Source: Protonemura montana
Taxonomy: Eukaryota; Arthropoda; Insecta; Plecoptera; Nemouridae
Assembly (NCBI GenBank): GCA_947568835.1
Contig: OX387605.1
Location: 25,334,784-25,398,783, forward strand
Reading direction: 5' to 3'
DNA length: 64,000 nucleotides
The stretch's first letter is position 1, and every line of letters starts with the position of its first letter. Below are positions 1 to 64,000 of the stretch, piece by piece. The position numbers were made by a program, and so were the translations under genes. A model generated the notes under the pieces. That model saw only the letters and a list, made by a program, of their open reading frames with translations. It searched no databases and was not told the origin of the DNA.

Positions 1-55
1 AACAAATTGCAGACCAGGAGCGGACCTTGATGCATCCTTTTCCATGCCACGTTCG

Positions 56-112
56 CCTTGTCCCTGGCCCTTGTCCCTGTCCCTGGCCCTTGTCCCTGGC
101 CCCTGTCCCTGG
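56..112. repeat. Short minisatellite, CCTTGTCCCTGGC units
   Basis: Four to five imperfect 12-13 bp units with a pyrimidine-rich strand. Confidence 0.75.
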
Positions 113-3100
113 GTATATCGCAACGCAAAACTTGGCTGGCGATTATGCAGTCACCAGGCGACCGCCACTCGTACCACCTGTCTTAGTTCGAGCCCCGGCT
201 GCTGTCGACGACCCTGCCCTTGGCGATTCGGACACGCGCAGGGTGCATTGACTTACGGGCACCGCCTTCCCGGTGGCGTTCCCGCGCGAATCCACGGTCA
301 CCGAACCCCGAGGTTCCCGCCAAAGTAATCGCGGGCATTTTTTAATGCGGGACATTTCGGTGCTTTCTTTAAGAAGAAAACGTGCGACTTAAAAAGTCAA
401 CTTTCCCAACCCTCATCCAAGGTCATTTAGTAAGGAGGGGTTGGGAAGTCCTTAGAAAGAGCAAGCACGATCATTTCAATTCCCACTGTCGGCGATCACC
501 GTCTGTTGCTCGTCTGTTGTCTTTGTGTGAGACAGCCACACCCTGAGCGTGAAATCAGAAGTCTAAATTACCTCGATCCCCGGATAACTCGCCAGTCAGC
601 ACCCTAGACATGATTAGCCGAGTGGTAGGTAGGCCTAGCGATTCGACCGGGCCGCTTGGGCGTTTGCCAGACTACCCTTCAAAACATACGGGCGCGAGTC
701 GGCGAAGCGTAACAGCTCGTGCCCGTACCCCAACCCCTGATCGCGCCGTAAACGTCTTTACCTCCTTTCGGCGAAAACAATCTTGCGATCAACCTGTCGC
801 GAGGGGTAGGGGGGGAGGGCGCCGCGAAGCGCAGTTCCTTCACTGCTTCCGGCGGAAGGGCGCGCTGCCGGGATGTAAACACATTGCTCTGCCCCCCACA
901 TAGGCTCCGCTAGAGAGTCTTGGAGGGCGGGAGTGGGCGACTTGTTGTGAGGCCGCCATGCTTATCTCGCCTGTATGCAAAATGTTAATTCGCATATCTT
1001 TTTAAATGACGGACCTGTGAGCTGTCTTGTGACATTAACCAGATACCGGAGATACGCTGCAGTGGGAGGGTGATTCTTTTAGTGTCAATGGGATAACGCA
1101 AGAGATCAGGAAAAGCCAGAGTCAGATCAGCTTACTTAGTTTGCAAATTACTTCATGTGCATGTAACGAATTCGATGAAACCTTTCCGAACTTCACTACC
1201 TTTCCGAACTTCACTCTGATGCTACATCCGAATAATTTTGCTGACCAGTTCTATATGCTTCATCACGACCTGACGAGTGTCCGACCCCACGTCATGATGT
1301 CGGCGTGCTGGACAGACCCTCGCGGGACCAGCCTGCCACTGTCGGGCGCCCATGCACCCTCTTCAAGAGTAGCGTAGTGGCGAGCGCTCTGTGAGCGGAG
1401 AGAGCAGGCGAGAGCGCCACGAAACAAAGACAAAGATATCAACAAAACGCGAGCGCCCAGCCGTGCCCTTGTCCGGTCTGCCACTCTTAGCGTGCACCTT
1501 GGCGGGCTTTCTTACTCAGCGTTTTATCGATGGCTTTACGCCGGGATGCTAAAATTGTTCGCACAATATTCACTCAAATTTTGCGAAATAGCCCTTTTTT
1601 GGAGCCAAATTTGCAACGAAGATTACCGCCAAGTATGGGAGATGAGTTCTGTTAGATCTGTTGGTGTCGATTTCTGTTTTGATCTTATTTTGAAGAGTGG
1701 AGACATGAAAGGAAAGTGATATTCGTTATTTTTCCCGATGTCTTTCCCTTGCCTCTACATAACTTAGCTAACAGTTTAACTGCTGATTGCCAATTACCTG
1801 TACAGAGTAAATAGCAAAGAGCGACTCAATACGCTAAGCAAGGACCCTTCGAGCCCTTTATCGCGGCCTATGTGTCCATGTTCCTAATAACTCTGATTAC
1901 CAAGGACCTGAATGCGGGAACCCAGCCCTACAACGTCCCTCTCTGTAACCAGCGTGGAGCGCTAGGGAGCTGCCTGCGCTACCAAAAGAAGTCTCTAATT
2001 TGGACCCATTGATCGCGCGGCGGCGACTTTTTGTCCCCTCGACGCCCCACCCCTGGGGACGGACCCCCGTCGCGACGCGTCCGATGCATTCATGCAGCCG
2101 CGTTGCACTGTTATCCGCTGCATCGCGGTGCAGTAAAGGGTTGAAATCACAACGTTGAGTGCGTTATAGGCGTGCTAGGGAATGGGAAGTCGAAATTTGG
2201 CGATTTGCATTTCGAGGTTTGGTCATTTTTATTTTTTGTTTGGTCATTGCAAACAAAGGGTCAGACTTGCAAAACTTTCCCATGGTTTTCGCAGAAACTT
2301 CTTTAGGGAAATTCCTTTTCTTCTGGCACCAATGTGATGACCGTGGGACTTACTGACCGTAATCCTTTCGACCGGCCATCGGATCTTTATTTGTCTTTAG
2401 TTAAACACAGTTGTGTAAATTTTAAAGTAATGCAGTGCATGCTAAAAATTCCCGGGAAGGAATATGATGAAATCCCGTCGTCGCCGAAATGGTTTATAAC
2501 ATCCAGGACAAAGGTTTTGGGGACAGCAACGACGTCACCGATAGGCGATGACCCAAATTTTCTGAAACTGCATTTGCTAACCCGCGAGTTTTTCTGCACT
2601 AGCACAAAGGTCACCAATCTGCGATAACCGCGCCCGTGGTGTATTTAAACGTTTCTTTTTTCGCCATGAATGAATGGCGCCCTTTAATAATATCAACGTT
2701 GATAGCGTCGTCATCGCACGCTCGACTGACTCCGGCCGGCGAACCGTTGGTCGGTCGCGGGGTCGAACCAACTGACGCACTATACATGTGCGGGCAATTA
2801 AAACCTGTCACCGAAGTCGCTCGGTCACCCCCGCCCCTTTCAAGTCAGGGTGTTTCGATCATGCTACGAGTGGGCTTCGAACTATCCCCACAAATATCCC
2901 CCAAAACGTGCGGAATTTCCATGTCAGATTGTCGATTGCAACAACGCAGCCGCAAAGAACGCTTCAAAAAGTTATATTCAACTCAATACCACTATCTCAT
3001 TGATATTTTATTGGCACCCAAAGTATTATTTCCTCACAAACCCACAACAACAGCGCTAGTCATTGATCTGTAAGCAAGTATATCTGCACCGGGAGGGAGG

Positions 3101-3696
3101 TAGGCCAAGTGTGTACACACGTGTCGACGCAGCAGATGGCGCCGTCGCTCGTTACTAGGAGCTGAATTACCATGCACAAGTACACGCACACATGTCGCTC
3201 GTTCTGTGCGTGTAGTGTGTCATGCTGCCGTAGTGCGTTGGACTGGGGCATGGGCGCCGATTGATAGGGGACGCCTGTTTGGGCACTCACCCCTGCTGTC
3301 CGCTAAGGGTTATCGCCGTTAGCTGCGTCGGGTCGGCGTTGAATAGCGACGCTGGATGCAAAATGAGCTAGAATATGTGGGGAAGATCAATCAGGGTATG
3401 CCTGGGTTAATAACATTTTATTGTTACCAAGCTGCGTGAGATGGATATTTGATCAGACAGTGAACTACGCATATTACTAAGCAAAAACGACCTGAAGGAA
3501 TTCCTCTGTAAGCTTTGCCCATACTCCCTTGAAGAATACCGCACCCATAAGGTCGTTTGACACTAAAAATGTTATTGAATTACTGTCATCCTGTAAAATG
3601 TTATTCAAATCTTGTTATATAATTATAACTGACTTATTCCATAACAATATTTATGTATATATTTTTGTATGTATATTTTGTTCCCGAAAAAAAACC

Positions 3697-3725
<29 letters not shown>
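3697..3725. repeat. (ATT)n microsatellite
   Basis: About nine to ten uninterrupted ATT units. Confidence 0.9.
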
Positions 3726-3727
<2 letters not shown>

Positions 3728-4066
3728 TCTGGAGTCATTTCACTGGCTCTTCGCCGAGGCTTTTGGGCAAATACTGTTGAGCGACTCGCTCGATGACATC
3801 TTCCTCTGTATCTTGGCAATCACCGTGTATTGCTGCTACCTGTCCATTATTCGTCGAGTAAAAATACAGTCTTTGTCTCCAGCTTCCTTGCACTTACCGT
3901 TTCTCTTTTCTCATCTTTATTCGGCGTGTACCGACGTCACTCAAACCGTGGCCGTGCATTTACCCGTTGCAGATAATTGAAAATCCATTGCCACAAAAGA
4001 GTCGGCATTTTCACTTGTGATTGTAGTTTTGAATTGACACGATGTGTTTTTTTGTTTTGTTTCCAG

Positions 4067-4118
4067 GCTTGCGCCATACTGCCATGGATTACTCGACTTG
4101 TGATAAGGAGAATGATGG
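4067..4118 (+). CDS. Possible small 5' exon (alternative first coding exon?)
   Basis: A strong acceptor (T-rich tract ending in TTTCCAG at 4060-4066) is followed by 17 bases, then ATG at 4084 and eleven codons, MDYSTCDKEND. A good donor (GG then GTGAGT) follows at 4119. The two leftover bases GG join in phase to cdc25 exon 2 at 30032 to give Gly then LLKSAIKF. That would be a distal first exon with a 26 kb intron. The phase match has a one-in-three chance of being accidental, and the MLWE exon at 27781 is the better start. The exon could instead belong to an unrecognised gene or be a chance sequence. Confidence 0.25.
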
Positions 4119-6598
4119 GTGAGTCCTGCTAGATAACAAAAATGTGGCCCATCTAATCTCCAAAAGTAGGATTAACACACATTTTTTATTTACCCCTGAC
4201 ACAAATCCGTTGGCTGAGACATCAACTCCTCGCGTTGCGTATGTTTGATCTTGACGGTTGCGAATTATTGACGTGAGAATTTCTTTGTCGCCAATTTCAC
4301 GTCGCCGCTGCTGCATTTTCCCGGTTTCTGTCGGAAATCCAAGCGCCGAGCGCCGAGAAGGGGAGCTCGTCTCATGCACACCTCGTCGGCTCCTTTCTGT
4401 CCGTCTCGGCCGTGACCACAAAGATAAAAGCTCCAGTTTCAAGTTCGCTTGTATGGCTGCACAAAAAGCATGGGAAGCGAGGAATTTTACCAAATTCTTG
4501 TCGAAAACCAGCCCCTGATTAAACTGCTTTCACTCGGCAACGAATTGCATTGAAACCAATTCCAAAGAGGGTGCTCCCTTGACATTTATCACCACTTTTT
4601 AAGCTCGCTTCTGAGATCGGTAAGGTTCACAATTGGCCGGACTCGAGTTAACATTATTGGTCAATTGGTCAGTCTATTCTTGGGCCAACTCTAATTGACG
4701 ACCAACTTGCTATTTATGACGCCACCATGTCAGAATGAATTGCGCCCACTAGGGGATAGATACATTCTGAAGAAGTCTTATCTCAACGTTTCGGGCACTT
4801 GTATCGGAATGCTAGGCGACAGCTATTGACCAGCGGCCACCCCAGCGCAATTGTAAAACATCCACGCAGGGACATATTGTCCACGTCTCGTTCACTAGAA
4901 GGATGCATAACGGTTGGCCATGGACTTTGTGCTTCCGATGCTTTCCATGAGCCGCGTACCCTCCTTGTTTTTATCGGGTTTCCTGTCCGTGTTATCTTCA
5001 AGCTGGTAGCAATCGTCGTCTGCAGAGATCGATCGCCGATCAGAACTCCGAGGCAGACGTTCATGGCCAAATGAGCACCAATGTGTAACGATCTGTGTGC
5101 GTAGAAACGCAAAACTTTCAATTTCAGTTGGACAGAGAGCTTTCGAACTCCGGAGAGTGGTCAACTGTGCACGGCGAACTGTTTTATATATGCATAAGGA
5201 AATAACTTATGATTTGGCTGAATGGCGGACATGTTTCACAAAATAATTGGGTGGGTGCTTGTTGGTGATTCGCTCATCTTCTCCAAGCCGTCAACAGTTC
5301 AGAAAATGTTTGTGTTGGCTTATCACAATCAAAGATTCAACAAGAAACATCCTTGATTTCGTTAAGTTTCGGCGCGTCAATGCAGGGTAAAATACTTGTC
5401 CCATCAATAATGCAGAAGACGAGGTCTCTGATGATCCAAAGCCTGAAACGTTACTCAATGTATTGGCGTGTTCGAAATCACTGTCATGCAAACATGGCGT
5501 ACACCCGCTTAGTCGCTCACTCCTAAGCATACCGCGACGCTCCATCCAGCCGCGATCAAGGCTCATATTTCTTGTTTTGCGAGGAATGCAATTGGTCGTG
5601 TGTCGGATCGAAGCAGTCTTGGCGTCGTCGACGTCCGCGGCGAGGAAGTAACATGGGAGACGCCGATAACGACGGAAACGGGGCTAGTTTTTTGTCCCCA
5701 CACTCGCGTGCAATGTCAGTCAGCGAGCCTGTTTGTCTGATCTGGTTACCGGCTCCTTATCAGGAGTTTAAAAGTCGTTGCAGTCGACCAGGTTCTCGTG
5801 GTCGCTCCAAGTCACTCTCGTCTCTCGGGCGGTCTCTTTGGCTTGAAAGCGAAATGATCTGTGCATGTGGTAATCGATGTCGAGCTAGTGCGACCAGCTC
5901 TGTCGATTACCTCTCCCTTCGATATCAATTTCATATTATTTCTAGGGGAAATCAAGGGATTGAAGCTTATAGAATCAACCCCCCGAATGCTTAATTACAA
6001 TCCCAACAGCCTCTGCTAAGTAGATTAAGTTTGGTCTCAGTCCGCTCTCTTCAACGCACGGGTTCGTGCCTCGTTACCGGTACTTTTTATACAATTACTC
6101 CCCGTTATAAACACTATCTGAAGCCAGTCATACAAATATTCAGATGCAAAACTGTATGTATACAAACATCGTGTTGCCGTGCCGTGATCTTCTGATCCAA
6201 CCCTCTCGCATCTCAACTTCCCAGCTATGTTTTATGATCATCTTCGTTGGTCTCTCACTGTATTCTCTTTATTAATGACAAGTCTCGCGCTCGTATACCT
6301 GCGTTTATCACCACCACGGCCTTCTCCATTTTGAAGCGCCATTAAGCCCGACAGAGGCAATGACGGTCGACTCTCCATCAACATCCCCCCGGCCCATACG
6401 AGCGCTGCAGGGTCCCGCGACCGTTTGTTTCACGCTACCCCTCGAATTACAACCCCCGCCCTTCGCCCCATGCGTCTTGAAGTGGTTCTTCGGGGATCCC
6501 ATCGCTCTCTCCACGCTGAGGAATTCTGGGCGCGGCTCTCTTCCTCGCGGGTCCACGGTCTCGAGATCTTCCTTTGTTGCCCTAAATGTGGCCTAGCA

Positions 6599-6621
6599 CC
6601 CCCCCCCCCCCCTCCCCCCCC
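6599..6621. repeat. Poly-C run
   Basis: Twenty-two C with one T. Run length is prone to sequencing error. Confidence 0.9.
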
Positions 6622-9600
6622 TATCTTATCTCGTTGGCTCGCGGTGTACACAAGATTCAAGAACTCGATGCCGGGTTATCCTGATGGTAAACTCGGCGGA
6701 GCGGTCAATTGCCGCTATGGAACCAATATTTTACAGCGGACTGAACAATTCAATACTCTCATACGGTTCCCACACTAGCGGAGGGCAACAGAAATCTCTC
6801 CTATTTATTGAAGAAAGAGCAGCATTTCCTCGTCAGTGAAAATACCAAGCTTTGTGCGATGAAAACGAACTCTGTCATGCCCGTGATTCCCGTCGTTGGC
6901 GCTAACTTATCCTCTTTGTGTTCTTTTCGCGCCTTCTATCGTGTTCTGTCAGGATTCATCTCCATTGACCGTTCTTAGGGCCATCGGGACCCCCGGCCGT
7001 TGCATGAGACGACCCGCCGTCCGGGGGTTGGAGAGAGCGAGCATGCTGCATGAGACAACGAGAGCAAGAGAGACAGAGACTCTCTGTTTTGCCCTTGGTG
7101 TGGAGAGAGATTTCCCGCGCATTGCGCGACGGTCAACTCGGATTTAGAGGGAAATTCGGCGACTTTAAGTCAAAAATCAAACACTGTGCGAACATATTCA
7201 CAAGCATACGATGCCTTTACAGAGAAACACTAACTTTTCCTGTCCCTAATCTGCTTTTGATTGGAAATGGAAGATTATATTTCAATGTGCACATCTTGAC
7301 CATTAAACTTAGCATCACCAATTATTCGGCAAGCGAATGTCCTCAAGTAGATCCATCCTACATGTGGCACGCAACTCGGGAAGGTTCCTCCAGGAATCAG
7401 GGAATCTCCCTGCTCAGGAGACACCCGCTCGGCCGTCGTCTACCTGCGCGCACCTTTGTCCGCCCAGCAGCCGGGAGAATAGCCCGTGTCGAGCGGCGGT
7501 CCCGAGTGGCACCCTCTGCGCGTTGCCACAATGGCACCTTCGGGCGCACCGGCTGCGTGCTCGGCGACCTAGGGTCCGCCCTCCCGGCATTCCGTGCCAG
7601 TGACCACCTCCACCTTGGCCGATCTCCTTATCCTCTCGCGTGGGACTCGTAGAGCGCGCTGGTGTGTCAAGGAGTGGGCGATCAGGGGTCTGCCATGATC
7701 TGACCAAAGATGCCGCCAAAGCTCATTTATCGGTGATACCGCTAGCTAGTAGTGAGATTTCATAGACATTCCCACGAGATTCATGCGGCGCTTTGAAGAA
7801 ATCTAAAATGAATTTACAACTTTTTTCTTTTTGGTATCGCGCAGATCTCTTCCGTTTATTCTTCTAAACGTTAAGCTCTACGAAGAGAAGAATATGATCT
7901 TAAATAACGAATCGAAAATCCCAGTGCTACACGCACCCGTCTTAGAATTGGTCTTGCAAGTCCCGTGCAACCAGAGGCCACTTGGCCACTCTCCACCCAC
8001 CGTTGCCCTCGACAACAACATGCCCCCCTCCCCCCCTACCCTCCCGCCCCGAGATACCTGCTGCCTCCTCTGTGTTGTTGTGATTTCTTTACCTGCCTCA
8101 CCGCCCGATTCTCACATATTTCACCCTGAGCGAATCAAGTGTGTGCAGCCCGCACAAAACAGCTGACGGCGCCGGGGCCGGGGCCGTTCACAGGTGTGCA
8201 TTGTGCTCTCCCGACCGTTTCAATGGGACACTGCCTTGCCGCACCCACGCCCGCCCGGGCTCCTATGTTCCTCGAGGCAAGTGTTTTCAAGAAATACTTG
8301 GAAATTGGGCGATATTTTTTTTCTGTCTTTTGGGTGAAATTCGTTATCTGTCACATTGGATGAATGCGTCGTCGTGGATTGATGTAAACAGATTGTGTTT
8401 GGCCGAGAGGAGACCGTTGCGCGCGCTTTTGTCATGAGTGTAAAATGTTCGACAATTCGTCTTCTGCATACAGCATCCAGTCGGTGGGCGCCAAGACGTG
8501 GTTGCTACTTTGCGTCGAACCCGCCGGTTATTCCCAGGAGTCGCTGACTGCGTCCCTTGCAGAGTCGCGTCGGGTTAAACTAGTTTGCGCGGGAACGAAT
8601 CTCATCCCGCCTTACAAACGGGAACTAATAATCCCCCGGGACATAAGGGTTGTTAACTTAATCGTTTCCATGCTCGGCCTCTGTCCGTTGATTTGTGTTT
8701 ATAATCATACGTTTATCCGCTTCTCATTAGCTTCAATTCAGGTCCGTCAACTTTGCGAGTCAATCTAAACGGTCAAATGAAGGAATCGGCCAACCGAGCC
8801 GTGGCACCCTGTTTCTCCTTGATGTACCCGTCGTACCCATGGCACATTTAGCGTCTAGAGTCTAAAGGCTTTGTCCTCCGTCTTCCACTGCGGCAACCTT
8901 TAGCGCGCTCCTTGCTTCTTGTACTTCTTATTTCATTCCTCGGCGCTAGGTCCGTGACGGAGGCTGTGTGCCAGCCACAAAGTCGTGACTTAACCGATGA
9001 CGGCGCCATTAACCTGTGCGCTCTTTCTTGCCTTGGTGTAGCGCAACTCCTATCTGAGACCAGCGATTGCAGGGCGAGTGGTACCATTGGAAATGGAAAA
9101 ATCAACCCCGCCGTTCCATGGCACTAGGCCCTAAAGCTCGTTTTATCGACATGGATTCGCACCTGAACTCACCGGGATTGTCCCGGTCCTGCAACTGTCT
9201 TGCCTGCAACATGGCGTCCCGGACGACTAGAGCACTCCACCGCCTCGCCATGGACGCGAAGCGCTCACGAAACGCCCTCCCTGGTGCCCCTCGTCGATCC
9301 GTGCAGATAATCGCCAGCCTCCCGGCCACGTGTTTGCATAAATCACTGCCCTTGTACCATGCCTTTGTATCGCCTCGCCTGGCACCGACCGAATCTCGTG
9401 GCTGCGACGAGTTTTTCTGTCTCTCGACTCGTAACGAACGATGTGTGGCGATCGATTTGCATCGGGCACTAACTTATCGTCCGCTATGTTCGACCATCAT
9501 CCGGGACGTTGTCTGGCGTGGAGCGTCTCCTTAGGTCGGGCGTCCGCGTAGCCATAACACCATTCATCTTCCTACCGCGTTCAAATACCATATAAATTGC

Positions 9601-10309
9601 AGGTAAACCATTTGAAGTCTTCATTAGGTTGTGCAATGTACAAACCTGGAACGCCGTGGGCTGAAGGTCTCGATGACCATCGTAAAGGAATTGGGCCTTC
9701 AGTCTATTACCTCGTCTGCGCTCAAATTCTACGCTGTTCTCACTATTGGAAGTCCAATGGCCAATATCCAGGCTACTAATGTTAAAAGAAACGGCCAACT
9801 TGCCTTTCTTAGACCCGCATTCTAAACGTGGTCCAGGAAGCGCTGAGATCGCGTTACGCCTTTGTGCGACGACGCACTGCGCAAGTCCGGGCAGCGCCGG
9901 ATGCGCGTCCTCGCCACAGCTTTGTGCTCGTGGATCCTGCAGGTTCAGGTGAATGACACCCGTCCGTCGTCCCTTGTCCCCGACTTCCGGCCGCCCCGAT
10001 CTGCGTGCAGACTTGCGACGTAAACTCGAGGGCGTCGTGCCAACTTGCCAAGACGGCCGGTGTGTGGTCATTCATTCACCCGGGATCCAGGAAGGCGTTA
10101 AATTAGCGGCCCGTCAATGAATGGGACTGCTTGTCGTTGAAATGGTCATTCATTTGCATGCTAATTCATCAAACACCGCGCTCTGGAGATGGTGATCTTT
10201 CTTGCACCGGCTCTAGAGAAATAAAGTTTAAATACGAGAGAAAGGAACTTAAAATGGAAATGAAACAGCTGAAACTGTTGATTTTGTCCCGCCAGATGAG
10301 CGGTCATAT

Positions 10310-10329
10310 GGGGGGGGGGGGGGGGGGGG
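10310..10329. repeat. Poly-G run
   Basis: Twenty G in a row. Possible quadruplex-forming or assembly-sensitive site. Confidence 0.9.
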
Positions 10330-13300
10330 ACTCATCATCGCATCGCCGCGCTCCAGTGAGCCTTTGGCGCTAAGACCCATGCAAATGGCCGGGCATAGTG
10401 GCGGAAAACACAACAATTGTCTTGCAGATCGTGCACCCTTGCCGGAGCCAGTCGTGGAGGAATCCGTGGAAGTTTCCTCGGACAGAGACGCGACTTTAAC
10501 GGCTGAAGGAAACGCGATCTGCGTGCTTAGATCGGGTGAAAACGGTTGCTAGTTAGCTGCTTCGACCACGCCAAGATGCCAGCTCCTAGGCCGCTTGGAT
10601 TACACCCCACTTACAAGCACGCACTCGCCGTGCTCAGGGATGGGTTTGATTCAAGGCGCCGATACCGCCGCCGCCGCCGCTGCAGAGACGCGCCAATGTT
10701 CATGGAAATTGTTAATCAAATTTATTCGGATTCGTGTCAATGTTTAGTGGCTTCTTGGCAAGACTCTTGCCACGGTCGCTCCTTCTTTGTGTCGATAGTT
10801 TAGCTTACTGTGTTTCACTGCTTCTACCAATAACAACCTGGCTGAAACGTTAGCAAGTTCGTTCAATTTATAAACCGGCTTGCGCTGTAGTTTGCTCTCA
10901 AACTATCTCGAAGCCCGTCGTAGATGTTTTCTTTTTAATCGGCCGTCGAACCATCGTTTTGTGACGATTACACCCCACTTTTGTTTAGCGTTGTTACGGC
11001 TCATTCGCCCCTGGCTTATCAACCTCTCGACAGCATGGATTTGTGAAGGAATAGGATCACTCCTTCTCAAAAGATGGCAAGCCGGTGGTCTGCTTGGTGC
11101 TCTTCGTCAGGAGTAGGTAACGATTCGTCGCCGGGTTTTCCTTTCTATCTCCTAGGCTAGGTTAGGTTCATCATCATCCACTCATGCCCCGACGCCATTA
11201 GACCAGTGCCACATGGCCCGTTGTCAAAACAGCGCGTCGTTAAGCCCCATTAATCAATCAACCAAACGTCAAAACGGCCACCGCCTTGTTTGTCAAACCC
11301 GCGCGAAGCGAACGACGACCACAGCCCCCTTGCACTCATCGCTCGTACACACCGTGTACCTCGCAAGAGCGCGCGAATTCCCGTGCGATGCTCGCGCCCC
11401 GAGCGATGGCCGTGACTCCTTTGCGGTCGGTCAACGGCGTCCACTTCGGGGAATCGCCCTTCCGACATGTGCAGAACACTGACGATTGCCCGCCAAATCG
11501 TCCGTCCGGGGCGAACGACCCCGGCATCCTCCTATCTGCAGGGGGAGCGCGTTCATGCCAAGTGCTCAGAGAGACGTTTCGCGTGCATTGCTAATGCGTT
11601 AAGCACTGGCATGTGTAAACCTAGCCTGGCTGGCTGTATGGCCATCTCTAGTTTCGAGCCTGTGGGGGCGTTTGCAGATAGTGCGAGATCCATTTTGATG
11701 ATCTTCGGTCGCTCTAACCTCTCTGCCAAATGCACATAATGCTCACACACCACTTTGACTATTAGATCCACTAGTTAAAATGGCCGACCACACAGCTGCC
11801 TACCAACAGAAACGGTCTTAACAGCAATGGTAATTATGGGAATTGTGCGAATGGAATGGGTCTTGCTGTTGCTGGTCGCTTTATGTGTTAGAAATTAAAA
11901 CCTGCTTCGTGTTCGCGGTTTTCAGTTCCCTATGCCAACGTGAACGACCGCTTGATCGGTAGTGATGTTCCCGACCCGTATGCACCGTGCCGGTTAGTTA
12001 GTTCTATGACCGGGAGTTTGCGAACCATTGTGCGCCTTCAATTAGGGACAACAATTAATAGACGTTGCAAAAAAAAACCGCTATGGACGCTTAATTTCAG
12101 TTGAATTTGATGTTGCAAAAAGCAAGTACTTGAGTTTGCCCGGCACCCCTTCTCGGCCTGTGTGTAGCGCAACAATGCACCCCCACGTCTGCCAACCGTC
12201 GCGCAGCGCTCTGATTGCACGCATTGTGTTCGCTTTGCTATGGCAACAGACGAACCGACTCTCAATCGCGCCCAATCAACTCGTGGCCACGCATTTTGCT
12301 CATGGTGTTGCTGGACTGAACAATTGTTCTTTACTGTCATGTCATGCATCTTCAATTCAATTCATTTCAAGGCGTACATATTCTGCAGCTTCATTTGCTA
12401 TGCGCGGTGCATCCATACACTTGGGTCGAGACTGTTCACAACACATGTACAAGAAAGACCACAACGCTCGTGGCATCCGATCTTATTTATAACTTCTGGC
12501 GCCAAAGTAGAACGAATACTAAAAGCAAATAAACGCCCCAAGCATTAGTGCATGAGTGGCGGTGTCATTTTGTCAATTTCTAGTTAAAAAAATCAAACGT
12601 ATATCCAAAACCAAGCGTGCTTTGTCGTGATCTTGGCAACAGCACTGGCTTGAATCTGGCAACAGGTTGTCAGATCTCCAAACGCGCTGGCGGCGGCGCA
12701 TGAATGGCTGGACCAAAACGCGTGTGGGTCGCCCGTCAAGGCCTGGGACGCCCCCACCGAGCGGCCCACGCCGGTGAGATGCATCTGTGCGGGCGTCTGG
12801 CGTTTGTTTTTGCTCCTATGTGTGTTGTTTGTGTGCAAAACTGTTGATTGCCGAGAAGAAGGATGGCTGGAATATATCACGCCGTACGCTTTATGCACAA
12901 ATTATTTCAATATTAATGTTTCACGGACTCGAATTCTGCCAGTATAGTAACCTGTGAACGCTTTTGGACTACTGTTTTGATGATATACTGTTGATCTGTT
13001 AAGAAGCCTCTCTAGGCATAGTATTGTGTTGGAAGTAAACAAATGATCTTGAACTAAACTCGAGCGAGAACTTCAAATCAAAGCTCCGGCTTACCGCGCC
13101 AGATGGTTTTGGCGGCGTCCCCGAATGTTGACCGACAACCAAACATCGGCAGTTCTTGGCGTTGTTTCGCCACCCCGCGAAAAATCTCACATCTCAAGCG
13201 GCGCCCGTGGGTCCCGTCTTTGGGTCGGACCGCACGCACTCGGCAGCTGTCGCTAACGCATGGTGCGTGAGTGCATGAGTGATTGCACGGGGCTTGACGA

Positions 13301-14185
13301 AGGTCGATCGCGGTGGATGGCAAATCTCAGTCGGCCAAGAAACATCAGCTCCATTCTTTGCTGCTGGTTTGCGGTTTCGGTCTATGATGAGCTCGTTTCT
13401 CGAGGCTGCGGAGAAAATTTGGCCACGAGTAGATTCAACTTTTCGGTGGCATCCTGTTGCCAGAAGATACCCGGACAGAAGTTACCTGTTATTGCCTGTC
13501 GAAGGATTGCTAATCGTAGGGCACCGAGAATCAGGATCAGATCAGGATTACCTTGGCGAGCGTGGTTCGTTTCGTTGCCTTTCGAATTGCGTTGGCGATG
13601 CACGTGGTTGTTTATCGCAGGTGAATTTTCTTTCCATTTGAAACTGTCTTCACATATCTCGGCTCGAGATCTGAAACCGTGCAAGGAAATAGTGGATTGA
13701 AATTGGAACTTGATCCTAATGCCTATTTCGCTTGTAAACCTAACGTCAAGATGTTTGTGTATTTCTTTGAAGATTTATTTCAATTACCTTAAGATCATTA
13801 ATGAGCATGATTCGCAAGAGGCTGAATTCTATGGTCAAAGCATCAAACTAAATTACCAAGCCGAGGACAGCGAGCTTTTTATTCTTTGCTAAATTTAGGC
13901 GTTACTATTTCCTATCCGTTCTTCTAATCGTTGATTCTGCTTTCCTCATTTCTTTCCGCTTTCTGGCGAACTCTCGTGCAAAGCTGATCGCCGCATTCCA
14001 ATCAGCAACAATCTAGCAACACGCAGCAGCCGGTCCAGAATCTCGAGCTAAACATCTGCCAGTCGGTCGCTCGCATCTTTGTTTTACTGCCGCCGACAGG
14101 ACTCACTTGGCCGGAGGCTGCTAATTTTCCGTTGAGATTCAAACCTTCCGTCTCTCTCACTGCTTGACTCCCACCGCGGCCGCTG

Positions 14186-14340
14186 ATTGGCCCGGAGACC
14201 GAGGCTTGCCGCGCGCTCATTGGTCGTCGAGTCGGGCGTCGAATGTTGTGACACCGACGCTCGACGCCGAGCACCTGACTCGTTGGACGCGGTGAGCGGT
14301 GCGGTAAATGGGGTGGTTTAAAATTACGGCTACATTTTCG
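14186..14340 (+). promoter_or_regulatory. Possible G2/M-type regulatory cluster
   Basis: Two ATTGG (inverted CCAAT) boxes at 14186-14190 and 14219-14223 have first bases 33 bp apart, the spacing usual for paired NF-Y sites in G2/M promoters. A third CCAAT in the opposite direction lies at 13998-14002. Downstream are CpG-rich sequence, a donor-like GCG then GTGAGC near 14291, and TTTAAA near 14320, which is an accepted variant of the CHR element. It could be an enhancer or alternative promoter of cdc25. Chance is possible in 27 kb of DNA. Confidence 0.25.
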
Positions 14341-17300
14341 AATTTACTGTTTCATTTTCTAAAAGGGGTGCAGGCGGTCCTGCGATTCATAGCAAACTAG
14401 AAGCCTAAAAAGTTGTTTTTGGCTAATCTTAGACCGTGCTATATAGCCTAAAGTGCGAGTGAGACAGATGTGTAATCTCACTCCATTCAGCAAGCAAAAG
14501 GGTTGAAAGGGTAGCTGGCAAAAGAAATATACGATTATGACAATTTATTGAAAAAATATCTGTTCAAATCAAATCATTTTTTTTTAAATAATCTAGGGTG
14601 TCGGTTTATTCTGGCTTGATTATAATACAATTCTAATCACGTTTATACTACAATTACGTCAATTACTGACTGACTTAGTACAATTTAACCTAATTATAAA
14701 ATTGCAATCTAAAAGTTAATATTGTCATTGAAACAGCTCAAAATTATGTTCGATCACAAACCAAAACGCCGCGTATAGATGATGAAAGTTAAGTTTAGAT
14801 TGATTTATATTTCAATTTTTGCTTTGATGCAAAACCCTAAACACGGTAGGACACGACAATGTAAGACCCTGTCCGGGTGTTCACCGAACAATAGCAGGTA
14901 CCTACTGGCCGCGATCCGTGGTCTTCATAGATGAAACAAAACTTCAAGCGTCGCGTATTTCTGATTTTTATGTTTTTTGTTTCTATAAAATTGTCATTTT
15001 CATAGTTTTGGATCATTATTTCGTACACCCAACGTGCCACAGACTTAAAATAAATCTCATTGTATAGACGATACAATTCTGTAGAAGGTCCCGTAATTTC
15101 ATTACTGTAACGCTATTATTACTAACTTAAAAAAATGTTGAAAGTCAAAAAAAGATTGATAAAATTAGAGTGCAAGTACAGCCGCAAGTCTTGCAATAGC
15201 TTTAGGATGGAGGCGGTCTAGTTGTAACAAGGATCTCAGATTTGCTCAGGAAAAATGTTTGCATTTCCCCAGGAGAAATGTTTCCATTTTCCCCCCGAGC
15301 TGATTTCCAGAATGTTTATAGTGTCCAGATTGTTTCCATCCAGATGACAAGGATAAAATTCCTGGTTGGAGGAGACTTAAAAACCTGCGCAGGATCTGGT
15401 TCGTAAATCCACTTAACATGTTGGCTGTTGTCCAATGCAAGCTTCACGAATCAAATCAATCCACCCGTGCCATCCTCGAACGTGCAACAAACTAGTAACC
15501 CGTTGATCTTATCCCTCGCCTTGCTGTATTTCCAATCACTGAGATCCACGGCGAATTGTGCATCGGATGCAATCCTCGCATTTCTGCAATGGCCCGTTGC
15601 ACCGCCCGCGTGCAGAGATCTGCAGCCTCCCGCCGCACACTTCTGCACGCTCCGCTGCCTACCCAACAGGGGCACTCCACAGCGCCTTCACGTCTTCAGG
15701 GCGTAGGGGCGCCTGTGTTGGCACCGCGGTGGTCGGAATAACATAAAATCTCAGCATTGCATGGGTCTGAGGGGATTTCTGTAATCTAATAGACAGTCCT
15801 ATATGTGCTTGTGAGCTTGCCGATTTTGAATGAAAACATTCGTATAAGTAATTCGCTTTGACTTGTATCTATTACCAGGCTAGCAGCCATGAATATCTCA
15901 TAGCGCAGTAATTTTTATTCTCTGAAAACATTGTCTGGAATTGTATTAAAACCTAGTATAAGGTATTAAAAGAGGGATCTGCAGCTAATAAAAACTAATC
16001 GATGGTCTCATCGAACCCGACTATCGCCCCTCCATCCACCGTGCCATGAGGGCGATCTGCTCCTAGTGGCCTCGCATGGTCACAAAAAGTCTGCGTTCCC
16101 ACGGACAGGAAGGCGAGGATGTAGGAAACCCGCGCATTGTCATGCGTGCCGGTCGCCGATAGAGCTGCTTTTGCCGCCGGGCAAAAAGCCGCGACTTGTC
16201 GTGGCTAGGCGATGTGCTCGGGAATTGTGTATTGCTATATATATATATATCTATCTTGCTGCCTATCATGGCCGACTAACGACCTTATGGACGCTTGAAA
16301 GAACTCCATCCAGCTCCCACCCACTTCTAATGCAACGATGTCAGCGCTAAACATTAAAGTCTTCTAAAGTTACCCACTCGTAACGTGTCTCATCCTACAC
16401 TAGCTGACAACCCCCATTCCCATCCTCAGATTGTCAAGGTTTCCAACCAACGGTAATGTCACACAATATTTTGTCATTACGTTCATTACTGGCGTCTCCC
16501 AATGTGTTTTCCTGAACAAAACAAATCATTTTGAAGTGTATACACTTAGCAATTCGCAGGGTCAGGAAATCGCGGTAATCAAGCGCTGGTAATCATGGGA
16601 GGGTGGAATACCAGTCATTAAAACATCGTTAGTGTCATGCCTTATCGACAAGACGGTATGAATTTAGCTGTTAAGTATGTGTTACCGTTTGGGGTTGACT
16701 GGTCTGCATTGTACGAGCTAATGTTCTTCAACGCATACCATAGGAGTGAGACTATATGCAAGGTTTTAGTTCGCTAATCGTCGTCGTCGCGAATTTCCCC
16801 AATAACCACCCAGGGGTTTCTTTGAAACTAACTGGCATTTTGACGGGGAAAACGTTCGCTTTGCGCAGGGCATATCGTCCAGGCTTTGATTGACGGGGGA
16901 TTGCTTCTCTTATTGCTTTGTTGTGAACGAATCGGACAAAAACAGTTCGCGAACGCGGCGAACCACAAAACCGAGATAGCAAAATTGTATCCTGACTCGG
17001 CAAGGCAATATGCATATTGACTGTTGCTGAAAATAACTCGACCAACGAGTATGAACGCTTGGTCTGGGGTTGAGATAGTGGTGTGTGCATCATAATACTA
17101 CATTAATGGCAGCCGATCGAGATAGTTGGTCCCAGATCGATGTGCCCCGTCGCCCATGATGGAACTGCATCCCGATGCATTATGCTGACGAATGCATGGA
17201 GGTCGCCCGCCGTCTAGACTCGGAAATCAGTCTCGACCCGTGTTGTCGATCGCTCAAAGTGCACGGGTTTGCACACCTTTGACATGCATCCGCTCGCCGA

Positions 17301-18059
17301 CTGCATACATCACGCACGCAAATCGCCTTCCTGTCCCATGCGCTGACTGACACCTAGACCTGATGGCGAGCTCGCCGCAGGGCCTGGCAGTCGGCCACGT
17401 GGGTGCTTGTGCTATGGACTGCAAGTAGTGGACTGTTATGAAATGTTAGTGTAGTTGGACCAAGTATTGCGTTATCATTTCGAGTGTACATTCAAGTTCG
17501 CGCCATTCGGTAGGCTGTCAAACTGGACTCGTGCGGGCGGCAAGACAGTAGAGATGCGATTTTCATTTTTCCGTCGGTACAGAACGTATCCTGCCCGAAG
17601 ATTTTCTCTAAAAGTTTTGTCTGCCCATGAAAGCTCTTGGAAACCCGGGGAAGTTCAAACAGCGGCACAAACTGCTGTTATACTTGGATCACACTCTCTG
17701 TTGCATTGAGGTTATGATCGCTTGACGATTGATTAGTGGGGTTTATGAAAAACAGTTGAAAACAAAGTGATTCAAGGAAAAGAACGGGTTAAGGTTAAGG
17801 AAAGCGGCGAGAACAAAGTGACAGTGTGTGGTACCACGTAACTCTATCATTAGATGTTACAGTGCTGCTCTGAGGGCTGAAACGCTAGAAAGTCGGAACT
17901 AGTCCCAATGCCTTCTTCGTGATTGTCAGAAATAACAGGAAATATTCCAAAAACCCGCGAAAATACGTGGTCAGAAAACCTGAGCTAACTCGAAAATACT
18001 GAAAAGTGTAATCTCGGCCCGAGCCTGACGGGTAGAGTTTGGTCGGTGGTTTGGTCGGT

Positions 18060-18150
18060 ACCCTTCCCTGATAATGTTTGGCGCCGTCACTTCGAGACTG
18101 CCGCCTCTCGGATCTCGGAAGCCGAGCTGTTATCGCTAACAATCAGCGAG
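18060..18150 (+). promoter_or_regulatory. Isolated E2F-like site in GC-rich DNA
   Basis: TTTGGCGCC near 18078 matches the E2F consensus TTTSSCGC and sits in a CpG-rich patch upstream of cdc25. Nothing else supports a promoter here. Confidence 0.18.
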
Positions 18151-21100
18151 GCGCACGCTCAGCTGATCGCTCGGCAGTCGTGTCGTTCTAGCTGGCAGTG
18201 ACTTGATATTATCAGTAGGTGTACCGTATCGATGGACGTTGCTACCCACGGGGCTCTCTGCAGACAACATCACTTACTCCGGCTCTGGTGGTGAGACTTG
18301 ATTTGTTATTATATATATACACCCTGTGATCATCTCGTGGTCTCTAACTCCCTGGCATTTTATGATCGGTTCGTGGGTCGCTTGTCTGGTTTCCTGAACT
18401 CCCAGCTTGTTCTTGTCACTAAGTTGATAAACGAGTCGCAAGAGGGTTTTATCATAAGAGAAGTTTCTTCAAAATCCTTCGAAAAAAGCCTTTAAAATCC
18501 TAGATTTCTGGAAACAATGACCGCTAGATCCTAGTACAGTTAGGTTCGGGCAGCGGCTCGGGTGAGGTACAAGATGTGACTTCCACGCTAATGATGAAGT
18601 GCAAACAAAATAATCTGATGCCAGTCATCTCAGTCATTGCTCACTTTGTGGTATTTGCCTTCAATCATCTCAGCTCGATACAGGCTAAAAGTACGAGAAG
18701 CTCTGTCCAAGATATTGCTTTGGTGCAGCAAATACATCTTGCCGACTTGGCGCGATTGTGATCTCCTACACTGCCGCTCATTGGCTGGCTGGGAAACAGG
18801 AAACGAATCTCGTGGATGCACTTTCTGTGCGGTCAAAACGGCGCGAGTGTTGTGTCGTGTACCTCGGTTCCTGGCCGGAAATGCATTGAATTTAGAGTCG
18901 TAAACCGCAGTCTTCAAATAAATGCCACCTTTCTGAAAACTGCGAACTGAATTGTGCTGAAATAGCAAACACACACTGTGACCAACTGGCTCACTTCACC
19001 CCGCTTCATATGTTTGCTCTGTTATTTCCCTGAAACAATGGCTTCGCTTGTTCTCATTACAAAACCCAAATAGCATTGTTCGTTCGACAAGCGAGCACCA
19101 TGAGTGCCAGGTAGCACCAGTTTGCCGGTAAATATGCAGATTTGCGATAGCGCGGCACTAAATATTCACCGCCGTTCGCCGGCCGAAATAGTAACGCGAT
19201 GTGCCTATTTCTGGGCGCAGGTTAGCGGGTATCTAGGTGATCATTGTCGCACAGAGATCTATTAATAGTACCTTTGTGCGTGATGGTATCAATTCGAAAT
19301 ATCCCGTTAATGACGGTGCCTTTTCAGACCAGTAAATATCATTTTCGAATAGATCATGATTCGTGTGCACGTGGAAGTCTATAGATAATATCGAGAATGT
19401 CGCCACATATTAAGTGTACCAGTTGTCGACGTCACTACAATTGCAATTCTAATTGAAATCCGTTAGCCTGACAACATTCTAATGTTTACATACGCTTTTT
19501 TTTGTGGTTGATTTTCCGCGAAGCGGTGAGAAGAAAATGGCGGCAATTCTGTTTATCTAGACGCCAGTAGCTCTTGTACACACAATGTAGTGGTCAAACT
19601 TGATGCAAGCCAGTCATTGGCCACCCCACAACGCATTGGGATGCCTAAACCGGCAAGATCAGCCTCGCTACCACCCCACGATAACTTGTTGAAAGAGCCT
19701 AAACACGATGCGTTTCTTGCGTATTACGTCATTGCTACAGCGCTCTAATTGCGTGCACTTGTCTTGTGTCGATGACGTGTGAGGAAGTTTGTTTACACTA
19801 GCAGAGAGCGACGGAAGAGAGAGAGAGCTCAGTCGCGAGATAAAGCGAGATGACGAGATGTGTCCTAGTTGAGATGGATAGAGACGGAGGCGGTGTTGAT
19901 AAGGTCAATGGCTGCAGGGCGTTGTATGTACACACATGGATTGCTTGGCGCAAGGCGTTTGTTATCAGCTCGGCGCGTTTCCGCGGGGAATCCAGACCAA
20001 GGGGCATGGCCGAGTGGCACATGGCAAGGCTCGCCGCGAATCACTTTGGTAGCTCGGCTATCGAAACGTTTCTCCAATTGTGGTGTTCTTCCGGACAATG
20101 AAATGGTAGTGGTTCCGACGATTGCAAGTCAGACTTCCCCTAAGACAGGGGCAGGGAGACCCTCGGGTCCCAGCCATGTGATGATCGTCCCTTCGGCCCA
20201 CACCTTGGCGCTTGCACCCGAGACGGTCCCGCGGTTCACACGGGGTAGGGGGGTTCATGTCCCGGTGGACGTCGGGGAAAGAGGCATGGGAACGGCAAGT
20301 CTAGATGGAGGTGCTGGTCTGGACAGCATTGCCATGCCACGGTGGGTCTACTCTCAAATGTGGAAAAAATTGTCATGCAGGCGCCCCAGGTCAAAAATAG
20401 GTCGCACAGTGAACTGATTATAGTTTAAATTCCTATGACGCATCTTCTAGACTAAGTTCTGACGATGAGTGTTTCAGCTATTTCAGCTCGCTGAACTTTT
20501 CCCTCTATTTTCAAGAAACAACCTGTTTAGTTGAAATTGAAACTGGCAATAGCCAAAGATTCTCCGTAAAGCGGCAAGACGGATGAAAACTAGCGGCAAG
20601 TCCGTGAGAACGGATATATAAGCATAAAACACGCCTGCAATGACATTTTTCTAAGCATGCATTCGATCGTGGTGTTCCTTTCTTACCCTAGATTATTGTC
20701 CTGAGTTGAGACGAGACGGGTAACAACTCCATTTCTAGATGTGAAATCGCGGATTGTCTGACCTGCTCATGACCGCGTTCACTGTCGAGGAAAATGAAGC
20801 AGAGATTGATTAAAATGTTGTTGGTATCGTCCTACCTAGCGCCTCTCTGTTCCTCTGCGGTGTCGTACCTTGCGCGGGCAAAAGTCTGGGTGAAATGCTC
20901 AAGTTTCGGGTGCCCCCCTACGCGCTACGCCACGGAGATTTCAACGCGCGACGTCCAGTCTTTGGAAGTCGCGCCGGTCCAACCTCTTGGAGGCCACCAA
21001 TGTTTTCTGTCAGATGGACACTCGGGGGAGTGAGGGGAGGTGGTACATTTTGGACTTATAGGTGTGCCTTGACGCCTGTTAGGAAAAGGCAAAGAAAACA

Positions 21101-22617
21101 AACGTAATATTCGAGGACAGGCGCGTTTTTTGCAAACGTATCCAAGTTCCAAAGAAAAGTCAAGTCCCATCCCATTCTGACCTCGCGTCTCGCTTTGAAA
21201 AATACACAAATGAGTCGTTCGGATCGCGCCGACGCGTGCGCCGTCGTGGCCTGCAGTGACGTCCAGGTGCGTCCCGCCTGACAGAGTGCATCGTTGCACA
21301 TGCGCCCCGCTGCAGGGCAGTGGCCGGTTGCGTTGCTAGGGAGTCCGATGGTCGACTCCTAGAACCCGTTTCTCCTGTTTCGCGCCCACATGCTCTGGTT
21401 GGACCCGGTCAGCCCTGATCCTGCATAAATCCCAGGTCTTTGTACGCAGAGTTCGGTATATCATGCGCTTATCACGGATTGCATGTGCCACCCGCTGGTA
21501 ATCTTGACATCGAAGAAGCCCTCTGTTGGTCTTGGCACGGGCTCACTTGGCGTTGAAGTCACTTTGGGCAGCGACATTTTGCTTGCATATTTCACTGGGA
21601 CGTCTGGTCGGACATGGAGGCGTCAACGATGCCTGCGAAGTGCAGTCCTCGCGTGATCCTTGCATCCTGATGAAAACCTGCCGCTCAGCCGCAGTCGGCT
21701 CGCTAATTGTCCTGCGAATCAGTACTTTCGAGAAACTTAACTTTGTGCCTCGAATAGAATCAAGGCTGCGTTACCATGGTACCTCTCGTCAAGAGGTCCG
21801 CGTCCATTCGGACGTTTCGACTGCTGGTATCGGCTATGTTTCTGTCGGCGTATCGGCGGCAGCGTCGGCGTCACGGTTTGTCCCTCCCCCTATGTAATCA
21901 CCCTCGGCATTGTGCTGGAGTTTGATATCAAACGAGTGTTCGTGTGCAGAGAGCTATCGCACTCGGAGAGTGGCCGACTGCTCCATGGTCGCCATGGTTT
22001 CTCGTATTAAGGAAACTAGAAGACCGAGACTTTCCATGGCTGTTTTCTATAATAGAACAGATTTTTATATTCAAACTGCTTCTGGACCTTTTAGTCAGCG
22101 TTTTCATGTAAACCTATGGCACGTAAGCCGGGGACTAAACTGATGCTTCCTCCCGGCGGCCACTCTCCGCCTACCACTGCTCTCTTGGCGCAATAACGAG
22201 CACCCCCGGTACAAGCTACATCTGCCCCGAGCGCGCACGCCTGTCTCCAGCTGTCTCTGTCGACGCCGACGTCGCCGTCACCGGGTGACTCATCCATCCA
22301 TCCTGGCAGTCACTCGATGGACCCCCTGAGTGTCTAGATTCCCTTGTCTGACAGTTATAGAGACTGGAGGCGGCAACGACATGAAAGCCACAGCGATGAC
22401 CGGACCATACTTTGAAGAATTAAGTTACTGACAATTAATCAATTGGGTGCTCCACGAGATTATTTCAACCCTCGGAAGGTTGATGTTTCAAGTTTTCTAT
22501 CTTGGGCTTTCCGAGCGCAGTTGTTGATCGACTTAGGGGTGCTAATTCACTTGCACGGTGTGTTTAATTTCATTCTAATATATACCAATTGTTCTTCCAA
22601 ACGTGAACTATTCTCGT

Positions 22618-22646
22618 GGGGGGGGGGGGGGGGGGGGGAGGGGGGG
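22618..22646. repeat. Poly-G run
   Basis: About twenty-eight G with one A. A second run lies at 22787-22800. Confidence 0.9.
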
Positions 22647-25600
22647 AAGTAACCGAGTTGTGCGCCAAAATTTGAAATGTTCCCTCTGCTCGATGTGTTA
22701 TCTACAGCAGGGGCTTCGACCCCTACGTTCCGCTAGGCCAGGCTCACAAAGGCATCTGGGAGCCAGACTGCGACGGAATGAGGGAAGGGGGGGGGGGGGG
22801 CTGCATCGAATACGCACACACACACTGAAGGTACACAAGGATCACTTGTCACGCACAAAGCCAGCTCCACGCATTGTCTACCGGGTCTAGGTGCGAGCGA
22901 ATCGCACCCTTGCCAGTGCTAAACTGCCGCCTCGTACGGTCGCTTTTCGCGTGGCCTCGACGGGCACGTGCCCGGCGAATCGGGGAGGTTGGCACATTAA
23001 TTTCCCACCCTTATGAATGTCGCCGAGCCCAGCACCTTGAGGGGGGGAGGGGTGCTGTCTGGCAGAAATAGGCCAGGGTTTCCCTGGGCATTGCATCGGA
23101 GGGTGCCCTTCCCGCCAGATCGGTGTTTATATTATAATCGCTATCGGATCGGGAAGGGACCCCGCCTGCTTGCCTGCCGTATTGCTGTTTGGATCCCTTC
23201 TGTCTGGCTCCCAACTATTTGGCGGGTATTTTTCGAGCTGCGGGTCTGTTCATTTATGAGTGGTTGTTCCTATACAACTGCTTGCGACGGGATTTTGACA
23301 GGAATTCTCTACAAATCACCAATCGATTTCTTCTTGACCGTGGGTCGTTCTTTGACGAAACGGTGGTAGATTGTTGTATACCTGTCAAATTGTGATAGAG
23401 ACAAATATATCTTGTTGCGTCAATTTTTTTTAAATTCGTTTTTTTTCCAAAAATTCCAAAATTGTCACAAAATTCGGCGAAACAATCGTTTTGCTTATGA
23501 ACTGTTTGTGAGGTGCGGTCACGCAGTTACTAACTTGGTTGTGCATGTAGTACATAAGCAGCAAACCAGTTGGTAATTGAATTTTTTATTATGATTAGTA
23601 TTTTTTTCTTCACATTTTGTGACATGGTTTTGACAGATTTAGCATTGCAGCAAACATCTCTTATCACGGCCTATCTTTGCCCTCAAAGCCGTTGGTTGGT
23701 ATGTCGCGAAACTCCGACGTCGCCTCTCCACCTCGGCAGCCCACCGTTTTGCGGCGAGTCAACTTTGTGCTCGGCTGGATCCCAAATAGCGACTTCTTAT
23801 TGTTATCAAAACACATCCGATTTGCGATTTAACATCTTGAAAGGCGGCCCCCATCCCCTCCAAGGGGTCCACGCCGAGCCGGCATCTGTCTCGAGGGATC
23901 CCTAAAAACCGAGCGCCTTGGTAACTCCTTGGCCTCGCACCCCAGACGACCCCAGAGACGAAAAGCCAGCTGACATCTTACATAGGAGCTATAACAATGC
24001 CCTGTGCAGTTAGTACCAATATGAGCACTTACATGTGCGGTGAGAGACTTGGTCGACAGAGAGTGGCTGACTTGTCGCTTGCTGGTTTCAAATCTTCTAG
24101 ATAAATACCATGTTTGAACGAAAACGCTGCGGCTGCTACGATTCTCACTTTTAAAGCTGGTGTTTCTAGAGGCAATGCCTCTGTTTACTCCAGAAAACAT
24201 CAAACATCTTACAATATCTTCAATATCTTACATCTTTGAGACCAAACGCCCAAAAATATGCTAAAGGCAGTCTGACAAAAAACCATTTATACTTGACGTG
24301 TAAACAAAGGGGTCGAATCACTGAGACCCTGTGGACGAGCAGCATGGTCCCATGCCTTCCTGTTCCTGTTGGTTCCTGGAGTCGGCGCTTGCCACCATTG
24401 CAGAGTTCAACGCTGGGACCATGCTGGCAGTCTGCCACCCTCAGACCGGCCAAGACTCTCGACCGGAGGCTGCATCTTAGCTCCCCCTGCATCCAAGGTG
24501 CAACTCCTTGGCATTGTTACCCGATGGCAGGCGGCGCGTGCCCCAGCCAGCTTGTATTGGCTACTTCCGATTTCCTTGCCTTGTGTTCCCGTTCGACGTT
24601 CCACCCCAAGGCGCCGATCTTTATACAATTTACTGCCCAGCTTCCCTTCGATTCCTCCTGCCCCGATATTATATTATTACGGGCCGTTCTTTAAACGGAC
24701 GGGTAGATCCGGGTCCCCTTATGTCTTGTTGTTCCGATTGTTCCCACCCGGCTTCGACGGGATCCCTGAGGACGGCGAAACAATGTCCATGGGAACATTG
24801 GCTTGTATCGCAAACGTCTGGCTGCGTTCGGCAAGCCATTTTCTTCCGTCTAAGAGCATCTCTGGTGTCCTCCTCGGCCCTCAGGGTTTTTGGGTTGAAT
24901 CCCAGTCGATCCTGTCGATGCTTGCCTGTTCGCTCCTGAAAAGTCTGCTATGAAACGTGGAATAGCTGACGACTGCTAGTTTCTGCGACGCAAGTGTGCG
25001 GACACAAACAGAAATGAGTGCTGACTTGAGACATGAAACAAACAACTGCTGTTTCCGCTTTTCGGTAAAACAATCTACATCGCCTTTCATCTCAAGAGGC
25101 AGACTTTCCTTACCTCCACAGAGCAAGGGAAATGCCACCGATCTATCAAACCTCCTCCTGACACAGTGAGACGTCCTCGTTCCATCCTGTGACCGCATCC
25201 TCGCCCTCGCCGAGGACATATCTCGGTTCACACGCTCTTCGGAGCAGCGCGCCGCGGTCGGGGGTTTGTACGGCGACCTCGCCACACATTCCCATAGCGT
25301 CCCTCCACGCACACACATGCCGCACCCGGCGACGCATATGCTGCGATAGAAGCACGCAATCGCCGGCCACGGAGGGTGGCAGTGTTCTAGCTAATGAGCG
25401 GCGCGAGGGAGGGCGGTGGCCGTGGACCATCCGACACATCTGTGTGTGGATTTGACGGGCGGACAGCGTCTGGGCGCGATGGTTCATGCCGTTGCTTGAT
25501 GTCGATGGGCTTTGTTCAGTCAGGCAGAGGCGATATGTTCCGATTGATGACGTTGACGTGCTTTGCCAGGCCTTGATACCTCCCATTAAGTTGACTGTCA

Positions 25601-27594
25601 AGGAGGGCTTGCAGAGATGGTGACACAGCTGAGACACAATTTGTGCTATCTCCATTATTTTAAGGGCTGGTATCACTGACTGCAATGAATATATCTTTAT
25701 AAGCCGAATTCCTAACCAACCAAATGTCAAAATGGTATATAATCGTGAATTTTCCGGCGGTCTATCCACTCCATAAGCCGTCCATTTTGTGTCGACGATT
25801 TTCGCGCAACCCGGCATGTTCAATGCACTCTGGCCGGGGTGTTGTCTCGTCACACCCGGCATATAATAGTCCAGCGTCTCGGTCAGTCACTTCAAGAGCA
25901 CATCCTGCCTGGTGTTCACATCCTTACGCACCACTTGAATGCATAAAATTCGCAGATTAGTGCGCCAACATATGTACATACCATCATACACATGCGTGTG
26001 ATCGCTATGCTGGCGGCGCTGTGTCGTACCATTAGCATGTGCTGGTCAGGCCCCCATAGAGTCGCACATAATCCACGTGTACTTGACCGGCGAATGATAC
26101 CGACCCAACGTGCCGTGATCGACATGCGTTTGCATTTGTTTTTCTCCAGATTAACAGCCGAACAGGTCGAGTCCGTTTCGCGACTAACTTTGATTGTTGG
26201 TTTTTCTGTGAAAGCTATTTTAAAAGGTTTCAAAGTTGGATTGTTTGTTGTCTGTGGCCTTGTGATAACATTTTAGAACAGTTATTTCGTTTCTAGCTAT
26301 TGTTAAACTTTTAATTACGCGATTTCTTTCCTCGCCTGCGAGTGATAATTTGATCCAGATTCCTAGACGCTATAAGGTGATCATTTCATATTATTACAAT
26401 TATTTAATTTCACAACGTATAGCAGTACCTTGTATCAATTATCATTATTCATTTTTACATTTTAACTTATCAGATTTTCAACGTTGCGTGTTAAAGAATG
26501 CATGTTTCTTTATAAATTTAAAGTTTTATTCTTTGATAAAACACCATCTTGTCGGAGTGGGTCTAAACGGTCAGCAACGAGGATAGCGATTGGGTTACGT
26601 TAGGCGGGAAATGCTCCGTAACCATGGAAACGGATACACAAATTGAGCAAAGCCCCAGAGATTTCCAGTGCCAAGTGGCGAAATAGAATGACCCAAGGGG
26701 CTTTGCCACGAGCGATGTTGAGATTGCAGTTGTTATGTGCCATTGTTAGGATTGGGTGAGATATAATTGGAAGCCATGCGTTTTCATCTCGCGTTTCTTT
26801 GTTGGTTATAATTCGCCGATAACCGTTTCATCGTGTTAATTCGTATTGTTGTTTCTGCGATTTTGATTTTCGTAAAACATTTGGCGAGTCGAGGACGAGA
26901 TCTTCTCATACTACCGAGTGTACGAGTCGTCTGCGGATTTCGCGACTGCTGTTTGGCCAGGTTGGAATATCATCCCGCCTAACACTTTCGGCGTATCATT
27001 GTTGACCTAGCCACATCTTATCCATGATTACATAATCTAAACTTAAATTCGATAGCTGGGTAAACACCACTCATGTCAGGTTCAGAATAACCTTGTAGCA
27101 ACATCATTCATGAACGCTTTGCATACCATCAAACCATAAGATTGCATTATTGACATCGATATACGTATGCTTATACACAAGAGACTTATGCAGGCGACCA
27201 CTTCATGATCAAACCTAATCAAGACCGTGTCCGGGACTTGAACATCGCGAGAGATCCCCGAATAGTAGCAAAATGGTTGGTAGGTCGCAAGGGAAAAATA
27301 ACTTCTATGGCTACCTTAAAAATATTCCATGAATTAGTGATAATAAAAAGTTCAAAATTTAACTTTTACCATCTGTGCGAGAAAACATTTTTCTGCGATT
27401 GACTAGATTTTGTTTTAAATCCTGCCTAAATTCCTTCAAAGCGGTGGAAATTCCCAATATCGTCGCATTTCCCCAGTAAGTTCCTCTGAAGTCCCGCCAA
27501 GAAAGGAATGCTCATACCGCTGCCCGCGGCTTTGCTATGGTAATGAAGGTAATGAGGATGAATGTCATTTACCCCGTCCGCCGAGCAGAACGTT

Positions 27595-27780
27595 CGTGGA
27601 TTGGTCGGCAGCGTTCGTTTTGGCGGTCGACGGGCTGGGGCCAGCCTAGCTCGGCGCTCTGATCCCAGTCTTGTCTCAGATCGAACCTAGTGGTCGGAGA
27701 GTGTGGTGGTCTGTGTTGGGTTCGGTCTCGTGGTGTTAGTACGAGTGTTGCTAGTCTCTCCGTGACGGTCAGGGGTTGAG
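27595..27780 (+). promoter_or_regulatory. Probable cdc25 promoter and 5' UTR
   Basis: An inverted CCAAT box (ATTGG, 27600-27604) is followed by an E2F-like TTTTGGCGG at 27618-27626, then about 150 bp of GC-rich leader up to the MLWE start codon at 27781. CCAAT (NF-Y) plus E2F sites are typical of cell-cycle promoters, and String is a known E2F target in flies. I cannot place the transcription start. A weak initiator-like CCAGTC lies near 27665. The assignment rests on position and motif pairing. Confidence 0.5.
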
Positions 27781-30700
27781 ATGTTGTGGGAAGCGTTAGC
27801 AAATACAGAGTGCTGCGATGTGTGTGATAGTTGTTCAAGGTATTTTTTATTTTCTGTTGCGTTTTTTTTTTTTTTTTGTGAATTTTTGTGTGTATTTATG
27901 TTTTTGTACTTTGGTGTCAGAGGTGTTTTAACTAACTACATCAGGCTGGCAAGGGTGAAACATTTCGGCCTGGTATATAACTAAAAAATTAAGTTGTTAT
28001 ACTCTTGATTTCCTTTTGATTCGGTGTTACGTGATTTAGCATGTCCGCATTCGCATTCTTGACCCTTCCGTCTTTCTCAGGAGCTTTTAGGACGTTGACA
28101 ATCATGCTCAGAAATGTTGGCTCGATCTTTATCGCTCAGAAGAATTGTGGAGCATTTACAGCTTTTAGTGGCAATCTTTTACTTCTCTGATTTGCTCTAT
28201 GTATGAAAATTAACACATTTGACGATCCAAATTTTCTTTCCCTCAAAATTGTTTAGCAAGATAATAATCTTCTAAGAAAACGTGTGGTCTGGTGTTGCAT
28301 TGATTACTGAAGTAGTCAGTCTCCTCATTCTGGCAAGTTTCGTTGATCCTGTCAAACCCCTTTGAATCTGAGTTCGCCGATCTTTGGAGCTAGCGTTGCC
28401 CCTGCCACCAGCGCTTGGTAGGCAACCCGCCGGTACTCTAGCCAGCTAAATCCCAACAATGCCGCGCGCTTGAATCTAACAATCAACCAACTCTTTTGAC
28501 GAGGAGAATGCTACACAATATAACTACTGAGCTTTGACAAAAACGATTTCAACTGGGGTTTGAAAGCTAAGTGGAGAACAACTAAATTTCCCAACGTTTC
28601 GTTGCTTGTACGAAATAGGAAGAGTACGTAAACAAATGGACAGGTTAAAAATAAAGGAAATTGTGAAATAAACGCTGAAATAATTGGAAAGGAAATAGGG
28701 AACCAGCTTAGATGAATCAAATTTATCGCAGTTTTACCATATGTACCAAAGAGAGGAAAAATTAGATTATTACAGCATTTCGGGCAGATAAAAAAATAAG
28801 TACAATGTTCAGACCAGTGAAGGATCCGGTTCCATTAGAGTTTTGGGGAATTACAAAGACAATTAAATCAATCGGCTTGTGCAGAACACGGGAATGAGTT
28901 TCAAGATCACATTCAAATAGGAAATAGGAAGGATTTTTATGTCGAGATGATAAGAAATTCACTAGAAAAGTCAGAGAAGCAATAGAAATAAAAAACAGAC
29001 CAATAACTTCAATAGAGATGATAGTTTTCAACTAGATAGAGCTTGGGGAACAATTTTACAACAGAAAAATGGAATCAGTAAGGAATCAGTGAGGAGACAG
29101 AAGATGTCAGCACACAGGATCCAGAAGAAAATATTTAGACAGGTAGATTAAGAACTAAACGTAATGAATAAGGAAATTTGGATTTGATCACATAACGTAA
29201 GGACAACCTCAAAAATTTGTCTTTTTTCTTTTTTTTTTGGTTGGTTAGTGCAAACGCCAATTTGCATAGGGTTATATTTCCAAAAATACAAAATATGTTA
29301 GTATTTTTAATTATTGTCTATGATTATTTTATTTAGATGCATATATGATGCTTGAACTAGGAAATTGTTATAATTTTTGGTGGTTCTTTTGTTATTGGAA
29401 AATTGTCAGGGCGTACTCTTACTCTTGATAAAGTAACAGGTACAACTTACGAAACGTCGGGAAATTTAGTTGTTCTTCACTTAGCATTCAAACCCCAGTT
29501 GAAATAGTTTTTTTCAAAACTAGTGCTAAGATTAGATAAAGTAGACATGAGTCTAAAAACAATCATAACTACTGAGCTGTTAAACGGGGATCATTTTGCC
29601 ATTCAGACTTCGGAATGTACTGACTGATCTTCGGTGCCAACTAAAAGAACTCATCAGTACAGCATCCAAAGGAAACCTTGAATATCAATTAAGAATTCCC
29701 AGAAAAATACTTTTAAATCAGTTGCATTCAATGGTTTTCCTCGAGAAAGTCTTTCAAGATCCTGTCATTATTTAACTATCACTAAAAAAGGCACGGAACT
29801 ACTCCATCTTTGGTTCCAGAAAAGTGCACTCCTTTTTTTTCTGCTTATCCAACATTGCAAATCCAACAAAATTCAGTTTTCATCTCCTCAAATCAGGTAT
29901 CATTATTTCCTTTCCAAAATCAGCATTTAAATACAGACTTTGGCAAGCCCCAAAAATTGGTCCATTTCACTCGAGTCTGCTTTCTCATTGTCAACAAACA
30001 CAGCTAAACGTTTCTCTCTCTGTCCTTTCAGACTGTTAAAGTCAGCGATCAAGTTCCCTGGACTCCGAGACTCGAGCTTCTCTCGTGCCGCTTTCCGCAA
30101 GATGCAGCCGCCTGTTGGCCCGTCGGGTGAAGACACACCACTGGACAAGGAGAACCATCGCCGTGATGCCGGGGACGTCAGCACCCCCACTGCTATCGTG
30201 GCTGTCACGCCCAGTCCCGTCAAGCCCCTACAAAGCCCATCAAAGGTGAGCTGACAACACCAGCATTGCCAGTAAATGTACTTGAACGATATAACTCAAT
30301 TTTTGGGGAAATATTGTTCCTAACAGATAATATCTGAAAAAAAAAAATCCCTTTTCTCTTACCAGTTTTACTCTGCAGAACTGTATTTTCTAGGGAAAAA
30401 TACTGTAATAGGCAGTTAACTGTTGTAGAGCATTTAGGTGCCAGTGACATTTCTGCTGGAATCTGTGTGTGACGGCGGTTAAATTGGCTTTCAGTTTGCG
30501 ATGATGCGGCATGCTTCGCGGGAGAGTCCTCGAAGGGCCCCCCTCGAGGACCACGACCCCAACTCGCAGGACAGCGGCTACGGTAACAGCCAGGAGGCCA
30601 AGGTCGATCCCAAGACGGGATTCCGGTGAGTTACTTGTCTTGCACTTAGCAGCTGTCCGAAAGACTGTCGTGCTTTCGATGATTCTTGTTCCCCGTTTGA

Positions 30701-33564
30701 ATTGAAACTGAAAGTAACATCATAATAGGGAAGAATCTGTCAATATTGAGCTCTCTGAGATGATTTCACTGCCAACATTGACTTAACACTAGCAAAGCAA
30801 ATCATGTTTGCGCTGGAACTATTACGTTTTCACCCAAGTTTTGCAAAGACAAGCATTTTCAATCAACAATCAAAGTATCAAAGATTGATTAAAGTAACTC
30901 TGAAAGTCGCAACCTAAACGTTTCCAACCCCTCCGTAACGTCACCAAACTAACACCTCTTTCCTTTCGGTAGGTTTGCGGAGCCGTTTGGCCTTGCCCCG
31001 CGGCGTCAGCTCTCGGAGCAGTCCCCGCGCAAGGAGAACTCCATGTCCCCGAGTCTATTCCCGCCCCCATCTCCCAGCTCCGCCTACGCCAGCGACGGCT
31101 TCACGGAGCTGTTCGACTCGGAGTCTAACGAATCTCGAACAGACTCGATGCCCGTCGGCATGGGCTGCCTGCTCGTCAAGCCGATACAATCAGAGGAGAC
31201 GGAGGCAGGCGTGGTTCGGACAGTTAGGCCCTCCTTTAGGAGGAGCTTCTCTCTGCTGGCCAACACACCCAACCTCGGCAGAGTGAGTCTCTATCCCGGA
31301 TCCATTCACTCATAATGTGGCATAAACCACTCTTGGATTCACATGTTGATATAGAATTTGCCAGTCTGCTATCTGATGCAGAATTATTTTTTGTCTTTTT
31401 TGAATTAATGTGACCTTTGTGAATACCTACAGTCCAATAAATAACCATTTGTGATTCCTTCAGGCACAAGAATCTTGTTTGAAGCAGCTTGGAATCTTTT
31501 CAACAATTAGCCTGTAATCTTGCTTGGCATTTCATCTAGCTAAAATATACTATGCTCGTTTCAAAGCCAAACCCCACAATATATTTTCAATTGACTTATT
31601 ACAAAAAGGCAACTTGGTAGACGAATACATTGCAGCATAACTTACAGACCTAACTTACTAAAACTATGAAGCAATCGAGAACTGCCGACCGCAAGTCCCC
31701 ACGCTAACGTTTGTCGTTTCTCCGCAGGCTCGTAGCTGTCTGTTCTCGGCTGCGGAGGCGTCGCCGATGCAACTGGACGAAACGGAGGCGCACTCGGACG
31801 CCCCACGAGCCTTCAAACGTCCGATGGCTCCGTCGGAGGAGTCGGCCGAAGCCAAGCGCAGCCGCGGCCTGCATGTCTCGGTCGTGATGCACTCCCTGAC
31901 GGAAACGGTTACAGCGACTACAACCACCGCCTCCGTTGATGGCACGAAGAAGCAGAATGTCATGCTCAAGCGAAGCTTCTCGGAGACCCAGGCTACGATC
32001 ATGAAGGCACTGCATCGATGTGAGTCTTGTTGCTAGTTGACGTGGTAAAGTGCACGGCTTTCTTGGTACTAATTGTAAAGGTTGTAATCGAGTAGCCAAA
32101 TGGATTGACAGGGTTGAGTACAGTTATTCCCACGTACTGAATTAGAAAAGCAACATGCTCAAGCATTTAAGAGTATTTCTTAAGTATAGATGAAAGTTCG
32201 AAGCCAAATAAAGAAAGTGGTTGCCAATTTTAAACAATAAAGTGAACAAAATGTCTTTCCTAGTATCTCATTTGGCATCTTCATTTGTGATATAAGCTTT
32301 TGGTTAAGTTTTAACTAAATCTGGTCTTGACATCGTTGAGTGTTTATATTGTCAGAGAGTCGACATTAGTGCTATGAGTTAAATGCATACAAGCAAACTA
32401 GTTAGGCTGCACTTGCACGCCTGGGGCATGACTTTACTCTTACCGTTTAGAACATATCGTTTATATGCCATCTTCAGAGCATTCTTTCCTGCAACGCCAA
32501 CTAATTTCACCGTGTCCTCTCTTCGCCAGCGACCACCGAGCCAGACCTGATCGGCGACTTCACGCTGCCCTACGTTCTGCCGCTGATAGATGGTCAGCAC
32601 CAAGACTTGAAGACCATCTCCGTGAACACGTTGGCGCGACTGATAGACGGCAGTTACTCTGACCGCGTGGAGTCGTACACAATCGTGGACTGCCGCTACC
32701 CGTACGAGTTTGACGGAGGACACATTAGCGGCGCTCGCAACGTGTTCACCAAAGACCAAATCCAGCACGAGTTCGTCAACGGCGTCAACGCGCGATCGCA
32801 CTCTGACGGCGCCAAGCGGAAGCACATCATCGTGTTCCACTGCGAGTTCTCGTCGGAGCGCGGACCCAACCTGTGAGTTTGTGTTTCTCGTTGCTCGACT
32901 GGTGGCTCGACTTACGAGCTCGCAAGTCGTAGCCCTGGGATTGCATGCAGTGCTGTTACCTAGTTATAGTCACAAGATTCTGAGCCATAGCATCCAACAA
33001 ATTCAGAGATGTAGTACCTTCAGTATAAAGAGTTCATTTTCCTCATTCCGTTTATCTTTTCTTCTGTTGAAAACTACGAGAACGGAAATGAGTGGGTAGT
33101 ATTGCGATTTGCAAATAGGTCATCAACATCAGATATAAATCCCATGCACATTTTTCCACAGTATATTTTCTACGATATTGAGACCTGGGTAGCGATCATA
33201 TAACTCTTTCGCTAGATATCGTGAACGTTACCTACGGAGATGCGCTTTACGCCGTTTCACAACGATATCACTAACACACGTTTCTTCTCCTGACAGCTAC
33301 CGCTTCCTGCGCAACAGTGACCGTGCGCACAACAAGGAAGCTTACCCTGCGCTGTTCCACCCAGAGATGTACTTACTGGACGGCGGTTACAAGCGCTTCT
33401 TCGAGTCCCACCCGCCGCTGTGCGAGCCGTGTGATTACCGTCCGATGCTGGACCCCAACCATGAGAGCGACCTGCGCCGTTTCCGCGCCAAGTCCAAGTC
33501 GTGGACGAGCGACGGCAAGAGTCGGCTTGCGCTACGAAGCAACCTCAAGCGACTTGGCCTCTGA
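27781..33564 (+). CDS. cdc25: Cdc25/String-type M-phase inducer phosphatase
   Basis: Dual-specificity phosphatase that removes the inhibitory phosphates of Cdk1 and so triggers mitosis. Coding exons are 27781-27839, 30032-30245, 30495-30625, 30973-31282, 31728-32019, 32530-32872 and 33297-33564. Every junction is GT-AG and in phase, giving 538 residues (Drosophila String is about 480). The start at 27781 gives MLWEALANTECC, close to the String N-terminus, and its two leftover bases join exon 2 to make Arg20. Residues 1-335 are a regulatory region rich in SP/TP sites, with KEN motifs at 59-61 and 155-157 and DSGYGNS at 117-123. Residues from about 340 form the Cdc25 rhodanese-fold catalytic domain. 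HCEFSSER at 439-446 supplies the nucleophile Cys440 and phosphate-binding Arg446, and DCRYPYEF places the back-door Cys at 390. It ends with RAKSKSW and a short basic tail. The gene looks intact. The first exon is the least certain part. Confidence 0.93.
28531..28616 (-). repeat. Interspersed repeat with hammerhead-like core, copy A
   Basis: The reverse complement reads ACGAAACGTTGGGAAATTTAG, then a shared tail TTCAAACCCCAGTTGAAA. It matches copy B at 29423-29575 over about 75 bp and in opposite orientation, inside cdc25 intron 1. Confidence 0.55.
29423..29575 (+). repeat. Interspersed repeat with hammerhead-like core, copy B
   Basis: CTTGATAAAGTAAC, a small loop, then TTACGAAACGTC resembles the CUGAUGA - stem II - GAAAC - GUC order of hammerhead ribozymes. 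It is followed by the family tail GGAAATTTAGTTGTTCTTCA and by AAGTAGACATGAGTCTAAA. This arrangement is known from Penelope-like retroelements. Here the CUGAUGA box is imperfect. Confidence 0.5.
32334..32343 (+). repeat. Solo copy of the CGTTGAGTGT terminal motif
   Basis: Lies in cdc25 intron 5. The following bases TTATATTGTC resemble the centre of the 37477 mini-element, but the right end is decayed. Likely a degraded copy. Confidence 0.4.
32530..33564 (+). other. cdc25: Cdc25 catalytic domain (exons 6 and 7)
   Basis: These two exons encode the whole conserved phosphatase domain, from EPDLIGDF through the P-loop to the stop codon. The P-loop HCEFSSERGP lies just before the intron at 32873-33296. 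The intron splits Leu450, and the second exon resumes with YRFLRNSDR. Landmarks typical of Cdc25 are HQDLKTIS, VDCRYPYEFDGGH, AYPALFHPEMYLL and FFESHPPLCEP. No catalytic residue is missing. Confidence 0.95.
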
Positions 33565-34316
33565 AACCTCGCCGCTACGTCATACGCTACGCAGTCGTCT
33601 CCCTTACGCGGTTCCCATTCGCCCTAGTTTTGTTCCGTTGTGCAACTTTCTCGCTCTCCACGAGATGCGGAGAGATCGTTCATTACTTCCTTGGAGTTGT
33701 CGCTCTGTTACTTTCACATAGCGATGCAAAATGACTGTGTTAATTTAATTTATTCTGAGGACCTTACGAAACCGTTAACGAGGAAGAATTGTCAAAGTTA
33801 ATGGCTCGTTCATCTCGTGTTCGGAGAATCTTTCAGTTACTTTCACGCCTTCTCTGTGATCATAAGTGTATATAATCATCCGTTATCATTTGTAGCCCTC
33901 CGATTGAGATCTCCCTCCCAACCTAATGGTGACCGTGTACCATTTAGCTAACAGTGCAGTACTCTCAAAGACGATCTGCATCCGTGACAAACCCGAGTGT
34001 GACCAGACCGATCTAAAGACTGATGCGTCGTGGTGGTTATTTATTTATTGGCGGAACGTGGACTCCTCCTCTCGTTGGACTAAAAGATTTTGTTGCTAGT
34101 TTTGCTGCCTGCGTACAGCGAAATGTGTGACAGGCGTTTGCCGAAAAAAAAGGCCAAGAGGTGTCATTTTTGTTCACGTAGTGGGACCTAGGGATGTCTC
34201 CTCGAAGTTCAATACGTGTTTAGAAACGTGACCAAGCTAGCCTGGCGACTGACCGACATCACATTGTCGTTTGTACCGGTTTGGCAAATATGCAATAAAA
34301 TGTTGGAACGTAGCGT
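33565..34316 (+). other. cdc25 3' UTR
   Basis: About 750 bp follow the cdc25 stop codon and end after AATAAA at 34294-34299. No open frame or repeat is visible. The transcript end is inferred from the signal alone. A second AATAAA near 34912 could extend it. Confidence 0.55.
34294..34299 (+). terminator. Polyadenylation signal AATAAA for cdc25
   Basis: A canonical AATAAA stands 730 bp after the cdc25 stop codon, followed by a GT-rich stretch (TGTTGG), as expected for a cleavage site about 15-25 bp downstream. Confidence 0.55.
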
Positions 34317-35021
34317 CTCCGCTCTCTGATTGATAGGGAGTTCTTTTCTCTTTTTCTGCTTGTGAGAATTTCTTTTCAGTGTGCAATGTAATTTGAGTTT
34401 CGTGGCACTTTCTTTGCGAGGTGTAGCAAAGATGACAGCTGTGCCTAATGCCTTCCGAGTGTTCTTTGTCGTTTGTAATCTAGGTTATACAGTGATAGCG
34501 TTTCACAGCAAATGTTGTGAATACTAGCGACATCTTGTTTGTGTCCAGAGTACTAGGGACTTGGCAATCATGTTCAGTGTTCAAAGAGAGAGAAAGTACG
34601 CATCTTCTCTGCATTTTGTACATACTATATAAAGCAGAGTGATAAAATGTATTGTGCATAAAAATTAGGAAAATTGAAAGACGTGATCACTTGCTCAATT
34701 GCATCGGTACATAAATATAAGCATACAAAGAAAAGCTGCAGTTTCTCTCAGTGCAATTTAAAAGTCAGATATTATAAGGCCAGTGAAAGAGATATAATAC
34801 TAATAAATGACATTGGTATGTTATTATTTACGAGATATTTTCTAGTAACAGACCTACAATCTTACATAGTAGTAGCAAAATTGAACTTGAAAAGTTTAAA
34901 AAAAAAATGGTGAATAAATGTTTTTGCTGCTGCTATGAAAATATGTGTTTGGTGGCTTGCTCCAGTTTCTGCCCATCCTTCTCCCTGAAAAAGCATCTGC
35001 CTTCATCATGAAAAACGTCGC

Positions 35022-35031
35022 CGTTGAGTGT
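35022..35031 (+). repeat. Solo copy of the CGTTGAGTGT terminal motif
   Basis: An exact 10-bp match to the end of the 43659 MITE, followed by TAATACTTG. No right end is found nearby. Confidence 0.35.
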
Positions 35032-36044
35032 TAATACTTGATGTGGTTTATACAGCAAGGTAGAATGCACTTTGGGAAAATTGATTAACTTGCCAGCCCT
35101 TTAGCTCATTTGATCAGTAATTGTATGAACTTGTTAATGACTGCATGGGTGCAGGAGTCTGGGAACTCTACTCGTCTCTTATATAACTGCTGCCACCATG
35201 GCAGTTCTTAATTCACGATAGATATCTTTAGGAAAACACCATACATTGCTGTATTGCTGCTTTTTACTGCAGATAACAAATCGTCATATTCTTCTCCCAT
35301 GGTAGCAGTTAAGTAGCAATTAACTACTTATACAATTAATTGATTGAGTTTTTCACGACGCAAGCTGTTACAACAGGGTGTGAATGGCGGGTCTGGGCTT
35401 GGGTGAATGAAAGACTGATGTGATTGCCAAGACGCTAGCATGACCTTTGGGTCATAGCAGGGACTGATGATTAGTGATATTACAGGGAGAAACCTAAGGA
35501 AACAAACTTGAAGCTGTCAGGATTTGCTGGAGACTAACGGGCCTATAGTAGAAAATTTGAAACTAGATTGCGGCCCACTAAAAAAAACCTTGTGAAGCTC
35601 CCTTGTTATTTTACTCATAATGAGCAGTGTAAATTTAGTCATTCTGCATGCAACCACTATAATCAAGTGTTGGGCACTCGAAGCCCAATCCTAAGAACTG
35701 GTTTTGCACTTTTTCCCAAGTAATAAAAATAATAATTTTCTTTATTTCAGTGAACAATAGTTGTTGTAGACATAGTAGACAATATAGTTGTTGTAGACAA
35801 TTATATAGTTGTTGTTGTTATTCATATAGGTAAATAACAGATAAAATAAACATTTTTGTCCTTTAACTTAGGCATCTAGAAATTCTTTTACACTGTAGAA
35901 ACAATTTGATACCAGGTAATCCTTTAGTTCTTTTAAAAATGGCTTTGTCTTCTGTAATTCTTTAACGTAGCTGTCCGAAGCATGTGGGAGAGTCGTCATG
36001 TTCCTTGCAACAAGTCTAATGTGACTTTATTCTGTTGTGTCCAG

Positions 36045-36154
36045 GTGAACTCCACGAGCCGCTGCTTGAAGCCGATGCGTCTTGGCTTCCTCTCTTTCGA
36101 ATCAACGAGAACTCCGACGAAAACTTGGCTTCAGACCCTGGAAATTGTAGCTAA
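36045..36154 (+). CDS. Orphan terminal exon candidate
   Basis: An acceptor-like TTCTGTTGTGTCCAG ends at 36044. It is followed by an open frame of 35 codons (after two bases completing a split codon) ending in TAA at 36152-36154. The peptide begins ELHEPLLEADASWLPLF and looks protein-like, and the stretch is richer in GC than its surroundings. No partner exon is visible between cdc25 and the vreteno-like gene. It may be an exonic fragment, an alternative 3' exon or chance. I do not recognise the family. Confidence 0.2.
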
Positions 36155-36689
36155 GGCACGCTGTGAGATTTTTATCAGGTGTCTGAGGAAACATGGGTAA
36201 CTTATGTTTGTTAGATAACATTTTTCATTGCTAGCTTTGCGGGGCTTAATGTCACGTCAGTTCAGAGGCTGTTTGCATCTCGAGTTCGGGAAATATTCAT
36301 AATTAATTCATTTGTGTGATATGAGAGAATTTAAGAAAAATTTGGGGACAAGTCCATTGTTGTTAGACTTTCTGTCCAAGTTTTGGTCGTTGTAGGTTCT
36401 TTCTAGAGGTTGTTTCGTTCTTCTGTTTTGATTGGTTGCAGTAGGTTGGTTAGCATTTGGTTGATGTAGAATGGTTGTTTCTTTGTCCATCGTCGAGGGT
36501 TGTGAAAATTAGGTCCATTTGTTGTACAAGTTTACACGTCCAAATTTATTTTGTCTTCTCTCATGTTGTGTGTTTTATTTTAGCTTGCCTTACGCCTGGA
36601 ACATGTCGTATTGTGATTAATAAAACCAACATAAAGTCATAGCAGATAGTCATAAGGGCGAGTAGGGTTTCCTCAGATACTTTGAGATT

Positions 36690-36716
36690 CATAATAATAA
36701 TAATAATAATAATAAT
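36690..36716. repeat. (ATA)n microsatellite
   Basis: Nine ATA/TAA units in the cdc25 to vreteno-like intergenic region. Confidence 0.9.
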
Positions 36717-37476
36717 GTGTTTTTATTCCAGATTGGCTATACAATAACATTGGAAAGTCAGTTTGTTACAATAATTGTACATGGTTATAAAATTCATGCA
36801 GACTATAAAAACAATGACCCAGACCTAATTTATCATGTGACCTAATTTACAAGCCCTAGGACTTTATCGCTCCCCTGCGTATATGTTTCTGTTTGCACCC
36901 GTGGGGCCCGCCCCGACGTTTTTTTTTCATGGTTTTTCCATGTCAAAGTTGAGCTAAAGCTGGAAAATTGATTATAATCTGCACAAATTACAGATTTTAA
37001 TTGGCCATGACTACTGACCTCACGGAACAAACACTTGTCAATATCAAATGAATGGCTTGTAAACAACAAACTTGTAAATAGTTATTCAGATTTTGTTAAA
37101 GCATTTGAATTGTATTTGATGATGTAAAAATGTACCAATCTAAAGCTGTTTAATTGGAATCATTGTGTATAACATGTTGTACAATAGAAATGTACAACCC
37201 ATTTGACTGGGAGACCCAGTTAAAAAGCTATTTGCTGTGTTTTTGCTGCTTGTAAAACTGAGGACTTCTGTATCTTCCACTCCCCATTCCCTTTGTATTT
37301 GAGGCAGTATTTTGTGTGAGCTTTAAGTGCCGTATTATTATCTGGCTTGTTGCAATTCGAACGAGGGTGACAATCGAGCTCACTGTACCTATTTCCCTTC
37401 CGAGCTGTGTAGGTTTCTGGTGACATGCTGTCTATGTCGTGGACAAACTCGACTCATCCTAGCAATTACCTAGCAT

Positions 37477-37506
37477 CGTTGAGTGTTCATATTTGCACAC
37501 TCAACG
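37477..37506. mobile_element. 30-bp palindromic mini-element with 7-bp target duplication
   Basis: The ends CGTTGAGTGT and ACACTCAACG are perfect inverted repeats of 10 bp around a 10-bp centre. The element is flanked on both sides by CTAGCAT (37470-37476 and 37507-37513). The duplication and the shared termini with the larger element at 43659-43895 mark it as a transposed unit, not a random hairpin. It lies about 0.8 kb upstream of the vreteno-like coding start. Confidence 0.7.
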
Positions 37507-37869
37507 CTAGCATGGCAATTTTGTTGAAGTCTATACGAAGTAGTTGATCAAATCGGCCTAGGGTGTACGTGTAAGCAAGCTAATTTAATTGTCATTTGTT
37601 GGCATGGAGAGTGCCATAAGCCTGGAATGTAAGGATATGGGAAAAATGAAATGGTATGATCCTTGAATTGATGATAATTTAATTTGATCTTTCAGATGAT
37701 GTTGTTGTTTAAATTTGAATCTGAAAAGTCGGGCTAAATTTTCTTGTTATCTCGAGGTGAATTTTTATGGTCTTGACAATACACAAGGATGTTAAGTGGT
37801 GTTAATTTCTGATCTGTGATATACTGATACATTATGCTGTTGTGATAGATTTGCGGTGCACAACTTTGG

Positions 37870-38285
37870 GCGGTGCATCGAAGGTATGTAGCCTCTTCAA
37901 GGGCACTAATATATCCGCCATGTTCAACTGAATCTGCCGCTGTGGTGGGGACTGCTGTAGAGTGTAGACGCCGGTTCCGTGATTTTTTGGTTAATTTCGT
38001 TGTTCACTTCAAGCATCGTATAAAGAGAGTAGAAGCGTCGAGTAGTTTGCGACTTGTCCATTTTGGTTTTATTCTGGTTTAATTAGATCTTTTTGAGGTA
38101 AGTCATATTTAAGGCAAAACGTGGTCAATAGCCACAAGTGATAATTAACATAACCATAACGCACGTGTGTTACTTCAATCTCGGATAACTTCCGTAACAA
38201 GAAGGCGAAATCAAAGATTTCACAATTTGATTTTGTTTAGAGAGTAGTGACACAGGTCCAATCAAGTTTCCGAGGAACTTACGAA
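37870..38285 (+). other. 5' leader of the vreteno-like gene
   Basis: A good donor (GAG then GTAAGT) at 38098 and an acceptor (TTTTGTTTAG, ending 38240) define a 143-bp intron just upstream of the start codon. A non-coding exon therefore ends at 38097, and the coding exon begins at 38241 with 45 bp of leader before ATG at 38286. I cannot fix the transcription start. 37870 is only a rough upstream limit. Confidence 0.45.
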
Positions 38286-41200
38286 ATGGCAGAGGCAAAC
38301 TCTTCTCTGCTGGATTGGAATCCAATGGCTGTTGCTCACAATGATCCACACTTCAACTCTTATAATGAGGGGCCAGGAAGAAATTTTCAGGCTAGGTAAG
38401 TGCTGCACAGTGTTTTTAAAAACCCGACCTAAACTAGCGCCAGAGGCCTATGTTACAAAACCCATACTTTCTGAATGCGCGTGTAATGTTTAAGGTTAAT
38501 ATTTATTTTCATATTTTAGTGGGGGAGCTGCCAGAGACAACACTAAGTTGTATGTTAAAAATGTACCACGAGAAGTAACTGAGGTGGGTACATACTAAAA
38601 TTGGTTTGTATAGACTTGCAATGTCACTGGTTGTTAGTGGCTGATGGTTGAATTTTTGGAAAGAGGTTCATTAAACTCTTTTACAGGCGGGCTTAAGAAA
38701 CATGTTTACGAACGTAGCAGGTGCTGATCCAGTGCGCTTGCATATACCCACACCCTTAGCGAATTACCCACATTACTATGCATTCATCAACTTCAATAGT
38801 AACAGGTAACAATAATCCTCAAGGACCACAGCACATTTGTCAATACATGCTTTAATATGTGCTTTATGGAGAGTGTGTCATGTAATTCATACCTAGGTAT
38901 CTAACGCCTGTGATTGTGACTTTTTAGCGAGGCAAGCAAGGCTATCGAGAAGCTTCATAAAAAGCCTCCCTTTTTTTTGGAAGTTTCGTTTCAAAAACCA
39001 AGAAATGATTTTAGTGGCAGAAACCCTTATACCCGACAATTTGATGACCTGGCGCCAAGACTAGATTCGCCGCCCAGTCAATGCCCGCCACCAAACCCAA
39101 GGTAATGGAGATAAAAACACTTACTATTAAATTCAGAAAGTGGCCTATTCTTAATGGTAAAGTTTACTAGCCTAGTCTTATTACCTAACCAGATCGTTAG
39201 TTGTCATTGCACTGACCCCAGTTTTAGACGTTTGCAGAGAATGCAAGTTTTCTTAAACATCTAATAATTATCAATGACTGTAAAATTGTAATAAAAAGTT
39301 GTGATTGTTTGTTTGCCAAAAGCCAGAACATTTAAAACCCATAAATTAAAATACTTTTTTAAGAAATGGCAGCAAACTTACTCCAGGGCTTACATTCCAT
39401 TCATCCTGACACCAATTCTATTTGCATTGCAATCCGCATCACTGTTACTTTGTATCTAAACAAATTTGCAATGGATTCCATTTCAATTGGAATGGAAGCA
39501 ATTGTAAGCCAGGAACTTTGTGGTTAACCAGCACGATCACTAACAGCACCTGATTGGTTGCGTAGCGGTGTGATCAACTGGAAAGGCGTGCAAAGCGCAG
39601 GCCACGACGACGAACAAGCAAGAGAGCTGGACCAAGCGTGGCCCGACCCTAAAGACGCTTTTATTGAACCCCGCAGAGCTGGGTTCTACGACCCGAATGG
39701 GGGGGCATCTGGCCAGGCCGACCTTGTCCTCAAGCAAAACACTGGCTTGGCCGTTAACCTCAACATCTCGGCGGGTGCCGATGGCCGCCAAGTGTCTTAC
39801 GGGCGAGGGTATTTTCCACCGGCTCCGAGGTATGTGCCAAAACAAAGCATGTTTAGCAAGGCGCAGAAGTTTTTTACCTTTATCAACTCTTTTAGTGAGA
39901 GTTTTTAATCTATGAACACTAATAATCATTCAAAAATTGGTGTCCAACCATGGACTCGAACCCCAATCTCCACCTGTCGCTCTACCTGTGTAGCTCTAGT
40001 CGACTGGACATTTTTGAGAGGATTTTAGTGTTTTTGATGAAAATGACGGATATCCAAGGAGTAGAACCATGAGGCTGTGAATGTCCACAGTCACTCTGAT
40101 TCTTGTGCCATTGTATTTATAGTTAATATGGTGCATAGCAACAAGTTGCCAAATCCATATTTTTTCATTTTTCTTTTTGCCAGTTTTTGAATGAAAATGC
40201 ACTGAATTTGTAGGTGTTAAATGCAGACCCCAGACAGTAAAGCAGTAAAGCAGTACTTCAGTCAGTTTGTGGTTAAAATTCAAAACAGCAATTACTCAAA
40301 TGTTTGAGAGAACAAAGGTGCTGTGAGATTATTTAGACTGCAGCACCGACTGCAGCACTGCATTTACTCTGCAGAGTGGTATCCCGTGCACATTAGAAAA
40401 TAAACTAAATCAATTAAAGTCTTTGACTAACTTTCTTAGAAAATATCTGTCACTCCATTGTTCTGTCAGTTAACCTTAGTTAAACAGAAAGTCATTCTGA
40501 CACGGGCTCGAGACACAAATCCGAGTTTAAGCTCAACCCTCATGAATTTGGCGCTAGCGTTGTTATCACCTTAGTAACAACCCCTGAAAATCTGGGAATA
40601 TCATCTGTAATTGGTTGATCATCTTAACGCGTCGAGATTATAACGAATCATAACAGAATTATAACAAAAAGTCCATCCCTGTATTTACTTTCCTACTGAG
40701 ATTTTTGGGTGACTTGTAATTTCAATTAAACTAGTGCAATCAATTCGTGTGGTTGGCATCCAGTGCTGAGAGATCCAAACTCTTTGGTTACGTGAGTGTG
40801 ATATTTACTAAGCACATTTTGAGCGTGGGCGGAATCAGTGTTACGATTTTTTTTTAAGAAAAGCACTCAAAAGATGCGAAAGTTATACACGCGAATTGAT
40901 CATGTTCTATCGCAGAGAGTAAAAATGATAAGCCCCGGGGTACAGTGCAATTTAAAAAATTCAAATGATAGGCAAATTGACGGCATATTTTTCCGTGGCC
41001 GTAAGGCAGAGCAGGAAAGCAAGAGCAGGCTTTTCGTGGGTAGAAAAAGGGATTCAGAACAAGAGAACATTTGTGTCTTTGCTACAGAAATACCCACGCT
41101 CAAGTCTTGTCTTTTTTGAGTTCTATTGTATCAATCGCACGAGTAAACGATGTCAAAGTTGCATTCACTCTACAAGCAATCTAGAATCTGAATGCCTCAT

Positions 41201-44200
41201 TTTCAGAAACTAACTATTTTTCTATCTTCTTAAATTTGTGCAGCACAAATAGGTTTAAAAGGAAAAACAAAAGGGACATGAGGTGAGAAATTAACACCTG
41301 ATTAATTAACCGAATTGTTTGTTTTGTCAGTTATCATGAACCTGTACACCAATTGAATTGACTGTTTCCTGAAAAAATCTGGGTTTTTGAATGCTAAGTA
41401 AAAATCAACAAATTTTCTCGACATTTCGTAACTTGTGCCTGTTACTTCATTGAGGGTGAAAAGTAGCAGTTGTGATATTTCTCCAGTAACAAAAGAACCA
41501 TACAAATATAACCCTTGTCTAGGCATCCTAAATGCATCTAACCAACAAACAAACGAAGATAATAATCAATTCTAAGAACTAACATATTTTGCATTTTTGA
41601 TATCAAATGAACTGGAACAATTTTTGTTTTTGTACTAACTAAACCAATTGTTGTGTGTGGAAAAAAGTTGGATAAAGTAGACATGAGTCTAAAGAACCAT
41701 TTCCTCATTTTGAAGCATTGACGTGCTTGGTGGCATTGCTCTATTGAGCTGAAATTATCACCGTTTGAAAGAGCTCGGAGGCTTGATGTTTTGGCCGGCC
41801 ACGGCTTGTCATCTTCATGATTACATAAGTACTCGTGAAGACGGCAGGAATGTTAAGCCTGGGTTCCTTTAAGAATCGACAAAACAGCAAAGATATGGAA
41901 GCACATTGAAACATCCACCCGCTGTCATGGAAATCATGGTGCAGCCAAACATTTTTGTAGCAATTTTTCCTTGCATTGTGCAATGATTGTATAAGTTATA
42001 GCGATATGGATTTGGTACTTATGTCTCATGACTTTCATGGTTTCATTTTTTTGGAATGGTTTCAGCAAAAATTGCATGTCGAGGCACTCCAATGTCGTTT
42101 AAAATTAATTATTCAACTGCATTTGATCTGTATTTCAAAACACGTACTGAACTGTTTATAAATACCTTCATTTGAGCTACCCCAGTTCAGCTCTTCTGAG
42201 GTGTGACCAGTGGTTTGTGAGTAAAAGAGCTGATTTATTGATACTTTTCTGTGGTTTTTCCAGAGTGGGTGGACCAATCAACAGTCTATTAGGTGACTAC
42301 CAACCCCCTAGCAATGCTGTTATGAGAGGATCGCTGGTCTCTGCACCCGCTGCTCAGGTGAGGCCCTCGTTTTTCAAGCTGGCTAAAAGTTCTGCGCTGA
42401 ACCACATCAGAACCAGAATTGTCCAGATAAAAGATCGATTATAAATCCCTAACTTGCAGTAAAATGAAATGCCGATCAAATGGATTGCAAATAACAACGT
42501 AATAGAACGACGTGATCTTTCTGAATAATTTGTCTGAAGCTGGAAACGTGTGTTGAACGTTTCAATGACCTTGCAAAAATGTTGTACAATATATATCTTA
42601 AAATGTTTGGCTTTGTAGCACCAACAACATTTTTTTTTTGCATATTATAAATCAAGGAACTGGCAAACTATATTCATTCTTCAATTTTAAAATGTAAATT
42701 TATTTTATAAAACAGAAAAAATTTTGACATTTTGAAACAAATTCTCTCTGAAATGAAGAGTGAAAACTGAGACCAAGTCAATATTCCAGTGCAAGACTAG
42801 TATATTGATTTTCTAATCATATGCTGTGAAGAAGAAAGGAGGAAGGAAGCCGTTGAGTGTTGCACACTCAACGACGCAACCAATTTGAGATTGAAATTGC
42901 CGGCAAGGTGCGCTCCCTCTCTCTTTTTCCCTCTTCACCACAATCAATATCCAGCCTCTTGGCACTATAGCAGTGCCTAACTGATAACAACCATCCAATA
43001 GCAGCGAGAAAGATCTGTACCCAAATGGTTCCTCTGTGCAGGCACCGACTGCGCTAGCATCATGTGCCCAGGGGCCACCCGTGTCAGCCTCGGTGGTCCC
43101 GCAGCCGTGCCATTCGTGCTACCAGCCGGCTGTCCAGGTGTGCGCTCTGTGCAGAGAAGTGCGTTACTGCAGTCGCATCTGCTCCAGCAAGCACTGGATC
43201 GCACATAGACACGTGTGCATATTGCACTGCAAGCCCCCGTGAGTACCAGCACTAGTTCTAGCTCGACTGAGGTGGGCACTTGTTTTCAATTGATCAAAGC
43301 AATTATCAATTATGATATCAGTGATTAATTGAAAGAATAGTAGAAAAATTAGTAGATTTCTTGTTGACTTTTTCTTTAATGCTTCCTAATTGTAGTGCCA
43401 TCTGTTTCTTCTTCGCTCCAGGTCCATCCTTTTAGCCTTCTAACCGACACAATAAGTCCTGGTGCTCGTACTTTCATGTGTCTTTTCTCTTCTTAAGACC
43501 CGTGCTAATATGGTAATACCTGCGTGTGCCTCATATAACTATTTTCCTAGCAGCAAATGCATCGGTAGGACCGACAAATTCTTTTGCCAATTTTTGTTAA
43601 CTTTGGTCGCTCTCAACTGAGCCGGATATTGACAGGCAGCACGCTTGTTTGTCACTAGCGTTGAGTGTGCAGGTTCTAGGTAGAGGCAGAACGTTAATGT
43701 TAAAACGTTGTGTGTGCAGGTTCTAGGTAGAGACAGAACGTTAATGTTAAACTTTCTGCGTGAAAGATGGCCGCCGAATGACTACCTTACCATACTCTGC
43801 ATTTTTGTCGGTAAAGTAGTTATTTGGGGGCCATCTTTCACGCCGAAAGCTTAACATCAACGTTCTGGTTCTACCTAGAACCTGCACACTCAACGGTTTA
43901 ACTGTTATAACTTATAATTTATAACTTTTAACCCTGTAAAGTGACAGTATGCCACAACTGTGTCCTTAAATCCCCATTTACGCTGTCAAAATACCTTTTA
44001 CCCACTAGCTTTTCAAAAATCTGCATCCACTGAGCCTATCATTGTGTATCTCTTTTAAGATTAATGATACCCATTAAAGCTTTCTGCCCATCAAGCAGTT
44101 GATCTATATTTATCACTAACTTGCCTGTATTTACTTGCAGCGGACTCGAGCTTGTGAAAAACGCCGATGAACCGATTGCCGTAGCAACAAAACCCCCCGA

Positions 44201-47200
44201 GGCTGTAGCTGCTCCGCACGCTGCAGTAGTCAAAGCTGTTTCGCCCGCAAAGCCAGCGCCAACACAATTGGCTGGTTCGAATCAAACACCGCAGGTTGGT
44301 AGCTATTTATAGCTTTAGTAGTTTGATACAGACTTTGCGGATGCAATTTGAGTTATATAGTAAGATGAGTGTAGCGATATTTTGTGATGTAAATATAAGA
44401 TGCTGATCCACTGTTTAGATTAAAGCAAAACAACCACAATTCACAAAATTAAGTTGGCAATTTGTGAATAAAAATAGAAAGATAACATACAAGCTCAAAA
44501 ACTTTTCAACGACTAAATTTTGATGTATTTCCCATCTTTGCAAAGTTTGGTAAAACATTTCAAATACTTCTGGCAGTAAAACTTCAAAAAGTTTAGACAA
44601 AATCTGAAAACGATAGTAAATTTTGAATAGCTACAAAACTATTTGACTAATTTTTATGAAAAAACACAGGGGGTCTAAGTTTAAAATACTGAAATGTGCT
44701 CTCAAAATTTGGTTCAAATCGGAGTAGGCGTTTGACCGCTTGAACGCAAACAAAAATGTATAAAAAGACATATTTTTTTTGGGTTAAACGAAATTGAAGA
44801 TTTTGCTAAGCTCATCAATTTGTTCCGATATCAAAAGTGTTTGTCTGTCTTCCTTGTCTTGCCTTCTTTTGTTAGATTTTGAAATGATCACTGACTTTTA
44901 GCATTAGCTGTATCACTTGTGGTTAATAGCTAATTCTAAGATTTGAACCTGGAAGCTGAACGATTATCTGCAGTTTCGAAGGATTTTCATGCTCTGAGCT
45001 GACGTGGACCTTTTTGTTGCCAGACACGTTCCCACGGCATCGACAACTACGAGGATCTCCCCGCTGGGAAGTACACAGCAGTAAGTCGCTTACATCTCAG
45101 AACGGATCTTAACACAGCTTTGTCGTATCTTTATCTTGTCCGCTGCTATGAGCCCATTTCAGTGGCACTTCGAAAAATTTCACTTGACCTTTTGGTACGG
45201 GTTTGTACTTTTAAAAACTAATGCTCCAGAGTGCAGTCCATTAACTGTCAGTCAAATTGGTACTCTCTATCTCGTCTCCAATCATTTTGAGGCTAGTTAA
45301 TAACGGCAAGTTGTCAAAAAAACCTCTTATCTACTTATAATAAAGCGCGTGTGTGTGAGTTTACTTTCTGCAAAAACTCCAGTCTTTATGCCATGCGTTT
45401 CCACAGTTCTTGAGATTTTCATTCTGCATTTTTTGGAACGTGTTGGAATCGACGTTTTGCATTGCTTATGACATTCTATGGTGCTGCTAACCTTCTTTGT
45501 GTAGGGATCAAAGGAACCTGCTGACCATAATCCAACAGACTTAGTAATTAGGAAACATAACTTGTAGAGTCCGCATGACCAATGTCCGACCTAGGTGACT
45601 GTCGCCGTGCCCGACGGCTCGACGGGATGGGTGGCGGTGGATTCTCGCAACGATCATTGCTACGAGATGGTGATGGCCATCACGGAGCGTAATGATCTTG
45701 CGGCAATTGCAGTCCCGCGCGAAGGCGACTACGTTGCTGCAGTCTTCTGTGGCGAGTGGTGAGTCGTGGATGGACCGCTGTAGTCTACACAAAACCTGGC
45801 CAGAGCTATGACAAGTCTTGGAGAGGCTTCTGAGCGGATGGTCAAGGCATTGATGCTTGGATCACAGTTACAGTTGTGTTGAAGAGCAAATGGAGGAACT
45901 ATTAGAAAGAAATACAATGGAAAATTGAAGAATTTTGGGTTTGTTACCTGCCGATTGGCTCAGTGTATTTTGTAGAGAAATTTACTCTTCCAGCATCGTG
46001 CATCGAGTGGATCAGCGACTGATACACTGCTTTAGATAGGTTTCGGTGGTGAAGGCACGCTTTTAGCTGCTTAACATTTTTCTGCGCAGGAAACGTAACA
46101 GGCAATTAATGGGTTTGGAGGATATTGTAGAAAAGCCAGCGTTTTTTATGCCTATGGTTATTTAAGTTGTTGATAAGCTTTCTTTCTTTTCTGCCAGTAT
46201 TTCAACATTTATAAAACCAATGCAGTTTGATTAGGATGAAATCTTATTTAAATTGCAAACGCTTGCAATGCCCGGGGTATTTTATTATTAACAACACTAA
46301 AACCGTCTAAAAAATTGATGCCCAAACGGGGACTCGAACCCCGATCTCCACCTATCGCAGGTGTTGCTCTGAACCATTGAGCTATTTGGACACTGGCTTT
46401 TTGAGACTATTTTTGAGACTATTTGTCCAAATAGCTTAATGGTTCAGAGCTACACCCGCGATAGGTGGAGATCGGGGTTCGAGTCCGCGTTTGGGCATCA
46501 ATTTTTGAGACGGTTATAGTGTTGTTAATAATAAAATGCAGTTTGATGTTTTTGCTAAAATATGACTTAAAAAATCAAAATACTAGATAGATAATCTGGA
46601 ATCTCATTGCATTTGACATGCCTAACTTTTGAGCTTGAGCTTACCTGCGAGTCATTGAACAGGTTCCGTGCTCGTGTGATGAAGACGGCTCCCCTCACAG
46701 TGTTCTACGTTGATTACGGAAACACGGAACAACTGACGCTGGACCAAATCCGGTCCCTTCCTGCCGAGTACTTACAAGAGCCTGCCCAGGTTGGTGGTAC
46801 CCTGTTTGGTCCTCAGGGTCTCAGTTATCCCAGCCATCTGCTGCTCAGATGGTCATTATGATTTAAAATTTTGTAGCGTCTTGAAAACTGTTAACCAGCT
46901 AGTTTTCTGGGAGAAATAGATGCAGGACAGTTTCGGTCTTCTAAGACCAATGTAACAACACGTGGATACCTAAATCAGTACTGTCTATTAGAACTTAGAC
47001 TTATTAACACTATTATTAACACTATTAACTTATTAACACTATTAGAAACATGTGAAGTGTAGGATGTTTCAAGGCTAGGTGCGTCGAATGGATTAAAACT
47101 ACCCGTGAATACTTATGATTTGCCATAATTCAATGGTACTTGGGTTAATTTTAACTTACATGGGAATTGTTTGTAATGTAACGTTTATGTTTGTAATGTA

Positions 47201-50200
47201 TGAAAAATCGGCTTCTGAGCTATCAAATAAACATTATTATTATTATTCTGTCGTTGAAATGTCATTGAAATGTAACCGAGTGTGCGCTTTGTTGCAGGCT
47301 GTGCAAATCCGTGTTATGCCAAGCCCGGCCGGGACGCGTCGCACTCTTGCAGAGAACCAGCAGCTCTGTGTCTGTCCCTTGCGGAAGGTGAACGGTATCA
47401 CAGACGTCAAGATGGAGGCCGACGACCAAGTCGCGGCATCAAAGGTGCGCAAATGACTCACCCTAGCCTTTGTATTCTCAGCTGCCATAGGGGTGAGCGG
47501 GGAGAAAGGGATATCAGGCATAGAGTAAGATTGAGGTAAAAAGTTGCTTTTATTGCAGTTAGATGGAATCTAGTCTTCATGATTTTGTGGCCTTTTTTCC
47601 TTGGCTGTGAGGATCTGAATGGCATTTGGGAGAGATTCTATTGTTTTGGCTAACATGCTCTGACGTTGGGCCAAATGGCAGTCCGTTTTTACCAAAATTT
47701 CAATGCATAGTTGAAGAGGCAGCTGAAACAATTGCCTCCACAAATTTCATGCCTGGAAAGAACAGCTGTTGTCTTGTGTTACCAATCTGTTTCCAAACCA
47801 GTTGCAATGCCAAAAGATGAATTAATTTATAAACAACTTAGGATTTATATATTAACATTGTGATTCATTGTAATACAAGTTCCTCTGGTGGTTGCATTTA
47901 AGGTTTTGTCAGATGCAGTGCAAGTACTTCAGATATATGATCTAAAAACAAATAGCTATTTGTACTATATGCGCGTGTAAAGATGATGTGTGCAATACTT
48001 TTAACTGAACTTTATTGTACCAAGATACCTTGAACCCAGATGTATTTGGCCTAGGTGACCAAAACAAGTATCATTTACCGCTTGATACATTGCTATTTGA
48101 TTCTCAACTGAAAAATGCTGTGTTTCAGAACTCTACCATGGTTGAGCTGCCAGGGAAGTCAATTGAAGAATTTAAGTGCCTACAAAATTTGCAGCCGTTC
48201 ACGAAGGATGAGGCCATCAAGGTTAGCTACTTATCTACAAAGTATTTTCCTGCTATTTCCCCTTCTCCTGCTGCACGTGTGCACAGCGTTTATTGGTTGG
48301 CCACCTTTTCTCCGTGCACCGGATTACAGCTCACTTACCAATGCTCAATCTTTTGTCTCCGTGCTCGTGAACAAAGTTCTTCTCGAAAGAAAGCTCTGAT
48401 TGAAATCTCAGAACAAGTGCTTGGCATGGTTTAATTAGGGCTGTGCAAATAGTGGCTAATATTGGTCTGAGTGGTAAAAATGGTTGATTCCAGCGATTGA
48501 ACCACACTTTATTACTCTTGTTATTTGGTCAGCTGCCAAAAGCTTGGATAATTGGTAGTAATAGCAAGGAACAGAAAGTGGGAGAGCTCAGCTTACTGGA
48601 AACTAGGAAAATAGATGGCCTTCGGAGGTGCATTTGATGTTGTAAATGTGCAGGTTGCAAGTGCCAAACGATGTAACCTCAAATGTACATCATAAAACTG
48701 CATCTGTAACATCTCTGCGTGGTTTAATGGAATCATTTTCGTTGCATGGTTTGTTCTTGGGCGCAGGTATTCTTTGTGTGCAAAGATAACGGGGAGTTTT
48801 TCGTGCAACCCGTCGCGTCTGCTGAGTGGCTGCGCGAGATGTTGACTGAGTTTTCACTGCTCGACGTCTCGTTCGCTATGAAACCGTGCGCCAACATCGC
48901 CGTTGGCCAATTAGTCGCTGCAAAGTATGAAGAAGACTGGTAAGCATCGCAAAATACCGGGCTTTGGGTAGTAATTTTTGTGTCTGGTTTCTGAAAGAGT
49001 TAACAAAAACCAAGGGGCAAAGAGGGCCAATGTTTTGTTATTGACATGTATTTTTAAATGTTTGATCATTGCCATGGTTTCCTTGATGTATATTTCATGG
49101 GACTTAAACAGCATCTTTTTTTATAGAAAAGTATTTCTACAAATACAATGTTTGGTTCAAATATTAAATTGGAAAACGCTCAATTCATGACCAGCTCGCT
49201 GGGAAAGGGATGAGACAGCACGCTGCTATTTGAAATGAAAGCGGCAGTTAACTGCTGAGCAAATTTGTCGACAAACAATGCCCGGATCCTAATATTGGAA
49301 CTAGGTATCTCGTTTCCAACAACTGACCTCGGTTTCTGGGTACCTGAAGTCAAACCTGGCTGCACTTTGATCACTTTTAACATTTTGTGGCATTGTTATG
49401 TAAGAACCAGCCACTGAATTGGAAAAAAAAGTGTTCCTTTGCTTTTAATGACGACTTGAGAAAGTCTTACCCTGGGTGGGATGGATATTATTGATGTTGT
49501 GAATGGTAAACACTGCTGCAAACCTAACGTGCAGATTTCTTTGGGCTTTGAAGCTTTTCGTGTGGCTTGGACAACGCCGCACGTAGTTTAAATGGTATCA
49601 ATTTGTTTTCAGGTCTCGATGCAAGATTTTGTCAATCGAGAATAACAACTTAAAGCTTGTTTACATCGACTATGGAAATCAGACCACCGTTGCTAAGAGC
49701 GATGTCCGTGAGCTTCCAAAGAAGTACACCAATATTCCGGGACAGGTATGTTACGCTAACTGGATGGTGAACCAGAATTACTCGCAAGTGACGAAGGGAT
49801 TTTTAAATCACCAGCGTGGGCGATTGGAGAGTCAGGAAGGTCAAGGGCAAACATGTGATTTTAGGTACTAACTTTTTGGAACCAAATATTTTAAATATTA
49901 ACAATGCTTATTGTTTATTGTCTATAAATTGATTGTGGTGTACTTGATGTTGGGAATCTCAGGTTAATCCACAAGTACAGGCAATCCATTACAAAAATAT
50001 AATTACAAGTTCATGTATTGATTTAGTGGTCAAGTGAGTGAAAACTGAAAACATTTAATAGGTAGGAAGTTTTTGATGTCAGATTTAACAGTTGAAAGAA
50101 AGAAAGAGAAAAGTTGGCAACTTGATATGAAATAATTGTTGAGATGAGTTGAAAGGCTGTGAATAATAACCGAGAAATAGGAAAGTGACAAATGCACCAG

Positions 50201-51367
50201 TGAAAACATTGGCCAACTCGAGAATTATCTATCGTGGCTCTTATCTATTCGTACTATCACTTGCCGGTAATTTTCTTAACCACTCCACCATCTACTTCTC
50301 CTTACGCAACGAAGGAGATATGTAACTTGCCGTAAGGTAAAGGCCACTAGCGAGAGATCGTTTTAGTTAGATGCCGGTTGTGGTCTTGATCGCGGTGTAG
50401 AATGGTTAAGTGTTAGTAATTCTGTGTGTATGAGCGAACAGCATAAAAACAACCAACGACATCAAATGGTTTGATCGATTCGTCCAATGTTGATATTTGC
50501 AATAAGTTTGGAACAAGGAGAAAGCAACGAGGAAAGGTCATGTTTTAAATCGCAGTGTGTGAAACTGACGCAGAGATTTGTTTTTACTTTTTATTCAACC
50601 CTCGCCTGTTTTGCGTGAACGAATAAATAATTTTTTTATTTTCAATTTTGTTCCAGTGCGTGAAGGTGAGCTTTACCCCGGATACTCCCGCCGAAGTAAT
50701 CAAGCTGGGAGAGTTTACAGTGTTTTTAGCAGCTCTTTCCACCGAGGTAAGTTGTCCTCCATTGACTTGCCAAGTCGACTAGGATTTTTAAATACAGAGT
50801 CAGCGCTAATACAACTAGCCAGTATAATACTGACATTTACTTTCTACTACTTGGTGGAGCCATCTTATCAAGTAATTTCAGTGTTTAGGAATTAAGCAAT
50901 TCAAGTTACGAAGTTGGATGTTATCGCAGGGCATGCCAGGAGATTTTAGCCCGGTCGCCATGTTCCTTCTGTCAAAAACAATAATCAGAATGAGTTTTAA
51001 TTGCTAAATAGTACGTAACTGCACGAGAGATCGAACTACAATCGCACAAAACAAGGAATATGGCTGCCTCGCAATCCAAGTGGAAGTGCGTAACGAATGG
51101 CTGTCGTTCAAACGTGTCACTTGTTACGGTTCTAGGTCTGTGATTGAACTGTACATATTTGTTGAGCATACCTGTACCAAATATCACATACCTGTACCAA
51201 GAACCTGTACCAAGAACCACGTACCTGTGCCAAGTGATGCCGATGACTCGGCTGAACTTGTAGAGCACCTCTAGCGCCCATGTAACCTGCCTTAATAACT
51301 CTCATGTTCTTGTGTTTTTCAGAATTCCGATGGATCGGTGATTGTTCGTGCCAATTTGCTAGAATAA
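38286..51367 (+). CDS. vret: Vreteno-like protein: RRM, MYND finger, two extended Tudor domains
   Basis: Predicted germline piRNA-pathway scaffold. Coding exons: 38286-38395, 38520-38583, 38687-38805, 38928-39101, 39566-39829, 42264-42357, 43042-43238, 44141-44294, 45024-45080, 45595-45758, 46663-46789, 47298-47444, 48129-48221, 48767-48939, 49613-49745, 50657-50746 and 51323-51367. All joins are GT-AG and in phase, giving 734 residues (fly Vreteno is about 690). An RRM spans roughly 45-115, with LYVKNV and HYYAFINF as RNP2 and RNP1. A low-complexity linker follows, then a complete MYND finger at 298-334. Two eTudor units have cores VFYVDYGN (479-486) and LVYIDYGN (661-668). Tudor domains of this kind bind symmetrically dimethylated arginines on Piwi proteins. 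The order RRM, MYND, Tudor, Tudor is that of Vreteno rather than vertebrate TDRD1, which has four Tudors. The exon 5 start is the one uncertain splice site. Confidence 0.88.
39936..40030 (-). repeat. tRNA-like SINE remnant
   Basis: Read on the minus strand, GTCCAGT, a D-like arm, GGAGATTGGGGTTCGAGTCC (box B) and TTGGACACC resemble the units at 46.3-46.5 kb. The flanking TTTTTGAGAGG...TAGTGTTTTTG corresponds to the arm beyond the tRNA part there. It is a third, more diverged copy of that family, within intron 5 of the vreteno-like gene. Confidence 0.5.
41340..41545 (-). repeat. Interspersed repeat with hammerhead-like core, copy C
   Basis: On the minus strand, CAATGAAGTAAC...GTTACGAAATGTCGAG has a 5-bp stem II (GTAAC/GTTAC), and a diverged family tail follows. 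A further fragment of the tail (TAAAGTAGACATGAGTCTAAA) lies in the plus direction at about 41669-41690. It sits in intron 5 of the vreteno-like gene. Confidence 0.5.
42851..42873. mobile_element. 23-bp palindromic mini-element
   Basis: The same 10-bp ends as the 37477 element surround only three bases (TGC). It lies in intron 6 of the vreteno-like gene. No flanking duplication is visible, so it may be an old insertion or a remnant of a larger copy. Confidence 0.5.
43042..43238 (+). other. vret: MYND zinc-finger exon of the vreteno-like gene
   Basis: Residues 276-340. The zinc ligands are C298, C301, C309, C312, C318, C322, H330 and C334, spaced C-x2-C-x7-C-x2-C-x5-C-x3-C-x7-H-x3-C, an exact MYND pattern. 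MYND fingers bind proline-rich peptides. The linker just before it (VSASVVPQP) is itself proline-containing. Confidence 0.93.
43659..43895. mobile_element. 237-bp MITE with long terminal inverted repeats
   Basis: The left end begins CGTTGAGTGTGCAGG and the right end is its reverse complement. Similarity continues inward through TTCTAGGTAGA, the AGAACGTTAATGTTAA-like block and GAAAGATGGCC. The left terminus is present twice in tandem as 47-bp units (43659-43705 and 43706-43752), the second with one changed base in its end (CGTTGTGTGT). There is no coding capacity, so it is non-autonomous. It sits in intron 7 of the vreteno-like gene. I cannot assign a superfamily. Confidence 0.7.
45024..46789 (+). 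other. vret: First extended Tudor domain
   Basis: Three exons (45024-45080, 45595-45758, 46663-46789) encode residues 393-508. The SN-like part reads KYTAVTVAVPDGSTGWVAVD. The Tudor core runs from GEWFRARV through VFYVDYGNTE to IRSLPAEY. The aromatic residues and the Asn of DYGN needed to bind dimethylarginine are present. Confidence 0.88.
46232..46534. mobile_element. Insertion containing a palindrome of two tRNA-like units
   Basis: AATGCAGTTTGAT occurs at 46219-46231 and again at 46535-46547, a perfect 13-bp direct repeat typical of LINE-driven retrotransposition. Inside, 46279-46537 is a near-perfect inverted repeat with arms of about 115 bp. Each arm is a tRNA-like sequence: 7-bp acceptor stem GTCCAAA/TTTGGGC, D-arm, and GGTTCGAGTCC as box B. 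The anticodon arm lacks the normal 7-base loop with T33, so these are tRNA-derived SINE heads and not working tRNAs. It lies in intron 10 of the vreteno-like gene. Confidence 0.65.
47231..47247. repeat. Short (ATT)n tract
   Basis: Five to six ATT units in intron 11 of the vreteno-like gene, about 50 bp before an exon. Confidence 0.75.
48767..50746 (+). other. vret: Second extended Tudor domain
   Basis: Exons 48767-48939, 49613-49745 and 50657-50746 encode residues 589-720. The unit opens with VFFVCKDNGEFFVQP. The core runs from EEDWSRCKI through LVYIDYGNQT to VRELPKKY, and a closing strand pair follows. The cage residues and Asn668 are kept. The exon layout mirrors the first Tudor unit: both cores begin at an exon whose first base completes a Trp codon, which points to an old internal duplication. 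Confidence 0.88.
51168..51245. repeat. Imperfect tandem repeat, CCTGTACCAAGAACCACGTA-like
   Basis: Four imperfect units of about 18-20 bp in the last intron of the vreteno-like gene, about 80 bp upstream of the terminal exon. Confidence 0.65.
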
Positions 51368-54302
51368 GTTAGAGTTTAATTTTGTCCCCGTCCTGGATTT
51401 GTCGTAGCACAATCCTGTTTCTTATGGTTTTTTACTGTTGAGTTGTAAACCTCTTTGGAGTCTGAACTCATTACTTACGTACAATCTATTGGGGGACCTC
51501 GTTAATGCGAAATCAAGTAGTCCCGAGACATCAAGACGTGTTCTACCGCGGTATTTATTTATTTATTCATTTTTTTCCAAGGAAAAAGTGCAATTTGCAA
51601 GTTAAATACAGGTGGCAGAAAAAATACTAAAATTATTTCATTAACTACCTTTTATTACTAATTCTAACATCTTCTAAAAAATTTTTAATTATTTTACTTT
51701 TCTTCATTCCGTTTCAATCTTTACCCGTTCTATTTTAAAAGGAGGATTTGCCTATGCCATTCTTCATATTATACACATTATAGTCACATTCTCTTCGGGA
51801 CCCAAACTTGTTTTCATCCAATTCTATCTTTTCACTGGACTTTTTCCATCCACTGCTTCCTTTCATGATTTTGAAGAAATTGCACAATCTATACATTTTT
51901 CTCTCTTCTTCTAACGATACCCATCCTAGGTCTTTCATCATAATTGAACATCATTCCCACATTATTACACTTTCCCCATTATCCTTTACAAACAATCTCA
52001 TCTTTTTCATTCTTCCAGTCACTCTTCTTGCTGCCAGTCTTTGTACCTTTTCCAGTTGGTTGGTTTCTGATTTCTTATGGGAATCTCATATAGGTGTTCA
52101 ACAAGTTATTTTATCAAAAGTAAGGTAGAGCTTATTATTTTTCCCTCCTTGCTTTACGTGTTTTTTTTCTAATACCTCTAAACTTTCCATTGTTTGGCCA
52201 TATTGATAGCCGAAATATCTGTCGCTTGTTCAAAAGTAGTCCCAGTTTTTCTCTTAAAGAGCCATAATGGAAATAAAACAAATAATTTGTGTTTTCAGTG
52301 GGAACTTGAAACATATGCTAGTTACAAATACATTTTTTTTAATTTGCTTTTCTGTAGTGAAGCTATTTTGATACTTGATCTGTACACAGAGATTGATCTT
52401 CTCAAGACTTAAAATTTTGATCAGACAAGCACCTCAACAGTCTTCTTTGGTCTCTTGGATTTTGGATTAACGAGGTCTTATGTCCCTTTAGTACTTTCAT
52501 TTCCTTCGTCAGTTCCTATTTTGAGGATTTCTCTTACCTTTCAATACTCGAGTCTAGGACCTTAAATATTATATTATGTTAAATTCGTTCTTGCTGAAAA
52601 TACTGAAAGAGCAGCATTAGTGTGTTGCTAAAAATACCAGCAGAAATAAGTTCAGGTATGACTGTGCATTTTCAAAACAATGTTTTGTGTAGTAGGTGAA
52701 AAAGGCCAGGGGTAATAAGTAACTAATAAGGTATGTAAGTAGTGAAAGAAATTGAATCCACCCAAAATCATTTAATGTATTTTAAATATGTGTATCAATA
52801 GCGGCTGAAAAATTGACTGGACCAGCATCAACCTGCACAGGGAAAACATTTTTCAAGTAGCAGGTGTAAGAGTCGATACCTTAAATTAAAATGCAGTAAA
52901 TGGAAAACAGCTGTCAACCTACAGCCGTTTCACAACAACCTGAGATGTTAGGTTATCGTATGGTGATACATACCTTAAAGAAATCCTCTAGCATTTCCTG
53001 CTCAGGCACTGTGAAACACATTCCAGACTTAAAGCCCATGCTATGTGTTACCGAAAGTTTTAACTGCGTTTAGAACGCCTCAGCGGCTAACGGAGCGTTT
53101 TGATTGATAGTGAAATATACCTTAATAGCTGACGGATCATTTTCTGTGTTTGCTCGAAGATTTTAGGTTGGTAGGTGAATAATAATGAAAATGTTTTATT
53201 CCAACAATAACACAATGTGATTCACCACTAACTCTATTTGAGAGCAATCATCGAAACACTATGTTGTTCACGTAATCACACATGTAGCTCAATGTTAATT
53301 AGAAAATAAGGTGGCTCTAATTTGTGCCATGTATTATTATATTTCGTATTGTGTTTTCGACATCTTGATTACAGCTTTTGGATGTTTCTCGTGGTCTGAA
53401 ACTAGCTATGGTAAAAGAATATATTTTAATGAGACATTTGATAGTTTTCCCAGTTTCATACACAAGGCAGGGCATTTATAATGTTTTGTGGACTGAATAA
53501 ACTAGACTGCTCCAAAGCTGAACACAATAACTGCGTTATTATTTAACATGACTCAATAAAATATTTTGGTAAGTGATGTTCTCAATGGTCCGCTTGACAT
53601 TTTGGTCTACTGTGAAGATTTGCAGTGTTGCAGTGGCCATCGATAAGACTTACCTAGAGTGGTCCTTAAGTAACAGTGGTATTACTGTTACATAGAGTGG
53701 CAGTATATGTTATGGCGACTGGCTACAGTAACGATTGTTTTTAGACTCGCGTCTACTTGATGTAGGCTACCGTAACGTCTCGTGCAATTGGGTACTTTAT
53801 CTTCACTGCACTGTTATGATAAACTAAAACCGAGTTTGCCTGCTCGGAATGCTACCTTGGAAGCACCACCATAATACAGGTTGCTTGCAGTCCTGAAATC
53901 AGCAAACACTCTGGTCTTGTGGAAAAGTGCCACTCTCAGTTGGGATTATATAATCTAGCACCACAGGAATACTGTCAAATGACCACTTTAAGTAGATCCC
54001 AGAGTCCCAGATTTGACCCCCTACTAATTTGAAATCTACTTTCATAGTGGCATACATTAAGTAGAGTTCACGGTAGCCCTTGTACTGTTACTTGGTAATC
54101 TTGTAGTTGAAGATTTATCTTGTGGTTGCAGGCCCGAGTGTTTTATGTTGTTGTTAGCTTGACTTTCTAAACAATTTTAATTATTGTTGCTTAAGAGGGT
54201 CATAAAATCAAATCCACTTATCAGTGACGACTTGCTGAAAAAATAATTGACTTGTTAGCCTATAAAACAGAATTGGAAAGAATTCACTATTCTCAGGAAG
54301 GA
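51368..54302. other. Intergenic region between converging genes
   Basis: It contains the 3' UTR of the vreteno-like gene (end not resolved, no close AATAAA), the LINE fragment at 51735-52130, and AT-rich DNA. AATAAA-like sequences near 53505 and 53555 are too far away to assign. No other coding sequence is seen. Confidence 0.55.
51735..52130 (-). pseudogene. Decayed non-LTR retrotransposon (LINE) fragment
   Basis: Minus-strand frames give NQLEKVQRLAARRVTG and then LGWVSLEEERKMYRLCNFFK. This is the usual C-terminal region of CR1/Jockey-type LINE reverse transcriptases (LEKVQRRAAR ... LGWESLEERR ... FYKI). At least one stop codon interrupts the frame and there is no upstream RT domain, so it is a 5'-truncated dead copy. 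Its exact ends are not visible. Confidence 0.6.
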
Positions 54303-57300
54303 TTAGGAGTTGCGCATGTCGATGTCAGGGTCGAGATGGCCAAAAAGCACCTCCTTAAGCCACTGGGTGTGGGCTGAGACAGCTGTGAATGCCGTACGAT
54401 GTTCGGATTGGCACGCCTGGGAAGATCCACGATGCAATGGCGCGCTGCTCACGATGGCGCGAAGGAAATACCGCAAGCCGCTCACCCGCTGCGCCGGAAA
54501 CACGAGACCACCACCAGAGTCGCCCACACACACGCTCGTCGAGCGACCCTGAAACGGTGGAATTCATCGCTGGGTTGCAGTCAATGTAAGAAGCAGGTAT
54601 CAGAACTTACGCTGTAACAGAACTTCAAGCACAGGTTTCTATGTACTGCCTAGATGTAATACCGTTGAGTGTTAAAATTACTCTTTTTTTTTTTAATTCA
54701 AACAATTTTTGGTTTCTGTTGCACAGTAGTGATTTTCTGCAGGTCAAAATCATGGGATACTTGCTCCAAATATATAGATAAACCCATTCCAGAAAAACAT
54801 TCTGTAAAAAAAAACACTCTTATGGGCTTAAAAAAGTTAAATTATATGGTGAAATAGTGACCCTCAACAATAACTCTGTCGGTTTTCCAGCTAGCGACTC
54901 AAAACGAAAATTTGTATAATCAAATCAAAGAGTGCTAACTTTTAAACATATATATATGCAGGTTGTTTGGTTTTTCTAGTGTATCTACCAGGGAGCTGGA
55001 ACCAGCAAGCGAAGGATGGACGGAGAGCTAGACCAGAAAAATGTGCAATGGAACCGGGATACGAATCCGGGATCTCTCAACTGCTGATCGTGTACTAGCT
55101 ACCAACTGAGCTATCCAGGTACACATATTGGAATAAGAGATCCCCTCAAGAGGGAAGAGGCCGATGTGACTCCTATGAACGAGTACTAAGTCAACTTTAG
55201 ATAAAATCAAAAATAAAAACGCTGCAAACCCCGTCTATATTTCCAGATAAAAACGGAATTCGAGGAAAAATGACGGACAATTCTGTTCATGTGGCTGTTG
55301 AATTAGCATCCTATTCTAGAGTTGCTAAGAACTCCTCATACAAGTTGCCCTGGTCTCTTCTCCCTAAAGGGAATCCTTTAAACCACTCTGCAAAATCTGG
55401 AGTAAGTGTGCCCGGATAACTCAGTTGGTAGAGCACCCAACTGGTAATTGGGAGGTCCTGGGTTTGTATCTCAGTTCAGTTGCAAATTTTTCCAGTCTAG
55501 CTTCCTTTCCAAATATATAAATATATATTAGCACTAGGACACATTCAAAATAAAATTAAAAATGTTGGCAACGAGTACCACACCTGGAACCCGGCGCATA
55601 TCTTGTCTCGAGTGATGTAGGGCTGGAAATGTTCAGGCACCGAGTTGTGACATTCTCGGAATGGCACGAAAGGCAGGTCCACGTAGCGAAGGGTGTCACT
55701 CGGAGCATCTTTTTCGTTTATGCCCCAGCCCGGCACCTGCACCGAAAGCACGACCGGGGTTCAAGACACCTTAGCAAAGCACACCGATGTGTATAGCAAT
55801 GTATATAAATATAACATTTTAGACTTGTCTCCATGCTCTTACATAATATATCATAATATGTACTATGAGTATTTTCTTTGGAAAAATGGAAATAAAGGAA
55901 CAATACAATACAATAGCAGATGGCAGCTGCTGAACATGACCAAGCTTGTCTGAAGCCAATTATTTGCGTAGGTTCTGTATGGGTAGAGGGACAAAGCCCA
56001 GTCCCACACATTTGGCACACCACAAATGGCATTTTAAAGCTGAGATTTATAATAAGTACATAGAGTACATTTTTTCCAAATGCAACCAGGGATCAAATTC
56101 TTAACATTGCTTTAGATGTATGGATATAAGGCCCAGTATAAACAAATTGCTCAAACCCCTGAAGAAGAAACTAGTATATGTTACGAAACTTCAGGAAATT
56201 TAGTAGTCCTTTACTTAGCATTCAAAACCCAGTTCAAATAGTTTTTCTTAAAAATAGTGCTAAGGATAAATCAAGTAGACATGAGTCTAAAAACCATCAT
56301 GGTCAAGAGCAATTCACCGTTCCGTTGCTTCCGCTTGTGAAATGTTGATACTCAAACTCGGTCTCCCAATCGACACAGACGACGCCAACGACCAGGGAAA
56401 GTTGAGCTGGGACTGCCAACTGGAGCACCGCGATATCGTTTTCGAGCTTGCGAACGTTCCCGGCATATCGCTGGGGTATGTGCAGCTTGGCCACGCGGAA
56501 ACGTTGCTCGTCATCGTCTGTAATCTCCCACGTGCGGGAGTGTTTGCCGGCAGCCACGCGGTACTGAGATGCCGGCCATGCGCGCTTCTTCGATTCGCTC
56601 CAAACGCAATGCGCGGCTGTCCCGCAGAGAAAGTGAATATTCAGGGTAATTGCAAAAATAGTTATTATGCATTTTAGAAGCATGGAAAAAATGATCAAAT
56701 AATTATGATAGGACAGTTAAAAAGTAGGAGAGAAATGGGTAAAGTTAATAAATACAGACAAAAGATAAAATTTAATGAATTTATAAGATTTGGATAAAAT
56801 TAAAATGTGTGGAGTGAACTTGGTGAAAGATTAATAGAGGCAAGATAGTAGGTAGAAATGGGCATGAGTTTAAGTTATCTATGAAAGAGAGGAATCAGAT
56901 GTAGAGGAAACTTGAAAAAGGGGACATTTCAGAGCAAGAAATGCCTTCCAGAACACAAGAAAGACACTAGACTAGGGGCATTGACAGTCACGGAGGAGAA
57001 TGTTGCACTGGGGCAGAGTCAAATCACCAGGTGCTCTAGGTGGGCATTTACGAATGTCAAATCAAGAAACTTGAACTTGTAATGCTTTACTATCAGCTGT
57101 TTTTTAAAACTCCAACCTATAAATGAGAACGTGTGAACAACTCTGTTTACCGGTGATGACGAAAGTGGGCGTGACGAGCGTTCCTCCGCAAATGGCCTGG
57201 AACTTCGTTTTGTCCTGTCGAAAAAGCGCCGCGTGCCAAGGAAATTCGGAGCTTGCCGCCTGCTTGCCACCAACCACGGTAGGCCGGGCGCCAACTTCAT

Positions 57301-60300
57301 TCCGGCGGCCACAATCTTGAGGTAAATGTGGCAGAAAGTTAGGGGCAAGGTTCAAGCTCTGTTCAAACATACATCACTAGACATCAATATTCAAACAATA
57401 TTTTAGTAAAGCTCTACTTTTCTCCAAAAAAATTAAGTAATTTTGGGTTAATGCAATTTCAAATATTTTCCTATACATATCTGTATATGTATTTAGATAT
57501 ATTTATGTAATATTGGGGATATATGGGGATGTTGATAGTAAAAAAAAATATATTTACTGATATATGAATATACTGATGTCTCCTGTTGCAGAAAGTATTG
57601 AAGGTACCAGCGAAACTCCTGGGATTAAATTCAAATCACCTGGTACACAGTCGAACAAGTCGCGTGACCATTGCCCATTGGCAGAGCATTGGGCTACCAG
57701 CTGCCCCGGGTGCGGTTCGGGCAGTTGAAAACCGGGCCGGCAGGTGAACCGGGCGGTTGTGCTGGGCGGGACCGGCTTGGTGCAGTCCACCACCGCCCCT
57801 GTCAGCATGCACACCACGTCCAGAGATGCAGAAGTCAACGCCATGCAGGCAGCGCTAGCGCCAAGTAGCGGCACAGGTAGCGGTTTGGCAGCGAAAGACG
57901 CTGAGAAAAGATAACTTTGTTCAAAGGAGGCAAGTATTCCTAGTCCATGGCATGGTTTTTAAATATTTTTCATGATGTCCATTCCAACCAAATTAATGAT
58001 TACATTTTTTTGAAATTACAAAAAATTAAAAAAACTTGTCATTGGTTTTCTTGGACTACAATTTGAGTGTAGTCTTTTGGCTAGGATGTTTCAAGTCTTG
58101 TAAGCAGATTGGGATACTTAAAAAATGTTGCTGCCGAGGTTGTATGCTTGTGCCTGCCATATGAAATTCATAGACAAGCTGTGAAATTTTAAAAGAATGA
58201 ACAATTTGACACTAAGAAAAATTTACTGCACGGTACCTTTATTTGAACCAGATTGCCATAAGGCCATACTCGATTCCCTACAAGGACTTCGTAGACACAT
58301 AGCACTCACTTGCGGTGAAGTGGTGTACATGTGAAGGCCTGGATTCCCCGAACCCGTTGGCCACCACCAAGTAGGCCGAATAATTTCCCGGAGTAGTCAC
58401 CTCTAAATCGTACTTCACGACCACCGTGCTCTGGTTCACGCGTTCCATTGCCCCCAAAGTTTTTACCTCCTGCCATAGACCCTGTGGACAAATTAGATGT
58501 TCCTCGGTTATTATTTAACCTAATTATACGTTTTAGGTTAAAAATGTATATACTTTTCACTTTTCTTGTCTTTTCCAGCCCTTAAAATTTGCATCCCCTA
58601 TAAGATTTTTCCGCTTCGATCACAGATCAGTAAACTCGTACCTGGTCCTAGGTGATCTCTTGTGCTTGGTAGAATCAAACCATGATTGGTAGAGAACAAA
58701 GATTCCATCTTATTTGAGAAGCAAGTACACGAGTAATTGTATCAGAAAGTTGTCGAGCATTGTTTAAAACAACTCACGGCTTAACTGTACAATTCCTGGC
58801 AATTCCTGACCCCACCTTTCTGTGACGAATCTTGAGAGTGGATGTGGGAAGAGGTGTGTAGCTTTCTACGTTCCAGGCCAGCGATGGAAACGATGACAGC
58901 GCCAACATGGGTTGCCCAGGGACGCCTGGAGGGAATAATTAAAGCCATCGTGACCAGCAGTAGGCGTGATACAAATTACAACCACGGGATTGCAAAAGGA
59001 ACAAGACTTCTGGTCTACTTTAAATTGTCAAATTCAGCAACAGTTCTATTCCAGAAGTGAAATTATTCATTTTTGTTGAATGCTGCCCAAAGAAGGACAT
59101 GGTATAGTAGCATACAACCAGTATTTCATACACAATAGCAGAAATAATCCAACAGAAGTGAATTGCCAGAAATGCCCAAACGACATGGAACAAAAGACTA
59201 AAAAAAATGATTTTGTTTTAATTGGTAGTGTAGAAATTGTTAACCATGATTGGTATTTGGAAGAATATGTTGAGCATACAGTTTTTACTCTTACAGTGAA
59301 CTCTCAAATGAAATACTAAACAATAAACATCCTTAAAAATGGCAACAGATATTTTCTTGCAGCTTACAATTATCATGGACTTGTTTCTAAACTACAGAGT
59401 TAAATTATTTTGTGAACGGAAGGTATCACCGCCTTGCGTAGGTACGTTGCTGTGGCCATTACACAACCTCTACACCGACCTGTGATTTGCACGACCTGCG
59501 ACGTGGTTCCCACCGAATTCTTGGCTGTACAAGTGAACTCGGTCAAATCTTCGATGGTGACGTCCTCAAGCCTCAGCCAATAACGTGTTCCGTCCCGCCC
59601 CGAGATGACCAATGGGGAGAGTGCGACAGGAACGTCGTTGCGGCTCCATCGGACGACCGCTTCTGGCCGCGCTTTAACGATGCAGGCGAGTTCTGCCAGG
59701 TGGCCCTCTGCAGAGCGTATGACACTTGCCTCGGCCACCACCGAGGGATTGGCTGGTCATGGGATCAGAGTCTTTAAAAGTATCAATGTTTCACGTAATT
59801 TTCACTGTGATCGGATGAAGATGGTCGAGGCTTTTGGAGATACAATTCTGGTTCCAATGCATTTTGATTACAAAGAACAACACCATAAGCTTTCTCCCTA
59901 ATTCTGCTCCTCTCCCCAACTCGCTCAGCAAGCTGACACAAGAATCTCACAATAATATCTAGCTGCAGCTGAGGAGGATTTTGTTTGACTCGTTCTGATT
60001 GCAAGAAAAAATATTCTTCCAAGCCATTAAATTGAGTGTCTGTGGGATTTTATATTTCCAACCGTGATAGAGCCAAGATGCCAAAACGTGTTTAGATCTC
60101 TCCCACAACGCTAACTTGACAGATGCACTTCAAGGAAACAGTCAATTGAAGATAGTTGACTAAATTTTGAAACCTCTGTATAGCCAATTGTGCAAACACA
60201 GAAATTGCTGCGTCAAATAAATATATAAAATAAAGAAGTATTTTAACAACGTAATGTTGGTTACGCTTACGTCAACAATCGACTCACCTATGACTCGCAA

Positions 60301-63300
60301 TGGCACCTTAGCCTCGACAGACTCGGAAAGAGCAGCATGCTCGATACGACACGAAAGTTCCTTCCCCTCGTCGGCTGCCGTCAAAATCCGAGTGAACGTC
60401 TGCTTCACTGGCCTCGGTTCCCACGGCCGAGTCGTTGCCAAGTCACTCGGCAGAGTGTCGTTCAGTTCATCCTGCCGAACAACCTGGAGGCACAAAGCGT
60501 GGCTAGCAATTTCAGGCAAAACTTGGCAGGGAATAACTAGGCCCCAGTTATACAATTTTCTAAACTCCTAGTTGAAGTGGTAACCATGGTGACTTCCAAT
60601 CATGTGCAGTGGGATTCAAATGTTGGTGTGAGCTAAAAGCTCAATGCAAATCATGTAAATCTGTGCCTTAGAAATCCTGGTAATAGCAACCGTAACATTT
60701 CAGCTCCACACATGACTAGCTGTCCACAATTTACCAAACAAAGTAAAATCACACATGAGATCTAGACCAGTTATGCAGCCAATTATATTAATTATTATGT
60801 ATCTACGTTATCAGGTATGATAGCGAAATCCCAAGAAATTACCCAGTTAGTCTAACATCAGCAAGACAGCACTCAATATATTTTGCAACCGGCTTCTTCA
60901 TTTGCCGTACAATAATCTTCTTTCTACTCTATTTCACAGTTTTTAAATTTTAAAGCACCTTATTTGGTATGATATACATTAACATCAACCTTTGAGAAAT
61001 ATATATAAATCGAAGAGTAAATGACACTCCGTTGTACCTAAGGAAAGTACACATTCACTCAACATTACAAAACATACCTCTTCTCCAAGCAGCCACGTCA
61101 TTCCCACAGGGGGTGAGGCCAGAGGAGCCTGGCACGAGGCCTCAAGCACATCCCCAGCGTACATAGGTAGCGAGTTGTGCATGTCCAAGACAGGTTTACC
61201 CTTAGGTCCATCTGCATTGTAACAAACAGTGAACTGAGAGGCTAGGTGATGCCAGACGCATTATATTAATTGCCGAGTTTTTGGTTTTTCTAGTGATTCC
61301 ACAAGGGAGCTGAAACCAGTAAGCTAAGGATGGAAACAGAGCTACACTGTCTTCTAGGTCAAATTTTCATTTTGGTAATTTAGAAACTGTTTACAAGTTT
61401 CTATTAGGAACTAACCATCACAAGAAAAGTGTTTGATCTTTGAGGAATGTTTTAGTACACATATATACTCCTAGACTCTAAATAATTTTCAGAAAAGTAG
61501 ATATAAATACATCTGTTGTAAAGCCTAAATCTGCTAGAAATTTACCCACAGCAAGTATTGAATCAAAAACCAATGCACAACACATTGTAGCAAAAATTTA
61601 ATCCAGAAAAGAAAGCTAAAACATGCAGAGCTGCAATAGCATAATATGAACTACGAACTAGCTTTCCTGAAAGTTGCTTAACACTTACCCTGGACAATCA
61701 CCACTGTCATCAACCACACGGCGGTGACTTCCTTCTCAGCGTACCAGTCCCAGACACCGGCGTCTCTGGCTTGCACGTCCGGCAGCTTGAAACCGCACCC
61801 TCCTTGTTCCTGGGCGCCGCCTTGTAGCAGGTACCGCCGCCCGGACGGTACGTCTTGACCTGGGGTCAGGTCAAGAGGTCCCTCTGCCGGAGTGCGAATG
61901 CTGCATCCTACCCACGCGGTCGGCGACTGCAGGAGGACAGCTTCCGTGGATTCCCGTCTCGTGACAACCAGCGGGGCGTTGGGTTTATCCCAAGGCAACA
62001 CGTCACGACCTGGCAACCAGGGGCGTGGTTAAAGCTCGGTGACTCCAGTGCGTAACATTAAAATTCTTAATTTAACGCTACAATTAATTGTTTATGTTTT
62101 TGCTTCTCACAGGCAAAAGAAAAAATAGAGGATTGGCTTGTTACCAGTGATTGGTGCAGCAATAAACGATTACATTTTGTAGTTAACATTTCAAAATTGA
62201 CAGTCACCAAAAAAAAAAATACAACAAAACAATATGTGCTGAAGGCATTTTTGTTTGAGTCGTGTTTCTCCGTAGGATGGTATGGTATCCATAAGGATAA
62301 GGATGATAGTATAAACTTTTGCTTGCATATTTGCTTTGGTTACGAACCCGATGACGTCAGAAGCCCGTATCCTTGACTCCAGCCCCCTTGTTCCTTCCTT
62401 CCGAAGCACTCTATGAGGTACACCCCTGACCACACCTTGTCGAGCTGGACTCCGCAATGCCCCCCTGAGAGACCACTGCCGGAGTAACTGGCAGTCGTGG
62501 CAGTCTCCCCTTTACTAGTCTTGAGCGCCACCGTAGGTGATTGGCGGCCGCGACGGAAGTTGAGCACGCCGTCGACGTGCCGGTAATAGTGCTCCGATAC
62601 GCGAACTTGGCAGTCGACAATAGGGTGGGCGAACTTGCATTGGATGCTGCTGGAGGTAAATTGCTTGATCTGCTTGAACTTTGGCACAATCTCTGGCGGA
62701 GAAGAGGCACCTGCAATTTGTAAAGTTGATGTTTTGTGGCATAGTAAATGGAAAGGAATAGATCTTACTAAAGTAGGCATATTTTGTCTAATTATTTCTG
62801 CATTCCCATGCACGAGCTAGTCTTTGCAAGGTATTTAATAAAAACATCAAATATACAACCATTTAATTCCAAGTTGTGTTGCATTGAGTTTGAGAGAAAC
62901 TCAAACTGTTTGAAAAATCTTAGATGAGGTATTGGAGTCAGGTTGTTTACAAAATTAAGGAACAATTTCATTATGACCTCAGAGAATATAAAACAGAATC
63001 ATATAACTAATGGCACTACAACATCTGATCAGATGCAAGCAGTCACTGATTAGATGTGAATTCACAACTAACTGATATTGTTTTGCCATTTATAGGCATG
63101 GTCAGGTTTCCTTTGTCCCAGCAACTCACGAATGTTTCTCAAGACGAAGTCAGAGCTGCTAGGTGCAGAGAGTGCGGCATGCTCAATGCGACACCGGAGT
63201 ATTTTCCCCTCGTCGGCTGCCGTCAAAATCCGAGTGAACGTCTGCTTCACTGGCCTCGGTTCCCACAGCCGAGTCGTTGCCAAGTCATACGGCAGAGTGT

Positions 63301-63325
63301 CGTTCAGTTCATCCTGCCGAACAAC
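54303..63325 (-). CDS. Modular serine protease with Ig/FN3 extension (5' end outside window)
   Basis: Thirteen exons in transcript order: 63325-63130, 62710-62348, 62009-61689, 61211-61078, 60483-60288, 59752-59480, 58925-58816, 58481-58310, 57900-57640, 57315-57151, 56616-56318, 55736-55584 and 54548-54303. All joins are in phase, giving 962 residues before TAA. Numbered from the first visible residue: half an Ig (1-65), two divergent Ig-like domains (66-186, 187-293), Ig (294-403), I-set Ig (404-494), FN3 (495-588), CCP/Wonton-like module (589-675) and S1 protease (676-962). The catalytic triad is complete: H733 (TAAHC), D791 (NDIAVL) and S892 (GDSGG). The last modules resemble ModSP/HP14, the secreted starters of arthropod immune cascades, which normally carry LDLa repeats instead of Ig/FN3. 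A merge of two neighbouring genes cannot be excluded without transcripts. Confidence 0.82.
54663..54672 (+). repeat. Solo copy of the CGTTGAGTGT terminal motif
   Basis: An exact 10-bp match in the last intron of the protease gene, followed by TAAAATTACTC. It shares the start TAA with the 35022 copy. No partner end is visible. Confidence 0.35.
54966..55205 (-). repeat. tRNA-derived SINE, family 2
   Basis: On the minus strand, TAGCTCAGTTGG is a perfect pol III box A and GGATTCGTATCC is a box-B-like element about 45 bp later. A body then reads TCCGTCCATCCTTCGCTTGC and ends in CTAGAAAAACC. The body recurs without the head near 61276-61345. It lies in the last intron of the protease gene. Confidence 0.6.
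55408..55490 (+). repeat. tRNA-like sequence (Thr-type anticodon loop), degenerate
   Basis: GCCCGGATAACTCAGTTGG with a D-arm and a CCAA/TTGG anticodon stem around CTGGTAA would read as anticodon GGT. The acceptor and T-arms do not pair (GGGTTTGTATCTC), so it is a pseudo-tRNA or SINE head. It is related to the copy just upstream in the opposite direction. Confidence 0.45.
56150..56305 (+). repeat. Interspersed repeat with hammerhead-like core, copy D
   Basis: CCTGAAGAAG...GTTACGAAACTTCAGG followed by AAATTTAGTAGTCCTTTACT and AAGTAGACATGAGTCTAAA. CCTGAAG and CTTCAGG can pair as a closing stem. It ends a few bases before a protease exon boundary (56318), so the repeat abuts the splice donor region of that exon. 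Confidence 0.5.
57640..57900 (-). other. CCP/Wonton-like module exon
   Basis: Residues 589-675. Cysteines and spacing in VVDCTKPVPPSTTARFTC, GFQLPEPHPGQLVAQC and NGQWSRDLFDC fit the sushi-like module that precedes the protease in ModSP/HP14-type enzymes. The next exon starts DCG at the protease hinge. There is no start codon with a signal peptide in this exon, which favours joining to the FN3 part upstream. Confidence 0.7.
58310..58925 (-). other. Fibronectin type III domain (two exons)
   Basis: Exons 58925-58816 and 58481-58310 give residues 495-588. The sequence starts GVPGQPMLALS, has LAWNVESYTPL and LKIRHRK, and ends YSAYLVVANGFGESRPS. Trp and Tyr positions match FN3 domains that follow Ig domains in neural adhesion proteins. 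It ends with one leftover base that matches the phase of the CCP exon. Confidence 0.8.
59480..59752 (-). other. I-set Ig domain exon
   Basis: Residues 404-494. The core is EGHLAELACIVKARPEAVVRW ... LRLEDVTIEDLTEFTCTAKNSVG, with the Ig cysteines, Trp and the tyrosine-corner-like motif (here Phe replaces Tyr). Confidence 0.88.
60288..61211 (-). other. Ig domain encoded by two exons
   Basis: Exon 61211-61078 carries the first half (AGDVLEASCQAPLASPP...MTWLLGEE), and exon 60483-60288 the second half (VVRQDELNDTLP...LSCRIEHAALS). The intron between them, phase 0, lies just after the conserved Trp strand. The second-half exon is nearly the same as 63325-63130. Confidence 0.85.
61276..61345 (-). 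repeat. Headless copy of SINE family 2
   Basis: GGTTTTTCTAGTG, then AGGGAGCTGAAACCAG and AAGGATGGA, matches the body of the 54966-55205 element, without its tRNA-like head. It lies in an intron of the protease gene. Confidence 0.5.
61689..62710 (-). other. Two divergent Ig-like domains, one exon each
   Basis: Exons 62710-62348 (residues 66-186) and 62009-61689 (187-293) share a layout: a Cys after about 30 residues, then later GHCGVQLDKV / GGCGFKLPDV, then YLIEC / VWDWY. This resembles the divergent Ig domains of arthropod adhesion proteins such as Fasciclin 3. In the second, the last Ig cysteine is replaced (WDWY), so the standard disulfide is missing. The donor of the first (CGG then GTTCGT) is weak. 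Confidence 0.7.
63130..63325 (-). other. Second half of an Ig domain, first visible exon
   Basis: It encodes VVRQDELNDTLPYDLATTR through CRIEHAALSAPSSS. Its phase-0 acceptor implies another exon with the first half of the domain further upstream, which I could not find in 63326-64000. The gene therefore continues beyond the window. Confidence 0.85.
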
Positions 63326-64000
63326 CTGGAGGCACAAAGCGTGGCTAGCAATTTTAGGCAAACTTTGGACTTGGGAATTATTACAATCTTGGTAACAGCA
63401 ATTCAGTAGCTGTTTCAACTCCACGTTTATTACCAGCTCGTGCACCTGTTGTTGTACCTATTATGTCACATACTTGACCAGGGGTCAGTTTCCCTACCAG
63501 TTTCTGCTTATACGTTAAAACTACTATTTACCTCTTTAAACCTTGGTATGTTTTTACAATGTGTCTGATTTTTTCTCTTTGAGTTTGGGTTCCATTTAGC
63601 TTACATACCATACCATACCATGCCATATCATACCATACCATACCATTCCATACCATACCATACCATACCATACCATACCATATCATACCATACCATACCA
63701 TTCCATACCATACCATACCATATCATACCATAGCATACCATACCATACCATACCATATCATACCATACCACATCAAACCAAACAATACCACTGAGGTCTA
63801 CGCAATGAGTCTACGCCATACTCGTACGTCACATTCAGGACGCCCATTGAGGGGTAAATATTCGCCAGAGAGTGGCATTTTTACCTATTTTACTAATAAT
63901 CGCAGTTAATTTTCACTGATTGATTTCATCACGCAGGGCAGACCTGAACACAATAAGTATTCCTCTAAAAAGTTCTCCCCTTTCTGCGGGAAACACCTAG
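63326..64000. other. Intron or upstream part of the protease gene
   Basis: No convincing exon is seen. A pentanucleotide microsatellite fills 63603-63780. A minus-strand open stretch near 63790-63870 (including NVTYEYGVDSL) lacks a good donor and is not called. Confidence 0.4.
63603..63780. repeat. (ATACC)n microsatellite
   Basis: About 178 bp of CATAC/CATAT pentamers with scattered substitutions (TGCC, TTCC, TATC variants), in an intron of the protease gene or upstream of it. Confidence 0.9.

Follow-up and report, generated by a model that had tools for sequence, protein, structure and literature searches.

A putative initiator-type serine protease with an immunoglobulin-domain array, and its multi-copy relatives, in the stonefly Protonemura montana

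A gene in the 64,000-nucleotide stretch of the Protonemura montana genome analysed here (the window) probably, in our cautious judgement from sequence, encodes a secreted multidomain S1 zymogen of the initiator class ("modular" proteases), with Ig domains at the place that LDLa repeats occupy in HP14 and ModSP, and belongs to a family with a diversifying Ig sensor. The predicted order is a signal-peptide candidate, two Ig(V-like)-Ig(V-like)-Ig(C2) triplets, an I-set Ig domain, an FN3-like domain, a Wonton-like module and the S1 domain. The usual picture of invertebrate immunity has fixed pattern receptors upstream of a protease cascade, and in insects the initiator protease senses separate recognition proteins by means of its LDLa repeats. 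If this reading is true, a protease equipped with an Ig recognition arm of its own would tie diversified recognition to a cascade within a single molecule. The titles and abstracts searched, which cover a minority of subscription journals and do not prove absence, mention no Ig-type CCP/Wonton protease.

Gene model and domain content

Thirteen minus-strand exons, from 63325 to 54303, join into a single 962-aa frame whose sole stop is the terminal TAA (Table 1). The model uses 13 AG acceptors, 12 GT donors and the stop, with compatible phases throughout, and the 13 in-phase exons that had been proposed in an earlier note on this DNA proved exact to the base. One donor, that of exon 62710..62348, is weak (CGG|gttcgt); at the corresponding donor, the duplicate exon beyond the window reads gtaagg. 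A Pfam search with the joined protein matched Trypsin (2.4e-35), I-set (1.4e-12), Sushi (1.1e-5) and C2-set_2 (1.3e-5), and because these matches lie on the joined protein, the exon chain is not a product of chance.

Table 1. Exons of the window gene in the order of transcription, with the domains assigned to them
Feature	Position	Strand	Remark
Ig4b', second half of duplicate C2-type Ig domain	63130..63325	-	starts in phase 0, ends in phase 1
Ig2, diverged V-like Ig domain, two putative disulfides	62348..62710	-	32-39% identity to paralogous Ig2 exons
Ig3, V-like Ig domain	61689..62009	-	paralogue counterpart hypervariable
Ig4a, first half of C2-type Ig domain	61078..61211	-	Pfam C2-set_2 1.3e-5 across Ig4a+b
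Ig4b, second half of C2-type Ig domain	60288..60483	-	Pfam C2-set_2, Ig4a+b
Ig5, I-set Ig domain	59480..59752	-	Pfam I-set 1.4e-12
FN3-like domain, first half	58816..58925	-	splice model; without Pfam FN3 match
FN3-like domain, second half	58310..58481	-	weak Ig5-FN3 alignment to NCAM2/contactin-2
CCP/Sushi-like module, six cysteines (Wonton-like), and short linker	57640..57900	-	Pfam Sushi 3.4e-7, exon alone
S1 part a: putative activation site RPT|VVGG, Cys42	57151..57315	-	homologous exon start in L022, L033
S1 part b: His57 (AAHC), Asp102 (DIAV), Cys122	56318..56616	-	Pfam, alignment
S1 part c: Cys168 and Cys182	55584..55736	-	splice model, alignment
S1 part d: Ser195 (GDSGGG), Ser189, stop TAA	54303..54548	-	Pfam, alignment

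Exon 63325..63130, which had been taken as the start of the gene, turned out to be the second half of a C2-type Ig domain, identical to exon 60483..60288 at 52/65 residues, and the first half of that domain lies upstream of the window, at 398..265 of the region just beyond it (L003, C3:25398784-25408783). Also in that region are a further pair of Ig exons and an exon that may encode a signal peptide, a candidate read from the sequence by eye. With these four further exons the gene extends to a 1251-aa model, whose upstream part comprises the candidate signal peptide and the first three Ig domains in a second copy. The Ig2 exons of the two triplets differ at 17/360 bases and the Ig3 exons at 21/318, and the introns of the triplets show no alignment except for 43 bases. 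A very recent or artefactual duplication was rejected, since the introns are unalignable while the exons are near-identical, and for this reason exon-limited homogenisation of the tandem triplets fits better. Between the duplicated Ig3 exons of the window gene (dN 0.050, dS 0.127), diversifying selection is not seen. We take the window gene to be the long member of the family, its triplet being duplicated and an Ig5-FN3 insert added.

The Ig2 and Ig3 exons (62710..62348 and 62009..61689) gave no Pfam Ig match at E<=1 and were assigned to Ig by their cysteine/DxGxW pattern and their mutual similarity; AlphaFold, given the Ig3 exon by itself and no alignment, returned an unusable model (pLDDT 38). 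Ig4 is split into Ig4a and Ig4b in the window gene and reads through as a single exon in the aligned paralogues. The description of the ectodomain as adhesion-type is clear for the I-set domain, but the other domains are a diverged V-like pair and a C2-type domain. The FN3 domain claimed at the same time is plausible but unconfirmed: weak alignments of Ig5-FN3 to NCAM2 and contactin-2 and a sequence that looks consensus-like by eye speak for it, but Pfam gave no FN3 match in the window gene and a PDB search with the domain alone gave nothing significant (best E 0.42).

The CCP module of exon 57900..57640 matches Pfam Sushi when the exon is searched alone (3.4e-7) and contains six cysteines. 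The Wonton domain of HP14 and ModSP is Sushi-like and defined by six cysteines, according to PMC10036332, and by this cysteine count alone, not by comparison with a Wonton profile or sequence, the module is classed as Wonton-like, as first suggested. The S1 domain, aligned to factor IXa, keeps an intact triad (His57 in AAHC, Asp102 in DIAV and Ser195 in GDSGGG), which together with the Trypsin match bears out, at the level of sequence, the view of an active-looking protease. Its S1 pocket is of a non-trypsin type (Ser189) and its putative activation site, RPT|VVGG, is non-basic; AmSP49 has a GDSGGG motif and the activation site SKTL|IVNG (PMC1761132), and HaSP41 has VDVL at its activation site (PMC7215089). 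Pfam found no LDLa in the 962-aa model (E<=1) or in the upstream 355 aa (E<=10), and no clip domain in either part; a separate four-cysteine Sushi (CCP) domain ahead of the Wonton-like module was not found by Pfam in the 962-aa model, which has a single Sushi-like stretch.

A paralogue family with a hypervariable Ig domain

The Ig4 domain is carried by 21 further loci scattered across the same genome, with Ig2 and Ig3 present in 18/21 and a CCP module downstream on the same strand in 16/21. These loci were read to about 1.5 kb past Ig4, at most to the start of the S1 domain, and the first S1 exon was seen in two of them (L022 and L033), where the CCP is followed by a homologous S1a exon start, DCGxRxGxSSSLSVGG. 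The readable exon ends share phase 1 with the window gene; the CCP acceptor is obvious in 8/15 loci, and the Ig2 exons of the paralogues, most of whose length was read, are 32-39% identical to the window Ig2. Some paralogues look decayed: L030 and L031 have stops within the match, and L033 has one in its S1a exon. A single TAA inside ten Ig4 matches was rejected as a pseudogene mark, since the Ig4 core is stop-free in 14/14 close loci; in L014 the TAA lies upstream of the Ig4 acceptor (match from 1501, open frame from 1516).

The paralogues also bear on whether the window holds one gene or two. An Ig/FN3 adhesion gene that stops before 58310, next to a separate CCP-S1 protease with its start near 57900, would agree with the stop that the FN3 frame meets within the 409-base intron, with the closed frame upstream of the CCP, and with the paralogue stretches, where neither Ig5 nor a separate FN3 was matched at E<=1e-3. 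However, the FN3-CCP junction is in phase 1 with good splice sites (CAA|gtgagt, ttttctcag|CG), and in open frames of at least 40 aa around it no transmembrane exon was seen by eye, nor a signal-peptide exon of the kind that the earlier note had named as a sign of two genes. Because Ig4 is joined in the paralogues both with Ig2 and Ig3 and with a downstream CCP, we consider two genes very improbable, and an Ig-to-CCP junction within one gene is indirectly supported.

Among the paralogues the Ig3 exon is hypervariable, as though selection favoured the recognition of many targets in this family: omega is 2.7 for Ig3, versus 0.44 for Ig4 and 0.56 for the CCP. The dN/dS set comprised the 14 close loci of the 21 (L010, L012-L019, L021, L024-L026 and L029), the others being more distant or damaged (L011, L020, L022, L023, L030, L031 and L033), and provided a full Ig3 in 13/14, Ig4 in 14/14 and the CCP in 11/14. 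The Ig3 excess is present in all 78 pairs among 13 loci, and the adjoining intron differs by 2.5%, with the Ig3 exon diverging about four to five times faster. When Ig3 was split, omega was 2.45 in the variable patches and 1.06 in the rest, a comparison that is circular, since the patches were picked after the variation had been seen; the whole-domain test is free of this circularity. The codon tests presuppose a single tree without conversion from copy to copy, and the clustering of substitutions in close copies suggests that this assumption is violated.

Such clustering is seen in three near-identical 3.3-kb copies, in which 20-25 of 23-34 substitutions fall inside the 288-bp Ig3 core. Because their nonsynonymous share (22/25, 22/24 and 17/20) is only mildly above the neutral expectation of 75%, a local mutation or conversion process explains more than selection in these copies, which differ almost only in one exon and so form a testable system. 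The Ig4 loci are amplified towards contig ends, nearness being counted as within 700 kb, a limit set after the positions were seen. The identity of 98.4-99.1% over 3.3 kb among L013 (C10, 108 kb), L015 (C8, 890 kb) and L014 (98 kb from the C5 end) would suit an origin of the hypervariability that is largely allelic, with C8 and C10 as haplotigs of chromosome ends and balancing selection in the place of family-wide diversification. We think this unlikely, since the Ig3 excess is found in 55 pairs without L013 or L015, on C3, C4, C5, C11, C13, C14 and C15, and 20/23 substitutions in one exon would still need explaining.

Proposed function

If the product is an initiator-type zymogen, its Ig array would bind a target, either a microbial surface or an altered self surface. 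As has been proposed for HP14/MSP, zymogens clustered on this target may then activate themselves or their neighbours, here through cleavage at RPT|VVGG. A Cys1-Cys122 pair would hold the Ig arm on the active enzyme, which would cleave a downstream protease locally; that the cascade is of the Toll or melanisation type is an assumption. In the multi-copy relatives, Ig3 diversifying under selection would give many recognition specificities to one conserved effector.

Adhesion proteins typically carry C2-set Ig, I-set Ig and FN3-like domains, and Ig2 and Ig3 may resemble Drosophila Fas3; both points would suit a secreted or matrix protease of development or neural wiring with beat/Fas3-like recognition of other Ig proteins. 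To a role of this kind, outside immunity, we give only a small chance, since amplification towards contig ends together with one exon of omega above 2 is, by general knowledge, unusual for adhesion genes, and the S1 part has the traits of an initiator protease. A bolder version of the initiator-protease reading, which we offer tentatively and do not expect to hold in full, is antibody-like recognition fused to its own effector: an Ig-Wonton-protease family enriched near contig ends, with a single V-like Ig exon that would be diversified in two patches through selection together with short-tract conversion or targeted mutation, some of this change possibly being somatic, while the rest of the gene stays near-identical between recent copies. 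The two variable Ig3 patches would presumably lie at the BC/C' and FG loops and be CDR-like.

Comparison with known systems

Like HP14, ModSP and MSP, the insect modular initiator proteases, the window gene has a six-cysteine Wonton-like module directly before the S1 domain, and an S1 domain with GDSGGG, a Ser189-type pocket and a non-basic activation site. Unlike them, it showed no LDLa repeats and no second, four-cysteine Sushi module in the Pfam searches, and its full model has seven Ig domains, one FN3-like domain and multi-copy relatives. The earlier proposal of a ModSP-like protease is sustained by these shared traits and by the Ig modules in the place of LDLa, but not in its FN3 part; its further idea, that such modules took over from the sensing part of a ModSP-like protease, is conjectural.

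The cysteine spacing of Ig2 and Ig3 and the C2-type Ig4 may resemble the pattern of Drosophila Fasciclin III and Beat-type Ig proteins; in contrast to these, the window gene is fused to Wonton-S1, and no transmembrane segment was noticed. Snail FREPs are secreted proteins of Ig and fibrinogen domains, multigene and diversified in sequence, and share with the window gene the secreted multigene Ig design, whereas its effector end is a protease and not a fibrinogen lectin domain (no Pfam match to a fibrinogen-related domain in the 962-aa or 355-aa parts). Amphioxus VCBPs carry a hypervariable V-type Ig in a secreted protein with a chitin-binding domain; a hypervariable V-like Ig is shared with the family of the window gene, whereas the window gene has a protease and no chitin-binding domain (no Pfam match in the same two parts). 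If our reading is true, the logic of Ig, Wonton and protease in one molecule would be comparable to that of an antibody plus C1.

Results

The earlier note had read thirteen minus-strand exons as one gene joining Ig-like, FN3, CCP and S1 protease domains. When cut out and joined by script, these exons gave a single 962-codon open frame with its sole stop terminal, AG acceptors throughout, GT donors at 12 of 12 sites and phase-compatible junctions, and Pfam recognised protease (Trypsin, 2.4e-35), Ig (I-set, 1.4e-12; C2-set_2, 1.3e-5) and CCP (Sushi, 1.1e-5) domains in the joined protein. The observation is therefore real; the idea built on it holds in part but was drawn too small. The gene extends upstream and belongs to a multilocus family. 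The 10 kb just upstream (L003, C3:25398784-25408783) carry a second copy of the V-like Ig2 and Ig3 exons (residue identity to the window copies 109/120 and 97/106, respectively) and the first half of the C2-type Ig4, and the exon formerly taken as the first is the second half of this Ig4, not the gene start. The full model, which begins with a candidate signal exon read by eye, comprises 17 exons and 1251 residues, ordered as putative signal, two Ig2-Ig3-Ig4 triplets, I-set Ig5, FN3-like, Wonton-like CCP and S1. Its interdomain boundaries are phase 1, in keeping with exon shuffling; Ig4 is split by a phase-0 intron here and is a single exon in the aligned paralogues.

Between the two triplets, the Ig2 exons differ at 17/360 bases and the Ig3 exons at 21/318, and the introns of one triplet cannot be aligned to those of the other, apart from the 43 bases that immediately precede the second Ig4 half (Ig4b). 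The two Ig4b exons are nearly identical at their start and in the adjoining intron end, and dissimilar over their final dozen or so codons. Near-identical exons, unlike introns and the break within Ig4b are what we would expect of old duplicates that have repeatedly converted each other in exon-sized tracts.

Within the 258-Mb genome (34 contigs), of which the window is C3:25334784-25398783, a search with the Ig2-Ig3-Ig4 protein returned at least 107 matches, the window gene's own exons included. Strong Ig4 matches lie at 21 further loci. Of these, 19 have Ig2; in 18, Ig2 is accompanied by Ig3, the two lying no more than 4.5 kb away, with order and strand in agreement. In stretches reaching 1.5 kb beyond Ig4, a CCP module follows at 16/21 loci and was not seen at L018, L020, L023, L024 and L031. 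Paralogue Ig3, Ig4 and CCP exons end in phase 1, matching the window gene; among the 15 loci with an aligned CCP, eight have a clear CCP acceptor (LC|LDT, phase 1) and the remaining seven offer only less convincing AGs in phase 1. The start of an S1 activation-region exon (DCGxRxGxSSSLSVGG) follows the CCP at L022 and L033; paralogue S1 was read at its start only, the L022 sequence stopping within this exon. No Ig5 or separate FN3 match was obtained in the paralogue stretches at E<=1e-3, L022 giving a single alignment from the FN3 end into the CCP, so Ig5-FN3 looks like an insertion particular to the window gene. Copies L030 and L031 look decayed, with stops inside the match. Seven of 19 long-contig loci lie less than 700 kb from a contig end (expected 7%; binomial 2e-4), with the limit chosen after the positions were seen and contig ends treated as chromosome ends; two further loci are on small contigs.

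In the close paralogue group, the Ig3 exon is hypervariable and the flanking intron nearly identical. Three 3.3-kb stretches (L013, L014, L015) are 98.4-99.1% identical, and their 288-bp Ig3 core holds 20-25 of the 23-34 substitutions; these could be separate loci or haplotigs, and the small-contig copies may be alleles. Against a diversifying Ig3, the window gene's own Ig3 pair lacks such a signal (dN 0.050, below dS 0.127; Ig2 pair, dN 0.045, dS 0.061). Codon tests are also subject to bias from conversion. Ig3 dS, too, exceeds the intron level, which means that selection must be joined by conversion or an elevated mutation rate.

Features of the window, the upstream stretch and the paralogous loci
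Feature	Location	Description
Candidate first exon	L003 3073..3025	Putative signal peptide MAMNLSVIMCLLVAVC; donor T|gtaagc, phase 1, fits next exon
Tandem Ig triplets	window 60288-63325; L003 265-1728	Conversion-like break within Ig4b
Tandem repeat	window 63604-63790	CATAC (5 bases) x37, intron ahead of duplicate Ig4b
tRNA-Ser(CGA) pair	window 46317-46499	Inverted, 31 bases between
G+C content	window 1-64000	First 26 kb 0.43-0.54; beyond 34 kb 0.36-0.43
Paralogous loci (L010-L034)	C3, C4, C5, C8, C10-C15	Several near contig ends
L013	C10:104312-107650	
L014	C5:20849725-20853063	
L015	C8:120573-123911	
L033	C12:13184924-13188145	Decayed-looking; Ig2 passes directly into later part of Ig4; stop inside S1a exon
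Distant Ig2/Ig4-like exon clusters	C1:25278233-25287239; C1:28922322; C1:29641953	28-38% identity

Discussion

The S1 domain retains His57, Asp102 and Ser195. In alignment to factor IXa, position 189 is Ser, not Asp, and 215, 216 and 226 read as Ser, Ala and Thr, which makes the predicted S1 specificity non-trypsin-like. Eight cysteines of this half fit the pairs 1-122, 42-58, 168-182 and 191-220 (chymotrypsin numbering), and such pairs would keep the regulatory chain tethered after activation.

With domain anatomy taken from the sequence, and binding, activation and substrate drawn from HP14 and ModSP, we propose that the protein would be secreted as a zymogen and its Ig array would bind a surface; crowding of zymogens would then activate the protease at a non-basic site, and the active enzyme would remain attached to the Ig arm and cleave a nearby cascade substrate. 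The variable Ig3 of the paralogues would supply many specificities. A less likely alternative would be a use in adhesion between cells or in development. We regard the gene as a modular initiator protease variant whose family carries a fast-diversifying Ig exon, and have moderate confidence in the proposed function.

The putative activation site of the window gene is ARPT|VVGG. Passages of PMC1761132 and PMC7215089 describe GDSGGG and non-basic activation sites in HP14-type proteases; the AmSP49 site is given there as SKTL|IVNG with pocket E(SSS) (PMC1761132), and that of HaSP41 as VDVL (PMC7215089). Drosophila ModSP is outlined as S-4/5LDLA-CCP-Wonton-PD in a passage of PMC10036332. Pfam searches of the window gene model found neither LDLa nor a second Sushi. 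By membership the gene is outside ModSP, with a C-terminal half that is ModSP-like in its presumed working.
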